Positions 1 through 64,000 of a stretch of 64,000 nt of DNA are shown one piece after another. The DNA lies in NCBI RefSeq assembly GCF_012979235.1, contig NZ_JAATWC010000012.1:1-64000 (forward strand). The letters are read 5' to 3'. The stretch's first letter is position 1. Each line of letters begins with the position of its first letter. The notes under the pieces are model-generated. The model was not told the DNA's origin. It worked only from the letters and a program-made list of their open reading frames with translations, and made no database searches. A program made the position numbers and the translations under genes. This DNA is from Dissulfurirhabdus thermomarina. Its GTDB lineage: Bacteria; Desulfobacterota; Dissulfuribacteria; Dissulfuribacterales; Dissulfurirhabdaceae.

Positions 1-1
1 C

Positions 2-448
2 TACGACCCGGACATCGCCAGCGACTGCTACCGGTGCCACCCGGGCAACAACGTGAACTGCTACCGCGGCCACCACACCGGGAAGGGCCTCTGGTGCACC
101 GACTGCCACGGGGACCTCAACAAGCGGGTGGCCGAGGGCCAGCTCCTCCAGCCCTGGTCCGACAAGACCCTCCCCACCTGCGAGAAGTGCCACGGCGACA
201 CGGGGAAGGTGGACGGCAAGAGCTACCTCAACATGGGGATCTTCGGGCAGTACCTCAATGGCCGCGGGCACAAGGATCACAAGATCCTCTGCTCTTCCTG
301 CCACGGCGAGCCGCATGCCCTCTATCCCTCCACCCTGGCGGCCGACAACGCCCAGAACGTGGCGCTCCAGGGTGACCCCCGCGCCATCGGCGTGTGCAAC
401 GTCTGCCACACCGACCGGGGCACGGACTGGAAGAAGCCGCCGCACTGA
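2..448 (+). CDS. multiheme c-type cytochrome, C-terminal part (5' end outside window)
   Basis: The reading frame is open from the first bases of the window, so the start lies upstream. The visible 148 residues carry five CXXCH haem c motifs (CYRCH, CTDCH, CEKCH, CSSCH, CNVCH) plus one degenerate CYRGH in which the second Cys is Gly. Such proteins are exported, loaded with covalent haem in the periplasm and carry electrons in respiratory chains. The spacing does not match a family I can name, so partner and substrate stay open. A strong terminator follows 60 bases after the stop, so this is the last gene of its operon. Confidence 0.85.
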   Translation, partial: YDPDIASDCYRCHPGNNVNCYRGHHTGKGLWCTDCHGDLNKRVAEGQLLQPWSDKTLPTCEKCHGDTGKVDGKSYLNMGIFGQYLNGRGHKDHKILCSSCHGEPHALYPSTLAADNAQNVALQGDPRAIGVCNVCHTDRGTDWKKPPH

Positions 449-509
449 GGCGGTCCCCGTCAGCGCGATGAATCCGGCCGGGGTGGCCCTTCGGCTGGTT
501 CGTCCCTCC

Positions 510-539
510 GCCCCCGCCTTTTTAGGCGGGGGCTTTTTT
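510..539 (+). terminator. rho-independent terminator of the cytochrome operon
   Basis: A perfect 9-bp GC-rich stem (GCCCCCGCC / GGCGGGGGC) closes a six-base loop TTTTTA and is followed directly by six T. It stands 62 bases after the cytochrome stop codon. Confidence 0.93.
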
Positions 540-542
540 GAT

Positions 543-612
543 GATGGCGCCGCAAAAATGCGCGGGCTGTTGCGTTTTCCCCCGGATGCCTCCGTCATCG
601 TGGCGCATCCGG
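543..612. repeat. partial copy of the dispersed palindromic intergenic repeat (copy A)
   Basis: The first 26 bases, starting GATGGCGCCGCAAAAA, match the left end of the full copy at 41640-41789 with one mismatch. The following stretch (GGATGC..CCGTCAT..TGGCGCAT) keeps weaker similarity, then the match ends. No right terminal repeat follows, so this looks like a half copy. It sits directly behind the terminator and before the convergent response regulator gene. Confidence 0.6.
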
Positions 613-672
613 CGGGCACCTTTCGGGGGTGCCGCCGCCCCGCCGGCGTGCGTTCCCGGCAGGGGGGCGGTG

Positions 673-2054
<1,382 letters not shown>

Positions 2055-2058
<4 letters not shown>

Positions 2059-3488
2059 GGGGGATCCTTTCGGCGGGCGGGCAGGATCACTGCGAAGGTC
2101 ATCCCGCCCCCCGGGTTCGCCCGGGCCTGGATGTCGCCGCCGTTGGCGGTGACCAGGTTGTGGGTGATGGTGAGCCCGAGCCCGGTGCCCTTGTGCTTGG
2201 TGGTGAAGAAGGGTTCGAAGATCCGGTGGAGTTCTCCCGGGGGAACACCGCCGCCGGTGTCGGAGACCTCGGCGGCGACCCGGGCGCCGCCGTCCACCGC
2301 CCGAAGGCGGACCTGGAGGGTCCCCCCGGCGGGCATGGCCTCCACCGCGTTCAGGAAGAGGTTCAGGAAGACCTGCTGCACCTGGGCGGGGTCGGCCGTG
2401 ACCTCCGGGAGGTCCTCGTCGTAGCGGCGTTCCACGCGGACCTCGCCGCCCCCCGGCTCCCGGCAGGCGAAGGTCAATGCCTGCTCCACGATCTCGGGGA
2501 GCTGGAACGGGGCCGGGCTCGGGGCCGGCGGCCGGGCGAAGTCGAGGAGGTTACGGGTCAGCCGGTGGACCCGTTCCACCTCGGCGAGGACGCGTTCCAG
2601 GATCGGCCGGTCCGCCGGCGGGATGTCGGGATCCTCGGCCAGGACCTCCATGGAGGCCCGGATCCCCGCCAGGGGGTTCTTGATCTCGTGGGCGAGGCGC
2701 GTGGCCATTTCGCCGCAGACGGCGAGCTGTTGCGCCCGGCGCGCCTTCTGGATCTGCTCCTCGAGGGCGGCGGCCATGTCGTTGAAGGCGCCGGCCAGCT
2801 CCCCGAACTCGTCCCGGAGGGGCGGGACCCGGTGGTCGAGGTCGCCCTCCCGGATCCGGCGGGCCGCGTGCAGCAGCCGCCGGAGCTGGCCCGCCGTGAA
2901 CCGGAAGAAGAGTGCCGCGAGGCACAGGCAGACCAGGGGGCCGGCCAGGGCCAGGGCGAGGATGACCCGGCGGGAGCGGCGCATGGCGGCGAGGACCTCC
3001 GGGGTCTCCCGGTCGATCCGGGCGGCGCCGGCCTGCCGCATCCGCCGGGCCTCGGCGACGAGGCCCTCGCCGAGCCGGCGGGCCTGGTCGGTGGCCGCCG
3101 CGATCCGGGCCTGGTTGGCCCGGAGGGTGAAGACCCGGCTCAGGCTCCACTTGTAGGCGTCGGCCGCGGACTTGAGGCGCCGGAGCCGCCGTCGCACCGG
3201 CGGGGCGTGGTGGCAGCCGCCGCACGAGGCGATGATACCCTCCAGGTCCCGGGCATGGTCCACGATGTCGGCCAGGGGCGGCTCGGAGGGGGTGTCGTGG
3301 AGGGCGAGGTCGTTCTGCACGCGCTTCGCCTGGACGAGGAGGGTCTCGCGGAGGAGCTCGCTGCGGTGCAAGGCGAGGAGGCGGCGGACCGCCCGGGCGG
3401 AGGCGTCGAGGGCCGCCAGGACGGACCAGCCCCCCGCGAGGGAGAGCAGGAGGAAGGCCGCGAGGACGATCGCCGTCCGTCGCCTCAC
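2055..3488 (-). CDS. membrane histidine kinase with periplasmic CXXCH haem-type sensor region
   Basis: The GTG start at 3488 is chosen because a GGAGG lies upstream and the first membrane segment begins at once; the longer reading frame upstream is the shadow of the preceding gene. The 477-residue protein has a membrane helix (about 6-27), a periplasmic helical region with CGGCH at 89-93, a second helix (about 180-205), a HAMP segment, an H-box (RLAHEIKNPLAG) and a HATPase domain (N-box NLFLNAVEAM; TGGG and GTGLGL boxes). The CXXCH suggests covalent haem c and so redox or gas sensing, which is inference. It overlaps the response regulator start by ATGA and follows the PhnD-like gene by about 100 bases. 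Confidence 0.88.
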
Positions 3489-3586
3489 GGCGCCGGCCTC
3501 CGCTCCCGGCGGGCCGCGGCGGATCGGCGGGCGTCCGCCGGCGGGGTCTGCGGGTGTCGTCTCATGGTGGCGATCCGGGGGCCCCG

Positions 3587-4552
3587 TCAGTCGTTCAGGT
3601 AGTCGTAGTGCTCGAGGTCGAGGCCGGCCAGCGCGGCGTAGTCGTAGACCGGCCGGTAGTCGGCGTCCCTGGTCTCGATGAACCGGCGGGCCCCGAAGGC
3701 CCGGAGCAGGCGCCGCCCCTCGGGGTCGGCGGCCATGCCGAGCAGGACGTCCTTCAGCTTCCGCTTGAGCGCCGGGTCGAGGTCCGACCGCACGGCGAGG
3801 CCGTTTTCCGGGACCTCCGGGGAGGTGGCCAGGATCCGCAGTTCCCGCTCCACGGCCGGGTTCTCCCGGGCCATCCGGGCGAACACGGTGTTCTTCGCCG
3901 CGCCCACGTCGGCCCGGCCCTCCAGGACGTCCATGATGGCGTCCTCGTGGGTGCCGGAGAAGTAGGTCTCGGCGAAGTAGGCGGCGGGGTCGGTGATGCC
4001 GTGCTGCCGGAAGTAGGCCAGGGGGAGGAGATACCCGGCGGTGGTGGCGCGGTCCACGAAGACGAACCGCTTGCCCCGCATGTCGCGGGCGGAGCGGATG
4101 CCGCCGTCCCGGCGCGCGAAGAGCAACCCGAAGTAGGTGGACCGGCCGTCTAGGCCCTCCGGCCGGGCCAGGATCTCCACGCCGAGCTTCTTCCGGGCCA
4201 GGGCGTAGGTGAAGCTCCCGAAGAAGGCCCCGTCGAGCCGGAGGGCGCGGAAGTTGTGGATGAGGTTCCCGTACCGGCCGAGGATGCGGAACCGGACGGG
4301 ACGCCCGATGTGCCGGGCCAGGTAGACCCCGATGGGTTCGTAGCGTTCGAGCTGCCGGAAGACGTTTTGCTCCGGCAGCAGGCCGAGGCGGAGGGGCGGC
4401 CCCCCGGCGGCCCGCCGGGCGGGCTTCGGCGCCGGGGCGTCCCGGTCGCAGGCGGCCGCCGCCAGGAGCACCGGGGCCAGCAGGGCGGCGAGGGTCGCCC
4501 GGCCGCGGATCCGCCTTCGAGGGTCGTCTTTTTCTTCGTCCATCCGGTTCAC
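3587..4552 (-). CDS. PhnD-like substrate-binding lipoprotein
   Basis: The 321-residue protein has a basic N-terminus, a hydrophobic stretch and a lipobox ending in Cys (AAAAC, about 31-35), so it is probably an anchored periplasmic lipoprotein. The rest matches the phosphate/phosphite/phosphonate-binding PhnD family: an N-terminal LRLGLLPEQN strand, a FGSFTYALA segment and a GRADVGAA segment. No ABC permease or ATPase gene is near. The next genes are a histidine kinase and a sigma54 regulator, so it more likely delivers a ligand signal to the kinase than feeds a transporter. The ligand cannot be read from sequence. A second in-frame ATG nine bases downstream (MDEEK) is an alternative start. 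Confidence 0.85.
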   Translation of the reverse strand: MNRMDEEKDDPRRRIRGRATLAALLAPVLLAAAACDRDAPAPKPARRAAGGPPLRLGLLPEQNVFRQLERYEPIGVYLARHIGRPVRFRILGRYGNLIHNFRALRLDGAFFGSFTYALARKKLGVEILARPEGLDGRSTYFGLLFARRDGGIRSARDMRGKRFVFVDRATTAGYLLPLAYFRQHGITDPAAYFAETYFSGTHEDAIMDVLEGRADVGAAKNTVFARMARENPAVERELRILATSPEVPENGLAVRSDLDPALKRKLKDVLLGMAADPEGRRLLRAFGARRFIETRDADYRPVYDYAALAGLDLEHYDYLND

Positions 4553-4657
4553 CTCCGATGCCCATGCGGCGGCGTCGCCGAAGCGGTGCCCGCGCGGAGT
4601 GCGGCCTGTGGGGGAGAGGACGGGGAGGGATGGTGAAGACTGCTACCCAGGCGAGGA

Positions 4658-4686
4658 AGTTTATTGCCGAATCGGGACAAATGCAA
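4658..4686 (-). promoter_or_regulatory. candidate sigma70 promoter of the PhnD-kinase-regulator operon
   Basis: On the minus strand TTGCAT is followed after 17 bases by TAAACT, about 105 bases upstream of the PhnD-like start. The rest of the 200-base gap to glk holds an imperfect CGCCCGG/CCGGGCG hairpin near 4688-4720 that may end the glk transcript, but it has no T tract. Confidence 0.45.
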
Positions 4687-4752
4687 GCGCCCGGGCCGTT
4701 CGGTGACCGGACGCCGGGCGAAAAGGCGCGGAAAATTGCCGCGGAGGCGCCG

Positions 4753-5733
4753 TCAGGCCGTTTCCGCCCGTGCGGGGGCCTGTTCCGGTCCGGCCGCGGC
4801 GAGCCGCGCTGCCCCCACCAGGCCGACGGCCGGGTGGACCACCACGAAGACCGGGATGCGGGCCAGCAACCCGGCCATCCGGCCCTTGGCCTCGAAGGCG
4901 CGGCGGAAGGCCGGTTCCCGGAGGACGGGGAGGATCTTCGGGGCGATGCCGCCGGCCAGGTAGACGCCGCCCCCGGCCAGGCAGCGGAGGGCCAGGTTGC
5001 CGGCCTCGGCCGCCAGCACCCGGCGGAAGAGGTCGAGCGCCCGCCGGGCGGTCGGGTCCGAGCCTTCCATCCCGGCGCGGCTGATCTCGGCCGGGTCCCG
5101 GAGGGGCGGGACGCCGGCTTCTTCCGCCGCCCGGAAGAAGTAGCGGTAGGTCTCCACCAGCCCGGGCCCGGACAGGACCCGTTCCACGCTCACGTGGCCG
5201 TACCGGTCCGCCAGGGCCGCCAGGAGGCCCGCCGCCTCGGCGTCCGGGGGGGCGAAGTCGGCGTGGCCGCCCTCGGTGGGAACCACCTCGTACCGCCCGC
5301 GGCAGGGGACGAGGATGGCCTGGCCGAGGCCGGTCCCGGGACCGAGGACGGCCTTGGGCCGGTCCGGTTCCGGCGGGCCGCCGCCCAGCTGGACCAGGTC
5401 CTCCGGCGCCAGGGCCAGGACCCCGGCGGCGGCCGCCTCGAAGTCGTTGGCGAGCCGGAGGGCCGAGAGGCCGAACCGGGACGCCAGCTCGTCGCCGTCG
5501 ATGGTCCAGGGGAGGTTGGTGGCCCGGACGCGGTTGTCCTGCACCGCGCCCGCCACGGCGAGGCATCCGAGGTCGGGCAGGGGGCGGCCCCATTCCGAGG
5601 CGAAACGGCCCATGACCGTCTCGAAGTCCGGGAAGTCCCGGGCGGGGTACCATCGCTCGAAGAGGATCCGCCCTTCCGACACCACGGCGAGCCGGGCGTT
5701 GGTGCCCCCGATGTCCCCGGCCAGGACCTTCAC
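4753..5733 (-). CDS. glk: glucokinase
   Basis: The 326-residue protein belongs to the bacterial glucokinase family, which phosphorylates glucose to glucose-6-phosphate with ATP in the cytoplasm. Visible motifs are the N-terminal phosphate-binding GDIGGTNARLAVV, LANDFEAAA with the catalytic Asp, VLGPGTGLGQA, and EGGHADF near the sugar site. Length fits the family (about 320). The GTG start at 5733 overlaps the stop of the upstream Mut7-C gene as GTGA, implying translational coupling. Confidence 0.92.
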   Translation of the reverse strand: MKVLAGDIGGTNARLAVVSEGRILFERWYPARDFPDFETVMGRFASEWGRPLPDLGCLAVAGAVQDNRVRATNLPWTIDGDELASRFGLSALRLANDFEAAAAGVLALAPEDLVQLGGGPPEPDRPKAVLGPGTGLGQAILVPCRGRYEVVPTEGGHADFAPPDAEAAGLLAALADRYGHVSVERVLSGPGLVETYRYFFRAAEEAGVPPLRDPAEISRAGMEGSDPTARRALDLFRRVLAAEAGNLALRCLAGGGVYLAGGIAPKILPVLREPAFRRAFEAKGRMAGLLARIPVFVVVHPAVGLVGAARLAAAGPEQAPARAETA

Positions 5734-6212
5734 GCCTTCCCCCGCTCGGTACCGCCCAGCATCGCCTCGAGGCGGGCCGCGGCCCGCCGGGCATGGCCGC
5801 CGCGCCAGTAGAGGCGGCGGCAGGCGGGACAGCGGGTGAAGGGGCTCGCACCGGCGCCCACGGCGGGCGGCAGGAAGGGGCGGGCCGCCGCGGGATGGAC
5901 GGGGCGGACGGGGCGGTTGCACCGGAGGCATCGGGTGAAGGCCGGGGCCGCGGGGAGGCCGAACCGGGTGACCACCCGGCGGAGCTCCGCGCCGATCTCC
6001 GTCTCGGCGAGGAGGCAGCCGTGCGCCCCCGCCCGCCGGGCCAGCTCCCGGTCGCGGGTCACCAGGATGCGGCCTTCGCACCGGGCGAGGGCGAGGAGGG
6101 CCGCGTCGGGGAGGTGGGGGAGGTAGGCGCAGTCCACGCCGAGCAGGCGGAGCCAGCGGGCCAGGCGCCCGAGCATGGCGTCGGCGAGGAAGCGAGGTGC
6201 TTCGGCCCGCAT
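5730..6212 (-). CDS. Mut7-C RNase-domain protein with C-terminal zinc ribbon
   Basis: The 160-residue protein resembles the Mut7-C family (DUF82, a PIN-like RNase fold): RFLADAMLGRLARWLRLLG at the N-terminus with a conserved Asp, and ILVTRDRELARRA about 50 residues later. The C-terminal third has CLRC and CPAC pairs that should bind zinc. The biochemical substrate is not established for this family. The start at 6212 is preceded by GGAGG at normal spacing and lies three bases after the upstream gene's stop. Confidence 0.82.
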   Translation of the reverse strand: MRAEAPRFLADAMLGRLARWLRLLGVDCAYLPHLPDAALLALARCEGRILVTRDRELARRAGAHGCLLAETEIGAELRRVVTRFGLPAAPAFTRCLRCNRPVRPVHPAAARPFLPPAVGAGASPFTRCPACRRLYWRGGHARRAAARLEAMLGGTERGKA

Positions 6213-6214
6213 GG

Positions 6215-7267
6215 TCAAGCCTCCCGAACGGCGGCGGAGAGGTCGCGGGTCAGGGCCATGACCCGCTCGGCGTCTTCGGGGGAAAGGAGCCCCGTGCCGC
6301 AGCTCGGGGTCACCAGGGCCTGGCGCCGGACGAGGTCCGCCGGGAGATCCAGGGCGGCCGCCTGGGCCCGCCACCGCTCGAGGAGCGAGGCCACGGATTC
6401 CCGGTGGAGGTCCTCCGGCCGCTGCGTGGGCACCAGGCCCCAGGCCACGATGCCGCCCCGTTCCAGGAAGGCGGCCAGCTGCCCGCGGTAGAGCAACAGC
6501 CGGTCGAAGAACCCGTAGGCGTCGAAGCTCAGGATGTCCACGGGGGTCTCGAACAGGACGGACCAGTCGGTGTTGGCGCAGACGTGGACCCCCGCCAGGC
6601 CCCCCGCCTGGTGGACCGTCTCGATCACGTCGGCGAGCACCGCCGTCACGTCTTCCCGGCTCACCCCGAGCATGGCGGTGGAGCCGAAACCGGCCAGGGC
6701 CGGCTCGTCGAAGAAGAGGAGGGCGGTAGGGCAGCGCTTTCGCATCTCCTCCACCTGGTAACGGGCGCGGAGACCCAGCCCCTTGGTGGAGGCCTCCCGG
6801 AGCCGGAGGTCGGACCAGGCCATGCGCCCGTCCTGGTCCTTCACCCCGGTGAGGAAGGTGACGGGCCCCGTCACCTGCCCCTTGAGGGCCACGGGCGGCG
6901 GGGAGAGATCCGCCACCGCGTCGAGGAAGGTCCGAAAGCCCCGGTAGATGCGTTCCGAGAAGGCGAAGATGGAGCTTTGTACCGGTACGCCTTCCTCCGC
7001 CACGGCCAGGTAGTTCTCCATGAAGGCGAGGAACCGTTCCTCGAAGTCCGGGGCCGCGGTGTTGAAACGGACCTCGCCGTCCGTCTCCTCGAGGCCGGGC
7101 AGGCCCTCGGCGAACTGGGTGAGGAGGCGTTCGTCCGGGTAGCGGGGGAGCTGCACCCAGAGGGGGATCTCCGGGACGTAGCGGAGGACGAGGCGGGTGG
7201 CCTCCCCGTGGTCGGCGAGGGGGAGGCTCCCGATGAGGGTCGCTCGGGCGTCGGGCTGGAAGGTCAT
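6215..7267 (-). CDS. MetE C-terminal-like (UROD/MetE superfamily) protein
   Basis: The 350-residue protein resembles the C-terminal catalytic barrel of cobalamin-independent methionine synthase and related stand-alone proteins: GSLPLAD at the start, LKGQVTGPVTF, LLFFDEPAL, GVHVCANTDW (a zinc-ligand type His-x-Cys), and a late TPSCGTG with a second Cys. It lacks the MetE N-terminal half, so the usual folate-dependent reaction is uncertain; a corrinoid- or other methyl-donor-dependent role is possible. A GAGGAG ribosome site precedes the ATG. It lies 26 bases after rng in the same direction. Confidence 0.75.
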   Translation of the reverse strand: MTFQPDARATLIGSLPLADHGEATRLVLRYVPEIPLWVQLPRYPDERLLTQFAEGLPGLEETDGEVRFNTAAPDFEERFLAFMENYLAVAEEGVPVQSSIFAFSERIYRGFRTFLDAVADLSPPPVALKGQVTGPVTFLTGVKDQDGRMAWSDLRLREASTKGLGLRARYQVEEMRKRCPTALLFFDEPALAGFGSTAMLGVSREDVTAVLADVIETVHQAGGLAGVHVCANTDWSVLFETPVDILSFDAYGFFDRLLLYRGQLAAFLERGGIVAWGLVPTQRPEDLHRESVASLLERWRAQAAALDLPADLVRRQALVTPSCGTGLLSPEDAERVMALTRDLSAAVREA

Positions 7268-7293
7268 GGACGGCTCCTCGTGGTGGGCGGCCT

Positions 7294-8829
7294 TCAGGCG
7301 TAGCGGATCTCGTACTGTTCCAGGTGGAGGTCGGCCCGGGGGACCACGGCGATCTCGCGGCCGAGTTCCCGCTCCAGGGCCTCGACGTGGGCGTTCTCCT
7401 CGTTGAGCAGCATCTCGCCGACCCGGGGATGGACGCGGAGCTCGATCCGGGCCCCGTCCCGGCGGCCGGCCTCCCGCCGGATCTTCCGGAAGATATCGTA
7501 GCACAGGGTCCGGGGCGACTTAAGCTCCCCGGTGCCCTCGCAATAGAAGCACGGGGCGCAGAGGACCCGCTCCAGGCTGTCCCGGTGGCGCTTTCGGGTC
7601 ATTTGGATAAGGCCCAGTTCCGACATGCGGAGGATGTTGGTGCGGCACTTGTCGCGCTCCAGGGCCTCTTTGAGGGTCCGGAAGACCTCCTCCCGGTGGG
7701 CGGCGCTCTCCATGTCTATGAAGTCGATGATGATGAGGCCGCCGATGTTCCGGAGGCGGAGCTGGTAGGCGATCTCCCGGGCGGCCTCCACGTTGGTCTT
7801 CAGGATGGTGTCGGCCAGGCGGCGTTTCCCCACGTAGCGCCCCGTGTTCACGTCGATGGCGGTGAGGGCCTCGGTGGTCTCGATCACGATGTAGCCGCCG
7901 GACTTGAGCCAGACCTTCTTCTCGAGGGCGCGGGAGATCTCCATCTCGATGCCGAAGGCCTCGAAAACGGGGAGGTCGCCGCGGTAGCGTTCCACGCGGT
8001 CGGCGAGGTGGGGGGCGAAGGTCTCGACGAAGGCCTGGATCCGCCGGTGGGCGTCGTCCGAGTCCACCACCAGGCGCCGGACCTCGCCGGAGAAAAGGTC
8101 CCGCACCGCCCGGAGGGTCACGTCGAGGTCCTCGTGGACCAGGCGCCGGGGCGGGAGCCCCGCGCTCCGGCGCTGGATGTCGGCCCAGAGGTTCACCAGG
8201 AAGTCCATCTCGGGCCGGAGGTCCTCGGCCGAGGCGTGCTCGCTGGCGGTCCGGGCGATGAAGCCCACCTTCTCGGGCCGGAGGTCCTTGATGAGCGCCT
8301 TGAGCCGGTGCCGTTCCGCCTCGTCCTCGATGCGGCGCGAGACCCCGACGTGGGTCATGGTGGGCATGAGGACGAGGTGCCGGCCCGGGAGGGAGATGTG
8401 GGAGGTGACCCGGGCCCCCTTGGTGCCGATGGGCCCCTTGGCCACCTGGACCAGGATCTCCTGCCCCTCGTGGAGGAGTTCCTCGATGCGGAAGGCGGGG
8501 GGCGCGTCGAGCGGGACGGGGGGGATCTCGTCGCCGGGGAGGGGGGGCTCCAGGTCGTCGTCCTCGTCGGCGCGGCCGAGCATCTCCTCGAACTCGCGGG
8601 CGTGGTCGTAGACGTCGGTGACGTAGAGGAAGGCGGTCCGGTCGAGGCCGATGTCCACGAAGGCGGCCTGCATGCCCGGCAGCACCCGCACCACGATCCC
8701 CTTGTAGATGTTGCCGACGACGCCCCGCTGGGCCGGCCGCTCCACGTGGAGCTCCACCACGGTGCCGTTTTCGACAAGGGCCACCCGGGTCTCGTAGGGG
8801 GCGGCGTTGACGACGAGTTCGGCGGGCAT
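7294..8829 (-). CDS. rng: ribonuclease G/E family
   Basis: The 511-residue protein starts with an S1-type RNA-binding region (VVGNIYKGIVVRVLPGMQAAFVDIG is its core) that carries an acidic insert at about 80-105. It continues with the RNase E/G catalytic domain: AIDVNTGRYVG and LIIIDFIDM hold the two metal-binding Asp residues, and CAPCFYCEGTG is the zinc-link region. Length fits RNase G rather than RNase E. It acts in 16S rRNA maturation and mRNA decay. No ribosome site is visible before the ATG, and the promoter sits only eight bases away, so the mRNA may be leaderless. Confidence 0.93.
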   Translation of the reverse strand: MPAELVVNAAPYETRVALVENGTVVELHVERPAQRGVVGNIYKGIVVRVLPGMQAAFVDIGLDRTAFLYVTDVYDHAREFEEMLGRADEDDDLEPPLPGDEIPPVPLDAPPAFRIEELLHEGQEILVQVAKGPIGTKGARVTSHISLPGRHLVLMPTMTHVGVSRRIEDEAERHRLKALIKDLRPEKVGFIARTASEHASAEDLRPEMDFLVNLWADIQRRSAGLPPRRLVHEDLDVTLRAVRDLFSGEVRRLVVDSDDAHRRIQAFVETFAPHLADRVERYRGDLPVFEAFGIEMEISRALEKKVWLKSGGYIVIETTEALTAIDVNTGRYVGKRRLADTILKTNVEAAREIAYQLRLRNIGGLIIIDFIDMESAAHREEVFRTLKEALERDKCRTNILRMSELGLIQMTRKRHRDSLERVLCAPCFYCEGTGELKSPRTLCYDIFRKIRREAGRRDGARIELRVHPRVGEMLLNEENAHVEALERELGREIAVVPRADLHLEQYEIRYA

Positions 8830-8837
8830 GATGGTCC

Positions 8838-8866
8838 AGGATAGGCGGCCGGGCCCGGGAGTTCAA
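8838..8866 (-). promoter_or_regulatory. candidate sigma70 promoter of rng, possibly leaderless
   Basis: Minus-strand TTGAAC, 17 bases, then TATCCT. The -10 box ends eight bases before the rng ATG, which would put the transcription start at or next to the start codon. Confidence 0.55.
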
Positions 8867-8889
8867 GGAGCGCTGGCGCCGACGGGGCC

Positions 8890-9684
8890 TCAGGCCGGCG
8901 TCGGGGCGAACCGGGCCCGGACCTCGCTCCCCCGGGCCGCGCCGGTGGCGGCGGCGGCGCTGGCCTCCCGGGCGGCGACCTCGAGGAAGCCGTGGCTGCC
9001 GGCAAGGGCGAGCAGCTCCCCGGGGGCGGCGTCGGCGTAGGTGCGGCGGAAGGGGGCGAGGCGGCCGCCGACCTCGGCCGCCGCCGGGAGGGGGCCTTCC
9101 GAGAGATCGATATTGGTGACGAGGTTGCCGAAGCGGTCCACGTGGACCACCCGGCCCCGGAGGCCCCCCGGGGCCGGTTCCGGCTCGGGCCAGGGCGGCG
9201 GGGCGGGGTGGAGATGCGGGGGGCCGAAGGCCTCCGGGGGGGTGCCCAGGGTGAGGTGGGCCGCCGCCGGGGCGAAGACGTCCCGCCCGTGGAAGGTGGG
9301 GCTGACGGGGCGGCGGTAGAGATCCTCCCGGGCCAGGCGGTGGATCGCCCGGGCGCCTCCCCGGCGCAGCGCCAGGGCGAGGAGGCCGTTGTCGGGGCCC
9401 ACGAAGAAGTGGCGGTCGGTGGCCGCCACGATCCCGGCCCGGTCGGTCCCGACCCCGGGGTCCACCACGGCGAGAAAAACGGTGCCCGGGGGAAAGTCGC
9501 CGCAGGCCGAGGCCAGGGCGAAGGCCCCGGCGGCCACGTCCTGCGGCGGGACGGCGTGGGTGAGGTCCACCACCCGGAGGGCCGGGTTCAGGCCGAGGAG
9601 GACCCCCTTGACCGATCCGACGTAGGTGTCCGCCAGGCCGAAGTCGCTCAGGAAGCCCACCAGCGGCAGGGGGCGCGGGGGCAC
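8890..9684 (-). CDS. SAM hydrolase (DUF62 / adenosine-forming)
   Basis: The 264-residue protein belongs to the family of S-adenosylmethionine hydrolases related to chlorinase/fluorinase. It shows LSDFGLADTYVGSVKG with the conserved Asp at the N-terminus, DLTHAVPPQDV, VVDPGVGTDR and FVGPDNGLL, and a C-terminal DRFGNLVTNI region. Family members split SAM to adenosine and methionine using a hydroxide. The gene starts three bases after the speE stop, so it is co-transcribed with the spermidine genes, which also draw on SAM. Confidence 0.88.
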   Translation of the reverse strand: MPPRPLPLVGFLSDFGLADTYVGSVKGVLLGLNPALRVVDLTHAVPPQDVAAGAFALASACGDFPPGTVFLAVVDPGVGTDRAGIVAATDRHFFVGPDNGLLALALRRGGARAIHRLAREDLYRRPVSPTFHGRDVFAPAAAHLTLGTPPEAFGPPHLHPAPPPWPEPEPAPGGLRGRVVHVDRFGNLVTNIDLSEGPLPAAAEVGGRLAPFRRTYADAAPGELLALAGSHGFLEVAAREASAAAATGAARGSEVRARFAPTPA

Positions 9685-9687
9685 GGC

Positions 9688-10554
9688 CTAGGCGATGACC
9701 ACGGGCACCCGCCCGTCGTCTCGGTAGTCCGCGATCCGATCGTGCCACCACGTGGGCAAGGCGAAGGCCGCCCGGTGACAATCGGGGTTGTAGTAGCGGC
9801 CGAGGCGGTTTTCGCGGGGTTCGGACAGGGAGGCGCCGTCCCGGGTGCCGGCGACGAAGGCCATCTCGTCGCCGTAGGTCGGCACCGGGGCCCGGTAGGG
9901 GGCGGCCCAGGGGAAGACCTCCCGGAAGCGGGCCATGACGAAGGGCATGACGTCCGGCATGCTGAAGGGGAGGGAGGCCTGCCGGACCGCGGCGCCGTCC
10001 TCGGCCAGGCACCGGCGGAGTGCCTCGTGGAAGGGCCGCTCGAACAGGACCATCGAGGGCCCCACCGGGTCCGTGGAGTCGATGAGGATCACGTCGAAGG
10101 TCTCGCCCCGCTCCGCCGCCTCGGCCATGTAGCGGGCCCCGTCCCCGATGACGAGGGTCACCCGGGGATCGTTCCAGTCGCACGTGATCTCCGGGAGGTA
10201 TTTCCGGCAGGCCCGGATCACCGCCTCGTCCAGTTCCACCTGGACGGCGCGGCGCACCGAGTCGTGGCGCAGGACCTCGCGCATGGCCCCGCCGTCTCCC
10301 CCGCCGATGACCAGGACCTTCTCGGGCGGCCGGGCGAGACCCGAAAGGGGCACGTGGACCATCATCTCGTGGTAGACGGCCTCGTCGCCCTCGGTCAGTT
10401 GAACGATACCGTCCAGGACCAGCATGCGGCCCCAGAGCGGCGTATGAAACACCTGGAGGTGCTGGTAGGGCGTGCGCTCCTCGTGGAGGATCTCGACGTC
10501 GTAGCTATGGAGAAAACCGCGTCCGACCCGTTCGGACCAGAGATGGCGAGTCAA
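9688..10554 (-). CDS. speE: spermidine synthase (polyamine aminopropyltransferase)
   Basis: The 288-residue protein moves the aminopropyl group of decarboxylated SAM to an amine such as putrescine, releasing methylthioadenosine. Visible are the N-terminal YDVEILHEERTPYQ, LVLDGIVQLTEGDE, the SAM-fold GGGDGG, IGDGARY, and DSTDPVGPS with the catalytic Asp; the C-terminus has YYNPDCHRAAFALP. The TTG start at 10554 is chosen because GGAGG precedes it at good spacing and it overlaps the SpeD-like stop as TTGA; the much longer open frame upstream is only the shadow of that gene. Confidence 0.93.
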   Translation of the reverse strand: MTRHLWSERVGRGFLHSYDVEILHEERTPYQHLQVFHTPLWGRMLVLDGIVQLTEGDEAVYHEMMVHVPLSGLARPPEKVLVIGGGDGGAMREVLRHDSVRRAVQVELDEAVIRACRKYLPEITCDWNDPRVTLVIGDGARYMAEAAERGETFDVILIDSTDPVGPSMVLFERPFHEALRRCLAEDGAAVRQASLPFSMPDVMPFVMARFREVFPWAAPYRAPVPTYGDEMAFVAGTRDGASLSEPRENRLGRYYNPDCHRAAFALPTWWHDRIADYRDDGRVPVVIA

Positions 10555-10994
10555 GTGTCCTCCATGGCGATCAGTTCCCCCCGCCGGACCTCGAAGACGT
10601 GCACCTCTTCGGGCCGGAGCCCGGTGCGGAGCCGCGCCAGGACTTCGTAGGCGTTCTCTCTGTCGCCCGCGAAGATGTCCACGGCGGCGTACTTGTTCTC
10701 GGGCCAGGTGTGGATCACCACGTGGGCCCCGGGGACGCTGGCCGTCCCGGAGACGCCGTAGGGGCTGAACTGGTGCACCCGGATGTCCGGGGCGGCGGCC
10801 GCCCCCCCGTTGCCGGCCCCGGTGTCGCCCAGGGCCCGTTCCACCATGCGGGCGTCGGCCAGGATGGAGAAGGGGGAACGCCACATCTCCACCAGGAGGT
10901 GCGTTCCCATGCACAGGGTCCGGGCCACCGCGGGGCCGGGTTCCCGGCGGGTGGCCGCGGGGGTGGGACAGGTGGTGGGTGTGGTGAGGGCCAT
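10551..10994 (-). CDS. SpeD-like protein lacking the pyruvoyl serine (probable non-processing SAM decarboxylase homologue)
   Basis: The 147-residue protein aligns with prokaryotic SAM decarboxylase: MGTHLLVEMW, HQFSPYGVSG and IHTWPENKYAAVDIF are clear. Active enzymes have Ser immediately before the His of the SHxxIHTxPE motif; this Ser becomes the pyruvoyl cofactor on self-cleavage. Here the residue is Ala90 (PGAHVVIHT, codon GCC). The catalytic Cys of the FTCGE segment is also absent (FAGDR, Gly110). The IHT His is kept. The protein should therefore neither self-cleave nor decarboxylate SAM in the known way. It is still coupled by TTGA to speE. It could be a regulatory partner of another SpeD, or have a new role. 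The start at 10994 has an AAGGAAGG upstream. Confidence 0.8.
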   Translation of the reverse strand: MALTTPTTCPTPAATRREPGPAVARTLCMGTHLLVEMWRSPFSILADARMVERALGDTGAGNGGAAAAPDIRVHQFSPYGVSGTASVPGAHVVIHTWPENKYAAVDIFAGDRENAYEVLARLRTGLRPEEVHVFEVRRGELIAMEDT

Positions 10995-11168
10995 GGCCGG
11001 TTCCTTCCTTTCCTGGATGTGGTGGCGCCCGGGCCTGACAAGGCGCGGGCAGATACAGAGAGCCCCCCGGCCGCCGCACCGCCTCGGCCGAAGAGCTCTC
11101 CGGGAACCGTCCGCCGGGTGCCCCCGGCGTGTCACCGCCCGCAGCCGGCGGGCGGGCCGTGTTCGTTG

Positions 11169-11245
11169 TGGTCGGGACGAGAGGATTTGAACCTCCGACC
11201 CCCTGAACCCCATTCAGGTGCGCTTCCAGACTGCGCCACGTCCCG
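11169..11245 (-). tRNA. tRNA-Pro(GGG)
   Basis: The minus-strand sequence folds as a cloverleaf: acceptor CGGGACG/CGTCCCG, anticodon stem CCTGA/TCAGG around loop ATGGGGT (anticodon GGG), a GGTTCAAATCC T-arm, and an encoded CCA end. The 170 bases between its 3' end and the SpeD-like start hold GC-rich hairpins but no gene I can support. Confidence 0.95.
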
Positions 11246-11275
11246 TTCAAACCGCGTCCATCCGGACGCGACGAC

Positions 11276-11304
11276 CGGATACCATTTTTCCCGGGCTTCG
11301 TCAA
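11276..11304 (-). promoter_or_regulatory. promoter of tRNA-Pro
   Basis: Minus-strand TTGACG, 17 bases, TATCCG, ending about 30 bases before the mature tRNA 5' end. Confidence 0.6.
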
Positions 11305-11470
11305 GGAAGATGGATCGCGGCCGTGGCGCAAACCGCTCCTTGTCGTGTCGTATCGAAAGGGCGCCGCGATATGGGACGACCCGTGCCGTGACAGCCGCAG
11401 CCTGCGATTCTTTCGAGGCCCTCCCCCTCTCGGCGCCCGGGGGCATGGCGACGGGGGCGCGCCCGCCGGG

Positions 11471-11884
11471 TCAGGAGGCGTCCTCGTCGGGCAGGGAGAG
11501 GGCCTCCTCGAGGGCCTTCTGGAAGTCCTCGTCGTCGGCGAAGCTGCCGAGTCCGCCGCCTTCGGCCTTTGAGGGCGAGGCGGCGGACGCCTCCGGGGAC
11601 GGCTCGGTGGAGGGGCCGGGGGCGGCCGCCTCGGGGGTGAGGTCCGAGATGTCGATCTCGCCGAGGTTCAGGGGGATCTCCCCCGAGGGTTCCTCTTCGG
11701 GTACCTGCGTCAGCGGCGGGGCCTCCATCCCCTGCACGTCGCCGAGATCCGCGAACCAGGTGAGTTCGGGGTTGGGCGGCGGCGGGGCGCCCAGCCGGGC
11801 ATGGAGCTCCCGGAGGTCGTGGTTGCACTGGCCGCAGAACTCCAGGTGATCGAAGCTGATGGTCCCGCACTTGGTACATCTCAT
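11471..11884 (-). CDS. zinc-ribbon protein of unknown function
   Basis: The 137-residue protein starts with CTKCG and CGQCN about 13 residues apart, a typical short zinc ribbon, followed by a Pro/Glu/Ser-rich acidic tail with no recognisable fold. No membrane segment is seen. It is divergent from the BamE-like lipoprotein gene and stands alone. I do not recognise a function. Between it and tRNA-Pro, 225 bases hold only the tRNA promoter. Confidence 0.7.
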   Translation of the reverse strand: MRCTKCGTISFDHLEFCGQCNHDLRELHARLGAPPPPNPELTWFADLGDVQGMEAPPLTQVPEEEPSGEIPLNLGEIDISDLTPEAAAPGPSTEPSPEASAASPSKAEGGGLGSFADDEDFQKALEEALSLPDEDAS

Positions 11885-11928
11885 GGCGTGCTCCTGGTCG
11901 GGCGGGGCGGGGAGTGCCCCCGGTTTCG

Positions 11929-11957
11929 TTGAAAGCCGGCGCGAAGTCCGTTATGTT
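11929..11957 (+). promoter_or_regulatory. promoter of the lipoprotein-pcm-VTT operon
   Basis: TTGAAA, 17 bases, TATGTT, ending 27 bases before the ATG at 11985. Confidence 0.6.
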
Positions 11958-11984
11958 CGGTCCATCCCACGGCAAGGTCCTCGC

Positions 11985-12323
11985 ATGCGCATCCACATCG
12001 GCGTCTTGTTTCTCCTTATCGGCTGCCTCGGCGTTTTTCTTTCGTCCTGTTCGGGGCCGCCCCGCCGGTTCCTGGTGGCGGAGGCCTCCCTGGTCCGGCC
12101 CGGCATGCCGTTCGAGACGGTGACGCGGCGCCTGGGCCCCCCGGATGCCAGCCGGGCCCGCCCCACCGGCGAGAGGGAGTGGTACTACTACGAGACCCAC
12201 CTCCGGTTCTGGCACTACGTTCCGCTCCTCAACCTGCTCGGGGGGAAGGAGATCGACGCCCTCCAAATTGTCACACGGGGGGGGAGGGTGGTCAAGGTGG
12301 TCTACTATGTGCCCCGCTCCTGA
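11985..12323 (+). CDS. BamE/SmpA-like small lipoprotein
   Basis: The 112-residue protein has a short basic start, a hydrophobic core and a lipobox LSSC (Cys about residue 23), so it should be lipid-anchored. The mature part has the SmpA/OmlA pattern: [19 protein letters not shown], then a REWYYYE strand and a closing [13 protein letters not shown] strand. True BamE works in the outer-membrane beta-barrel assembly machine; here only the fold is supported, and neighbours are not Bam genes. Its 3' end overlaps the pcm start by 17 bases. Confidence 0.72.
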
Positions 12324-12978
12324 GGGCCCCGGCGGCGACGCCTTCCGGATCGCCCGGGAACGCATGGTGGCCGGGCAGATCGCCGCCCGGGGGGTCGCCG
12401 ACCCCCGGGTCCTCGATGCCATGCGCCGGGTGCCTCGGCACCTCTTCGTGGACGAGGCCATGCAGGGTCAGGCCTACGGCGACCACCCGCTGCCCATCGG
12501 CTACAATCAGACCATCTCCCAGCCCTACATCGTGGCCGTGATGACCGAGGCCCTCGGGCTTCGGGGCGGCGAGAAGGTCCTGGAGATCGGGACGGGCTCC
12601 GGCTACCAGACCGCGGTCCTCGCCGAGCTCGCCGATCGGGTCTGCACGGTGGAGCGGATCCCGGGGCTCCTCACGCGGGCCCGGCGCACCCTGGAGGCCC
12701 TCGGCTACCAGAACATCTCCTTCAAGCTGGACGACGGCACCTGGGGCTGGAAGGACGAGGCCCCCTTCGACGCCATCATCGTGACGGCCGGGGCCCCCGA
12801 CGTTCCGGCCACTTTGCTCGAGCAGCTCGCCGACCCGGGCCGGCTGGTGATCCCGGTGGGCGACGAATTTTCGCAGACCTTGGTCCGGTTGGAGAAGCGG
12901 GGCGGCGAGATCCGGCGGGAGACCCTCGGGGGGGTCCGCTTCGTCAAGCTGATCGGGGACCACGGATGGAAGGCCTGA
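12307..12978 (+). CDS. pcm: protein-L-isoaspartate O-methyltransferase
   Basis: The 223-residue protein uses SAM to methylate abnormal isoaspartyl residues as a first repair step. Motifs: [26 protein letters not shown] (substrate-side signature), [16 protein letters not shown] (SAM motif I), [10 protein letters not shown] and a VRFVKL end, all as in Escherichia coli Pcm (208 residues). The start may be ATG 12307, which overlaps the lipoprotein gene, or the internal ATG at 12364 (MVAGQ). Confidence 0.93.
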
Positions 12979-13592
12979 TCCTCCGCCGCGCCGCGCTCTT
13001 CCTCCCGGGGCAGCTCCGGCGGCTCTACGACTGGGTGCTCTCCTGGGCCGACCACCCCCGGGCCGGGACGGCGCTCGCCCTCCTGGCCTTCGCCGAGGCG
13101 AGCTTCTTCCCCATTCCCCCCGACGTCCTGCTCATCGCGCTGGCCCTCGCCCGCAGGGAGGGCGCCTTCCGGTGGGCGGGGCTGGCCACCGCGGGGTCCG
13201 TGGCCGGCGGCGCCCTGGGCTACTTCATCGGCTGGCAGTTCATGGCCGCCGTGGGGGGGCGGATCCTCGCCTTCTACCACCTCACGGAGGCCTACGAGAC
13301 GGTCCGGGTGCTCTTCCACCGCTACGACGCCTGGGCCGTGGCGGCGGCGGGGTTCACGCCCATCCCCTACAAGCTCTTCACCATCGCCGCCGGGGCCTTC
13401 GGGATCTCGCTCCCCACCTTTCTCGCGGCCTCCCTGCTCTCCAGGGGAGCGCGGTTCTTCCTGGTGGCCGGCCTGGTGTACGTCTTCGGGCCGCCCATCC
13501 GGGCCTTCCTGGAAAGGTACTTCAACCTCTGCACCTTGATCTTCGCGGTACTCCTGGTCGGGGGGTTCCTGGTGCTCAAATGGATGCTGTGA
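12966..13592 (+). CDS. YqaA/DedA-type VTT-domain membrane protein
   Basis: The 208-residue protein has about five hydrophobic segments and the VTT/SNARE-associated signature: [15 protein letters not shown] near residue 45, [14 protein letters not shown], a central [16 protein letters not shown] and [10 protein letters not shown]. The family is linked to membrane lipid homeostasis and scrambling. It overlaps the pcm stop by 13 bases, so both are read from one mRNA. Confidence 0.87.
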
Positions 13593-13661
13593 CGATGGCG
13601 CCGGCCGGGACGGGTTCCCTCCCCGGCCGTTGCCTCCCGGTGCATGCGGCGGGGTTTGTCG

Positions 13662-14123
13662 ATGGATGACGTGAAGACGCGGATCGCGGTGATCGGCGCG
13701 GGGCTCTGCTCCGCGGAGACGGCGGCCATGGCGGAGGCCGTGGGCGCCCTGGTGGCCCGGAGGGGGGCCATCCTCTACTGCGGGGGGCTCGGCGGCGTCA
13801 TGGAGGCAGCGGCCAAGGGGGCGGCGTCCGCCGGGGGGGTCACCGTGGGGATCCTGCCGGGGGCCAAGGCCAGCGACGCCAATCCCTACATCCAGATCCC
13901 GGTGGTGACGGGCATGGGGCACGCCCGAAACGTCGTCCTCGTCCGCTCCTGCCAGGCGGTCATCTCCATCGGCGGTTCCCACGGGACCCTCTCCGAGATC
14001 GCCCTCGCCCTGAAGATGTGGAAGCCCGTGGTGGGACTCCACACCTGGGAGAACCTCCCCGACGTCCACTACGTCACCTCCCCGGAGGCGGCGGTGGCCA
14101 AGGCCTTCGAGCTGATTCCCTGA
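13662..14123 (+). CDS. TIGR00725-type Rossmann protein (LOG-like)
   Basis: The 153-residue protein shows IAVIGAGLC, an ILYCGGLGGVMEAAAKGA segment and ISIGGSHGTLSEIALAL, the marks of the TIGR00725 branch of the lysine decarboxylase-like/LOG superfamily. The related LOG enzymes release cytokinin-like bases from nucleotide monophosphates; this branch has no proven substrate. An upstream in-frame ATG at 13644 would add six residues; neither start has a strong ribosome site. Confidence 0.82.
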   Translation: MDDVKTRIAVIGAGLCSAETAAMAEAVGALVARRGAILYCGGLGGVMEAAAKGAASAGGVTVGILPGAKASDANPYIQIPVVTGMGHARNVVLVRSCQAVISIGGSHGTLSEIALALKMWKPVVGLHTWENLPDVHYVTSPEAAVAKAFELIP

Positions 14124-14130
14124 CGGCGGT

Positions 14131-14149
14131 GCCGGGGGGCACCCCCGGC
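14131..14149. terminator. possible bidirectional hairpin between convergent genes
   Basis: A perfect GCCGGGGG/CCCCCGGC stem with loop GCA lies between the stop of the TIGR00725 gene and the stop of the deaminase gene. No clean T tract follows on either strand, so termination is only suggested. Confidence 0.35.
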
Positions 14150-14156
14150 GCGCGTT

Positions 14157-15479
14157 TCAGGCCGGGCCGAGGCCGAGTTCCCGGGCGGCCCGGTCCACCC
14201 GGGCCAGGATGTCCGTCTCGTCGATGGTGACGAGGTGCCGGTCTTCCATGAGGAGGCGCCCGGCCACCACGACGTCGCGGACGTCGCCGCTCCGGGCCGC
14301 GTAGACGAGCTGGGAGGCCGGGTGGTAGCAGGGGCGGAGATGGGCCTGGTCCAGGTCCACCACCACCAGGTCGGCGGCGGCACCGGGGGCGAGGCGGCCG
14401 AGATCGGGCCGGTGGAGGGCCCGGGCCGCCTGGGTGGTGGCCATGGCCAGGGCCTCGGTGGCCGAGACGAGGGTGGGGTCCCGGTGGAGGCCCTTGGGGA
14501 GCTTCGCCGCCGTGTCCATCTCGCTGAGGAGATCGAGGTCGTTGTTGCTGGCGGCCCCGTCGGTGCCGAGCGTCACGATCACTCCCGCCGCCAGGAGCTC
14601 CGGGACCGGGGCGATGCCGGAGGCGAGCTTCAGGTTGCTCTCCGGGCAGTGGGCCACGCGGACGTCCCGCTCGGCCAGGAGGCGGATGTCCTCCGGGGTG
14701 AGGGCCACGCAGTGGGCCGCCAGGAGGCGTTCCCCCAGGAGGCCCAGGGCGTCGAGGTAGGCGGCGGGGGTCTTCCCGTGGCGCCGGGTGATCTCCTCCA
14801 CCTCCCAGCGGGTCTCGGCGAGGTGGGTCACCATGGCGAGATCCAGCCGGCCGGCGAGATCCCGGGCGGCCTCCATGAGCTCGGGGGCGCAGGTGTAGGG
14901 GGTGTGGGGATCCACGGTGATGGTGATGCGGGGGTGGCCGCCCCAGGCCGCGGCCAGGCGCTCGGTCTCGGCCAGCGCCGCCCGGCCGGAGGGAAAGGCC
15001 GGGGTGGGGAAGTCGAAGACCCCCTCGCCCAGCCAGGCGCGCATCCCCACGCGGTCCACCACGCGGGCCACCTCCTCCTCGAAGAGGTACATGTCCACGA
15101 AGCCGGTGGTGCCGCACCGGATCATCTCGGCGCAGGCGAGCTCCGTGCCGAGGGCCACGAGTTCCCGGGTGAGCCGGGCCTCGGCGGGGAAGATGTGGTC
15201 CTCGAGCCAGGCCTTCAGGGGGAGGTCGTCCGCAAGCCCCCGGAACAGGGTCATGGGGGCGTGGGTGTGGGCATTGACGAGGCCGGGGAAGACGAGCCCC
15301 CCGCTTTTGCGGTCGAGGAGGCGGGCACCCTCGTGGCGGGCCGAGACTTCGGCCCAGGGACCCACGGCGGCGATCGTGCCGCCGCGGACCGCCACGGCGC
15401 CGTCGCGGATCGGGGCCGCCGCCGGCTCGGGGAGGACCAGCTCCGCCCGGACGAGGAGGTCGGCGCGGACGCGGCTCAC
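14157..15479 (-). CDS. mtaD: 5-methylthioadenosine/S-adenosylhomocysteine deaminase family amidohydrolase
   Basis: The 440-residue metal-dependent amidohydrolase shows PGLVNAHTHAPMTLFRGLADD (HxH metal site), THLAET (His and Glu), AHCVALT, and LGTDGAASNNDLDL (catalytic Asp). This is the MTA/SAH deaminase branch, which may also act on adenosine. It should convert methylthioadenosine to methylthioinosine. The GTG start at 15479 overlaps the stop of the phosphorylase gene as GTGA. Since SpeE makes methylthioadenosine and the adjacent enzyme splits inosine-type nucleosides, the pair plausibly forms a two-step salvage route. Confidence 0.88.
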   Translation of the reverse strand: MSRVRADLLVRAELVLPEPAAAPIRDGAVAVRGGTIAAVGPWAEVSARHEGARLLDRKSGGLVFPGLVNAHTHAPMTLFRGLADDLPLKAWLEDHIFPAEARLTRELVALGTELACAEMIRCGTTGFVDMYLFEEEVARVVDRVGMRAWLGEGVFDFPTPAFPSGRAALAETERLAAAWGGHPRITITVDPHTPYTCAPELMEAARDLAGRLDLAMVTHLAETRWEVEEITRRHGKTPAAYLDALGLLGERLLAAHCVALTPEDIRLLAERDVRVAHCPESNLKLASGIAPVPELLAAGVIVTLGTDGAASNNDLDLLSEMDTAAKLPKGLHRDPTLVSATEALAMATTQAARALHRPDLGRLAPGAAADLVVVDLDQAHLRPCYHPASQLVYAARSGDVRDVVVAGRLLMEDRHLVTIDETDILARVDRAARELGLGPA

Positions 15480-16324
15480 GGCGCCGCCTCCCGGCCGGGC
15501 GCGGCCGCCGCCGGGAGCACGGCGGAAAGCAGCCGGCCCAGGCGGTCCTGGGCCGACCGGGCGCCTTCCACCACGTCCTCGAGGCGGATGGGCGTAAAGT
15601 CGTCCGGGTCGTTCACGTTGGCGATGACGGAGATCCCGAGGACCCGCATCCCCGCGTGGACCGCCACGATGACCTCGGGGACCAGGGACATGGCCACGGC
15701 GTCGGCCCCGGCAAGACGCAGGAAGCGGGTCTCGGCCGGGGTCTCGAGGCTCGGCCCCGGCACCGCCACGAAGACGCCTTCCCGGGCGGGGATGCCCAGC
15801 TCCGAGGCGGCGGCCAGGGTCCGCGCCCGGAGGGCGGCGTCGTAGGCCCGGGACATGTCCGGGAAGCGGGGCCCCCAGTCGTCGCGGTTGGGGCCCCGCA
15901 GCGGGTTGTCCGGGATGAGGTTGATGTGGTCCCGGAGGACCATGAGGTCGCCGGGCCGGAAGGCGGTGTCGAGCCCGCCGGCGGCGTTGCACCCGATGAA
16001 GGTCCGGGCGCCGACGAGGCCCATGACCCGGACGGGGAGGGCGGCTTCCCGGGCGGCATGGCCCTCGTAGTAGTGGTAGCGGCCCTGGAAGATGGCCGCC
16101 ACGGTGCCCCCCAGGCGGCAGAGCCGGACCCGGCCCGGGTGTTCCGGGGCCGTGGGGGCCGGGAAGGCGGGGATCTCGTCGTAGCGGGCCTCCCAGAGGA
16201 CCTCCGCCGAGGCGGCGGCCCCGTCGAGTCCGGTGCCGAGCATCAGGCAGACGTCCGGGCGTTCCGGGAGGGCCTTCCGGAAAAAGTCCACCGAGGCCGT
16301 GACGGCCCTTGAGTATTGGTCCAT
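15476..16324 (-). CDS. purine nucleoside phosphorylase (PNP/MTAP family)
   Basis: The 282-residue protein has the trimeric PNP signatures: GRYHYYEGH, CNAAGGLDTAFRPGDLMVLRDHINL, a PGPSLETPAE segment with the base-binding Glu, AVAMSLVPEVIVA, and GISVIANVND. The Asn in the last motif, where methylthioadenosine phosphorylases carry Asp, points to 6-oxopurine nucleosides (inosine, guanosine, methylthioinosine). It is followed in the same operon by the deaminase. The ATG at 16324 is preferred; an upstream frame starting at 16411 would cross the promoter. Confidence 0.88.
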   Translation of the reverse strand: MDQYSRAVTASVDFFRKALPERPDVCLMLGTGLDGAAASAEVLWEARYDEIPAFPAPTAPEHPGRVRLCRLGGTVAAIFQGRYHYYEGHAAREAALPVRVMGLVGARTFIGCNAAGGLDTAFRPGDLMVLRDHINLIPDNPLRGPNRDDWGPRFPDMSRAYDAALRARTLAAASELGIPAREGVFVAVPGPSLETPAETRFLRLAGADAVAMSLVPEVIVAVHAGMRVLGISVIANVNDPDDFTPIRLEDVVEGARSAQDRLGRLLSAVLPAAAAPGREAAP

Positions 16325-16333
16325 GGACAGGTA

Positions 16334-16362
16334 TCCATAAAGAATGAAGGGTCGAAAGTCAA
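16334..16362 (-). promoter_or_regulatory. promoter of the PNP-deaminase operon, possibly leaderless
   Basis: Minus-strand TTGACT, 17 bases, TATGGA. The -10 box ends nine bases before the ATG and no ribosome site fits between, so the mRNA may start at the start codon. Confidence 0.5.
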
Positions 16363-16484
16363 CGCGACGCCGGCGCGCCCCCTTGCTGGCGTGGGCCTTC
16401 GCCGTGGGCATCCTGCTCGGGGCGAGGTTCGCCGTGGATCTCGCGGGGGAGCGGAGGCGCGTCGGGCGCCGCCCGGCGGCGTGA
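16344..16484 (+). CDS. possible 46-residue single-pass membrane protein
   Basis: A short frame starts ATG AAG GGT, has a very basic N-terminus (KGRKSTRRRR), one hydrophobic segment of about 20 residues and a basic tail. Topology is sensible for a small membrane protein, but there is no clear ribosome site and its start lies within the divergent PNP promoter. It may be an untranslated leader of the next gene instead. Confidence 0.35.
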   Translation: MKGRKSTRRRRAPLLAWAFAVGILLGARFAVDLAGERRRVGRRPAA

Positions 16485-16521
16485 GACCACCCGGCGGCCG
16501 GCCGGAGAAGAGGAGGGAGAC

Positions 16522-16770
16522 ATGTCGCTCAAGGCCTACGTCCTCATCAACACCAACATCGGCAAGACCACGGAGGTGGCCAAGGCCCTCTCCCAGATGC
16601 CCGAGGTCCAGCACCTCGACATCATCATGGGGCCCTACGATCTCATCGCCGAGATCGAGACCGACAGCCACGAGACCCTTTCCCAGGTGGTGCTGACGCG
16701 CATGCAGAACATCGAGGCCATCCGGCACACCATGACGTGCCCGGTGGTCAAGATGGAAGAGGGGGCCTGA
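16522..16770 (+). CDS. stand-alone Lrp/AsnC ligand-binding (RAM) domain protein
   Basis: The 82-residue protein is only the alpha-beta RAM domain of Lrp/AsnC regulators: AYVLINTNIGKTTEVAKAL, a LDIIMGPYDLIAEIE core and a closing IRHTMTCPVV strand. No DNA-binding helix-turn-helix is present. Such proteins form rings that bind amino acids and may modulate full-length Lrp partners. GAGGAGGGAGAC precedes the ATG. The 3' gap to the convergent flagellar-end gene is 20 bases. Confidence 0.87.
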   Translation: MSLKAYVLINTNIGKTTEVAKALSQMPEVQHLDIIMGPYDLIAEIETDSHETLSQVVLTRMQNIEAIRHTMTCPVVKMEEGA

Positions 16771-16790
16771 ACCGGCCGGCTGCGCGGCGC

Positions 16791-17198
16791 TCAGGCCCGG
16801 CCGGGGGTGCCTGCCTCCGCCGCCCGGGCCAGGGCGATGACGAGTTCCACCTCCCCGTCGGTGAGCCCGGTGGCCGCGGCGATCTCGGCCACCGGCCGTC
16901 CCTCCTTCCAGGCGGCGATCACCTCCCGGCGCCGTTCGGCCGAGACCGGGCCGCCCGCCTCCGGGGTGCGTCCCAGCAGCCGTTCGAGGCGTTGGGCCAG
17001 GGCGGCCTTCTCGGCGAGGTTGGCCTCGAGGGCGCGCCGGAGTTCCTCGAGGCGGTCGAGCCCGCGCTGGAACTCGCGGGCCGGGGCGGCCTCCCTGCGG
17101 CCGATGCGCCGGTAGAGGGCGAGGATCAGCCCGATGAGCAGGATGTCCAGGAGGAGCTGGACGCCCGCGAGCAGGATCAGGGGGCCGGAAGGCACCAT
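16791..17198 (-). CDS. membrane-anchored coiled-coil/HTH protein (DUF2802-like)
   Basis: The 135-residue protein has an N-terminal membrane helix (about 6-28), a charged coiled-coil (about 38-78) and a C-terminal helix-turn-helix-like part (GRPVAEIAAATGLTDGEVELV). This matches the DUF2802/DUF6115 pattern found at the ends of flagellar clusters in Deltaproteobacteria; the role is unknown. It ends the long minus-strand flagellar run, four bases after the small gene upstream. Confidence 0.7.
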   Translation of the reverse strand: MVPSGPLILLAGVQLLLDILLIGLILALYRRIGRREAAPAREFQRGLDRLEELRRALEANLAEKAALAQRLERLLGRTPEAGGPVSAERRREVIAAWKEGRPVAEIAAATGLTDGEVELVIALARAAEAGTPGRA

Positions 17199-17202
17199 CG
17201 TC

Positions 17203-17442
17203 TCAGATCCGGATGTCGATCTTGCCCTTGCGGTGCGCCGGGGGGGCGGGTTTTTCCCCCTCCGGTTCCCCGGGCGGCTCCGGGGTTCCCTGGATGGTCA
17301 CACGGTCGCCCTCCGGCGGGCGGCGCTTCTTCTCGTCCTTCGGTTCGCGCCGCTGGCGCCGGGGTTCCTTGTGCCGGGGGTTGGGCCGGATGGTGGTGGA
17401 GGCCGGCAGCGGCGTTATCTCGTGGACCGTCTTGTCGTCCAT
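17203..17442 (-). CDS. small basic protein of the flagellar cluster, unknown
   Basis: The 79-residue protein is rich in Lys, Arg, Pro and Glu, without membrane segment or known motif; it looks disordered. It lies between the FliL-like and DUF2802-like genes with short gaps on both sides, so it is probably co-transcribed. I do not recognise it. Confidence 0.55.
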   Translation of the reverse strand: MDDKTVHEITPLPASTTIRPNPRHKEPRRQRREPKDEKKRRPPEGDRVTIQGTPEPPGEPEGEKPAPPAHRKGKIDIRI

Positions 17443-17476
17443 GGCCTAGGCCTTTTCCGCCTTCGCCGCGGATTCC

Positions 17477-18439
17477 TTATTTCATCAAAAAGCCCATGAG
17501 GCGGACGTCCTCGACCTCCAGCGGGGCGAACTCCCGGTTCAGCCGGTCCAGGATGGGGCGGCGGTAACGGTAGAGAAGGTTCCCCTGGAGCCCCTCCGAG
17601 ACGTCGATGTCCTTGAGTTCCTGGTAGATGGCGTCCCGCACCCAAGCCTCCTTGCGCCGCAGGGCCTGCCGGGTGCTGATGTCCGGGACCACCAGCTCGG
17701 CCTGGAGCTTGAAGAAGACCATCTCGCCCGATCGGTGGGCGGGGATGAGAAAGGGATCGAGGGTCAGGATGGCGCGTCCCTCCGGCTTGGCCGTGGCATG
17801 GCGGGGCACCGGCGCGGCCAGCGGGACCTCCTCGATGCCGGCCCCGGCCGGGGCCGCGGGCCGGGCGACGGCCCGGTGCGGCGCGGCGGGGGCGGGCGGG
17901 GCCGGCGCCGCTCCCTGGAGCATCTTCCACAGCACCACGGCGCCCACCGCGAGGAGCACGGAGGAGAGGGCGAGGACGATCCACAGGGCCCACGGCCGTT
18001 CCGCTTCCGGGGCGGGGGGCGGCTCCGGGATGCGTTCGAGGAATTCGTCGGCGCCCTCCGGGATGGGCGGGGAGGCGGGTTCCTCCTCGGCGGGCGCCTC
18101 CGGGGGGGCTTCCGGGGGGGTGGCCTCGGCTTCGTCCCCGGCCTCGTCCGGGGCCCCGTCCTCCTGATCGGAGCCTTCTTCCTCCTCGAAGAGGAGGATG
18201 TCGTCGAGGCCGTCCTCGTCCCAGAGTTCGTCGTCGGAGATGGAGAAGCTGTCGCCGCCCTCTTCGGCGGGGGTGGTGTCGTCCTCGTCGGCCTCCTCGA
18301 GGAGCTCGTTCAGGAGGGCGTCGTCCGTGCCCTCGGGCTCGGGCGCGGCGTCGGCCCCGGCGTCGGCCCCGGCGGGGGCAGCGGCTTCGTCCCGCCCCTC
18401 GTCGGGGGCATCCGGCTGCTTGGCGGGGTCGGGGGACAC
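17477..18439 (-). CDS. second FliL-domain protein with long acidic N-terminus
   Basis: The 320-residue protein has an acidic, low-complexity cytoplasmic region (1-140, many Asp/Glu/Pro/Ala), one membrane helix (about 145-170), a Pro/Ala linker and a periplasmic domain (about 215-320). That domain resembles FliL: TLDPFLIPAHRSGEMVFFKLQAELVV, then a helical RDAIYQELKDIDV part and a final RLNREFAPLEVEDVRLMGFLMK strand. The canonical FliL is at 29034-29555, so this is a paralogue. It may act around the stator or motor. It has a GTG start with AAGGA upstream. Confidence 0.7.
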   Translation of the reverse strand: MSPDPAKQPDAPDEGRDEAAAPAGADAGADAAPEPEGTDDALLNELLEEADEDDTTPAEEGGDSFSISDDELWDEDGLDDILLFEEEEGSDQEDGAPDEAGDEAEATPPEAPPEAPAEEEPASPPIPEGADEFLERIPEPPPAPEAERPWALWIVLALSSVLLAVGAVVLWKMLQGAAPAPPAPAAPHRAVARPAAPAGAGIEEVPLAAPVPRHATAKPEGRAILTLDPFLIPAHRSGEMVFFKLQAELVVPDISTRQALRRKEAWVRDAIYQELKDIDVSEGLQGNLLYRYRRPILDRLNREFAPLEVEDVRLMGFLMK

Positions 18440-18479
18440 GGCTGTCCTTCGGGTGGGCCGGGGCGACCCGGCCGGCGGG

Positions 18480-18857
18480 TCAGAAGATCTTGGCGATCTT
18501 TTCGCTCAGGGTCTCCGGGGTGAACGGTTTCACGATGTAGTTGCTCACGCCGGCCTTGACGGCCTCGACGATGTTCTCCTTCTGGGCCTCTGCGGTGACC
18601 ATGAGGAACGGGAGGTCCTTCAGGCGGTCCTCGGCCCGGATCTTCTTGAGAAGCTCGATCCCCGTCATCTTGGGCATGTTCCAGTCGGAGACCACGAAGT
18701 CCACGGGCTCCTTCATGAGGATCTCCCAGGCCGTGGTGCCGTCGTCGGCCTCGAGGAAATTCTTGAACCCGATCTGGGTCATGATGTTCTTCACGATCCG
18801 TCGCATGGTGGCGAAATCGTCCACGATGAGCACGGTCATGTTGTAGTCGATGGCCAT
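18480..18857 (-). CDS. cheY: chemotaxis response regulator CheY
   Basis: The 125-residue single receiver domain carries VLIVDDFATMR (acidic pocket), phospho-Asp in DFVVSDWNMPKMTG, the Thr/Ala switch MVTAEA and the IVKPFTPE Lys. Phosphorylated CheY binds FliM and reverses the motor. A GGAGGAGACGGG ribosome site precedes the ATG. A sigma28-like promoter lies 76 bases upstream. Confidence 0.95.
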   Translation of the reverse strand: MAIDYNMTVLIVDDFATMRRIVKNIMTQIGFKNFLEADDGTTAWEILMKEPVDFVVSDWNMPKMTGIELLKKIRAEDRLKDLPFLMVTAEAQKENIVEAVKAGVSNYIVKPFTPETLSEKIAKIF

Positions 18858-18932
18858 CCCGTCTCCTCCGGTTCCGGTGGTCGAGCAGCGGGCCCGGGCA
18901 CAGCGGCCGCCGGGCGCTCGGCCCCTAGCAAC

Positions 18933-18959
18933 GTATCGGCAGGCGGCCGTAGGTGGTTA
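18933..18959 (-). promoter_or_regulatory. candidate sigma28 (FliA) promoter of cheY
   Basis: Minus-strand TAACCACC, 11 bases, GCCGATAC. The -10 box matches the FliA consensus GCCGATAA at seven of eight positions and the spacing is exact; the -35 box keeps only TAA of TAAAGTTT. It lies in the 165-base gap just downstream of fliA itself. The -35 region also forms one arm of an inverted repeat GGTTAAG...CTTAACC spanning about 18954-19023, which may act as the fliA transcript end. Confidence 0.5.
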
Positions 18960-19022
18960 AGCCCGACCCGTCCCTGGGGCCTGTGGGTCACCAGAGACAT
19001 CCCCACCTATGGGTTTCTTAAC

Positions 19023-19826
19023 CTACAGGAGGATACCGTTCAACTCCCGGGTGACGGGGCGGAGCCGGGCGCGGAGCCGCAGCATGGCCTTGGTGTGCAT
19101 CTGGGAGATGCGGGACTCGGTGTAGCCCATGATTTCGCCGATCTCCCGCATGGTGAGGTCCTCGTAGTAATAGAGGGAGACCACCAGGCGCTCCTTTTCC
19201 GGCAGGCCCTTGATGGCCTCCATGAGGACCTCTCTCACCTCCAGCATGTTGAGCCGCGTGAAGGGGTCGAGATCGTTCTTGTCCTCGATGAGGTCGAAGA
19301 GGTCTTCCTCGTTGCTGTCGGGCATCCGGCGGCGGATCACCTCGATGTCGAGGAAGGTGATGTGGCGGGTCTTTTCGAGAAGATCGTGGAATTCCTGGAT
19401 GGTGATGCCCAGCTCCCGGGCCACCTCCTCGTCCTCGGCCGGGCGGCCGAGCTCCTTCTCGAGCTTCTGGTAGGCACGCTCGAGCTCCGTGGCCTTCTTC
19501 CGGACGGAGCGGGGGATCCAGTCCATGGACCGGAGTTCGTCCAGCATGGCCCCCCGGATCCGGAACTCGGCGTAGGTCTTGAACTGGATCTTTTTCCCGG
19601 GATCGAACTTCTTGATGGCGTCGATGAGGCCGATGATGCCCGAGCTGATGAGGTCGTCCACCGAGATGTGGGGCGGCAGGCGCATGGCGAGGCGGCCGGC
19701 GATGTACTTGATGAGCGGCGTGTACTTGAGGATGAGTTCTTCCCGCTGGGCCGGGGTCAGCTCCTTGCCGTCGCCGAAGAAGGTGGCCGTGTAGTCCTTC
19801 AGTCTGGTGGTGGCTTTCTTTTCCAT
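19023..19826 (-). CDS. fliA: flagellar sigma factor sigma28
   Basis: The 267-residue protein has sigma region 2 (YTPLIKYIAGRLAMRLPPHISVDDLISSG is its start; FKTYAEFRIRGAMLDELRSMDWIPRSVR the promoter-contact part), region 3 (ELGITIQEFHDLL) and region 4 (GLPEKERLVVSLYYYEDLTMREIGEIMGYTESRISQMH). This is FliA/WhiG-type. The ATG at 19826 lies four bases after the flhG stop, so the longer upstream frame is not used. It transcribes late flagellar genes; a candidate target is the next gene, cheY. Confidence 0.95.
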   Translation of the reverse strand: MEKKATTRLKDYTATFFGDGKELTPAQREELILKYTPLIKYIAGRLAMRLPPHISVDDLISSGIIGLIDAIKKFDPGKKIQFKTYAEFRIRGAMLDELRSMDWIPRSVRKKATELERAYQKLEKELGRPAEDEEVARELGITIQEFHDLLEKTRHITFLDIEVIRRRMPDSNEEDLFDLIEDKNDLDPFTRLNMLEVREVLMEAIKGLPEKERLVVSLYYYEDLTMREIGEIMGYTESRISQMHTKAMLRLRARLRPVTRELNGILL

Positions 19827-19830
19827 GGGC

Positions 19831-20736
19831 CTAGGGGTTTTGCAGGAGCTTTCTCCAGAAGAACTTGATGTTGCCGTCAGCATGACCATCGCACCTCGAC
19901 TGGGTAAGGGTTTTGGCCAGATCCCGGAAGACGCGGCTCGAGGCGGCGTCGGGGAAGAGCTCCAGCACGGCCTTCTGCTTCCGGACCGCCTTCGGGATGG
20001 CCTCGTCCTGGGGGATGAAGCCAAGGTAGTCCAGGGAGAGGAGGCCCAGGAAGCGGTCGGCCACGGCCGACAGCTGCCGGTAGACCTTCTGGGCCTCCTG
20101 GCCGTTCTTGGCCCAGTTGACCAGGATGGAGAAGTCGCGGACCTGGTGGCGCCGCATGAGCACCTTCATCAGGGCGTAGGCGTCGGTGATGGAGGTGGGC
20201 TCCGGGGTCACCACCACGATCCGCTTCTGGGCGGCGAGGTTGAAATAGAGAACGTTGTCGGAGATGCCGGCGGCGGTGTCGATGAGGAGTACGTCCACCG
20301 CCTCGTCGAGAGCCTCCATCTCGGTGAGGAGGAAGAGCTTCTCCGATTCGGACAGGTCCAGCAGCTCCGGGACCCCGGAGCTGGCCGGCAGGATCCGGAT
20401 GCCGCCGGGGCCGTCCAGGATGATCTCCGGGAGGCTGCGCTGGCCGGAGAAGACGTCCTTGATGCTGTAGCGGGGCATGAGCCCGAGGAGGACGTCCACG
20501 TTGGCCAGGCCGAGGTCCGCGTCGAGGACCAGGACCCGTTGCCCCATCCGGGCCAGGGCCAGGGCGGTGTTGGTCACCAGGTTGGTCTTGCCCACGCCGC
20601 CCTTGCCGCTGGTGAAGGCGAGGACGCAAGGTGTCGCCTTCCCGGCCCCCTCCACGGGGCGGAGGCGGTCCGTTTTCCCGGCCTGGCGGGGCCCGCCGTT
20701 GGGTTTCTTGTCGTTCACGGTGGCTGCCTGGTTCAT
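19831..20736 (-). CDS. flhG: flagellar number regulator, MinD-like ATPase
   Basis: The 301-residue ParA/MinD-family ATPase has the deviant Walker A SGKGGVGKTNLVTN near residue 44, VLVLDADLGLANVDVLLG and VLLIDTAAGISDNVL. With FlhF it sets the number and place of polar flagella. Its ATG at 20736 overlaps the flhF stop as ATGA; the frame upstream of this start is only a shadow of flhF, flhA and flhB. Confidence 0.93.
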   Translation of the reverse strand: MNQAATVNDKKPNGGPRQAGKTDRLRPVEGAGKATPCVLAFTSGKGGVGKTNLVTNTALALARMGQRVLVLDADLGLANVDVLLGLMPRYSIKDVFSGQRSLPEIILDGPGGIRILPASSGVPELLDLSESEKLFLLTEMEALDEAVDVLLIDTAAGISDNVLYFNLAAQKRIVVVTPEPTSITDAYALMKVLMRRHQVRDFSILVNWAKNGQEAQKVYRQLSAVADRFLGLLSLDYLGFIPQDEAIPKAVRKQKAVLELFPDAASSRVFRDLAKTLTQSRCDGHADGNIKFFWRKLLQNP

Positions 20737-21950
20737 GCAATCTCCTTGACGCCCGCCCGGCGCTGCGGGTCCGAGCCCCCGCGCCACCTGAGAAGCAGGC
20801 GGGCCAGGTTCCGCCGCGAGGCGCTTCGCAGGTCTTCCGGCACCCGCTGGCCCGTGGCGAGGTACGAGATGGGCAGGCGGTACTCGAGGACCGGGGTGCA
20901 CAGGCTTCCGTACGAGCGGGTCTCGTCCAGCTTGCTGAGGATCCATCCGGAGACGGGATACGGCCGGTAGATGTCGATCACCGATCGAAGGTCCTCCTCC
21001 TTGGTGGTGGCGCTCAGCACCACTTGCGCCTGCAAACTTGGTACCGAGCCGAAGATCTCGGCCATTTCCCCGCGGTGGCGGGGGTCGCGGGGGGAGCGGC
21101 CCGTGGTGTCCACCAGCACGAAGTCCTTGTCGGCGTGGCGATCCATGACGCTCCGGAGGTCCCCGGCGCCGTGGGCCACCTCCATGGGGATCTCCATGAG
21201 GGCGGCGTAGCGCCGGAGCTGTTCCACCCCGCCCAGGCGGTAGGTGTCCAGGGAGACGAGCACCCCCCGCCGGTGGGCCTGGAGCGCGAGGCGCGCGGCG
21301 ATCTTGGCGAGGGTGGTGGTCTTTCCGACACCCGTGGGGCCGACGAAGACCCACCGACAGGGCCCGGCGGCCCGCTCGGCCCGGGGGGCCACGCTGGCGA
21401 CGCGCCCGATGTAGTCGTGGAGCCGGTCGAGGACGGCCTCCCGGGTGACGGGGCGGCCGGGGGCCAGGCCGTTCAGGACCTCGGCGGCCAACCGGCGGTG
21501 GAGCCCGGCGGGCACCCCGAGGTCCGTGAGGACCTGGTGGATGGCGAGCAGCGGCGCGGAACGCTCCAGGTGGGCCAGGGCCTTCGCCGCCCTGGGATCG
21601 GCGGCCGCCTCGGCGGGCCGCGCCCCTGCCAGTTCCTTCACCAGAGCCCGTAGCTCGTGGAGTTCCGCCGCGATGGCGGCCCACGGGGCCCCGCTGGATC
21701 CGCCATCGGGGGCGGCCGGCGCCTCCCAGGCGGCCTGCCGGTTCCGTTCCGGCCGGGGGCGCTCGGGGCGCGGCTCCACGTCGAAGTCCACCGCCGCCAC
21801 CACCTCCACGAAGCGCCGGACGCGGCCGGTGACGGCGTCGGTCTTCTGACGCCGCCGGGTGTCCAGGATCACGGCCTCCGGACCGAAGGCCCGGCGGACT
21901 TCCTCCAGGGCGCCCTGGGCCGTCTCTGCCTGGAACCGCTTGATCTTCAT
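20733..21950 (-). CDS. flhF: SRP-type GTPase for flagellar placement
   Basis: The 405-residue protein has the basic B domain start (MKIKRFQAETAQGALEEVR), a variable middle, the N domain, and the G domain with [16 protein letters not shown] (about 200), DTYRLGGVEQLR, VDTTGRSPRDPR and LSKLDETRSYG. This is FlhF, which marks the pole where flagella assemble. It follows flhA by 27 bases. Confidence 0.94.
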   Translation of the reverse strand: MKIKRFQAETAQGALEEVRRAFGPEAVILDTRRRQKTDAVTGRVRRFVEVVAAVDFDVEPRPERPRPERNRQAAWEAPAAPDGGSSGAPWAAIAAELHELRALVKELAGARPAEAAADPRAAKALAHLERSAPLLAIHQVLTDLGVPAGLHRRLAAEVLNGLAPGRPVTREAVLDRLHDYIGRVASVAPRAERAAGPCRWVFVGPTGVGKTTTLAKIAARLALQAHRRGVLVSLDTYRLGGVEQLRRYAALMEIPMEVAHGAGDLRSVMDRHADKDFVLVDTTGRSPRDPRHRGEMAEIFGSVPSLQAQVVLSATTKEEDLRSVIDIYRPYPVSGWILSKLDETRSYGSLCTPVLEYRLPISYLATGQRVPEDLRSASRRNLARLLLRWRGGSDPQRRAGVKEIA

Positions 21951-21977
21951 CCCCGGGTCTTCCTCCCCTTTGCGGCG

Positions 21978-24074
21978 CTACCTGAGGGTCAATAGGGACT
22001 CGAGCCGGACGTTGGCCGGGACCTCGGAGTGGGAGAGCACCGTCACGTTGGGCACGAAGCGCTCCACGAGCCGCCGCAGGTGACGGCGGACGGAGGGGCT
22101 GCAGAGTACCACCGCCGGGTGGCCCTGATGCACCGCCCGCTCGGCCCCTTGCTCCACGGCCTGTATGATGCGCCGGGCCACCGCCGGGTCGAGGGCCATG
22201 AAGCTGCCCTGCTCGGTCTGCTGCACGCCCTGGCGGATCTGTTCCTCCAGGGCCGGGTCCAGGGTGAGCACGGTGAGGGTGCCGTCGGGACCGAGCAGGG
22301 GCTTGACGATGGCACGGCCGAGCTTCTGGCGGACGTACTCGGTCAGGATGTCCGGGTCCCGTGTCATGGGGCCGTAGTCCGCCAGGGTCTCCACGATGGT
22401 GAGGAGGTCCCGGATGGAGATCCGCTCCCGGACGAGGTTCTGGAGGACCTTCTGGATCACCCCCAGCGACAGGGTGCCGGTGGCCTCCTCCACGGCCTTC
22501 GGGTGGCTCCGGGCCAGGGCGTCCAGGAGCCGCTGCACCTCCTGGCGGCCCAGGAGTTCCTCGGCGTTCTGCCGGATGACCTCGGCCAGGTGCGTGGCCA
22601 CCACCGTGGACGGGTCCACCACGGTGTAGCCCGCCAGCTGCGCCTCCTCCCGGCGCCCCTCCGCGATCCAGATGGCGGGGAGGCCGAAGGCGGGCTCCCG
22701 GGCGGGGATCCCGTCGATCCGCTGCTTGGCGTCGCCGGGGTCCATGGCGAGGAGGTGACCCAGCATGAGTTCCCCCCGGGCGATCTCGATCCCCTTGATG
22801 AGGATGACGTATTCGCCGGGGCCGAGCTGGAGGTTGTCGCGCACGTGGAGCGGCGGCACGATGACGCCCATCTCCTGGGCGAACTGGCGCCGGATGGAGC
22901 GGATCCGGTCGAGGAGATCGCCGCCCTGCTGCTCGTCCACCAGGGGGATGAGGCCGTAGCCCACCTCGAGTTCCAGGATGTCCAGGGCGAGGAGGCGTTC
23001 CACCTCCTCGGGGGACCCGGCGGGGGGCGCCTCGGGCTCGGGTTCCACCTCCTCGGGCGGGGGTGCCAGGGCCTCGGCCCGGGCCTTCTCGCGGTAGACG
23101 AGCCAGGCGAGGGTCCCGGTGCCCGCGGCGAGCACCGTGAAGGGGAAGGCCGGCAGCCCCGGCACCATGCCGAAGCTGAAGATGACCGCGGCGGTGATCA
23201 TGAGGGCCTCGGGCTGGGCCGCGAACTGGCGGGAGAACTCGCGGCCCATGCTGGCCTCCGAGGCCGCCCGGCTCACCAGGATGCCCGCCGCCGTGGAGAT
23301 CACGATGGCCGGGATCTGGGAGACGAGCCCGTCGCCGATGGTGAGCAGGGTGTAGCTCTGGGCCGCCTCCCCCACGGGCATCTTCTGCTGAAAGACCCCG
23401 ATCACGAATCCCCCGATGATGTTGATGGCCATGATGACGAGGCCGGCGATGGCCTCGCCCCGTACGAACTTGCTCGCGCCGTCCATGGCCCCGTAGAACT
23501 CGGCCTCGCGGCTGATCTCGAGCCGGCGGCGGCGGGCCTCGGCCTCGTCGATGAGCCCGGCGTTCAGGTCGGCGTCGATGGCCATCTGCTTGCCGGGCAT
23601 GGCGTCCAGGGTGAAGCGGGCCGCCACCTCCGCGATCCGGCCCGACCCCCGGGTGATCACCACGAAGTTGATGATCACCAGGATGAAGAAGATGACGCCG
23701 CCCACCACGTAGTTGCCCGCCACCACGAACTCGCCGAAGCTCATGATGATGCGGCCGGCGGCGTTGGTGCCCTCGTGGCCGTGGAGCAGGATGAGCCGGG
23801 TGGAGGCGATGTTCAGCGAGAGGCGGAAGAGGGTGGTGAGCAGGAGCAGGGACGGGAAGATGGGGAAGTCCAGCGGCTTGAGGATGTAGAGCGACAGGAG
23901 CAGCACCAGGAGCGAGACGGTGAGGTTGAAGGCCAGGAGGAGATCCAGCCCCGCAGAAGGCAGGGGCATCACCATGATCACGAGGATGGCGAGCACCCCC
24001 ACCGCGGCGAGGATGTTCTCCCGCTCGAGGTTCATCCCCGACCAGAGGTTCCGCAGGGTCTCGGTGGCCATCAT
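21978..24074 (-). CDS. flhA: flagellar export gate protein
   Basis: The 698-residue protein has eight predicted membrane helices in the first 330 residues, with the FHIPEP-type signature region (GDGLVSQIPAIVISTAAG, KFVRGEAIAGLVI), and a large cytoplasmic domain that docks export chaperone complexes. Length is normal. Two adjacent ATG codons allow a start at 24074 or 24071. Confidence 0.96.
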   Translation of the reverse strand: MMATETLRNLWSGMNLERENILAAVGVLAILVIMVMPLPSAGLDLLLAFNLTVSLLVLLLSLYILKPLDFPIFPSLLLLTTLFRLSLNIASTRLILLHGHEGTNAAGRIIMSFGEFVVAGNYVVGGVIFFILVIINFVVITRGSGRIAEVAARFTLDAMPGKQMAIDADLNAGLIDEAEARRRRLEISREAEFYGAMDGASKFVRGEAIAGLVIMAINIIGGFVIGVFQQKMPVGEAAQSYTLLTIGDGLVSQIPAIVISTAAGILVSRAASEASMGREFSRQFAAQPEALMITAAVIFSFGMVPGLPAFPFTVLAAGTGTLAWLVYREKARAEALAPPPEEVEPEPEAPPAGSPEEVERLLALDILELEVGYGLIPLVDEQQGGDLLDRIRSIRRQFAQEMGVIVPPLHVRDNLQLGPGEYVILIKGIEIARGELMLGHLLAMDPGDAKQRIDGIPAREPAFGLPAIWIAEGRREEAQLAGYTVVDPSTVVATHLAEVIRQNAEELLGRQEVQRLLDALARSHPKAVEEATGTLSLGVIQKVLQNLVRERISIRDLLTIVETLADYGPMTRDPDILTEYVRQKLGRAIVKPLLGPDGTLTVLTLDPALEEQIRQGVQQTEQGSFMALDPAVARRIIQAVEQGAERAVHQGHPAVVLCSPSVRRHLRRLVERFVPNVTVLSHSEVPANVRLESLLTLR

Positions 24075-24104
24075 GGGTCTGGTTCCTTCCTCCCGGTCCG
24101 GGGG

Positions 24105-25187
24105 CTAGCGCCCGCCCCCGGCCGCCTTCATCCGCCGCAGGCGGTAGACGTAGGCCAGGACCTCGGCCACCGCCTGGTAGAGGGCCTCGGGGATGGGGCG
24201 GCCCACCTCCACCGACTTGTAGAGGTTCCGGGCCAGGGGCCGGTCCTCCACGATGGGGACGTCGTGTTCCCGGGCGATCTCCCGGATCCGCTCGGCGATG
24301 AGGCCCGCCCCCTTGGCCGTGACCACCGGCGCCTCCATCTTCCCGGACTCGTACTGGAGGGCCACGGCCAGGTGGGTGGGGTTGGTGATGACGACGTCGG
24401 CCTCGGGGACGGCGGCCATCATGCGCTTCCTGGCCATGTCGCGCTGGATGCTCCGGATCCGGGCCTTGACCTTGGGGTCTCCCTCCGTCTGCTTGTACTC
24501 CTCCTTGACCTCCTGCTTGGTCATGCGGTGGTCCCGCTCCCACTGCCACTTCTGGAAGAGGAAGTCGAGGACGGCCAGGGCGGCCAGCACCAGGCACACC
24601 CGCCAGAAGAGCCGCCCGCAGACGTCGCCGAGGAAGGCGAGGATCTGGTAGGGGGTCTGGTCCAGGAGCGGGAGCAGCCGGTCCAGTTCGCCGGCCACGG
24701 TGAAGTAGGCGATGGCGCCCACGATGGTGATCTTGAGGAGCGACTTGGCGAGCTCCGCCAGGGACTGGGGGGAGAAGAGCCGCTTGATCCCCTCTGCGGG
24801 GTTGATCTTTCCGAAGTTGGGCTGGAGGGCCTTGCCGGACCAGACCGGCCCCACCTGGAGGAAGTTGGCCAGCACCGCCACCGCCGCCAGGACGAGGAAG
24901 AGGGGCGCCATGACCAGGGCGAACTGCTCCAGGGCCATGAGGGCGATGTGGCGGAGGTTGTCCGCGTTCACCCGGATGCCGGCGGCATGGCCCAGGTAGT
25001 GGCGCAGGATCTGCGTCAGCTGCTGGTAGAAGAAGGCGCCGCCCCAGGAAAGCGTCATGAGCCCGGAGAGGAGGAGCGCCACGGAGCTCACCTCCCGGCT
25101 CCTGGGGACGTCACCCTCCCGGCGCGCGTCCCGCCGCCGTTTGGCGGTTGCCTGTTCGGTGCGTTCTTCCGCGGGTTTTTCCGCCAT
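24105..25187 (-). CDS. flhB: flagellar export switch protein
   Basis: The 360-residue protein has four membrane helices and a cytoplasmic domain with the self-cleavage motif NPTH in DVVITNPTHLAVALQYE (about 275). Cleavage between Asn and Pro switches export from rod/hook to filament substrates. The N-terminus EERTEQATAKRRRDARREG is family-typical. Confidence 0.96.
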   Translation of the reverse strand: MAEKPAEERTEQATAKRRRDARREGDVPRSREVSSVALLLSGLMTLSWGGAFFYQQLTQILRHYLGHAAGIRVNADNLRHIALMALEQFALVMAPLFLVLAAVAVLANFLQVGPVWSGKALQPNFGKINPAEGIKRLFSPQSLAELAKSLLKITIVGAIAYFTVAGELDRLLPLLDQTPYQILAFLGDVCGRLFWRVCLVLAALAVLDFLFQKWQWERDHRMTKQEVKEEYKQTEGDPKVKARIRSIQRDMARKRMMAAVPEADVVITNPTHLAVALQYESGKMEAPVVTAKGAGLIAERIREIAREHDVPIVEDRPLARNLYKSVEVGRPIPEALYQAVAEVLAYVYRLRRMKAAGGGR

Positions 25188-25221
25188 TGGCGCCTACCGT
25201 TCCGTCCCGTTTCGCTCCCGG

Positions 25222-26019
25222 TCAGCCGGCCATCAGCCGGAGGGCCGCCGGGAGCAGCCGCACGCCCCGGTCCAGGGCCCGCGCGAGCACGGGCCAGAAG
25301 GCCTGGAGCGTCAGCCCCATGAAGAAGAGGCCGAGGGCGATGTTGAGCGAAAAGCTCATGATGAGCAGGTTGATCTGGGGCACGGTCTTGGCCAGGATCC
25401 CGAGGGCCGCCTGGGAGAAGAGCAGGATGGCCATGACCGGGGCCATGAGCTTCACGGAGAGGACGAACATCTCCCTCCCCATGTCCACCACGAGGTCGAG
25501 GAGGGTGGCGTCGAGGTGGAGCCGGCCGGGGGGCAGCAGGGTGAAGCTCTCCGCCAGCGTCCGGATGAAGAAGTGGTGGCCGTCCACCGCGACGAAGAGC
25601 ATGAGCGCCACCAGGTAGGCCAGCTGGGCCATGAGGATGCTCTGGGCCCCCGTCTGCGGGTCCACCACGTTGGCCACGCTGAAGCCCATCTGGAACCCCA
25701 CCATCTGGCCGGCGATCTGGACGCCGGCGAAGAGCAGCCGCATGACGAGGGCCAGGGTCGCCCCGGCGAAGAGCTCCGCCACCATGAGGAGGCCGAAGGC
25801 CAGTGGTTTTTCGGGGAAGGCCTCCGCGGGTACGGGTTCGAGGGGCGTAAAGAGCAGGGCGAGGGCCAGGGTCCCCGCGGCCTTCACCTGGACGGGCAGG
25901 GTGCGGCTCGAGAAGATGGGCATGAGGTAGACGAGGGCCCCGATCCGCACCACCAGGAGGGCGAAGATCTTCACGTGGTCCGTGGTCCAGTGGAGGAGGT
26001 ACGGGTCCATCGCCGTCAC
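25222..26019 (-). CDS. fliR: flagellar export protein FliR
   Basis: The 265-residue protein has six hydrophobic segments and the FliR pattern (RIGALVYLMPIFSSRTLP, GQMVGFQMGFSVANVVDPQ). The GTG start at 26019 overlaps the fliQ stop as GTGA; an ATG three codons later is an alternative. It forms the export gate with FliP and FliQ. Confidence 0.95.
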   Translation of the reverse strand: MTAMDPYLLHWTTDHVKIFALLVVRIGALVYLMPIFSSRTLPVQVKAAGTLALALLFTPLEPVPAEAFPEKPLAFGLLMVAELFAGATLALVMRLLFAGVQIAGQMVGFQMGFSVANVVDPQTGAQSILMAQLAYLVALMLFVAVDGHHFFIRTLAESFTLLPPGRLHLDATLLDLVVDMGREMFVLSVKLMAPVMAILLFSQAALGILAKTVPQINLLIMSFSLNIALGLFFMGLTLQAFWPVLARALDRGVRLLPAALRLMAG

Positions 26020-26285
26020 CGGATGAGGTCGGGGATCTGGAGGACGAGTCCCCGGGTGAAGTCCACGATCTTGTTCATGATCCAGGGGAAGGCCACCAGG
26101 AGGCCGACGAGCACGGCGATGATCTTCGGGACGAAGGTGAGGGTCATCTCCTGGATCTGGGTCACCGCCTGGAGGATGCTCACGGCGAGCCCCACCACGA
26201 GGCCCAGCCCCAGCATGGGGAGGCTGAGGAGCAGGGTGAGCTCGATGGCCTGGCGGGCGAGGCTGACGGCCATGTCCTGGGTCAC
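26016..26285 (-). CDS. fliQ: flagellar export protein FliQ
   Basis: The 89-residue protein (standard length when read from the GTG at 26285) has two membrane helices and the family core QAIELTLLLSLPML and QAVTQIQEMTLTFVPK. GGAGG lies upstream of the GTG. It sits between fliP and fliR as in most flagellar clusters. Confidence 0.94.
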   Translation of the reverse strand: MTQDMAVSLARQAIELTLLLSLPMLGLGLVVGLAVSILQAVTQIQEMTLTFVPKIIAVLVGLLVAFPWIMNKIVDFTRGLVLQIPDLIR

Positions 26286-26302
26286 GGGGGGGCCTCCGGC
26301 AC

Positions 26303-27067
26303 CTAGAAGAAGCTCCGGACGAGGGAGCCCACGATGAGGTTCCACCCGTCCACCAGCACGAAGAGGAGCAGCTTGAAGGGCAGCGATATCAGGATGGGCG
26401 GCAGCATCATCATCCCCATGGACAGGAGGACGCTGGCCACCACCATGTCGATGATCAGGAACGGGATGTAGAGCAGGAACCCGATCTGGAAGGCGGTCTT
26501 GAGCTCGCTCACCATGAAGGCCGGGATGAGCACCATGGTGGGGACGTCGTCCGGGGTCCGGGGCGGCGCCACCTTGGCCGTCTCCACGAAGAGGGCGATG
26601 TCCTTCTGCCGGGTCTGGCGGAACATGAAGGCCCGCAGCGGCCCCTGGGCCCGCTCCAGGGCCGTGGTGAAGCCGATCTCCTCGTTGAGGTAGGGCTGGA
26701 CGGCCTGGCGGTTCACCTCCGACCAGGTCGGTTGCATGATGAAGAAGGTGAGGAAGAGGGCGAGTCCGATGAGGACCTGGTTCGGGGGCATCTGCTGGGT
26801 CCCGATGGCCTGGCGCAGGAAGCCGAAGACCACCGCAAGGCGCGTAAAACTGGTGGTCATGAGCAGGATGGCCGGGGCCACCGAGAGCACGGTGAGGAGG
26901 AAGACGATCTCGAGGGCCGTGGCCACGCGCCCCGGGTCGTCGGTGCCTTCCACCCCGAGCTGCACGGTGGGGACGTTCACGGCCCAGGCCGGCGCCGCGG
27001 CGCCGAGGAGGGCCGCGGCGGCGAGCGCCGCCGGGAGCCACACCGCCAGGCGGCGGGCCGCGGTCAT
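26303..27067 (-). CDS. fliP: flagellar export protein FliP
   Basis: The 254-residue protein has a cleavable signal sequence ending near AAPAWA and four membrane helices. FliP motifs are visible: [26 protein letters not shown], and [22 protein letters not shown]. Its start overlaps the fliO stop by four bases. Confidence 0.96.
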
Positions 27068-27366
27068 GGCCGTTCCTCCCCGTGCCGGTCGGCCTCTCCG
27101 GCGGCCGGGACCGGGCCCTCCAGGGTGTCGAGGAGGCGGAGGCCCTGTTCCGAGGCGCCGAGCACCAGGACCTTCTCCGCCACCCGGACCACGCAGACGA
27201 ACTTCTTCGGGAGCACCATCCGGGTGGCCAGGACCTCCACGAGGTCCTGGCGGCCGCCCTGGAGGAGGCCGCCCCAGCGCCGGAGCCCCCAGGCCGCCGC
27301 GCCCAGGAGCCCGAGGATGACTCCCAGGGCCCCGATCATGCGGAGCACCATGCCCGTGGTTTCCAT
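27064..27366 (-). CDS. fliO: flagellar export assembly protein FliO
   Basis: The 100-residue protein has one N-terminal membrane helix (about 8-27) and a short cytoplasmic beta domain ([36 protein letters not shown]) typical of FliO, which helps assemble the FliP ring. It lies between fliN and fliP. Confidence 0.88.
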
Positions 27367-27371
27367 GGCGC

Positions 27372-27965
27372 CTATCCCAGCGAGCGCACCCGGTCGGCGG
27401 GGGAGATGATCTCGGTGAGGCGGATCCCGAACTTCTCGTTCACCACCACCACCTCGCCCTTGGCGAGGAGCTTTCGGTTGACGTAGATCTCGGCGGGTTC
27501 CCCGGCCATCTTGTCGAGTTCCACCACGGAGCCCCGGGAGAGCTGGAGGAGGTCCCGGATGGGCATCCGGGACCGGCCGAGTTCCACGGAGATCTCCAGG
27601 GGGAGGTCCAGGATGAACTGGAGGTCGGGGCCGTCGCCGGTGTCGGCGGCGGCCGGGCCGCCGCGGCCGAAGTCGTCGAACCGGGGGGGCGCCGCCGCAG
27701 GTTCCTCCGCCGTGCGGCCCTCGGCCAGGGCCTCCGCCGCGGCCGCGTCGCCGCCGGCGGCCGCCTCGGCGAAGGCGTCCGCCCAGTCGGCCCCGGCCTC
27801 GCCGCCCTCGGGTGCTCCTTCGGTTCCCTTCTCCTCGGCCGGGGCCGCCGCCGCGGGCTCGGCCTTCGGCTGGTCGGCGGCCGGCTGCCCGGCCCCCTCG
27901 GCCCCGGCCGTGCCGGTGTCGCCTTCTTCCTCGAGGAGCTTGTTGATGTCGTCTTGGCTCAGCAT
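27372..27965 (-). CDS. fliN: flagellar motor switch protein FliN with EIDALL-like N-terminus
   Basis: The 197-residue protein ends in a SpoA/FliN domain (about 120-197: [58 protein letters not shown]). The N-terminus [13 protein letters not shown] resembles the CheY-binding LSQEEIDALLGG peptide of FliM, followed by an Ala/Glu-rich linker. It is longer than Escherichia coli FliN (137 residues), recalling FliY-type architecture. Confidence 0.93.
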
Positions 27966-28035
27966 GGCGTGACTCCGTTCCTGGAGCCGGCCCGGCGGCC
28001 GGCTCGGGTTTGGCGGCCGAACCGGCCGCGGCCCC

Positions 28036-29016
28036 TCAGGGTTCCTCCTCCCGCATGAACTCGGCGACCTTGAAGGCCCGCTGTCCCCGGTAGATCCCCG
28101 GGTGGCCCAGCAGCTTCGGCCGGTCCTCCACCAGGGCCACCAGGGTGCCGTCCACCGGGGTGTCGAGCTGGATGATGTCGCCCACGGAGAGGTCCAGGAG
28201 CTCGCTGCCGGTCAGCCGCGCGGCGCCGAGGGGGACCACCACGTCCACCTCCGCCTGCCGGAGGTTGTGGAGCAGCCGGTGGCGCCAGACCGGGTCCTCG
28301 GCTTCCTCGTGCTGGTAGGCCGACTGGAGCTTGGCCTTGATGGGCTGGAGGGTCAGCATGGGGATGCAGATGGAGATGGCGCCGCTGACCTCCTCCATGT
28401 CCAGCTGGAACCGGGAGATGATGACGGCGTCGTCGTCGGCGGCGATCTTGGCGAACTGGGGGTTGATCTCGCTCCGCTCGTAGAGGAACTTCACCGGGTG
28501 GACCGGCGCCCAGGCCCGCTCCATGTCGGCCATGAGGGCGTTGACCACCCGGCGGATCATGCGCTGCTCGATGGAGGTGAATTCCCGCCCCTCGATCCGC
28601 GCCTGGCCGAAGGAGGTGGAGCCGAGGAAGATCTCCACCACGGTGAAGACCAGGGGGGAGTCCACGCTCAGGAGGACGTGGCCCCGGAAGGGCTCCATCT
28701 TCAGGATGTGGAGGTTGCTCGGCACGGGGAGCCGGCGCAGGAACTCCTTGAAGGTGATCACCTCCGGGGGGACCACGGCGCTCTCCACCATGAGCCGGAG
28801 GATGCCCGAGAGGGTGTTTCTCAGGCCGCGGTTGAACTGGTCGTTGATGACGTCGAAGGCCGGCAGCTTGATCTTCGTCATCCGGGTGAAGTTGACGAAG
28901 TCGTAGGGGACGACGTCCCCCTCGGGCTCTGCCGGCCCGCCGGCCTCCTCGGCGGTGACCTCCTCCAGCCCGCCGAGCAGGGCGTCGATCTCTTCCTGGC
29001 TGAGGACCTGGCTCAT
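28036..29016 (-). CDS. fliM: flagellar motor switch protein FliM
   Basis: The 326-residue protein starts MSQVLSQEEIDALLGG (CheY-P binding), has the GGXG-type middle domain around FVNFTRMTKIKLPAFDVI and FLRRLPVPSNLHILKMEPFRG, and ends in a SpoA domain. The ATG at 29016 gives the usual length; the upstream part of the frame is a shadow of fliL. It follows fliL by 17 bases. Confidence 0.95.
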   Translation of the reverse strand: MSQVLSQEEIDALLGGLEEVTAEEAGGPAEPEGDVVPYDFVNFTRMTKIKLPAFDVINDQFNRGLRNTLSGILRLMVESAVVPPEVITFKEFLRRLPVPSNLHILKMEPFRGHVLLSVDSPLVFTVVEIFLGSTSFGQARIEGREFTSIEQRMIRRVVNALMADMERAWAPVHPVKFLYERSEINPQFAKIAADDDAVIISRFQLDMEEVSGAISICIPMLTLQPIKAKLQSAYQHEEAEDPVWRHRLLHNLRQAEVDVVVPLGAARLTGSELLDLSVGDIIQLDTPVDGTLVALVEDRPKLLGHPGIYRGQRAFKVAEFMREEEP

Positions 29017-29033
29017 GCGCGCGTTTCCCCCAC

Positions 29034-29555
29034 CTACTGGACGACGAACTGGGCGAAGTAGACGTTCTTGACCCGCCCCTGGCCGAGGATGCGGTTCACC
29101 CTGGCGATGAGCTGGTCCCGCAGGCGGATCTTGCCCTCCAGGGTGATGACGTCTTCCATGGTCTGGCTGGTCAGCAGCATGATGATGTCGTTTCGGATCC
29201 GCGGCAGCAGCCGGTCGGCGTCGTCCTTGGCGCTGTCGTCCACGAGCTCCAGGGTGATGGAGGCCTTGAGAAAGTGGCGGGCCCGGGGGTCCGCGAGGTT
29301 CACCACGAAGGGCTCGAGGGGCATGAGGACCCCCACCTTGGGGGTGTTGCGCGGCTGCGTGAGGGCGCCCTTCTCCTGGGCGATCTCCTTGGCCAGCTCC
29401 TCGTCGCTGGGGGCCGAGAAGAAGAAGAAATACGCCCCGGCCCCGGCCCCGGCCAGTGCCAGGACCACCAGCAGGATGAGGAAGATGGGCGACTTCTTCT
29501 GCGCCTGCTCCTGGCCGGCTCCTTCCGTGGTTTCTTCTCTTTCCTTGGCAGTCAT
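29034..29555 (-). CDS. fliL: flagellar basal-body protein FliL, first gene of the flagellar operon
   Basis: The 173-residue protein has a short charged cytoplasmic N-terminus, one membrane helix (about 24-46) and a periplasmic FliL domain (MPLEPFVVNLADPRARHFLKASITLEL; DVITLEGKIRLRDQLIARVNRIL; VKNVYFAQFVVQ). It supports stator function. The ATG at 29555 is preceded by GGAGGG; the sigma54 promoter lies 56 bases upstream. Confidence 0.93.
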   Translation of the reverse strand: MTAKEREETTEGAGQEQAQKKSPIFLILLVVLALAGAGAGAYFFFFSAPSDEELAKEIAQEKGALTQPRNTPKVGVLMPLEPFVVNLADPRARHFLKASITLELVDDSAKDDADRLLPRIRNDIIMLLTSQTMEDVITLEGKIRLRDQLIARVNRILGQGRVKNVYFAQFVVQ

Positions 29556-29610
29556 GGCAGCCCTCCGCAGGGTGGTGGGATCCGGGCGGGCCCGGTCCAC
29601 GGCTGGGAAG

Positions 29611-29627
29611 AGCAACCCTTATGCCAA
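29611..29627 (-). promoter_or_regulatory. sigma54 promoter of the flagellar operon
   Basis: The minus-strand sequence TTGGCATAAGGGTTGCT has the invariant GG and GC separated by exactly ten bases and matches TGGCAC-N5-TTGCW at nearly all key positions. The expected start point is about 45 bases upstream of the fliL ATG. The remaining gap to the next gene (29628-29758) is GC-rich and may hold the enhancer site of the activator. Confidence 0.85.
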
Positions 29628-29758
29628 GGCGGGGAGGGTGGCCGTGGCGCCGGCCGGGCGGGACGGCGGCGGGCGGCGACCGGGCCGTTTCGGGGCGTGC
29701 CGGGGCGCGGGAGCGCGGCGGAAGGGGGGCGGGGGACGGCGGGATGCGCCGATTCTCG

Positions 29759-31066
29759 TCAATCTTTTGACGAGGCCGGCCCCCCGCGTTGGAGGATCCG
29801 ATCCACCACGGCGGTGGTGGAGAGTTCCGGCACCAGGGGCACCCGGACCACCCGGCCGCCGCGGGCCCGGACGAGGTCGGCGCCGACGATGGCATCCTCG
29901 GCCCAGTCGGCCCCCTTGACCAGGACGTCGGGGCGAAGGGCCTCGATCACCCGGAGCGGGGTGGGGTCGTCGAAGAGGACCACGTAGTCCACCGCCTCGA
30001 GGCCGGCCACCACTCGGGCGCGCTGGTCCTGGGGCGTGATGGGCCGGGTCGGCCCCTTGAGCCCCCGGACGGAGGCGTCGCTGTTGAGCGCCACCACCAG
30101 GGCGTGGCCCTCGCGACGGGCCGCCTCGAGGTACCGGGCATGGCCGGCGTGGAGGAGGTCGAAGCACCCGTTGGTGAAGACCACCCGCTGGCCCGCCGCC
30201 TGGCGGCGTCGGACCTCGGCGGCCAGGGCCTCGAGATCGAGGACCTTGCGTTCGGCGTGAAAGGGCCAGCCCGTGGGCGGGAGCGCCGTGGCGAAGGCCG
30301 AGCGCGCCGCCGGGACGGCCTCGAGGGGCAGGTCCACCGCCAGGACCGCCTCGTCGGCCCCCGCCGAGGCCAGGGGGCGCCCCGTGGGATCGATGACGCA
30401 GGATCCCCCCGCCCACGCGGTGCCGTGCGACTGGCCGCAGGCGTTGGCGGCGGCCACGAAGCACTGGTTCTCCACGGCCCGGGCGGCGAGGAGCAGGCGG
30501 AAGTGGCGCCGGCGGGCCCTGGGCCAGAGGGCCGGCACCAGGAGCAGGGCCGCCCCCCGCCAGGCCAGCTCCCGGGCCAGCTCCGGGAACCTGAGGTCGA
30601 AGCAGACGAGGAGCCCGGCGGCGACCCCGCCGGGGGCGACCGGGAGGGTACAGAACCCCGGGGTGTCGCCGGGGACGAAGACCCGGTCTTCCCCCATGGG
30701 GGCGAAGAGGTGGATCTTGCGGTAGGCCGCCAGGGGGCCCTCCGGCCCGATCACCTCCGCGGTGTTGGTCCATCCCCCCGGCCCCGGGGCCGGGAGGGTG
30801 CCGGCCACGAAGAGGCCGAGTTCCCCGGCGAGGGCGGTGATCCGCTCCCGGGCCGCGGCCGCCGCGGCCGCCAGGCCGGGGTCCGGGCCGGTCACCGGGC
30901 CCGTGGCCCAGAACTCGGGCAGGAGGACGAGCCGGGCCCCCTCGGCGGCCAGGCGCCGGAGGGCCGCCTCGACGCGGCGGAGGTTGCCGCCGGGGGCCCC
31001 GGGATCCGGCTGGATCTGGCAGAGGCCGATGCGGAGGGTGGCGGCGGTTTCGGGGACGGGTGTCAT
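29759..31066 (-). CDS. fusion of nitrilase-family amidase and heptose-1-phosphate adenylyltransferase (RfaE2/HldE-C)
   Basis: One uninterrupted 435-residue frame joins two enzymes. Residues about 10-265 are a carbon-nitrogen hydrolase with the Glu (LVLLPEFWA), Lys (YRKIHLFAP) and Cys (LLVCFDLRFPEL) of the catalytic triad. Residues about 290-430 are an RfaE2-type nucleotidyltransferase with VVFTNGCFDLLHAGH, LNSDASVRGLKG, DVLVKGADW and ELSTTAVVDRIL, which makes ADP-heptose for the lipopolysaccharide core. The normal HldE kinase partner is absent from this polypeptide. The ATG at 31066 is preferred; an ATG at 31111 adds 15 residues. The gene is divergent from sfsA. Confidence 0.87.
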   Translation of the reverse strand: MTPVPETAATLRIGLCQIQPDPGAPGGNLRRVEAALRRLAAEGARLVLLPEFWATGPVTGPDPGLAAAAAAARERITALAGELGLFVAGTLPAPGPGGWTNTAEVIGPEGPLAAYRKIHLFAPMGEDRVFVPGDTPGFCTLPVAPGGVAAGLLVCFDLRFPELARELAWRGAALLLVPALWPRARRRHFRLLLAARAVENQCFVAAANACGQSHGTAWAGGSCVIDPTGRPLASAGADEAVLAVDLPLEAVPAARSAFATALPPTGWPFHAERKVLDLEALAAEVRRRQAAGQRVVFTNGCFDLLHAGHARYLEAARREGHALVVALNSDASVRGLKGPTRPITPQDQRARVVAGLEAVDYVVLFDDPTPLRVIEALRPDVLVKGADWAEDAIVGADLVRARGGRVVRVPLVPELSTTAVVDRILQRGGPASSKD

Positions 31067-31104
31067 GGAGGTCGGCTCCCCGGGCCCGGGGATCTCCAGC
31101 GACA

Positions 31105-31920
31105 ATGCCACGAACGCCCGCCCGCCGCAAGCGCCCGGAAGGGGTTGCGGGCGGAGGCGTCACCGGGTTCCCTGTGGGGGTGTCCCGGCCTCCTCTCCAG
31201 CCGCTCCTCGCCCTGGTCCCCGACGGGGAGGGGATCTTCCGCTCTCGGGAGAACCGCTTCGCCGCGGTGGTGGACGTCGTGGCGCCCGAGCCCGCCGCCG
31301 GGGAGCGGGTCCACGTCCACGACCCCGGGCGCCTCGAGGACCTCCTCGTGCCCGGCCGGCGGGTGCTCTTGAGGCGCGGGCGCCGGCCCGGGCGGCGGAC
31401 CCGGTGGGACGTGGTGGCCGCGGCCTCCGGCGGGGAGTGGATCCTGGTGCATGCGGGGTGGCACCGGCCCCTGGCCGAGGCCCTCTTCGCCCGGCCGGAA
31501 CTCTGCCCCCTCGGGCCGGTCTCGTCGGTCCGGGCCGAGGTCCCCCTGGGCCGGGGACGCCTGGACTTCCGGCTGGATCGCCCGTCGGGCGGGCCGGTCT
31601 GGGTGGAGGTGAAGGGGTGCACCCTGGCCCGCGACGGCGTGGCCCTCTTCCCGGACGCCCCCACGGCCAGGGGCGCCCGCCACCTGGAGGCCCTCTCCGG
31701 GCTCCGGGCGGCGGGAGAGGCCGCGGCCCTCCTGGTCTTCGTCTTCCGCCCCGAGGCCCGGGCCTTCGCCCCCAACGCGGCCCTCGATCCCCGCTTCGCC
31801 GCCGCCTTCGACCGGGCCCGGGCGGCCGGCGTCCAGGTCCATCCCCTCCATTTCCGCTACACCGGGCGCGAGATCTTCTGCCTCGGGCCCCTGCCGGTCA
31901 CGCCCCCGCCGGGCGCCTGA
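31105..31920 (+). CDS. sfsA: SfsA family protein (sugar fermentation stimulation homologue)
   Basis: The protein (up to 271 residues) has the SfsA pattern: ENRFAAVVDV, VHVHDPGRLEDLLVPGRRVLL, LDFRL...VWVEVKGCTLARDGVALFPDAPTARGARHLEAL, LLVFVFRP, and a final VQVHPLHFRYTGREI. SfsA is a predicted nuclease-like, DNA-binding protein of uncertain role. The start is unsure: ATG 31105 or GTG 31174/31180; the conserved part begins near the latter. Confidence 0.82.
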   Translation: MPRTPARRKRPEGVAGGGVTGFPVGVSRPPLQPLLALVPDGEGIFRSRENRFAAVVDVVAPEPAAGERVHVHDPGRLEDLLVPGRRVLLRRGRRPGRRTRWDVVAAASGGEWILVHAGWHRPLAEALFARPELCPLGPVSSVRAEVPLGRGRLDFRLDRPSGGPVWVEVKGCTLARDGVALFPDAPTARGARHLEALSGLRAAGEAAALLVFVFRPEARAFAPNAALDPRFAAAFDRARAAGVQVHPLHFRYTGREIFCLGPLPVTPPPGA

Positions 31921-31921
31921 G

Positions 31922-32467
31922 CCGCTTGCCGCCGGCCGACCGCTTCTGGAAGCCGTCCAGCCGAAGACCGTGGGCGACGACCGGCTCATCGCCCTGGATA
32001 CCTTCGAGTACCTCAAGGGAACGGGTAACGTCGTCGCCGCCGTGGAACAGGGGCTGGCCGACATGGGCTATCCCACCTCCACCGCCTGGGAGTGGGTGAC
32101 CACCGACACCTTCCAGATGATCAACCACGGGGTGAACCCGGCCTCGGACGCCGCCGACTGCTCCCAGTGCCACGGGAGCGGCGTCCTGGACCTCTCCACC
32201 GACTCCATGCTGGACGCCATGGGCTACCGCCTCAAGGGGCCCAAGGAAGAGGTCTGCAACCAGTGCCACGACGGGTCCAAGAACCTGCCGCGGACCTGGG
32301 ACCGGATCCACAACCACATCACCAAGGGGAGCACCGGGATCGGGTGCTACTTCTGTCACGACGTGGCCCGGCCGGAGCGGGGCCTCTGCAGCCCGTGCGA
32401 CCCATGCGCCAGCGAGTACGTGGACAACGTGCCCTACCCGCACGTCTGCCCCGCACCGGACTACTGA
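31922..32467 (+). pseudogene. 5'-truncated multiheme cytochrome remnant
   Basis: A frame with three CXXCH motifs (CSQCH, CNQCH, CYFCH) and a late CSPCDPC is open from just after sfsA. The first possible start (GTG 31970) is followed by a soluble segment (DDRLIALDTFEYLKGTG) with no signal peptide, although such proteins must be exported. Content therefore looks like the C-terminal part of a larger periplasmic cytochrome whose 5' end is lost. A start outside recognition or a fused upstream part is possible but not seen. A terminator follows. Confidence 0.6.
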
Positions 32468-32496
32468 TTCCAGCCGGGTGATCCCGGGAAGAACCG

Positions 32497-32523
32497 GAGG
32501 GGGGTCTCGGCCCCCCTCTCTTT
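32497..32523 (+). terminator. terminator after the cytochrome remnant
   Basis: An eight-base perfect stem GAGGGGGG/CCCCCCTC with loop TCTCGG is followed by TCTTT, 30 bases after the stop codon. Confidence 0.75.
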
Positions 32524-32553
32524 GCGGTTCGGCGCCGGAGGCGGGCGGGCGGG

Positions 32554-33009
32554 TCAGTAACCCACGTGGCATTCCCGGCAGAGCTCGCTGTAGTCGAAGC
32601 CGGCCCCGTCGAAGCGGACGCGGCGGAGCAGGAAGGGGGCGTCTCCATCCTCGAGGCGGTGACGGTGGCAGGTGGCGCAGGTGATGCGCCCGCCGAAGAG
32701 GGGGAGGGTCGTCGGCCGGTGGACGCGGGCGGGGTTCCATCGCCGCCCGCTCGGATGGGTGGTGCAGTGGCCGTGGCCCGGGACGCATTGGCCGAGCTCG
32801 TGGCAGCCCATGCAGGTGGCGTCGATGCTCCGGCCCCTGAGGGGCGCGTCCCCGTCCTCTCCCGGGCCGGGGACCTTCGAGTGGCAGGCCTCGCACACCT
32901 CCGGCGGCTCATGGGGGTTTTTGGGGTGCCCGGGGGCGGCGGGAGGGCGTGCCCAGGCGGCGGCCAGGAGGAACAAGGCCCAGGTGACGGCGGTGAGGAC
33001 CCTTTTCAT
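32554..33009 (-). CDS. small tetraheme c-type cytochrome
   Basis: The 151-residue protein has a signal peptide ([20 protein letters not shown]) and four CXXCH motifs (CEACH, CMGCH, CATCH, CRECH) with extra His for axial ligation. It should be a periplasmic electron carrier. The ATG at 33009 is chosen for the signal peptide and an upstream GGGAG. It is divergent from rplS; the 187 bases between hold the rplS promoter and no obvious one for this gene. Confidence 0.85.
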
Positions 33010-33128
33010 GAGGTTTTCTCCCGCTATGCGGTGGATATCGTGCAATTCGACTGGATGGTACTTTTTTAGCACGGGGGCCGCGCAGGATGGAAGGGGGAAA
33101 GTCGACCGCAACGGCATCGCGGGGCGGG

Positions 33129-33157
33129 TTGACGGCGCCACCTGCAACTCGTATTAT
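33129..33157 (+). promoter_or_regulatory. strong sigma70 promoter of rplS
   Basis: TTGACG, 17 bases, TATTAT, ending 39 bases before the rplS ATG. Confidence 0.8.
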
Positions 33158-33196
33158 CCTGATTCCTTTGAAGACCACGCGCGGGAGGACGACCAC

Positions 33197-33550
33197 ATGG
33201 ACAGGCTGCGCCGGCTCGAATACGAAGAGATGCGCATGGACATCCCGGAGTTCCGCCCCGGTGACACCGTGCGCGTCCACGTCAAGATCCAGGAAACGGA
33301 AGAAAAGGAACGCATCCAGGTCTTCGAGGGGGTGGTGATCGGCCGCCAGGGCGGGGGCCTCAACGAGACCTTCACCGTCCGGAAGATCTCCTACGGGGTC
33401 GGCGTGGAGCGGATCTTCCCCCTCCACTCGCCGCGCATCGAGAAGATCGAGGTGGCGGCCAAGGGCCGGGCCCGCCGGGCCAAGCTCTACTACCTCCGGG
33501 GCCTGCGCGGCAAGGCCGCCCGCCAGAAGATCCGGGAGCGCCGTCCCTGA
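33197..33550 (+). CDS. rplS: 50S ribosomal protein L19
   Basis: The 117-residue protein shows the L19 pattern: [60 protein letters not shown] and [17 protein letters not shown]-type end ([11 protein letters not shown]). A GGAGG ribosome site precedes the ATG. It usually ends the rpsP-rimM-trmD operon; here it heads its own run with rnhB and yraN. Confidence 0.97.
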
Positions 33551-33558
33551 GGCCGGCC

Positions 33559-34215
33559 ATGGGGCGCGGGGCGGCCGCCGGCCCGCCGGGCCTCTTCCCG
33601 GAGGCGCCCCGGGCCGGCGTTCCCACCCTGGCGTGGGAGGCCCGCTTCCGCGAGCAGGGCCTCGACCCGGTGGCCGGGGTGGACGAGGTGGGCCGCGGGT
33701 GTCTCGCCGGGCCCGTGGTGGCCGCGGCGGTCATCCTGCCGCCCGGCATCGAGCTGCCCGGCGTCCGGGATTCCAAGACCCTCCCGCCGGGTGCCCGGCG
33801 CCGGCTCGACGCCGAGATCCGGTCCGCGGCCCTGGGGGTGGCCCTGGGCCAGGCCGGCCCCGAAGAGATCGACCGCATGAACATCCTCCGGGCCTCGCTC
33901 TTGGCCATGGCCCGCGCCGTGGAGGCGCTCCGGCCGCGGCCGCGGGCCCTCCTGGTGGACGGCAACCAGGGCGTCCCGTGCGCGCTGCCCCAGAAGACCC
34001 TGGTGGGGGGCGACGGGCGGTCGTTGTCCATCGCCGCCGCCTCCATCGTGGCCAAGGTCCACCGGGACCGCCTCATGGAGGAATGGGACCGGCGGTTTCC
34101 GTGTTACAATTTCGCCGGGCACAAGGGGTACGCCACCCGGGAGCACCGGGCGGCCCTCCGGCGCCACGGCCCCTGCCCCATCCACCGCCGGTCCTTCCGG
34201 GGAGTGGCCGGGTGA
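33559..34215 (+). CDS. rnhB: ribonuclease HII
   Basis: The 218-residue protein removes ribonucleotides from DNA. GVDEVGRGCLAGPVVAAAVIL holds the first two acidic residues; ALLVDGNQ and the C-terminal HKGYATREHRAAL follow family order. The first 30 residues are an extra Pro/Gly-rich leader. Confidence 0.95.
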   Translation: MGRGAAAGPPGLFPEAPRAGVPTLAWEARFREQGLDPVAGVDEVGRGCLAGPVVAAAVILPPGIELPGVRDSKTLPPGARRRLDAEIRSAALGVALGQAGPEEIDRMNILRASLLAMARAVEALRPRPRALLVDGNQGVPCALPQKTLVGGDGRSLSIAAASIVAKVHRDRLMEEWDRRFPCYNFAGHKGYATREHRAALRRHGPCPIHRRSFRGVAG

Positions 34216-34595
34216 CGGTCCCCCGCGACCCGCGCCACCGCCTGGGCCGGGCCTCGGAGGCGCTGGCGGCGGACTTCCTTCGCCGGCACGGCTACCGGAT
34301 CCTCGAGCGGAACTACCGCGCGGCCTGCGGCGAGGTGGACCTCGTGGCCGAGGACGGCGACTGCGTGGTCTTCGTGGAGGTCAAGGCCCGGCGGACGGCG
34401 GCCTGCGGCGACCCCCGGGAGGCCGTGACCCCGCGCAAGCAGCGCCAGGTGGTGCGAACGGCGGAGTGTTTCCTCCAGGAACGGGGCTGGCTCCACCGGG
34501 AGGTGCGCTTCGACGTCCTCGCGGTCAGCCTGGACGGGGAAGCGGCCCGGGTGGAGCACATCCCCTGGGCCTTCGACGCGGACTGCCGGGGATAG
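34212..34595 (+). CDS. yraN: YraN/UPF0102 endonuclease-like protein
   Basis: The 127-residue protein has the Holliday-resolvase-like core: LGRASEALAADFLRRHGYRILERNYR, GEVDLVAEDGDCVVFVEVKAR (Glu-Asp-ExK metal site) and a RFDVLAVSLDG strand. The GTG start overlaps the rnhB stop as GTGA. The exact function is unproven. Confidence 0.9.
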   Translation: MTVPRDPRHRLGRASEALAADFLRRHGYRILERNYRAACGEVDLVAEDGDCVVFVEVKARRTAACGDPREAVTPRKQRQVVRTAECFLQERGWLHREVRFDVLAVSLDGEAARVEHIPWAFDADCRG

Positions 34596-34617
34596 GGCGC
34601 CCGAAGGGAGGCAGCAG

Positions 34618-35091
34618 ATGCAGACGAGGGCCAGGGACATCATGACCGCTCCGCCCCTCACGGTGCGGGAGGAGACCCCGGTGACGGAGTTCGCGCGCCG
34701 TCTCCTGGAGCACCGGATCAACGGGATGCCGGTGGTGGACGCCGCCGGCCGGCTGGTGGGGGTGGCCACCGAGGGCGACCTCGTGGACCAGTGCAAGCGC
34801 CTCCACATCCCCACCATGCTCACCCTGCTCGACGCCGTGATCTACCTCGAGAGCCCCCGGCAGTTCGAGCGGGACCTCAGGAAGATGGCCGCCGCCACGG
34901 TGGGGGAGATCTGTACCCGGGACCCCGTGACCGTGGACGAGGACGCCGCGCTGGAGGAGGTGGCCAGCCTCATGTCCGAGCGCAAGGTCTATACCCTGCC
35001 GGTCCTGAAGGACGGAGAGCTGGTGGGCGTCATCGGCCGGAGCGACGTGGTGCGCTCCCTGGTCCGGGGGGCCGCCGGGGCGGGCGATTGA
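34618..35091 (+). CDS. two-CBS-domain protein
   Basis: The 157-residue protein is a pair of CBS domains (about 1-60 and 90-150): ARDIMTAPPLTVREETPV, NGMPVVDAAGRLVGVATEGDLV, then EICTRDPVTVDEDAALEEV and YTLPVLKDGELVGVIGRSDVV. Such pairs sense adenosine nucleotides and control a partner. A GGGAGGCAGC ribosome site is present. The partner is unknown. Confidence 0.9.
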   Translation: MQTRARDIMTAPPLTVREETPVTEFARRLLEHRINGMPVVDAAGRLVGVATEGDLVDQCKRLHIPTMLTLLDAVIYLESPRQFERDLRKMAAATVGEICTRDPVTVDEDAALEEVASLMSERKVYTLPVLKDGELVGVIGRSDVVRSLVRGAAGAGD

Positions 35092-35102
35092 CGGGGCGGG
35101 GC

Positions 35103-35711
35103 GTGGCCACGGAGACCTTCCAGGATCCGGCCTTTCCGGCGCTGCTGGAGGAGTCCGTCCGGATCCACGGCCACCTCTGCCCGGGGCAGGTGCTCGGGGT
35201 CCGGCTGGCCATGCTGGGCCTCCGGCTCATCGGCGTCGCGGATCCGAAGGGGGCCGACCGGAAGTCCTTCGTGGTGGTGGTGGAGATCGACCGCTGCGCC
35301 ACCGACGCCATCCAGTCCGTCACCGGCTGTTCCCTGGGCAAGCGATCCCTCCGGTGGATGGACTACGGGGTCATGGCCGCCACCTTCGTCCGGACCGACA
35401 CGGGGGCGGCGTGGCGCGTGGTGGCGCGCGAGGAGGCCCGAGACCTGGCCGCGCGTTACTGCCCCGAGATCGACGACAAGTACTGCCGCCAGCTCGAGGC
35501 CTACAAACGGATGCCCGACGCGGAGCTCTTCCGCGTCCAGGAGGTGGAGGTGACGCTTCCGGAGTGCGACCTCCCCGGTCGTCCCCTGCGCCGTGTCCAA
35601 TGCGCGGGCTGCGGCGACTACGTCCAGGACTGCCGCGACGTCGCCGTGGACGGGCGGGTGCTCTGCCGGGCCTGCGCCCACGGCGGCTACTACCGGGTCA
35701 AGGCGGGCTAG
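35103..35711 (+). CDS. FmdE family protein with C-terminal zinc finger
   Basis: The 202-residue protein has the FmdE N-terminal domain (HGHLCPGQVLGVRLAMLGL; ATDAIQSVTGCSLGKRSL with conserved Cys) and a C-terminal CAGC...CRAC zinc pair. FmdE proteins go with molybdenum or tungsten formylmethanofuran/formate dehydrogenases, but their chemistry is unsolved. The next gene binds molybdopterin, which fits. GTG start. Confidence 0.88.
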   Translation: MATETFQDPAFPALLEESVRIHGHLCPGQVLGVRLAMLGLRLIGVADPKGADRKSFVVVVEIDRCATDAIQSVTGCSLGKRSLRWMDYGVMAATFVRTDTGAAWRVVAREEARDLAARYCPEIDDKYCRQLEAYKRMPDAELFRVQEVEVTLPECDLPGRPLRRVQCAGCGDYVQDCRDVAVDGRVLCRACAHGGYYRVKAG

Positions 35712-35753
35712 GGCGCCGGCCGGCGGGCGGGGTCCAAGGAGGCACGAAGAACC

Positions 35754-36785
35754 ATGGCCATGAAGAAGGTGCGGGTGGAGGAGGCGGTGGGCATGGTGCT
35801 CCCGCACGACCTCACGGAGATCCGGCCCGGCGGGGTGAAGGGGCCCGCCTTCCGAAAGGGCCACGTGGTCACCGAGGCCGACATCCCCCACCTGAAGCGC
35901 ATCGGGAAGAACCACGTCTACGTCCTCGAGCTCGGCCCCGAAGAGCTGCACGAGGACGAGGCCGCCCTCCTCATGGCCGAGGCCGTGGCCGGGGAGGGGG
36001 TGGAGTACGACCGCCGGCCATCGGAGGGGAAGGTGGGCTTCCGGGCCACCCGGGAGGGCCTCCTGGAGGTGGACCGGGAGGGGCTCCTGGCCTTGAACCT
36101 CCTCGGCGACGTGATGCTCGCCACCCGGCACACCCACACCGTGGTCCGGCCCGGGGAGCCCCTGGGCGCCGGCCGGGCCATCCCCCTGGTGGTGCCCCGG
36201 TCCGTGGTGGACCGGGCGGTGGCCGTGGCCCGGGAGCGCGGGGGGCTCCTCCGCGTCCGGCCCTGGGTGATCCGATCCGCCGCCGTGGTGGTGACGGGGC
36301 AGGAGGTCTTCGAGGGCCGCATCCGCGACGCCTTCGGCCCGGTGCTCACGGACAAGCTCCGGCGGTTCGGGGTGGAGGTCCGATCGGTGCGGCTCGCCCC
36401 GGACGACGTCGGCGCCATCCGGGCCGAGATCGAGCGGGCCCTGGCCGCCGGCGCCGGCTTGGTCTTCTGCACCGGGGGCATGTCCGTGGACCCGGACGAC
36501 GTCACCCGGACGGCCATCCGGGAGGCGGGGGCCACCGACGTGGTCTACGGCTCGCCGGTGCTCCCCGGGGCCATGTTCCTCGCGGCCCGCATCGGCGAGG
36601 TCCCGGTCCTGGGGATCCCGGCCTGCGGCATGTATTTCCGGACCACGGTGCTCGACCTGGTGCTCCCCCGGGTGCTCGCCGGCGACCGGCTCACCCGGGC
36701 CGACATCGCGGCCCTCGGCCACGGCGGCTTCTGCCTCGGGTGCAAGCCGTGCCGGTATCCGGTCTGCCCCTTCGGGAAGGGATGA
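35754..36785 (+). CDS. molybdopterin-binding (MoCF) domain protein with C-terminal Cys cluster
   Basis: The 343-residue protein resembles MoeA/CinA-type proteins: a beta-rich N-terminal half and a MoCF domain (about 175-325: AVVVTGQEVFEGRI, LVFCTGGMSVDPDDVTRTAI, VLGIPACGMYFRTTV). The tail CLGCKPCRYPVC is a CX2CX2CX3C motif that could bind an Fe-S cluster or zinc and is not part of ordinary MoeA. It likely helps mature or signal molybdenum/tungsten cofactor status together with FmdE. Start 35754 or 35760. Confidence 0.85.
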   Translation: MAMKKVRVEEAVGMVLPHDLTEIRPGGVKGPAFRKGHVVTEADIPHLKRIGKNHVYVLELGPEELHEDEAALLMAEAVAGEGVEYDRRPSEGKVGFRATREGLLEVDREGLLALNLLGDVMLATRHTHTVVRPGEPLGAGRAIPLVVPRSVVDRAVAVARERGGLLRVRPWVIRSAAVVVTGQEVFEGRIRDAFGPVLTDKLRRFGVEVRSVRLAPDDVGAIRAEIERALAAGAGLVFCTGGMSVDPDDVTRTAIREAGATDVVYGSPVLPGAMFLAARIGEVPVLGIPACGMYFRTTVLDLVLPRVLAGDRLTRADIAALGHGGFCLGCKPCRYPVCPFGKG

Positions 36786-36880
36786 GCGGCACTTGTGCCC
36801 GAATCTTGCATGAGCGGATGACCGCCGGGCGGCGGTGACGGCCGCCCGGTGCGGCCCGGCGAGGGCCGAGGAGGATCGAG

Positions 36881-37180
36881 ATGTTCGTCCTCAGCAACTT
36901 TCTCGCGGCGCTGGCCTCGGTGGTGGACGTGGCGCTCACCCTCTACATGTGGGTGCTCATCGTCGCGGCCCTGGTCTCCTGGGTGAACCCGGACCCGTAC
37001 AACCCCGTGGTCCGTTTCCTCTACGGCGCCACCGAGCCCCTGCTCGCCCGGGTGCGCCGGGCCCTCCGGCTCCAGTTCGGCGGGGTGGATCTCTCCCCCA
37101 TGGTCGTGATCCTCGCCATCATCTTCCTCCGGAGCTTCCTGGTGCCCACCCTGCAGCAGCTGGCACTCCAACTTCGATGA
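36881..37180 (+). CDS. yggT: YggT family membrane protein
   Basis: The 99-residue protein has two hydrophobic segments flanking the YggT motif SWVNPDPYNPVVRFLYGATEPLLARVR. The family is implicated in membrane or division processes and often precedes divIVA-like genes, as here. A GAGGAGG ribosome site precedes the ATG. The gap upstream holds a hairpin (CCGGGCGGC/GCCGCCCGG near 36829-36850) that may end the previous transcript. Confidence 0.9.
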   Translation: MFVLSNFLAALASVVDVALTLYMWVLIVAALVSWVNPDPYNPVVRFLYGATEPLLARVRRALRLQFGGVDLSPMVVILAIIFLRSFLVPTLQQLALQLR

Positions 37181-37190
37181 GAGGTGCCCC

Positions 37191-38033
37191 ATGAGCCTGA
37201 CACCCAGCGACATCCTGCAACGGCGGTTCCCCAAGCGGTTCCGCGGCTACGACCCGGCGGAGGTCGACGCCTTCCTGGAGGAGGTGGCCCGGGCCCTCAC
37301 CGACGCGGTCCGCGAGCAGAACGCCCTCAAGGACCGGGTCGCGGCCTACAAGGCCCAGCTCGTGGCGCTGCGGAAGCAGGAACGGGAGCTCAGGGGGGCC
37401 CTCACCTCCGCCCACCGCCTGGCGGAAGACATGAAGGCCCAGGCCGAGCGCGATGCCGAGCTCACCCTGGAGCGGGCCCGGCTGGACGCCGACCGGGTGG
37501 TGGAGGAACGCCGCCGGGAGCTCTTCCAGATCGAGGAGGAGATCCGGGGCCTCCGCCGCCTCCGCCGCGAGGCGCTGCTCCGGATCCGGGGCGAACTGGA
37601 ACACTACCTCGCGCTCCTCGAGCAGGGGGAGACCCTGGAAGGGCCGGCCGAGACGCCCGAGGCGGACGAGGCCCGGGTGCCGGACGTGGCCCCGGACGCC
37701 CCGCCGCCGGAGTTCTTCGACCTGGGGGCGAGCCTCGGGACGGGATCGGCCGGGGCGGAGGACGTCGGAACGGACAGGACCGAGGCGCTCGACTTCGGCC
37801 TCGAGCCCGAGGCGCCGGAGGCCCCGGCGGAGGCCGCCGGGGAGGCGGTATTCCTCGAGACGTCCCCGGCGGAGGCCGCCGCGGGCACCGGGGAGCCGGC
37901 CGCCGACGCCGGGAAGGCGGAGAAGGACGCAGGAGAACCCCGGGGGGGCGACACCCCGGAGGCCATGGCGGGGACGGAGCCGGAGGACGTGGCAGACCCC
38001 GCGGCCGCGGCCCGGGCCGCCGCCTCGTCCTAG
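37191..38033 (+). CDS. DivIVA-domain protein
   Basis: The 280-residue protein starts with a DivIVA domain (SLTPSDILQRRFPKRFRGYDPAEVDAFLEEVA), continues as a long coiled coil to about residue 145, and ends in an acidic Ala/Glu/Pro-rich tail. DivIVA proteins sense membrane curvature at poles and septa. In a polar-flagellated cell it could mark poles; this is inference. It follows yggT by ten bases and its stop overlaps the nadC stop on the other strand. Confidence 0.87.
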   Translation: MSLTPSDILQRRFPKRFRGYDPAEVDAFLEEVARALTDAVREQNALKDRVAAYKAQLVALRKQERELRGALTSAHRLAEDMKAQAERDAELTLERARLDADRVVEERRRELFQIEEEIRGLRRLRREALLRIRGELEHYLALLEQGETLEGPAETPEADEARVPDVAPDAPPPEFFDLGASLGTGSAGAEDVGTDRTEALDFGLEPEAPEAPAEAAGEAVFLETSPAEAAAGTGEPAADAGKAEKDAGEPRGGDTPEAMAGTEPEDVADPAAAARAAASS

Positions 38034-38938
38034 TCGGACCGGCCCGCCGAAACCACCCGGAGGCTCAGGTCCCGCGCCCGGGCCGAGTGGGTGAGGGCCC
38101 CCACCGAGACGCAGTCCACCCCGGTCTCCGCGATCCGGCGGACCGTCTCGAGGGTGACGCCCCCCGAGGCCTCGAGGAGTACCCCCGGCCGCCGGGCCCG
38201 GGCCACCCGCACCGCCTCGGCCAGCATCCCCACCTCCATGTTGTCCAGGAGCACCGCGTCCGCCCCGGCGTCGAGGGCCGCCCGGAGCTGGTCCAGGTCC
38301 GCCGCTTCCACCTCCACCTTCAGGGTGTGCGGGGCCCCGGCCCGGGCCCGGGCCACGGCCTCGGCCACGGAGCCGCCGCAGGCCGCGATGTGGTTGTCCT
38401 TGACGAGGATGCCGTCGAAGAGGCCGAAACGGTGGTTGTGGCCGCCGCCGGCCCGGACGGCGTACTTCTCCAGCAGCCGGAGGCCCGGGGTGGTCTTCCG
38501 GGTGTCGAGGATGCGGGCCGGGAGCCCCGCCACCGCCGCGACATAGGCCCGGGTGAGGGTGGCGATGCCGCAGAGGCGCTGGAGGAAGTTCAGGGCGGTC
38601 CGTTCCGCCTCCAGGATGGCGGCCAGGCGCCCCCGGACCCGGAGAAGGACCGTTCCCGCCGCGGCCTCGGCCCCCTCCGCGACGCGGCGGTCCACCACCG
38701 CCGCGGGGTCCCGGAGGCGGAAGGCCGCCTCGGCCGCGAAGAGACCGGCCGCCACCACGGGCTCCTTGGCCACGATCTCGGCGGTGCCCGCGGCCGCCGG
38801 GTCCACGGTGAGGCCGGTGGTGAGGTCGCCGGGGCCGAGGTCCTCGGCCAGGGCCGCCGCCACCACGGCCCGGACCCCTTCCGGCTCCGGGGGGCGGAGC
38901 CGATCCGCGCGGGGGCCTTCGGCGGCGGTCCGGCTCAC
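38030..38938 (-). CDS. nadC: nicotinate-nucleotide pyrophosphorylase (carboxylating)
   Basis: The 302-residue protein makes nicotinate mononucleotide from quinolinate and PRPP in NAD synthesis. Motifs: EDLGPGDLTT, ALNFLQRLCGIATLTR, ILDTRKTTPGLRLLEKYAV, GGGHNHRFGLFDGILVKDNH, VEVEAADLDQL, VLLDNM and SGGVTLE. It lies three bases downstream of valS in the same direction. Confidence 0.96.
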   Translation of the reverse strand: MSRTAAEGPRADRLRPPEPEGVRAVVAAALAEDLGPGDLTTGLTVDPAAAGTAEIVAKEPVVAAGLFAAEAAFRLRDPAAVVDRRVAEGAEAAAGTVLLRVRGRLAAILEAERTALNFLQRLCGIATLTRAYVAAVAGLPARILDTRKTTPGLRLLEKYAVRAGGGHNHRFGLFDGILVKDNHIAACGGSVAEAVARARAGAPHTLKVEVEAADLDQLRAALDAGADAVLLDNMEVGMLAEAVRVARARRPGVLLEASGGVTLETVRRIAETGVDCVSVGALTHSARARDLSLRVVSAGRSD

Positions 38939-38942
38939 CGGT

Positions 38943-41612
38943 TCACCCCGAAAGCGCCGCCAACCGTTCCCGGTGGACGGCGATCTTGGCGAGCCGGGCC
39001 TCGAAGCGGGTGACCTTTTCCCGCTCCTTGGCCACCACCTCCGCCGGCGCCCGGGAGAGGAAGTTCTCGTTGGCGAGCTTGGCCCGGGTCTTTTCGAGTT
39101 CCCGCTCCAGCTTGGCCGTCTCCTTGTCGAGCTTTCGGAGTTCCTCTCCCACGTCCACGAGCCCCTCCAGCGGGATGAAGAGCTCGACGTCCTCGAGGAT
39201 CACCGTGGCGGCCCCCGTGGGGCGCTCGGCCCCGCCGGCCAGCCGCTCCAGCCGTTCCACCCGGGCCAGGGCCCGGACGGCCCCGGCCTGGTCGGCGAGG
39301 AGGGCCTCCATGGTCTCGGAGTGGGGCGCGGCGAGCACCTGGATCCGCGCCCCCGGGTGGATGCCGAGTTCCGCCCGGGCGTTGCGGATCCCGGTCACCA
39401 CGGCCTGGAGGCGCTCGATGCGGGCCTCGGCCTCCGGGTCGTGCCACTCGGGCCGGGCCTCGGGGTAGGGGGCCTCGGCGGCGAAACCCCGGTCGCCGGG
39501 GAGATGGTGCCAGAGCTCCTCCGTCACGAAGGGCATGAAGGGGTGGAGGAGGCGCAGCGACCGGTCCAGGACGGCCAGGGCCGCGGCCCGGGCCGAGGCG
39601 GTCCGTTCCGGTTCCGCCCCCGAGAAGGCGGGCTTGGCGAGCTCCAGGTACCAGTCGCAGAACTCGTGCCAGAAGAACTGGTACAGGGTACGGGCCGCCA
39701 CGTCGAAGTCGAAGGCGTCGAGGGCCGAGCGGACCTCTCGGGTCACCGCGTCCAGGCGCGAGAGGATCCAGCGTTCCGGGAGGCCCGGCAGATCCTCGGC
39801 CGCTCCCGGCTCCCCCGGGTGCGTTCCGTCCAGGTTGGCGAGCACCAGGCGCGCCGCGTTCCAGACCTTGTTCACGAAGTGCCGGTAGCCCTCGATCCGG
39901 TCCTCGGCCAGCTTGATGTCGCGGCCCTGGGCGGCGAAGGCGGCCAGGGTGAACCGGACTGCGTCGGTACCGTAGCGCTCCATGATGGTCAGGGGATCGA
40001 TGACGTTCCCCTTGGACTTGCTCATCTTCTGCCCCTCGGCGTCGCGCACCAGGGCATGGAGGTAGACGGTGCGGAAGGGGACCTCCCCCATGAAGTGGAG
40101 GCCCATCATCATCATCCGGGCCACCCAGAAGAAGAGGATGTCGAAGCTGGTGACCAGGACCGAGGTCGGGTAGAAGACCTCGAGTTCCGGCGTCCGGTCG
40201 GGCCACCCGAGGGTGGAGAAGGGCCAGAGGGCCGAGCTGAACCAGGTGTCGAGGACGTCGGTCTCCTGCGCAAGCTCCCCGCCGCAGCTCGGGCAGCGCT
40301 CCGGCGTCTCGCGGGCCACCACCACCTTCCCGCAGCCTTGGCAGGTCCAGGCGGGGATGCGGTGCCCCCACCAGATCTGGCGGGAGATGCACCAGTCCCG
40401 GATGTTCGTCATCCATTCCTCGTAGGTGCGCTCCCAGGAGGGGGGGACGATCCGCGTCCGCCCCTCGCGCACGGCACGGAGCGCCCGTTCGGCCAGCGGC
40501 CCCACCCGGACGAACCACTGCTTCGACAGGTACGGTTCCACCACGGTCTTGCACCGGTAGCAGCCGCCCACCGCGTGGGCATGGGGCTCCTCCTTCTCGA
40601 GGAGCCCGGCGGCGGCGAGGTCCTCGAGGACCCGCCGCCTGGCCTCGTAGCGGTCGAGGCCCCGGTACGGCCCGGCGGCCTCGGTGGTCCGGGCGTCCTC
40701 GTCGAGGACGGTCACCGAGGGGAGGTCGTGGCGTCGGCCCATCTCGAAGTCGTTGAAGTCGTGGGCGGGGGTGACCTTCACGGCCCCCGTGCCGAAGGCC
40801 GGGTCCACGGCCGGGTCGGCGATGACCGGTATGAGCCGGTCCAGGAGGGGCAGCCGCACCCGGCGGCCGACGATGTGCCGGTAGCGGGCGTCGTCGGGGT
40901 GGACCGCCACCGCGGTGTCGCCGAGCAGGGTCTCGGGCCGGGTGGTGGCCACCACCACGTGGCCCTCCCCGTCGGCCAGGGGGTAGCGGATGTGCCAGAG
41001 GCGTCCCTCGGCGGGCTCGTGTTCCACCTCGATGTCGGCCAGGGCCGTGTGGCACCTCGGGCACCAGTTGATGATGTAGTCGCCCTTGTAGACGAGGCCC
41101 TCCTCGTAGAGCCGCACGAAGACCTCACGGACGGCCCGCGAGAGGCCCTCGTCCATGGTGAAGCGCTCCCGCGACCAGTCGCAGGAACAGCCGAGGCGCT
41201 TGAGCTGCTCGATGATGGTGCCGCCGGAGCGGGCCTTCCACTGCCAGACCCGCTCGATGAAGCGCTCGCGGCCGAGGTCGTGGCGCGTCAGCCCCTCCTC
41301 GGCCAGTTGCCGCTCCACCACGTTCTGGGTGGCGATGCCCGCGTGGTCCGTGCCCGGGATCCACACCGTGTTGTAGCCGTCCATCCGCTTGTAGCGGACC
41401 AGGATGTCCTGGAGGGTGTTGTTCAGGGCGTGGCCGATGTGAAGGACCCCCGTGACGTTGGGCGGGGGGATCACCATGGAGAAGGCGGGCCGGCCCGGTT
41501 CCATGCGGGCCTCGAAGATCCGGGCCTCCTGCCAGGCCGCGGACCAGCGCGGCTCGACGTCGTGGAACTCGTAGGCCTTGGGCAGGGGGGATGGGGCGGC
41601 CTCGGGGGGCAT
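38943..41612 (-). CDS. valS: valyl-tRNA synthetase
   Basis: The 889-residue class I synthetase has the HIGH motif ([14 protein letters not shown], about 55), the editing domain, KMSKS in [16 protein letters not shown], a helical anticodon domain and the C-terminal coiled-coil arm typical of ValS. AAAGGAG precedes the ATG. Repeat copy B stands 27 bases upstream, so the promoter must be inside or beyond it. tRNA-Val is encoded at 63.0 kb. Confidence 0.97.
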
Positions 41613-41639
41613 CTGGGGCTACTCCTTTCTCGATCGCGA

Positions 41640-41789
41640 TCGATGGCGCCGCAAAAACGCGCGGGCTTCAGATGCTCTCGTCATTGCGGCGTACCGTAGA
41701 GTACGCCTCATTCCTCGACATCCTCGCGCCTTGCATTTGGCGGTTCTTGCTGAGCCATCCACTCAGAGGCCTTTTTGCGAGGCCATCGA
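41640..41789. repeat. 150-bp palindromic intergenic repeat, full copy B
   Basis: The ends are inverted repeats matching at 18 of 21 positions (TCGATGGC..CGCAAAAA outward from both sides). The centre has its own perfect inverted repeat GCGTAC-N6-GTACGC. Copies C (43598-43750) and D (47001-47144) share the core, for example GAGCCATC near the right side. It lies between valS and the divergent PilZ gene in a 468-base gap; the rest of that gap (41790-41985) shows nothing else. Confidence 0.75.
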
Positions 41790-41988
41790 GATTGCCGGGG
41801 GGCGGCGCCGTCCGAACCGCCCGCACGGCGGCGGTTCCAGGCGCGCTCCGCTCGTCGTGGTGCGGTCTTTCCGCCTGGGGCGCCTTTCGACCCCGCATTC
41901 CTCCGGGGAGGTCCCCGGCACGGTTCAGGCCCTGCAAAATAGCCCCGGGGGGGCGGATTGACAAGCTTCGCGCGGGTAGGGAAGGGCG

Positions 41989-42017
41989 TTGACATAAAAG
42001 AACATATTATTTTTAAT
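41989..42017 (+). promoter_or_regulatory. strong sigma70 promoter of the PilZ gene
   Basis: Perfect TTGACA, 17 bases, TTTAAT inside an AT-rich stretch, 63 bases before the PilZ-protein ATG. A second TTGACA at 41958 has no matching -10. Confidence 0.8.
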
Positions 42018-42080
42018 GAAAAAATCCATCCGCCTCGGCTGCGCCGCCCGAGCGCCCATGTCCGCAAGGAGGACCGCCCC

Positions 42081-42494
42081 ATGCCCGAACGCCGCAAGAT
42101 GCCCCGCTACCCCCTCCAGCTCAGGGTCTACATGCCGGAATTCGACCGGTGGGGCCGGACCTCCGACGTGAGCATCGAGGGGTGCCACATCCACATCGAC
42201 GCCCCGGTCAGCGAGGGCCACGTCACCGACTTCATGATCGAGCTGCCCGTGGTGGGCACGGTGTGCCTCCAGGGCTACGTCCAGCACCACAATCCCGGCG
42301 AGGGCGGTTTCGGGATGCAGTTCGTCCAGGTCCGCTTCGCCGAGGAACAGGGCGAGTTCTACACCATCTTCGCCAACTTCCTGAAGTGCGTGCCGCATCT
42401 CGAAAAGATACGGGAGTACTACGACCGCCTGGTGGAGACGGGGCGCCTGCGCCGGTGCCTCCCGCCGGGCGGGGAGGGGGCCGCCGGCGGCTGA
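42081..42494 (+). CDS. PilZ-domain protein (cyclic di-GMP binding)
   Basis: The 137-residue protein is one PilZ domain: ERRKMPRYPLQLRVYM supplies the RxxxR motif and SDVSIEGCHIHID the D-x-S-x-x-G motif for cyclic di-GMP. The rest is a beta barrel and a C-terminal helix. The ATG at 42081 has AAGGAGG upstream. It stands alone, so its target is unknown; flagellar motor or pili (prepilin peptidase nearby) are candidates. Confidence 0.88.
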   Translation: MPERRKMPRYPLQLRVYMPEFDRWGRTSDVSIEGCHIHIDAPVSEGHVTDFMIELPVVGTVCLQGYVQHHNPGEGGFGMQFVQVRFAEEQGEFYTIFANFLKCVPHLEKIREYYDRLVETGRLRRCLPPGGEGAAGG

Positions 42495-42556
42495 GCCGCC
42501 CCGGCTGAAGCCGCCGTGCCCTTCGGCCGATAAGTATGGCAAGGAGGGCACCTGTC

Positions 42557-42760
42557 ATGGCCGTCTGGCGTTTCGCCGTGCAGTCCGACCAGGTCCGGAT
42601 GGGCAACCGGCGGCGGCGCGCGCTCACCCGCGACGGCTGCAACGAACCCTTCAAGGGGCGCTTCTGGTGCCCGGCCCGGCGTTGGTTCCGGACCGAGCCC
42701 TGCCCCTTCGAAAGCCGCGACGAGTGCGCCAACTTCCGGGCCATGTGCGGCCGTCTCTGA
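42557..42760 (+). CDS. small Cys- and Arg-rich protein, unknown
   Basis: The 67-residue protein has five Cys (DGC, FWC, EPC, DEC, AMC) and many Arg, suggesting a small metal-binding or nucleic-acid-binding protein. The second ATG at 42557 is preferred because AAGGAGG precedes it; the first (42536) has no site. I do not recognise a family. Confidence 0.6.
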   Translation: MAVWRFAVQSDQVRMGNRRRRALTRDGCNEPFKGRFWCPARRWFRTEPCPFESRDECANFRAMCGRL

Positions 42761-42816
42761 GACCCGGCCCCACCCCGGGCCCGGGAGAGCGCCCTCTCCG
42801 CATCCTGGAGCCCTGA

Positions 42817-43593
42817 GTGGAACGAGCCGCACCGGTCCTTTTCGCCTTCGCCTTCGGGGCCTGCCTCGGCAGCTTCGCCAACGTCTGCATCCACCGGCTG
42901 CCCGCCGGGGCCTCCATCGTGCGCCCCCCCTCCGCGTGCCCCGCCTGCGGCCACGCCATCGCCTGGTGGGAGAACGTGCCGCTGTTGAGCTTCGTGTTCC
43001 TCCGGGGGCGGTGCCGGGGGTGCGGGGGCCGCATCTCGTGGCGCTACCCCGCGGTGGAGATCCTGTGTGGGGTCCTCGGCGCGGCCCTGTGGCTGCGCTT
43101 CGGCCCCACCCCGGCCCTGGCCGCCTACGGCCTCTTCTGCCTGGGGCTCGTGGTGGTGGCCTTCATCGACCTCGAGCACCGGATCATCCCGGACGTGGTC
43201 TCCCTGCCGGGCATCGCGGCGGGGCTCCTCGCCTCGCCGTGGCTGCCGGGGCTCTCCTGGATCGACGCCGTGCTGGGGGCGCTGGCCGGCGGGGGGATCC
43301 TCTACCTCGTGGCCTGGGGCTATTACCTCGCCACAGGCCGCCTCGGCATGGGCGGCGGCGACATCAAGCTGCTCGCCATGATCGGGGCCTTCCTCGGGTG
43401 GCAGGCGCTCCCCGTGGTGATCTTTTTGAGCGCGGCCGCGGGGGCCGTGGCGGGGCTCGCCGCCATGGCGGCCCGGGGCGGCGACCGGTACATGGCCATC
43501 CCCTATGGGCCCTTCCTGGCCGCCGCCGCCGTGGTGGCGCTCTTCCGGGGGCCCGAGCTCATGGCCTGGTACCTGGGGCTCTTGGGGGGGTGA
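42817..43593 (+). CDS. pilD: prepilin peptidase / N-methyltransferase
   Basis: The 258-residue membrane protein has the N-terminal methyltransferase part with CPACG and CRGCG zinc pairs and GSFANVCIHRLP, and the aspartyl protease part with the two catalytic Asp in VAFIDLEHRIIPD and GMGGGDIKLLAMIG. It cleaves and N-methylates type IV pilin-like precursors. GTG start with GGAG upstream. No pilin gene is in the window. Confidence 0.93.
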   Translation: MERAAPVLFAFAFGACLGSFANVCIHRLPAGASIVRPPSACPACGHAIAWWENVPLLSFVFLRGRCRGCGGRISWRYPAVEILCGVLGAALWLRFGPTPALAAYGLFCLGLVVVAFIDLEHRIIPDVVSLPGIAAGLLASPWLPGLSWIDAVLGALAGGGILYLVAWGYYLATGRLGMGGGDIKLLAMIGAFLGWQALPVVIFLSAAAGAVAGLAAMAARGGDRYMAIPYGPFLAAAAVVALFRGPELMAWYLGLLGG

Positions 43594-43597
43594 AGGC

Positions 43598-43750
43598 CTG
43601 GCGTCACAAAAAGGTCGCGGCCTGCCGCGGTGCTCCGGATGCTCTCATCACTGCGGCGGCGCCAACCACGCCGGGTTTCTCGCGATGGTCACGCCTTGTC
43701 CTTGGTGATTCTCACCGAGCCATCCACTCGGCGGCTTTTCGGGCAACAAG
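43598..43750. repeat. palindromic intergenic repeat, copy C
   Basis: It shares with copy B the left end TGGCGTCACAAAAA, the segment GGATGCTCTCATCACTGCGGCG and the segment CCGAGCCATCCACTCGGCGGC. It starts five bases after the pilD stop and reaches the promoter of the next gene. Confidence 0.68.
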
Positions 43751-43757
43751 TGGTTTC

Positions 43758-43766
43758 TGGTATAAT
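43758..43766 (+). promoter_or_regulatory. extended -10 promoter of the hybrid histidine kinase
   Basis: TGGTATAAT combines a TGN extension with a perfect TATAAT, 22 bases before the ATG. No good -35 hexamer is seen; the right end of repeat copy C occupies that place. Confidence 0.6.
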
Positions 43767-43788
43767 ATTTAGGGGTGATATTAACGAG

Positions 43789-46127
<2,339 letters not shown>

Positions 46128-46131
<4 letters not shown>

Positions 46132-46871
46132 CCCGTCTCCGCCCCGGCGAGGCCCGCGGCGGCCCTGAGCGCCGCCACCTCGGCCGGCTCCAGCGGGCGC
46201 CAGGCCCCGGGCGGGAGGTCGCCCAGGGCGAGGGGCCCCATGGCGACCCGGACGAGGCGGGTCACCGGGTGGCCCACCGCCTCGCACATGAGGCGGATCT
46301 GCCGCTTCCGCCCCTCCTTGAGAATCACCTCCAGGACCGACGCCCGGCGCGTGCCGCCCACCCGGCGTACCCGGCACGGCAGCGTCCGGCCGCCCTCGAT
46401 CTCCACGCCGGCGGCCAGCCGCCCGAGGTCGTCCCGGGAGGGGCGCCCCCGGACCGTGACGAGGTAGGTCTTGTCCACCTTGAAGCGCGGGTGGAGGAGC
46501 CGGTGGGCCAGGGCGCCGTCGTTGGTGCACAGCAGCAGCCCCTCGCTGTCGAGGTCCAGGCGCCCCACCGGGAAGACCCGGGCCTTCACCCCCCGGAGGA
46601 GGCCCCGCACCGTGGGGCGGCCGAAGGGGTCGCGGAGGGTGGTCAGCACCCCCCGCGGCTTGTGGAGCAGGATGTAGACCGGGGCGGGCCCGGGGGCCAC
46701 GGGCCGCCCGTCCACCGTCACGGACTGGGCCCCTGGGATCACCCGGGTCCCGAGCGTGGTGACCGCCACGCCGTCCACGGCCACCCGCCCCTGGCGGATG
46801 AGCTCCTCCGCCGCCCGGCGGGAGGCGACCCCCGCGTCGGCGAGGTATTTCTGGAGTCGAACCGGTTCCAT
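46128..46871 (-). CDS. rRNA pseudouridine synthase (RsuA/RluB family)
   Basis: The 247-residue protein has an S4 RNA-binding domain (MEPVRLQKYLADAGVASRRAAEELIRQG is its start) and the catalytic domain with Asp in GRLDLDSEGLLLCTNDG, HKPRGVLTT, KTYLVTV and EGRKRQIRLMCEAVGHPV. RluB (23S rRNA) is the likeliest. Its stop overlaps the kinase stop by four bases on the opposite strand. Confidence 0.92.
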
Positions 46872-46927
46872 CCAGGGCGCTCGGGCCCGCCGCCGGGCGC
46901 CGGCGGCGTTCCCCGCGGCGGGCGGAG

Positions 46928-46956
46928 GTTGTATGCCTGGATCCGTGGGCGTTCAA
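46928..46956 (-). promoter_or_regulatory. promoter of the pseudouridine synthase gene
   Basis: Minus-strand TTGAAC, 17 bases, TACAAC, 57 bases before the ATG. Confidence 0.55.
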
Positions 46957-47000
46957 GGACGGGCCAGATCCAAGGCGGCAATAAAGTATATCGACGAGTT

Positions 47001-47144
47001 GATGACGTCGCGACAATCGCCAATGACGACATCGCGTCCCATCGCGCGGCGCACCATAAAGTACGCCTCGTTCCTCGCGATGGTCGGCCTTGTCCTTGGC
47101 GGTTCCCACCGAGCCATCCTCGCCCAGAAGGCGGCCCGTCATCG
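47001..47144. repeat. palindromic intergenic repeat, copy D
   Basis: The ends are GATGACG and CGTCATC (perfect inverted repeat). The interior shares AGTACGCCTC.TTCCTCG with copy B and TTGTCCTTGG and CCGAGCCATCC with copy C. It lies in the 447-base gap between the pseudouridine synthase gene and cbiD. Confidence 0.68.
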
Positions 47145-47318
47145 GGGGCCCCGAGGGGCGGCGGGGTGAGTCCGCCACGGAGGATCATGCCCGCCCATGG
47201 TCTCGAATCCCAGGCGAGTCGGCCCGATGTATCTAAAAGCCGCCGCGGATCTAGGGTATAGTCAGGGACACTTTAGTGCCGCCGGGCGGAAAGGGGAACC
47301 CGGCCGGGGACGCGAGCT
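47145..47318 (+). other. leader region upstream of cbiD
   Basis: A TATAGT (47261-47266) could be a -10 box, but no -35 fits. A GCCGGGCGG...CCCGGC hairpin lies near 47281-47304. I looked for a cobalamin riboswitch and did not find its conserved B12-box or the GCCACTG and CCCGC segments. Nothing else is seen. Confidence 0.4.
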
Positions 47319-48401
47319 GTGAAGAAGGAACTGCGCGAGGGCTTTACCACCGGGGCGTCGGCCGCCGCCGCGGCCGTGGCCGCGGCCCTGGCCGCCCTGG
47401 ACCGCCGGGCCGGGGCCGGGGAGGTGGAGATCCCCTTCCCGGACGGCCGCCGCCGCGCCTTGCCGGTGGCGCACGCCGAGCGGACGGGCCCTGCCTCGGG
47501 CCGGGCCTCGGTGGTGAAGGACGCCGGCGACGACCCGGACGTGACTCACGGCGCCGAGATCGTGGCGGAGGTCGTCCTGCGCCCGTGGGACGGCGATGGC
47601 GACCGGGTCGCCATCCTCGGCGGGCCCGGGGTCGGCCGCGTGACCAAGCCGGGGCTCGCCGTCCCGCCGGGCGAGCCGGCCATCAACCCGGTCCCCCGCC
47701 GGATGATCCGCCGGGCCCTGGAAGAAGTCCTCCCGGGGGACGCCGGGGCGGCGGTCACGGTGAGCATCCCCGGGGGCGAGCGCCTGGCCGGGCGGACCCT
47801 GAACCGCCGGCTCGGGATCGTGGGCGGGTTGTCCATCCTCGGCACCACGGGTATCGTCAAGCCCATCTCCGCCGAGGCCTGGTGCGCCACCATCCGGGTG
47901 GCCATGGACGTGGCGCTGGCGGCGGGGCTCGACGGGGTGGTGCTGGCCACCGGCCGGACCTCCGAGCGGGCGGCCCGGCATCGGCTCGGGTGGCCGGAGG
48001 AGGCCTACGTGGGGATGGGCGACTACCTCGGCTACGCCGTGGCCGAGGCCGCCCGGCGGCCCTTCCGCCGGGTGGTGCTGGCCGCCCAGTGGGCCAAGAT
48101 GATGAAGTGCGCCATGGGATGGGAGCAGACCCACGTCCGCCACGGGGCGCTCGCCGCCGGGGCGGCGCTGGAGTTCCTCCGGGGGCTCGCGCCCGGGGCG
48201 GGGACGGCCCTCCCCCGCCGGGCCAACACGGCGCGAGAGGTCTTCCACGCCCTGGAAGGGCGGCCGGAGGGGCCGGAGATCTTCGCCGCGGTGACGGCGG
48301 CGGCCGCCCGGCGGCTCCGGCCCCGGTTTCGGCCGGACCAGGCGTTCGGCTGCCTCCTCGTCTCGTATGCCGGGGGGGTGGCGGCGGCGGAGGGGTGCTG
48401 A
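47319..48401 (+). CDS. cbiD: cobalt-precorrin-5B C1-methyltransferase
   Basis: The 360-residue protein begins LREGFTTGASAAAAA and shows VVKDAGDDPDVTHGAEI, GGPGVGRVTKPGLAVPPGEPAINPVPR and SILGTTGIVKPIS, all CbiD marks. It methylates C1 in the anaerobic cobalamin pathway. GTG start at 47319. It leads a run with a small Cys protein and cbiET. Confidence 0.95.
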   Translation: MKKELREGFTTGASAAAAAVAAALAALDRRAGAGEVEIPFPDGRRRALPVAHAERTGPASGRASVVKDAGDDPDVTHGAEIVAEVVLRPWDGDGDRVAILGGPGVGRVTKPGLAVPPGEPAINPVPRRMIRRALEEVLPGDAGAAVTVSIPGGERLAGRTLNRRLGIVGGLSILGTTGIVKPISAEAWCATIRVAMDVALAAGLDGVVLATGRTSERAARHRLGWPEEAYVGMGDYLGYAVAEAARRPFRRVVLAAQWAKMMKCAMGWEQTHVRHGALAAGAALEFLRGLAPGAGTALPRRANTAREVFHALEGRPEGPEIFAAVTAAAARRLRPRFRPDQAFGCLLVSYAGGVAAAEGC

Positions 48402-48402
48402 A

Positions 48403-48621
48403 GTGGCGCGCGGCGGGGGGCCCGACCGGGACGGGGCCGCCTCCCCCGCCGGCCGGTGCATCCGGTGCATCCATTACTACGTGACGTGGGAGCCCCGGCA
48501 CCCCCACGGGTGCCGGGGGTTCGGGTTCAAGAGCCGCGAGGCCCCGGAGTGGGTGGTCCGGGAGAGTTCCGGCGCGCCGTGCCGGCTCTTCGAGCCCCGG
48601 GGCGGCCGGGAGGGGAGATGA
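48403..48621 (+). CDS. small conserved Cys protein, unknown
   Basis: The 72-residue protein carries CIRCIHYYVTWEPRHPHGC, GFGFKSREAPEWVV and SSGAPCRLFEPR. The four Cys in a short space suggest a zinc site. I recall similar short proteins in Deltaproteobacteria, sometimes fused to uracil-DNA glycosylase, but cannot assign a role. GTG start with GGAGG upstream; its stop overlaps the cbiET ATG. Confidence 0.7.
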   Translation: MARGGGPDRDGAASPAGRCIRCIHYYVTWEPRHPHGCRGFGFKSREAPEWVVRESSGAPCRLFEPRGGREGR

Positions 48622-49880
48622 AGGCGACGGGCATGGAGCGCGGCGGGGCCGCGGCCGCCACCGGGGCGGAGATCTTCGTGGTCGGCGTGGGGGTGGGGGA
48701 CCCCGGCCCGGCCCCGGGGGCCGGGGAGATCCTCGCCCGGGCCGGCCTCGTGGCGGCGGCCGAGCGGTTCCGCCCCCTCGTTCCACCCGGGTGCCGGTGG
48801 GTGCCGGTGGCGCCGGTGGCGGCGGCGCTGGAACGGGTCGGCGCCTGGCGGGGGCCGGGCCCGGCGGTGGTCCTCGCCTCGGGCGACCCGCTCTTTTTCG
48901 GGATCGGCCGGCGCCTCCTCGAGGCCTTCGGGCCCGGCCGGGTGGCCGTGATCCCGGCGGTCACCAGCATCCAGCGGGCCTGCGCCGCCTTCCGCATCCC
49001 CTGGGACGACATGGCCTTCGTGAGCCTCCACGGGCGGGGGGACGACATCCTGCCCGCCCTGGCTCCGGCGCTCCTCCCCGGCCGGCCCGTGAAGGCGGCC
49101 GTCTTGACGGATGCGGGCCACGGGCCGGAACGGGTGGCGGCCGCCCTGGCCGAGCTGGCGCCGCGGGACCTGCGGCTCCACGTGGCCGAGGACCTGGGCG
49201 GCCCGGGAGAGCGCCTTTCGTCCTTCGCCCTCGAGGAGGCCGCGGCCCGGCGCTTCCACCCCCTCAACGTGGTCCTCGTCACCGGCCCGGCCCAGGGGCC
49301 GCCGCCGGCCTTCGGTCGGGCCGAGGCGGCCTACGCCACGGACGGAGGGCTCATCACCAAGCGGGAGGTCCGGGCCGTGGTCCTGGCCTTCCTCGAGCTG
49401 GCCGGGGCCGGGGTCCTCTGGGACGTGGGGGCCGGCAGCGGCGCGGTCTCCGTGGAGGCGTGCGGGCTGGTCCCGGGGCTCCGGGCCTTCGCCGTGGAAC
49501 GGGACCCCCGGCGGATCGAGCACGTCCGGCGCAACCGGGCCCGCTTCTTCGTGCCGGGGCTCGTGCCGGTGGCCGGAGAGGCACCGGCGGCGCTGGCGGG
49601 GCTGCCCGACCCGGACCGGGTCTTCTTGGGCGGCGGGGCCGGGCGTCCCGGCCTCCTGGACGCCGTGCTCCCGAGGCTCGGGCGCGGGGGGCGCCTGGTG
49701 GCCACCGCGGCCACCCTGGAGACCCTGCACCGGCTGCTCGAGGGCTTCTCCGGCCGGGGGTTCCGGACGGAGGTCACCGAGGTCCAGGCGGCCAGGGGGC
49801 GGGCCCTGGGCGGGGGGACGGGCCTTTCCGGCCTGAACCCGGTCTTCGTGGTGGCCGCCCGGCGGGAGCCGGCGGCGTGA
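48618..49880 (+). CDS. cbiET: fused precorrin-6Y C5,15-methyltransferase / decarboxylase
   Basis: The 420-residue protein joins CbiE (about 18-215: VVGVGVGDPG, VVLASGDPLFFGIGRRLLE, HVAEDLGGPGERL) and CbiT (about 230-410: GGLITKREVRAVVLAFLEL, LWDVGAGSGAVSVEA, LGGGAGRPG). CbiE methylates C5 and C15, and CbiT also removes the C12 acetate carboxyl. The ATG overlaps the upstream stop as ATGA; the stop overlaps waaA as GTGA. Confidence 0.95.
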   Translation: MKATGMERGGAAAATGAEIFVVGVGVGDPGPAPGAGEILARAGLVAAAERFRPLVPPGCRWVPVAPVAAALERVGAWRGPGPAVVLASGDPLFFGIGRRLLEAFGPGRVAVIPAVTSIQRACAAFRIPWDDMAFVSLHGRGDDILPALAPALLPGRPVKAAVLTDAGHGPERVAAALAELAPRDLRLHVAEDLGGPGERLSSFALEEAAARRFHPLNVVLVTGPAQGPPPAFGRAEAAYATDGGLITKREVRAVVLAFLELAGAGVLWDVGAGSGAVSVEACGLVPGLRAFAVERDPRRIEHVRRNRARFFVPGLVPVAGEAPAALAGLPDPDRVFLGGGAGRPGLLDAVLPRLGRGGRLVATAATLETLHRLLEGFSGRGFRTEVTEVQAARGRALGGGTGLSGLNPVFVVAARREPAA

Positions 49881-51208
49881 AGGCCGGCCCTCCCTCCCGG
49901 CCGCCCCTCGGGTGGCTCGGCCTCTACAACGGGCTCCAGCTCGCGGCGCTCCCGGCGGCCGGGCCGGCGGCCCTGGCCTACGGCCTGCTCCGCCGGAAGT
50001 ACCGGGCGCATCTCGCCCAGCGCCTCGGCCGGGCCCCGGCACCGCCTCCCCGGCGGGCCGGCGGCGGTCCACGGATCTGGATCCACGCCCTGTCGGTGGG
50101 CGAGGTGAACGCCGCCGTACCCCTCGTCCGGGCCCTGGCCGCCCGCTGGCCCGGGGCGGTGCTCGTGGTCACGGCCTCCACGGCCACCGGGCTCGAGACC
50201 GCCCGGCGCCGCCTCGGCGGCCTGGCCCGGGTGGTGGCGGCGCTCCCCTTCGACCTGGCGCCCCTGGCCCGGCGGGCGGTGCGGCGCTTCGACCCGGACG
50301 CCTTCGTCCTGGTGGAGACGGACCTCTGGCCGAACCTCCTCTGGACCCTGGCCCGCCGGGGGGTGCCCGCCGTCCTGGTCAACGGGTCGGTCTCGGCCCG
50401 GGCGGCCCGGCGGCTCTCCCGGGTGCCGGGCCTCGTCCGCCTGCTCTACGGCCCCTTCCGCCGCCTCGCCATGCAGTCGGGCGACGACCGCGACCGGCTG
50501 GCCGCCCTGGACGTGGACCCCGGCCGGCTCCTGACCCCCGGGAACCTCAAGTTCGACCTCGCCGTCCCGGAGATGACCGAGGCGGACCGGGCGGCGCTCC
50601 GCTCCCTCATGGGGTTTCCCCCGGAGGCGCCCGTCTGGGTGGCCGGGAGCACCCACCCCGGCGAGGAGGCGGCGGTGCTCGCGGCCTACGCCGAGGCCCG
50701 GGCCGCGGCGCCGGATCTCCGGCTGGTCGTGGCGCCGCGGGACCCGGGCCGCGGTGCGGATGTGGCGGCCATGGCCGCCGCGGCGGGCCTCCGGGTCCGG
50801 CGGCGGAGCGAGGCCGCCGGGACGGCGGGCCCGGGCGGGACGGACGTCTTCGTGCTGGATACCCTGGGGGAGCTGGCCCGGTCCTACGGAATCGCCGACG
50901 TCGCCTTCGTGGGCGGCAGCCTCGTCCCCGTGGGCGGGCACAACCTCCTCGAGCCCGCGGCCTTCGGGATCCCGGTGCTCTTCGGGCCCGAGACGGAGAG
51001 CTGCCGGGAGGTGGCCGGGGCGCTGGCCCGGTCCGGCGGCGGAGTGGAGGTGGCCGACGCCGGGGCGCTGGCCCGCGCGGTGGAAAGTTATCTGGCCGAT
51101 CCGCCGAAAAGGAGGGAGGCGGGGCGGCGGGCCCGGGAGCTGGTGGAGCGCCACCGGGGCGCGGTGGACCGAACCGTGGCCCTGCTGTCGGAGATCCTGG
51201 AGGATTGA
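49877..51208 (+). CDS. waaA: Kdo transferase
   Basis: The 443-residue protein adds Kdo to lipid IVA at the inner membrane. It has an N-terminal hydrophobic anchor, IWIHALSVGEVNAAVPLVRAL, LVETDLWPNLLW, VNGSVSARA and the GT30 C-terminal GGSLVPVGGHNLLEPAAFG. The GTG start overlaps the cbiET stop; lpxK follows three bases later. Confidence 0.95.
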   Translation: MKAGPPSRPPLGWLGLYNGLQLAALPAAGPAALAYGLLRRKYRAHLAQRLGRAPAPPPRRAGGGPRIWIHALSVGEVNAAVPLVRALAARWPGAVLVVTASTATGLETARRRLGGLARVVAALPFDLAPLARRAVRRFDPDAFVLVETDLWPNLLWTLARRGVPAVLVNGSVSARAARRLSRVPGLVRLLYGPFRRLAMQSGDDRDRLAALDVDPGRLLTPGNLKFDLAVPEMTEADRAALRSLMGFPPEAPVWVAGSTHPGEEAAVLAAYAEARAAAPDLRLVVAPRDPGRGADVAAMAAAAGLRVRRRSEAAGTAGPGGTDVFVLDTLGELARSYGIADVAFVGGSLVPVGGHNLLEPAAFGIPVLFGPETESCREVAGALARSGGGVEVADAGALARAVESYLADPPKRREAGRRARELVERHRGAVDRTVALLSEILED

Positions 51209-51211
51209 CGG

Positions 51212-52303
51212 GTGACGGACCGGAGACTGGCCATGCTGTTCCGACTGGGACGGCCGCTGTCCCCCCTCTACGAGACCCTGATGCGGGTGCGCGCCCGGGC
51301 CTACGAGCGCGGGATCCTGGACGTCCTCCAACTCCCCTGCCCGGTGATCTCCGTGGGGAATCTCTCCCTGGGCGGCTCCGGCAAGACGCCCCACGTGGTG
51401 GCCGTTGGGCGGTGGCTCCGGGGGCGGGGAATCCGCCCGGCGGTGGTGAGCCGTGGCTACGGCGGCCGGCGGGCCCGGGGCGGGCCGCGGGTGGTCTCCG
51501 ACGGGGACTTCCTGCATGCCACGGCGGCGGAGGCCGGGGACGAGCCGGTTCTCATCGCCGAGTCGCTGCCCGGCGTCCCGGTGGTGGTGCACCCGGACCG
51601 GTACGCGGCGGGACGTACCGCCGTGGCGCGATTCCACCCGGACCTCGTGCTCCTGGACGACGGTTTCCAGCACCAGCGCCTCGGCCGGGACGTGGACCTC
51701 GTGCTCTTGCCCGCGGCGGCCCCCTTCGGGACGGGGCGGGTCTTTCCGGGCGGCGACCTCCGCGAGCCGCCCGACGCCCTCCGGCGGGCCTCCGCCGTGC
51801 TCTTGACCGGGGCCGAGTGGCTGACGGACGCGGAATGCGAGCGGAGCCGTCGCCAGGTCCAGGCCGTGGCCCCGGGCTGCCCGGTCTTCCTGAGCGCCGT
51901 GCGCCCCACGGGGCTCTCGGACCTTGCGGGGAACCCCCTTCCCATGGAATACCTGGAGGGGACGCCGGTGGCGGCCTTCTGCGCCGTGGGGCGCCCGGAG
52001 GGGTTCTGGGACCTCCTGCGCGACATCGGGGCCGACCTCCGGCGGCAGGCGGCCTTCCGCGATCACCACGCCTACCGGGAGCGGGACCTCGAGGGCCTCG
52101 AAGCGGCGGCCCGCGGGGCGGGGGCCAAGGCCCTCGTGACCACCGCCAAGGACGCCGTCAAGGTCCGCGACCTGGCCGGGGTCCGGAGTAAGGACCGCCT
52201 GCCCGTCTGGGTCCTGGAGGTGGAGGTCCGCCCCGAGGAGGGCTTCTGGCACTATCTCATCGGCCGGCTGGGGCCGCTGTTGTCCCGTTCCATCCCGGCC
52301 TAG
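51212..52303 (+). CDS. lpxK: tetraacyldisaccharide 4'-kinase
   Basis: The 363-residue protein phosphorylates lipid A precursor. It has the Walker A GNLSLGGSGKTPHVVAV, VVSRGYGG, DLVLLDDGFQHQRLGRDVDLVL and a C-terminal ALVTTAKDAVKV. GTG start with GGAGGATTGACGG upstream. Together with waaA it makes Kdo2-lipid A. Confidence 0.95.
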   Translation: MTDRRLAMLFRLGRPLSPLYETLMRVRARAYERGILDVLQLPCPVISVGNLSLGGSGKTPHVVAVGRWLRGRGIRPAVVSRGYGGRRARGGPRVVSDGDFLHATAAEAGDEPVLIAESLPGVPVVVHPDRYAAGRTAVARFHPDLVLLDDGFQHQRLGRDVDLVLLPAAAPFGTGRVFPGGDLREPPDALRRASAVLLTGAEWLTDAECERSRRQVQAVAPGCPVFLSAVRPTGLSDLAGNPLPMEYLEGTPVAAFCAVGRPEGFWDLLRDIGADLRRQAAFRDHHAYRERDLEGLEAAARGAGAKALVTTAKDAVKVRDLAGVRSKDRLPVWVLEVEVRPEEGFWHYLIGRLGPLLSRSIPA

Positions 52304-52326
52304 GCCGGGCGGGGGAGAGAGGGCAG

Positions 52327-53370
52327 TTGGAATTCTCGTTGCTTCGCGAGTTGTCGGCGGCGCCCGGGGTCTCCGGGGCCGAGGACGCGGTCCGGGCGCT
52401 GGTGCGCCGGGAGCTCGCGGCCCTCGGCGCCGAGGTCGAGGCGGATGGGATGGGCAACCTCGTGGCCCGCGTCCCCGGCCCGGGGCCGCGCCTCCTGGTG
52501 GCCGCCCACATGGACGAGGTGGGCCTCTTGGTGCGCCACGTGGACGAGGGCGGTTTCTGCCGGGTGGTCACCGTGGGCGGCATCGACCCCCGGGTCCTCT
52601 ACGGGCAGGCCGTGGTGGTCCGGGGGGAGCGGGATCTCGCCGGCGTGATCGGCGCGGCGCCGCCCCACCTCGCCGGCGGGGGGGACCGGGAGCGGGTGGT
52701 CCCGGTGGACGAACTCTTCGTGGACCTCGGGCTGCCCCCCGGCGAGGCGGCCGCCCTGGTCCGGCCGGGAGACCCGGTGACCTTTCCCGCCTTCTGGGCG
52801 GAGAACGACTGGGGCGTCCAGGCCCGGGCCCTGGACGACCGGGCGGGGCTCTTCGTCATGCTGGAGGCGCTTCGCCGGGCGGGGCGCCCGGCCTGCGACC
52901 TCTACCTTGCGGCCACGGTCCAGGAGGAGGTGGGGCTGCGCGGGGCGGTCCCCGTGGCCGACCGGGTGCGGCCGGACCTGGTCCTCGTCCTGGAGGGGAC
53001 GGTGGCCAACGACCTCCCCGGCGTGCCCCCGCACCAGGTGCTCGCCGCCCTGGGACGCGGGCCGGAGCTCCGCCTGAGCGACGGCCGTTTCCTGGCGGAC
53101 CGCGAGTGGACGGGGTTCGCCGCCGAGGTGGCGGCGGCCGCCGGCCTGCCCCGCCAGGTGGTGGTCAAGAAGGTGGGGGGGACGGATGCCGCGGTCTTCC
53201 AGAACGCCGGCGGGGCGGCCCGGGCGGCGGTCCTCTCCCTCCCCGTGCGCTACCTCCACGCCCCGGTGGGGGTGGCTTGCAAGGCGGACATCGAGGCGGC
53301 GGTGGCCCTCACCGCCGCCCTCATGGAACAGGCCCCGGCCTTCCGCCCGGGGCGGGGCCGGGGGGAGTGA
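52327..53370 (+). CDS. M42 family metallo-aminopeptidase
   Basis: The 347-residue cytoplasmic protein has the two-metal site of the M42 family: LVAAHMDEVG, ALDDRAG, TVQEEVGLRG, VLEGTVANDLPG and RYLHAPVG with the last His. Members are large tetrahedral aminopeptidases. The TTG start at 52327 follows GGGAGAGAGGG. Role here is general peptide turnover. Confidence 0.92.
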   Translation: MEFSLLRELSAAPGVSGAEDAVRALVRRELAALGAEVEADGMGNLVARVPGPGPRLLVAAHMDEVGLLVRHVDEGGFCRVVTVGGIDPRVLYGQAVVVRGERDLAGVIGAAPPHLAGGGDRERVVPVDELFVDLGLPPGEAAALVRPGDPVTFPAFWAENDWGVQARALDDRAGLFVMLEALRRAGRPACDLYLAATVQEEVGLRGAVPVADRVRPDLVLVLEGTVANDLPGVPPHQVLAALGRGPELRLSDGRFLADREWTGFAAEVAAAAGLPRQVVVKKVGGTDAAVFQNAGGAARAAVLSLPVRYLHAPVGVACKADIEAAVALTAALMEQAPAFRPGRGRGE

Positions 53371-53375
53371 GGCGC

Positions 53376-53984
53376 ATGGGGATCCTTTCAGCGGCCGTGG
53401 GTGTCACCCGGTACCGGGTGGTGGACCCGGTCCCCGGGGACTTCTGGAGCTGGGCCGCCGACCGGGTGGCGGCCCGGGCCTTCCGCGAGCGGGAGCCGGA
53501 TACCGCCGAGCGCCGTTCCGGGTGGGCCGCCGTGGCCCACCCCCTGGAAGAAGGCGTGACGCTTGCCGACATGGCCTTCGGGGACTACCTGGTCCTGGCG
53601 CTCCGCGTGGACGAGCGCCGGTTGCCCGCCGCGGTGCTCAAGAAGCACTGCCTCAGGGAAGAGGCCCGGGTGGCCGCCGAGACGGGCCGGCGCCGGCTGC
53701 CGCGGCAGCATCGGGCCGAGATCCGGGAACGGGTTCGCCGGTCGCTGCTCGCGCGGGCCCTGGCCGTTCCCAAGACCGCCGACTTCACCTGGCACGTCTC
53801 CACCGGGCAGGTCCTCTTCCTCTCGTGCCAGACCGGCCTGCGGGAGGCCTTCGAGGATCTCTTCCTCCGCACCTTCGAGCGCCGGCTCCACCCGGTGGTG
53901 CCCTATCTCCTCGCCCAGGAACTCTTGCCGGACGTCGATCGGCGCCGCGCCCTGGCGGAACTCCGGGCGGAGGTCCTGGTCTGA
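53376..53984 (+). CDS. RdgC-like protein
   Basis: The 202-residue protein starts MGILSAAVGVTRYRV and has the RdgC-like pattern RLPAAVLKKHCLREEARVAAETGRR-type helix, an Arg-rich RRLPRQHRAEIRERV and a FTWHVSTGQVLFLSC strand. RdgC of Escherichia coli (about 300 residues) is a ring-shaped DNA-binding inhibitor of RecA; this is shorter. It overlaps the next gene by TGATG, so the two products probably work together. Confidence 0.75.
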   Translation: MGILSAAVGVTRYRVVDPVPGDFWSWAADRVAARAFREREPDTAERRSGWAAVAHPLEEGVTLADMAFGDYLVLALRVDERRLPAAVLKKHCLREEARVAAETGRRRLPRQHRAEIRERVRRSLLARALAVPKTADFTWHVSTGQVLFLSCQTGLREAFEDLFLRTFERRLHPVVPYLLAQELLPDVDRRRALAELRAEVLV

Positions 53985-54529
53985 TGGCGGAGAGCCCCGT
54001 CCTCGACCTCCTCCGGGAGAAGGGGTTCCTGGGCCGGGATTTCCTCACCTGGCTCTGGGTGACCAGCGAGCTGCGGGGCGGCGTGGTGGCCGTCCCCGGC
54101 GAGGGCGACGTGGAGGTGGCCTTCGAGCGTTTCCTGGTGCTTGAATCGGGGGAGGGGGAAGCGAGCCGGAGCCTCACCTGCCGGGGGCTCCAGGCCGAGC
54201 TCGACGAGGCCAAGGCGGGGCTCGCCTCCGGGAAGAAGGTGGCCCGGGCCCATCTTCGGCTCGGGCGGGGCCAGGACGCCTGGCGGCTCACCCTCCGGGG
54301 CGACAGCCTCGACGTCTCGTCGCTCCGGGTGCGAAAGGGGGTCCCCGGGGCGGAGGAGGCCGACGACGAGATCGCCTTCGAGGGACGGGTCCTCGAGCGG
54401 GCCGCCCTGCTGGAACAGGCGGTGGCCACCCTGGACCTCCTCTTCCGGGCCTTCTTGGACGTCCGCCTGGACCCGGAGGCCTGGGCCGGTTTCCGCTCCG
54501 GCATCCGGCGGTGGCTGGAGCGGGGCTGA
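53984..54529 (+). CDS. unknown partner of the RdgC-like protein
   Basis: The 181-residue protein begins LDLLREKGFLGRDFLTWLWVTSE, has a beta-rich middle with LTCRGLQAELDEAKAGLASGKKVARA, and ends in a helix around FRAFLDVRLDPEAWAGFRSGI. I do not recognise a domain. Overlap with the RdgC-like gene points to a joint complex. Confidence 0.68.
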   Translation: MAESPVLDLLREKGFLGRDFLTWLWVTSELRGGVVAVPGEGDVEVAFERFLVLESGEGEASRSLTCRGLQAELDEAKAGLASGKKVARAHLRLGRGQDAWRLTLRGDSLDVSSLRVRKGVPGAEEADDEIAFEGRVLERAALLEQAVATLDLLFRAFLDVRLDPEAWAGFRSGIRRWLERG

Positions 54530-54594
54530 CGGGCGGCCCCGCCCGGGACGGCGGCCGGGGATGCCGGGGCGATGGTCGTACCTGAAGGGGACCC

Positions 54595-56004
54595 ATGCGG
54601 CCCAACCTCGGCTTCAAGATCATCCTCGTCTTCCTGACCAGCCAGTTCGTGCTGCTGGCCGTCCTCGGGTTCCTGTACGCCCGGCGGGGGGTGGAACTCC
54701 TCGAGGAGGAACTGGTGGAGCGGGGCCGGTCCATCGCCCACTACCTCGCCCACGCCAGCGTGGAGGGCGTGCTCCGGAAGGACCCGGACCTCCTCCAGAC
54801 GCCGGTGATCGGGGCCCTCATCCAGCGGGACGTGGTGGGGGTGCGCATCGAGGACCTCAACGGGACGGCCCTCGTGGACGTGGGCGACACCCACGACGCC
54901 CCCGGCGTGACCCTCTTCGAGGCCGTGGTGCAGGAGCGGAAGGCCCACGCCGATGCGGAGACCGAGCTCTACCTCCTGGGGATCGAGGACTGGTCCAAGG
55001 ACGTGGGCCGGGTGCAGGTCTACGTCTCCCGGAAGGCCATCCGGGCCAAGATGGGCGAGCTCAAGCTCTACATCCTGCTGCTCTCCCTGGTGGGGCTCGC
55101 CGTCACCGGGACCCTCGGGATCTGGCTCATCCGGCTCTTCGTCTCGGGCCCCGTGGGGGCCCTGGCCGAGGGCGTGCGCCGGATCTCCGGCGGGGACCTC
55201 GACACCCGGGTCGTGCTGCGATCCAACGACGAGCTGGCGGACCTCGCCCGTGCCTTCAACGGCATGGTGCGCTCCCTCCGGCGACAGATCACCGAGCGGG
55301 TGGCCATGGCGAGCCGGGCGGCCCAGCGCCGGAACCTCGTGATCCTCGGCGAGCTCTCCGCCATGCTCCTCCACGAAGTGGGCAACACCCTCAACCGGTT
55401 CGGGGTCATCCGCTACCGGCTGAGCCAGGAGACCCTCTCCCCCCAGGGGGAGGAGGCCCTCGAGGAGTTCGAGCGGGAACTGGGCAGCCTCGACCGCTTC
55501 ACCCGAAACGTCTCCCTCTTCTCCCGGAAGCCCGAGGTGAAGCTCGTCCCGGTGGACCTTGCCGCCCTGGTCCAGACCCTGGTGGCCTCCATGCGGCTCA
55601 TGGACCCGAAGGGGGTGGACTTCCAGGTGGAACTCCCCCGGGGGGAGGGCTGCACGGCCCTCCTCGACGAGGAGCTGGTGCGCCACGCCCTCCTCAACCT
55701 GGTCAAGAACGCGGTGGACGCCGTGGCCCCCGGCGGCCGGGTGGAGGTCCGGCTCCAGGAGGCCGGCGGCAACTGGGAGATCCGCATCTCGGACAACGGC
55801 CCGGGGATCCCCCCGGACCGCCTGGAAGACGTCTTCACCCCCTTCTTCTCCACCAAGGGCCCGGAGGGGACCGGCCTCGGCCTCGCCATCGCCCGCTCCT
55901 TCATCGAGGCCCACGGGGGGCGGCTCACCGTGGAGAGCCGCCCGGGCCGGACCACCTTCACCGTGCGCCTTCCCGCCCACGGCCTCGAGGGCGCCGCCGG
56001 CTGA
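54595..56004 (+). CDS. orphan membrane histidine kinase
   Basis: The 469-residue protein has two membrane helices (about 8-28 and 160-185) around a periplasmic sensor domain, HAMP, an H-box of form AMLLHEVGNTLNRFGVIRYRL and HATPase (NLVKNAVDAVAPGG, SDNGPGIPPD, GTGLGLAIARSF). The H-box HEVGN differs from the common HEIRNPL. No response regulator is adjacent; AAGGGG precedes the ATG. Confidence 0.9.
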   Translation: MRPNLGFKIILVFLTSQFVLLAVLGFLYARRGVELLEEELVERGRSIAHYLAHASVEGVLRKDPDLLQTPVIGALIQRDVVGVRIEDLNGTALVDVGDTHDAPGVTLFEAVVQERKAHADAETELYLLGIEDWSKDVGRVQVYVSRKAIRAKMGELKLYILLLSLVGLAVTGTLGIWLIRLFVSGPVGALAEGVRRISGGDLDTRVVLRSNDELADLARAFNGMVRSLRRQITERVAMASRAAQRRNLVILGELSAMLLHEVGNTLNRFGVIRYRLSQETLSPQGEEALEEFERELGSLDRFTRNVSLFSRKPEVKLVPVDLAALVQTLVASMRLMDPKGVDFQVELPRGEGCTALLDEELVRHALLNLVKNAVDAVAPGGRVEVRLQEAGGNWEIRISDNGPGIPPDRLEDVFTPFFSTKGPEGTGLGLAIARSFIEAHGGRLTVESRPGRTTFTVRLPAHGLEGAAG

Positions 56005-56016
56005 CCCCGCCGCCCC

Positions 56017-56045
56017 TTGACACCCGGCCCGGGGGCGGGTAGGGT
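56017..56045 (+). promoter_or_regulatory. promoter of the cbiMN-Q-O operon
   Basis: Perfect TTGACA, 17 bases, TAGGGT. The -10 box is poor, which suits a regulated promoter. Confidence 0.5.
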
Positions 56046-56049
56046 GGTC

Positions 56050-56079
56050 GTGTTGTTACGATTTTATAAAAAATAGCAC
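56050..56079 (+). promoter_or_regulatory. candidate NikR-like nickel/cobalt operator
   Basis: An imperfect inverted repeat GTGTTGTT-N14-AATAGCAC (six of eight positions pair) sits just downstream of the -10 box, in an AT-rich island. Its form resembles the GTGTTAC-N13/14-GTAACAC operators described for NikR in Deltaproteobacteria. A bound repressor here would cover the start point. Confidence 0.45.
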
Positions 56080-56113
56080 GGCGGCCGCCGGGCGCCGGAA
56101 AGGGGATCGAGAC

Positions 56114-57109
56114 ATGCACATGGCCGACGCATTGCTCTCGCCCGGGGTGGGGGCGGTGATGTGGGGGGCGGCCGCCGCCGGGGTGGGCCACGCGGCCCGG
56201 CGGCTCCGATCGGCGCCGGAGGGGCGGGCGTCCCTCATGGGGGTCCTCGGGGCCTTCGTCTTCACCGCCCAGATGATCAACTTCGCCATCCCGGGAACGG
56301 GTTCCAGCGGGCACCTGGTGGGCGGGCTGCTGCTTGCGGTGCTGCTCGGGCCCCACGCGGCGCTCGTGGTGATGACGTCCATCCTGGCGGTCCAGGCCCT
56401 CTTCTTCGCCGACGGGGGGCTCTTGGCCCTCGGCGCCAACATCGCCAACATGGGCCTCGTCCCGTGCTACGTGGCCTATCCCCTCTACCGGCGCCTGGCC
56501 GGGGCCGACCCGACCCCGGCCAGGCGCGCCGCCGCGGCCGTGGCGGCCGCCGTGGCGGGCTGCGAGATCGGGGCCCTCGGCGTGGTGCTGGAGACCACGG
56601 CCTCGGGGATCGCCTCTCTCCCGGCCGGGACCTTCCTGCTCCTCATGCTCCCCATCCACCTCCCCATCGGTCTCGTGGAGGGAGGGGTGACCGCCGCCGT
56701 GGTGAGCTACCTGGCCCAGGCGCGGCCGGAGTGGGCGGCGGGCGGCCCGGCCTCGGCGGCCGGGGCCGGACGGGGGCTGCTCGCGGCCGTGGCCGCCGCG
56801 GCGGTGGTGACCGGCGGGTGCCTGGCCTGGACCGCCTCGGACCTCCCGGACGGGCTCGAGTGGTCGGTGGCCCGGGTGACGGGGACGGCCGGCGAGGCGG
56901 GCGTCGCGGGCGCGGTCTCCCGGGCCCACGACCTCTTCTCCGGCCTCCAGGAGCGGACGGCATTCCTCCCCGGTTATGCCTTCCGCTCGCCGGCGGCGGG
57001 CGAGCGGCTCGGCACCAGCGTCTCCGGCCTCGTCGGCGGCGGGCTCACCCTGGCGCTGGCGGGCCTCTTCGGCTGGGCCATCTCCCGCCGCCGGGCCGGG
57101 CCGGGCTGA
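56114..57109 (+). CDS. cbiM: ECF nickel/cobalt transporter substrate component (CbiM-CbiN fusion)
   Basis: The 331-residue protein begins MHMADALLSP (N-terminal metal-binding His), has about seven hydrophobic segments (QMINFAIPGTGSSGHLVGGLL; ALGANIANMGLV) and ends with a CbiN/NikN-like part (LPDGLEWSVARVTG, a loop and a last helix). It binds Ni or Co and imports it with CbiQ and CbiO. Cobalt supply fits the cobalamin genes 9 kb upstream. Confidence 0.9.
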   Translation: MHMADALLSPGVGAVMWGAAAAGVGHAARRLRSAPEGRASLMGVLGAFVFTAQMINFAIPGTGSSGHLVGGLLLAVLLGPHAALVVMTSILAVQALFFADGGLLALGANIANMGLVPCYVAYPLYRRLAGADPTPARRAAAAVAAAVAGCEIGALGVVLETTASGIASLPAGTFLLLMLPIHLPIGLVEGGVTAAVVSYLAQARPEWAAGGPASAAGAGRGLLAAVAAAAVVTGGCLAWTASDLPDGLEWSVARVTGTAGEAGVAGAVSRAHDLFSGLQERTAFLPGYAFRSPAAGERLGTSVSGLVGGGLTLALAGLFGWAISRRRAGPG

Positions 57110-57121
57110 TCCCCCGGCGCC

Positions 57122-57934
57122 GTGGCGGACCTCCAGCGCGCGCTGCTCGGGCTCGGGCGGCTCGACGAACTGGCCCGGGGGGAGAGCCCCGTCCACCGGA
57201 TCGACCCGAGGGCCAAGGTGGCGACGGGGCTCTTCTTCGCCGCGGCGGTGGTCTCCTTCGACCGCACCACGGTGGCCGCCCTCATGCCCTACGCCTTCTT
57301 CCCGGTGTACCTGGCCCGCCGGGGCGGAGTGCCGATCGGGTTCCTGGCGCGGCGCCTGGCCGTGGCCATGCCCTTCGCCCTGGCGGTGGCCCTGCCGAAC
57401 CCCTTCTTCGACCGGGCGGAGGTCTTCCGGGTGGGGCCGGTGGGCGTCACGGGGGGGTGGCTGTCGCTGGCCTCGGTGATGGTCCGGTTCGTCCTCACCG
57501 CCGGCGCCGCCCTGGCGCTGGCGGCCACCACGGGCATTTCCGGGATCTGCCGGGGGTTGGCCGGGCTGGGTGTCCCGCGGGCCGTGGTGACCCAGCTCCT
57601 CCTCCTCTACCGCTACCTCTTCGTGCTGCTCGAGGAGGGGCTCCGGACGCTCCGGGCCTGGCGCCTCCGCTCCTTCGCCCCCGGTCCGCCGCCGCTCCGG
57701 CTCTTCGTCCCCATGGCGGGCCGGCTCCTCCTCCGCACCCTCGACCGGTCGGGCCGACTGCACATGGCCATGCTGGCCAGGGGGTTCGACGGGAGGGTCC
57801 ACGCCGTCCGGCCGCTCCGGTTCGGCCCGCGGGACGTGGCCTTCCTGGCCGGCTGGACCTTCTTCTTCGCCGCGGCGCGCTGGGTGGACCTTTCCGCGTG
57901 GCTCGGGCGGCTGGCGACGGGGGGGCTGCCGTGA
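57122..57934 (+). CDS. cbiQ: ECF transporter transmembrane coupling protein
   Basis: The 270-residue protein has about five hydrophobic segments and the coupling-helix motifs ARGFDGR and RAWRLRSF of the EcfT/CbiQ family. GTG start 12 bases after cbiM; its stop overlaps the cbiO start. Confidence 0.9.
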   Translation: MADLQRALLGLGRLDELARGESPVHRIDPRAKVATGLFFAAAVVSFDRTTVAALMPYAFFPVYLARRGGVPIGFLARRLAVAMPFALAVALPNPFFDRAEVFRVGPVGVTGGWLSLASVMVRFVLTAGAALALAATTGISGICRGLAGLGVPRAVVTQLLLLYRYLFVLLEEGLRTLRAWRLRSFAPGPPPLRLFVPMAGRLLLRTLDRSGRLHMAMLARGFDGRVHAVRPLRFGPRDVAFLAGWTFFFAAARWVDLSAWLGRLATGGLP

Positions 57935-58686
57935 GCCATCACATCGTGGCCGTGGAAGACCTCGCCTTCACCTTCCCCGACGGGACGGAGGCCCTCCGGG
58001 GCGTCTCCTTCCGGATCACCCACGGGGAGGCGGTGGCGGTGGTGGGGGCCAACGGGAGCGGGAAATCCACGCTGCTCGCCCACCTGAACGGCGGCCTCTT
58101 CCCCACTCGGGGTCGGGTCCGCATCGGGGACTTCCCCATCACCCGGGCCGGACTCCACGACGTCCGCCGGACCGTGGGGATGGTCTTCCAGGACCCGGAC
58201 GACCAGCTCTTCATGCCCACCGTCTACGAGGACGTGGCCTTCGGCCCCCTCAACCTCGGCTGTCCCGCGGAGGAGGTGGAGGCCAGGGTGCGCCGGGCCC
58301 TCGAAGAGGTGGGCGCCTGGCGGCTGCGGGACCGGCCGCCCTACCGCCTCTCGGGCGGGGAGAAACGCCTGGTCTCCATCGCCGCCGTGCTCTCCATGGA
58401 TCCGTCCATCCTCGTCATGGACGAGCCCACCGCCAACCTCGACCCCCTGGCCCGGCGGCGGGTGATGGAACTCGTGGCCTCTTTCCACCACACGCGGATC
58501 ATCGCCACCCACGACCTCGACCTGGCCCTGGACCTCTGCCCGCGGACCATCGTGCTGGGCGAGGGGCGGGTGGCCGCCGACGGCCCCACCGAGGAGATCC
58601 TCCGGGACGGGGCCTTCCTGGCGGCCCACCACCTGGAGCTGCCCCTCCGGCTCCAGGGATGCCCCGTCTGCGGCCGGGCCGGGTAG
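57931..58686 (+). CDS. cbiO: ECF transporter ATPase
   Basis: The 251-residue ABC ATPase has Walker A GANGSGKSTLL, the Q-loop VFQDPDDQLF typical of CbiO, signature LSGGEKRLV, Walker B ILVMDEPTANLD and the switch His in IATHD. A CPVC pair at the very C-terminus is unusual and could bind metal. GTG start overlapping the cbiQ stop. Confidence 0.93.
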   Translation: MSHHIVAVEDLAFTFPDGTEALRGVSFRITHGEAVAVVGANGSGKSTLLAHLNGGLFPTRGRVRIGDFPITRAGLHDVRRTVGMVFQDPDDQLFMPTVYEDVAFGPLNLGCPAEEVEARVRRALEEVGAWRLRDRPPYRLSGGEKRLVSIAAVLSMDPSILVMDEPTANLDPLARRRVMELVASFHHTRIIATHDLDLALDLCPRTIVLGEGRVAADGPTEEILRDGAFLAAHHLELPLRLQGCPVCGRAG

Positions 58687-58699
58687 GGGAAGGCGCCGG

Positions 58700-60073
58700 T
58701 CAGGCGCGGCGTTCCCGCTCGCGGAAGCGGAGGCGGACCGGGGTGTGTTCGAGGCCGAGCTCCGCCCGGAACCGGTTGGCGAGAAAGCGCCGGTACGAGG
58801 TGGGGATGGCCTCGGGGTAGTTGGCGAAGACCAGGAAGGTGGGCGGACGCGCGGCCACCTGGGTGGTGTAGTAGAGGCGGACGTGGCGGCCGCGGGACAT
58901 GGGGGGCTGGCGGGCCGCGAGTGCCCGCTGGAGGGCCTGGTTGAGGCGCCCGGTGGGGATCTCGGCCTCGTACTGGGCCGCCACCTCGTCCACGGCGGCC
59001 AGCAGCCGGTCCACCCGCCGGCCGGTGCGGGCCGAGAGGAAGAGGCGCGGGGCGTAGGGGACGAACCGGGCGGCCCTTTCGAGCTCCGTCCGCCGGCGGC
59101 GGGAGAGGTCCGGGTCGCCCTGCACGAGGTCCCACTTGTTGCACGCCACCACGCAGCCCTTCCCCGCCTCGGCCACGTAGCCGAGGATCCGCTGGTCCTG
59201 CTCCGATATCCCCTCGCGGGCGTCGAGGACCACCACGGCCACGTCCGCGTCCTCGAGGGCCTCCAGCGCCTTCACCACGCTGAACTTCTCCACCCGGTCC
59301 CGGATCCGCGCGCGGCGCCGGATCCCGGCGGTGTCCACCAGGAGGATGTCGCGGGCCCCCGGCCGGGTCAGGAGGGTGTCCACGGCGTCGCGGGTGGTGC
59401 CGGGGACGTCCGTCACGATCATCCGGGGGGCCCCCACGAGCCGGTTGACCAGGGAGGACTTCCCGGCGTTCGGCCGGCCCAGGAGGGCGACCCGGACGGG
59501 TTCGGTGGCCTCCGCCGGGGCCGGCTCCCCGGATGCCGGGGCGTCTTCGCCTTCGGGGGGCGGCCCGAGGGCCTTGGCGATGCGGTCCCGCAGGCGGCCG
59601 ATCCCCCGGCGGTGCGCCGCGGAGACGGGGAGCACCTCCGCGCCCAGCTCGTAGAACTCGGGGAGGAAGGCCTCCTGCCGGGGGCCGTCCACCTTGTTGA
59701 CCACGAGGAGCAGCGGCCGGCCCCGCCGGCGGAGGAGATCCACCAGCTCGCGGTCGGCGGCGGAGAGCCCCCGGCTCCCGTCCAGGACCAGAACGGCGAG
59801 GTCGGAGGCCTCCACCGCCGCGAGGGTCTGCTCGTGGGTGCGCCGGGTGATGACGTCGCCGCCGTCGCCACCGGCCGTGAGCCCGCCCGTGTCCAGCAGG
59901 CGGACGGTGACGCCGCCGCAGGCCACGGCGGCGGCCCGGGTGTCTCGGGTCACCCCCGGCGTGGCGTCCACCAGGGCCCGGCGGGACCGGGTCAGCCGGT
60001 TGAAGAGGGTGGATTTGCCGACGTTGGGGCGTCCGACGAGGGAGACGGTGGGGAGGCGGGATGTGGCGTCCAT
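58700..60073 (-). CDS. der: ribosome-assembly GTPase Der
   Basis: The 457-residue protein has two GTPase domains (GRPNVGKSTLFNRLTR near 13; GRPNAGKSSLVNRLVG near 200; NKVD and NKWD), a short linker and a C-terminal KH-like domain. It acts in 50S subunit assembly. Length fits. Confidence 0.96.
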   Translation of the reverse strand: MDATSRLPTVSLVGRPNVGKSTLFNRLTRSRRALVDATPGVTRDTRAAAVACGGVTVRLLDTGGLTAGGDGGDVITRRTHEQTLAAVEASDLAVLVLDGSRGLSAADRELVDLLRRRGRPLLLVVNKVDGPRQEAFLPEFYELGAEVLPVSAAHRRGIGRLRDRIAKALGPPPEGEDAPASGEPAPAEATEPVRVALLGRPNAGKSSLVNRLVGAPRMIVTDVPGTTRDAVDTLLTRPGARDILLVDTAGIRRRARIRDRVEKFSVVKALEALEDADVAVVVLDAREGISEQDQRILGYVAEAGKGCVVACNKWDLVQGDPDLSRRRRTELERAARFVPYAPRLFLSARTGRRVDRLLAAVDEVAAQYEAEIPTGRLNQALQRALAARQPPMSRGRHVRLYYTTQVAARPPTFLVFANYPEAIPTSYRRFLANRFRAELGLEHTPVRLRFRERERRA

Positions 60074-60115
60074 GGCGGGGTGTCGGTCGGGTGCAGGCGG
60101 ACGGCGACCGGGGCG

Positions 60116-60144
60116 ATTAAACCTGTTGCCCCGGCCGCCGTCAA
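60116..60144 (-). promoter_or_regulatory. promoter of der
   Basis: Minus-strand TTGACG, 17 bases, TTTAAT, 43 bases before the ATG and just behind the clpB stop. Confidence 0.7.
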
Positions 60145-60167
60145 CAGGGACGCCGGCGCCGCGCGCC

Positions 60168-62756
60168 CTACTTCCGGGAGAACTGCACCCGGCCGTTCTC
60201 GTCCACGTCGGCCACGATGGTGTCGCCTTCCTTGAAGGCGCCCTCGAGCACCTTGAGGGCCAGGGGGTCCTCCAGGTGGCGCTGGATGGCGCGCTTCAAG
60301 GGCCGGGCGCCGAAGTTCGGGTCGTAGCCCACCTCGGCGATCCAGGCCTTGGCCCGGTCGGTGACCTCGAGCGCGAAGCCGTGTTCTGCCAGGCGGTTGC
60401 GCAGGTAGCCGAGCTGGATGTCCACGATCCGGGTCAGGTGCTCCCGGGTGAGGGCGTGGAAGATGATGACCTCGTCCACCCGGTTCAGGAACTCGGGCCG
60501 GAAGTGGGCTCGGAGCGCCTCCGTCACCCGGCGTTCCATCTCCTCGGGATCCTGGATCTCCTGGATGAACTGGCTCCCGATGTTGGAGGTCATGATGATG
60601 ATGGTGTTCTTGAAGTCCACCGTCCGGCCCTTGCCGTCGGTGAGGCGCCCGTCGTCCAGGATCTGGAGCAGGATGTTGAAGACGTCGGGATGGGCCTTCT
60701 CGATCTCGTCGAAGAGGATCACCGAGTAGGGCCGGCGGCGGATGGCCTCGGTGAGGTAGCCGCCTTCCTCGTAGCCCACGTAGCCCGGCGGCGCGCCGAT
60801 GAGCCGCGCCACGGCGTGCTTCTCCATGAACTCGCTCATGTCGAGGCGGACCATGGCCTGCTCGGTGTCGAACATGAACTCGGCCAGGGCCCGGGCGAGC
60901 TCCGTCTTTCCGACCCCCGTGGGGCCCATGAAGATGAAGGAGCCGATGGGGCGGTTGGGGTCCTGGAGGCCGGCGCGGGCGCGGCGGACGGCGTTGGAGA
61001 CGGCCTCCACGGCCTTCTCCTGCCCGATGACCCGGCGCCGGAGGAGTTCCTCCATGTGGACCAGTTTCTCCCGCTCGCCCTCGAGGAGCTTGGCCACGGG
61101 GATGTTGGTCCACTTGGAGATGATGGCCGCGATGTCCTGGGCGTCCACCTCTTCCTTGAGCATCCGGGTGCCGTCGCGCTGGAGTTCCTCGAGGCGTCGC
61201 TGCTCGGCCTCGACCTCCTTCTCTAGGTCGGGGATCTTGCCGTAGAGGATCTCGGCCACCTTGTTGAGGTCGCCCTGGCGCTGGTAGCGCTCGGCCTCGC
61301 CCCGGAGCTGGTCGATCCGCTCCTTGAGGTCGCGGATCTTCTGGATGGTGCCCTTCTCCTGCTGCCACCGGGCCTTGAGGGCGTCGCTCTGCTCCCGGAG
61401 GTCGGCCACCTCCTTGTCGATCTTGCCGAGCCGGTCCCTGGAAGCGGGGTCGCTCTCCTTCTTGAGGGCCTCGCGCTCGATCTCGAGCTGCATGATGCGG
61501 CGCTCGATCTCGTCGATCTCCGCCGGGAGGCTGTCAATCTCGATGCGGAGCTTGGCCGCCGCCTCGTCGATGAGGTCGATGGCCTTGTCCGGGAGGAACC
61601 GGTCCGTGATGTAGCGGTGGGAGAGGGTGGCCGCCGCCACGATGGCGGAGTCCTTGATCCGGGTGCCGTGGTGCACCTCGTACTTCTCCTTGAGCCCCCG
61701 GAGGATGGCGATGGTGTCCTCCACGGAGGGCTCCTCCACCAGGACCGGCTGGAAGCGGCGCTCCAGGGCGGCGTCCTTCTCGATGTACTTCCGGTACTCG
61801 TCGATGGTGGTGGCGCCGATGCAGTGGAGCTCGCCCCGGGCGAGGGCGGGCTTGAGCATGTTGGAGGCGTCCATGGCCCCCTCGCTGGCCCCCGCGCCCA
61901 CCAGGGTGTGGATCTCGTCGATGAAGAGGATGACCTCCCCCTGGCGCTCCGCCACCTCCTTGAGGACGGCCTTGAGCCGTTCCTCGAATTCGCCCCGGTA
62001 CTTGGCGCCGGCGATGAGGGCCCCCATGTCCAGGGCCACGATGCGCCGGTCGCGCAACGTCTCGGGGATGTCGCCGGCCACGATGCGCTGGGCGAGTCCC
62101 TCCACGATGGCGGTCTTGCCCACGCCTGGCTCGCCGATGAGGACCGGGTTGTTCTTGGTCCGCCGGGAGAGGACCTGGATCACCCGGCGGATCTCCTCGT
62201 CGCGCCCGATGACCGGGTCGAGCTTGCCCTGGCGGGCCAGCGCCGTCAGGTCCCGGGCGTACTTCTCGAGGGCCTGGTACTTGTCCTCGGGGTTGGGGTC
62301 GGTGATGCGCTGGGAGCCGCGGATGGCGGCCATGGCCTTCATGAAGGCGTCCCGGTCGACGCCGCGGCCCGAAAGCGCCTGGGCGGCCCGGGTATGGCCG
62401 GCCTCCAGCATGGCCAGGACGAGGTGTTCCTGGCTGACGTACTCGTCCTTCATCTCGTCGGCCACGGCGAAGGCCCGGTCGAGGACCTGCTTGAGGTTCG
62501 GCGAGATGTAGACCTGGGCGGCCCCGCTGACCTGGGGCAGCTTCTTCAGGGCCTCCTCGAGCTCCGCCTGGATCCCGGGGATGTCGGCCCCGAGCTTCTT
62601 CAGGATGGAGGCGACGATGCCCTCCGGGTGGTCGAGCAGGACCTTGAGCAGGTGCTCCGGCTCGATCTGCTGGTGCCCGCGGCTCTCCGCGAGCTGCTGG
62701 GCCTCCTGGAGGGCCTCCTGGGATTTCATGGTGAACTTGTCGAATCGCATGGCCAT
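60168..62756 (-). CDS. clpB: disaggregase ClpB
   Basis: The 862-residue AAA+ chaperone has the N domain (1-145), NBD1 with [11 protein letters not shown], a coiled-coil M domain (about 410-525, absent in ClpA/ClpC lengths), and NBD2 with [14 protein letters not shown]. It rescues aggregated proteins with DnaK. The ATG at 62756 (MAMRFDKFT) has GGAGAA upstream; an ATG two codons later is an alternative. Confidence 0.96.
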
Positions 62757-62821
62757 TGGATGGTTCTCCGTCCGTCTTTCGGTGATGGGGCGGGGCACCG
62801 GGTGCCGCCGCCGTCACAGCG

Positions 62822-62850
62822 AAGCTAAGGACGGGGGGCGGGCATGTCAA
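62822..62850 (-). promoter_or_regulatory. candidate promoter of clpB
   Basis: Minus-strand perfect TTGACA, 17 bases, TAGCTT, 65 bases before the ATG. No CIRCE repeat and no clear sigma32 -10 (CCCCAT) is seen. Confidence 0.5.
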
Positions 62851-62933
62851 CCGGGAAGGCAGAAAAAGTTTCGTATTATCGAGGAGATTCGGCCCGGCGC
62901 CGGGGCGGCGGGCCCGGCCGGGCCGCCGGGACG

Positions 62934-62963
62934 AAAAAAAAGGCCCCTCTTGTGGAGGGGCCT
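62934..62963 (-). terminator. rho-independent terminator of tRNA-Val
   Basis: Minus-strand AGGCCCCTC/GAGGGGCCT nine-base stem with a five-base loop, followed by eight T. It lies 40 bases beyond the tRNA 3' end. Confidence 0.92.
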
Positions 62964-63002
62964 GAGGTCGTTCAAGGGCTTTTGACCCGTTGAAGTAGGA
63001 CC

Positions 63003-63078
63003 TGGTGGGCGGTGCTGGATTCGAACCAGCGACTTCCACCGTGTGAGGATGGCACTCTAACCGCTGAGTTAACCGCCC
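63003..63078 (-). tRNA. tRNA-Val(CAC)
   Basis: The minus-strand sequence folds with acceptor GGGCGGT/ACCGCCC, anticodon loop CTCACAC (anticodon CAC), T-arm GGTTCGAATCC and an encoded CCA end. Confidence 0.95.
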
Positions 63079-63091
63079 TGGAGTAGGGCAG

Positions 63092-63120
63092 TATTTAGCC
63101 CAAACGGGCGCAGAGCGCAA
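63092..63120 (-). promoter_or_regulatory. weak candidate promoter of tRNA-Val
   Basis: Minus-strand TTGCGC, 17 bases, TAAATA, 13 bases before the tRNA 5' end. Confidence 0.4.
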
Positions 63121-63134
63121 GACCCCGGTGGGGT

Positions 63135-63422
63135 TCAGAGCCGCCGGGCCTCGCGTTCCATCTCCTTTAGTTTTTTCTGGTAGAATTTCAGGCACTTCTT
63201 GATGAAGCGCCGCTTGCCCCGCTCGGTGGTGAGGTCTTCCCGCTCCACCGGCGCGTCCCAGCAGGCCAGGCAGACCAGCTTGGTGGGGAGGCTGAGATCC
63301 ATGAGGGTGCGGATCTTGTTTTCGTAGTATTCCTTCCGGGCGTTGAGACGGATCCTGCGGTCCCGGGTCACATCGCAAATCGGCGGCTTCGGGGAAGCCT
63401 TGTGCGAACCCACGAGTGACAT
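63135..63422 (-). CDS. small conserved-looking protein, unknown
   Basis: The 95-residue protein is basic and helical, with a single CLAC pair in LVCLACWDAPVEREDL and a Lys-rich C-terminus (KKCLKFYQKKLKEMEREARR). AAGGAGG precedes the ATG at normal spacing, which supports expression. I do not recognise a family. It is divergent from the cytochrome gene. Confidence 0.62.
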   Translation of the reverse strand: MSLVGSHKASPKPPICDVTRDRRIRLNARKEYYENKIRTLMDLSLPTKLVCLACWDAPVEREDLTTERGKRRFIKKCLKFYQKKLKEMEREARRL

Positions 63423-63440
63423 GGCGCCCTCCTTGCAACG

Positions 63441-63468
63441 TTGTGTTCTCGGCCGGATCGGCTATGAT
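63441..63468 (+). promoter_or_regulatory. candidate promoter of the small cytochrome gene
   Basis: TTGTGT, 16 bases, TATGAT (five of six), 36 bases before the preferred ATG at 63505. Confidence 0.45.
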
Positions 63469-63504
63469 TCGGCCAGGCGGCCGCTCATGCCGCAGACCAC
63501 CACC

Positions 63505-63843
63505 ATGAGATCTCTGTCAAAAATTATAGCACTCCTTTTTCTTTTTTGGCAAGTAGCCTCGGTTCCACCGTCAACTTTCGCCGCGGTCCCCGCCGCGCCG
63601 GCCCCCGGGGGCGAGGGGTGTTTCGCCTGCCACCCGGGGCACTTGCCGGAGGACCACCCCGATATCGCCTCGTGCGGGGGGTGCCACGCAAACGGGTGCG
63701 GCACCGAGGGCCATTGCGGCGCCGGCAACTGCTTCGCCTGCCACGACTGCCTCACCTTCCCGCTGGATCACGTCGACCTCTCCCTCTGCGCCGGCTGCCA
63801 TTCCCGGGCCTCCGGGTGCGGCGGCGGCCCCGCGCCGCCCTAG
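63505..63843 (+). CDS. small tetraheme c-type cytochrome
   Basis: The 112-residue protein has a signal peptide (SKIIALLFLFWQVASV) and four CXXCH motifs (CFACH, CGGCH, CFACH, CAGCH), plus further Cys and His between them. It should be periplasmic. The signal region is clearly more AT-rich than the surroundings. An upstream ATG at 63487 adds six residues. The stop overlaps the convergent flaG stop. Confidence 0.83.
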   Translation: MRSLSKIIALLFLFWQVASVPPSTFAAVPAAPAPGGEGCFACHPGHLPEDHPDIASCGGCHANGCGTEGHCGAGNCFACHDCLTFPLDHVDLSLCAGCHSRASGCGGGPAPP

Positions 63844-64000
63844 GCCCGCTTGTCCACCAGGAGGCCGCCGGGGTCGAGGTCGTCCTTCTGGCCGGTGCGG
63901 ATGAGCTCCTCGGGCGGGATCTGGCGGACCACCTCCCCGGTCTCCTTGTCCACGATCTGGACCACCAGGGTCCCGGTCTCCTCGAGAACGGTCCACCTCA
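63840..64000 (-). CDS. flaG: FlaG family protein, C-terminal part (start outside window)
   Basis: The minus-strand frame from the window edge to TAG at 63840-63842 reads TVLEETGTLVVQIVDKETGE, then VVRQIPPEELIR and a GLLVDKRA end. VDKETGEVVRQIPPEE is the core of FlaG, a flagellin-associated protein that affects filament length. This suggests that flagellin and cap genes lie beyond the right edge. Confidence 0.87.
   Translation of the reverse strand, partial: RWTVLEETGTLVVQIVDKETGEVVRQIPPEELIRTGQKDDLDPGGLLVDKRA

Follow-up and report, generated by a model that had tools for sequence, protein, structure and literature searches.

The window analysed here, a stretch of 64,000 nucleotides from Dissulfurirhabdus thermomarina, contains on its minus strand three successive genes, the first of which (10551-10994) encodes a class 1b homologue of S-adenosylmethionine decarboxylases (AdoMetDC, SpeD) of 147 amino acids, the second (9688-10554) a spermidine synthase/aminopropyltransferase (SpeE) and the third, downstream (8890-9684), a SAM hydrolase of the SAM hydroxide adenosyltransferase family. 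SpeE scores above the cut-off of TIGR00417 with 262.5 bits and reaches 181 bits in PF01564, and the hydrolase matches PF01887 with 184 bits and PF20257 with 77 bits. The TGA stop codon of speD (10553-10551) and the TTG start codon of speE (10554-10552) overlap in the sequence TTGA, and the likely ribosome-binding site of speE, GGAGG (10559-10563, minus strand), is located inside the 3' end of speD. Directly upstream of speD resides a gene for tRNA-Pro(GGG) (11169-11245, minus strand), and a tRNA-like sequence is found at the same upstream place in the relatives L054, L082 and L085, which suggests an old, orthologous site. Elsewhere in the window, a TRZ/ATZ-type amidohydrolase (14157-15992), which is near to the MTA/SAH/5'-deoxyadenosine deaminases, is found beside a purine nucleoside phosphorylase (15476-16411), a pair that possibly acts in the salvage of methylthioadenosine released by SpeE.

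The relationship of the first protein to AdoMetDCs is reflected in its matches to PF02675 (84.5 bits, Pfam) and to the NCBIfam equivalog TIGR03330 (80.7 bits, above the cut-off of 75.65), and in its alignment to the enzyme from Thermotoga maritima (1tlu and 1tmi) with E-values between 6e-18 and 2e-17. An AF2 model of the protein (pLDDT 85.8) is predicted to adopt the AdoMetDC fold, with a VIA Z of 16.1 to 1tlu. We use the numbering of the T. maritima enzyme (Tm), whose sequence matches the 1tlu/1tmi alignments between residues 3 and 117. At the position of the pyruvoyl-forming serine (Tm Ser63) the protein contains an alanine (Ala90, codon GCC, 10725-10727, minus strand) and at the position of the catalytic cysteine (Tm Cys83) a glycine (Gly110, codon GGC, 10665-10667, minus strand), with the YGVSG and IHTWPE motifs being retained. 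These features had been described in an earlier note on this DNA and are confirmed by the alignment to both structures. With Ser63, Cys83 and also Glu62 missing from its sequence, the protein, which we term dead SpeD, is predicted to be unable to form a pyruvoyl group of its own. Its score above the equivalog cut-off implies that automatic pipelines name a non-cleaving protein adenosylmethionine decarboxylase. The C-terminus of this and related dead proteins is a threonine, nearly always as part of Asp-Thr or Glu-Thr (MEDT, MEET, GET), and this tail (10551-10565 in the window) may constitute an interaction element.

A search of the complete genome for a second SpeD, as proposed in the earlier note, was successful. 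The genome (2.46 Mb, 99% complete) encodes only two PF02675 proteins, dead SpeD and a live form on contig C2 with intact serine and cysteine (AESHISIHTFPEK..DIFSCK), and both genes are thus unfused and reside on different contigs. The live gene is flanked by a PuuR-like regulator on one side and an agmatinase on the other. In a tree calculated without the proven arginine decarboxylase sequences themselves, the live protein groups with SpeDs of the Vampirovibrionales SpeD2 and SpeDC type (SH-aLRT 100). Arginine decarboxylase activity is proven for SpeD2 of Vampirovibrio chlorellavorus, and the SpeD1 next to it is a bona fide AdoMetDC (PMC10407285). The D. thermomarina genome contains two spermidine synthases, and its agmatinase is present without any other arginine decarboxylase found. 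Neither SpeA/ODC, the only PF02784 protein being LysA (506 bits), nor a pyruvoyl-dependent ADC of the PF01862 type nor a PF01276 decarboxylase was detected in this genome, and class 2 AdoMetDC (PF01536) was found in none of 22 genomes, which is a weak absence as controls gave no match either. Since no other arginine or SAM decarboxylase was found, the live SpeD is the only candidate identified for both decarboxylations.

Dead SpeD is a member of a larger family. One family aside, most of the order's genomes in a set of 60 relatives encode one strong and one weaker PF02675 protein, the weaker of which is present in 28 genomes of the order and lacks serine and cysteine in all of them. A profile built from these 28 sequences and run against 395 genomes of the phylum gave 32 matches of at least 118 bits, followed by a gap with no match between 118 and 88 bits. 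Those beyond the order belong to three families (f39, f72 and f97), which were identified through named MAGs as Thermodesulfobacteria (Thermodesulfatator, Thermosulfurimonas and others). The resulting 48 distinct sequences, from the order of the window and from Thermodesulfobacteria, fall into a single clade (SH-aLRT 100) within the canonical AdoMetDC part of a quick tree that is based on few columns. Cys83 is missing in all 48 sequences, Glu62 in 45 and Ser63 in 43; the five proteins that still carry a serine at the pyruvoyl site all stem from Thermodesulfobacteria. With respect to the conservation of alanine and glycine in homologues, for which the earlier note had suggested an alignment, the loss of the cysteine is thus common to all 48 sequences and that of the serine is not. 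A corrected sequence with serine at position 90, which the note had also considered, is not to be expected, because relatives equally lack both residues; sequencing error or a one-off decay in the gene of the window is ruled out by losses that are common to 48 homologues.

It is also highly improbable that dead SpeD represents the decaying remnant of a former AdoMetDC, with its entire function resting on the live SpeD. Its descent from the canonical AdoMetDC branch and the loss of its catalytic residues would both suit such a remnant. However, the open reading frame in the window contains no internal stop, the frames are intact in all 48 sequences, and the median dN/dS of 0.096 (range 0.02-0.15 in 12 close pairs) indicates purifying selection, which also rules out a recent pseudogene. 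The family is moreover kept across two deep groups, with invariant residues on the side that would face a partner. The earlier statement that the gene, despite its losses, is intact and no decayed remnant has thus withstood scrutiny. For the live form, the median dN/dS is 0.060 (8 pairs).

The dead form is strictly accompanied by the live form, which is present in all 32 genomes of the phylum sample (395 genomes) that hold a dead SpeD. These counts carry no correction for shared ancestry, and the dead clade may stem from a small number of events. In further families of the phylum, an intact canonical SpeD often accompanies the live form. Each of the 16 genomes of Thermodesulfobacteria holds exactly two SpeDs, one dead and one live, the latter forming a constant pair with speB. 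Two genomes of the order (G001 and G011) encode a live-type SpeD and an agmatinase (speB) without dead SpeD and without stand-alone SpeE, and in two others (G040 and G041) a canonical SpeD is located beside SpeE, with both the dead and the live form missing; several relatives are fragmentary, so that gaps may account for single absences (G002, G006, G017). Aminopropyl polyamines, whose synthesis needs decarboxylated SAM (dcSAM), accumulate in Thermodesulfobacterium thermophilum, a species of the Thermodesulfobacteria group with two working aminopropyltransferases (PMC11107197). Judging from its family, the genome of this species presumably contains the dead and live pair.

Other SpeD variants were encountered in the course of this survey. 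In five genomes (G117, G118, G152, G227, G403), a canonical SpeD match is interrupted by one internal stop (TAG/TAA) and a live SpeDA-like form is also present. A PF02675-like protein encoded at L052 (2651-3307, plus strand) carries a lipoprotein-type signal (LLLSCGLASC) and lacks serine, histidine and cysteine (REGHITIATWPE), and it thus appears to be an exported dead SpeD fold. Two genomes (G009, L046:3323-3856, and G053, L057:3355-3813) encode an extra SpeD of the ornithine decarboxylase (SpeDC) type (YSMVQLIETSMISAHF), in the vicinity of a PF02784 protein that is perhaps a carboxyspermidine decarboxylase.

The distinct roles of both forms are suggested by the residues that each has kept. 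Our comparison comprised the 27 columns with a conservation of 90% or more among canonical SpeDs. Among these, the dead family has lost G5, A39, H47, G56, V57, E62, S63 and C83, with retention of 6% for E62, 7% for S63 and 0% for C83, and has mostly or wholly kept the others, Phe49, Pro51, Gly53, Ser55, His68, Thr69, Trp70, Pro71, Glu72, Ala77 and Asp79 being invariant in all 48 sequences. In the window, the invariant residues F76 and S82 (Tm F49 and S55) are contained in the segment FSPYGVS (10749-10769, minus strand) and H95 and E99 (Tm H68 and E72) in HTWPE (10698-10712, minus strand). In the live family, E62, S63 and C83 are found at 100% and G5 and G56 are also kept, with losses at A39, H47, F49, P51, V57, W70, A76 and A77. 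The two patterns are thus complementary except for three columns that are lost in both (A39, H47 and V57), although the changes in the live family, being common to the whole live branch, may simply reflect a changed substrate.

The meaning of this pattern becomes apparent in light of the eukaryotic enzyme. Tm Glu72 we take to be the equivalent of human Glu247, as supported by its equal spacing. Two bacterial half-enzymes packed via their sheets correspond to one eukaryotic protomer, where the pyruvoyl group and the catalytic cysteine are located in the N-terminal sheet and, in Trypanosoma brucei, the ligand residues Y243 and S249 (human F223 and S229) in the C-terminal sheet (PMC5201418). T. 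maritima Ser55 is equivalent to human Ser229, which together with His243 assists processing at Ser68, and Glu62 is the likely base for Ser63 (PMC3975893). When mapped onto the eukaryotic enzyme, these residues suggest that both protomers contribute to each class 1b site, with E62, S63 and C83 serving the pyruvoyl site of the protomer itself and F49, S55, H68 and E72 that of its partner. The dead family has dropped the former set and fixed the latter, and this retention of all partner-facing active-site residues points to a sharing of the active site. The same invariance speaks against an alternative in which dead SpeD forms a heteromer with the live SpeD and activates it allosterically, in the manner of the trypanosome prozyme, with no contribution of active-site residues. 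We consider this reading improbable, even though it would equally account for the single live paralogue found beside the dead form in each genome and for their strict co-occurrence, since ligand-binding residues such as Y243, whose equivalents are invariant here, have disappeared from the prozyme (PMC5201418), and since bacterial enzymes do not contain the additional domain through which the eukaryotic proteins dimerise (PMC5201418). The prozyme analogy drawn in the earlier note was therefore right in kind and too loose in its detail, as the prozyme acts allosterically after loss of its ligand residues (PMC5201418) whereas the partner-facing residues of dead SpeD are kept.

The genomic neighbourhood offers two further explanations. 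The main rival, which we nevertheless regard as unlikely, views dead SpeD as a structural or activating partner of SpeE that stabilises the SpeE dimer in the same way as the N-terminal domain of human spermine synthase. It draws on the overlap of both genes in the window, on the adjacency of speE in 22 of the 28 loci of the order and in 16 of 16 Thermodesulfobacteria genomes, on the presence of the human domain among the closest folds to the dead model (3c6k, Z 10.7), and on the precedent of a lost AdoMetDC domain that is essential for dimerisation (PMC12803844). However, the same similarity is seen for the live model (Z 9.8) and is therefore a general property of the fold, and the human domain is alike in structure and not in sequence (PMC12803844). 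Moreover, the dead gene persists without adjoining speE in six of the 28 genomes (G004, G005, G007, G010, G013, G015) and, in G010, without any SpeE found, and a purely structural role would leave the conservation of F49, S55, H68 and E72 in 48 of 48 sequences unexplained. With a still lower probability, dead SpeD would act as a SAM- or dcSAM-binding sensor or carrier that controls SpeE, the SAM hydrolase or gene expression. The retention of substrate-facing residues is consistent with such a function, as is the SAM hydrolase gene, which is located nearby in 24 of the 28 genomes of the order and still adjoins dead speD in four of those without adjacent speE (G005, G007, G013, G015). On the other side, a complete pocket would require both faces of the dimer, one of which has been discarded, and no SAM hydrolase linkage was found at the Thermodesulfobacteria loci examined. 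The suggestion in the earlier note that the protein passes SAM or dcSAM to SpeE or to the hydrolase has thus gained no specific support, given that speE is not a neighbour in 6 of 28 genomes and the hydrolase not in 4 of 28, nor at those Thermodesulfobacteria loci.

We instead propose, with about even chances of being correct, that a heteromeric AdoMetDC contains dead SpeD as its non-processing scaffolding subunit and the live SpeDA-like subunit as the source of its pyruvoyl group. This proposal builds on the observed sequence pattern, its conservation, selection, co-occurrence, phylogeny and gene inventory, from which we infer complex formation, activity and specificity. In a class 1b dimer, two protomers would interact sheet to sheet, with each site being formed by residues on the pyruvoyl side of one protomer (Tm E62, S63 and C83) and by partner-facing residues of the second (Tm F49, S55, H68 and E72). 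The live SpeD encoded in the same genome would be the partner of dead SpeD and would self-cleave to supply the pyruvoyl group, whereas the dead subunit would contribute residues that bind SAM and assist processing, and the resulting dcSAM would be used by the spermidine synthase that is encoded together with dead speD. Because the live SpeD appears to fall in the arginine decarboxylase-like (SpeDA) branch and is encoded beside agmatinase, its homodimer probably produces agmatine, and the hetero-pair would constitute a SAM decarboxylase in a genome otherwise devoid of this enzyme. As a tentative extension, which we judge rather doubtful, the pairing might act as a specificity switch, where the live homodimer decarboxylates arginine and association with the SAM-binding face of dead SpeD converts it into a SAM decarboxylase. 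If true, two genes would give two steps of one pathway. Control of specificity by the scaffolding subunit alone is at odds with the D. phosphitoxidans fusion, whose substrate followed the pyruvoyl-bearing domain (PMC10407285). The heteromer itself is challenged by G010, which at 97% completeness contains the dead and the live form with no SpeE detected, and by the possibility that the live SpeD decarboxylates SAM alone, as it keeps P71 and, mostly, E72, and as its F49Y change is tolerated in the AdoMetDC of T. brucei (Y243). A preference of the dead model for the C-terminal half of human AdoMetDC was dropped as support, since it is shared by the live model and thus not specific, and a sequence search with the dead profile found no eukaryotic AdoMetDC.

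Known dead partners of AdoMetDC comprise the prozyme, the second half of the eukaryotic enzyme and the degraded domains present in bacterial fusion proteins, the last described in PMC10407285. Among the open-licence papers searched, none was found to describe an unfused bacterial partner that is of AdoMetDC lineage and occurs together with a SpeDA-like live form across two deep groups. If our proposal is correct, it would describe a half-dead AdoMetDC like that of eukaryotes in bacterial and unfused form, with a bearing on the origin of the eukaryotic enzyme, and it would explain the supply of dcSAM without an intact canonical AdoMetDC in both deep groups of these sulfur bacteria, including the group with a species that accumulates aminopropyl polyamines.

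Collectively, the proteins described here share features with several known systems. Compared to class 1b AdoMetDCs (T. maritima 1tlu and the S63A mutant 1tmi), dead SpeD has the same fold, length and FxPxGVS and IHTWPE motifs, with Ser55 and His68 kept in 48 of 48 members of its family, but it lacks Ser63, Cys83 and Glu62 and thus resembles a natural S63A/C83G double mutant. The live partner, a putative arginine decarboxylase, appears to belong with SpeDA enzymes of the Vampirovibrio SpeD2 type and adjoins agmatinase, but it is not accompanied by an intact canonical SpeD. The N-terminal domain of animal spermine synthase is likewise a dead unit of AdoMetDC fold associated with an aminopropyltransferase, but it is fused, whereas the reading frames here are separate and overlapping, and it is similar to class 1b AdoMetDCs in structure and not in sequence. 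The trypanosomatid prozyme is also a dead AdoMetDC paralogue that is kept beside a live one; it is however a class 2 protein that acts allosterically and has lost ligand-binding residues, whereas the equivalents F49 and E72 are found in 48 of 48 dead SpeDs. The SpeD-degraded SpeDC fusions of the bacteria Victivallis vadensis and Desulfobacter latus (PMC10407285) likewise combine a live with a degraded SpeD domain, but they differ in being fused and in containing a degraded domain of the ODC type, whereas in our case both proteins are unfused, with the dead form being of AdoMetDC lineage and the live form of ADC-like lineage. Finally, the C-terminal half of eukaryotic class 2 AdoMetDCs is equally non-cleaving, keeps helper and substrate residues of the F223/S229/H243/E247 type and relies on the half that carries the pyruvoyl group; in contrast to this scaffolding half, dead SpeD is encoded by a separate gene, is bacterial and of independent origin, and has a presumed partner that is SpeDA-like.
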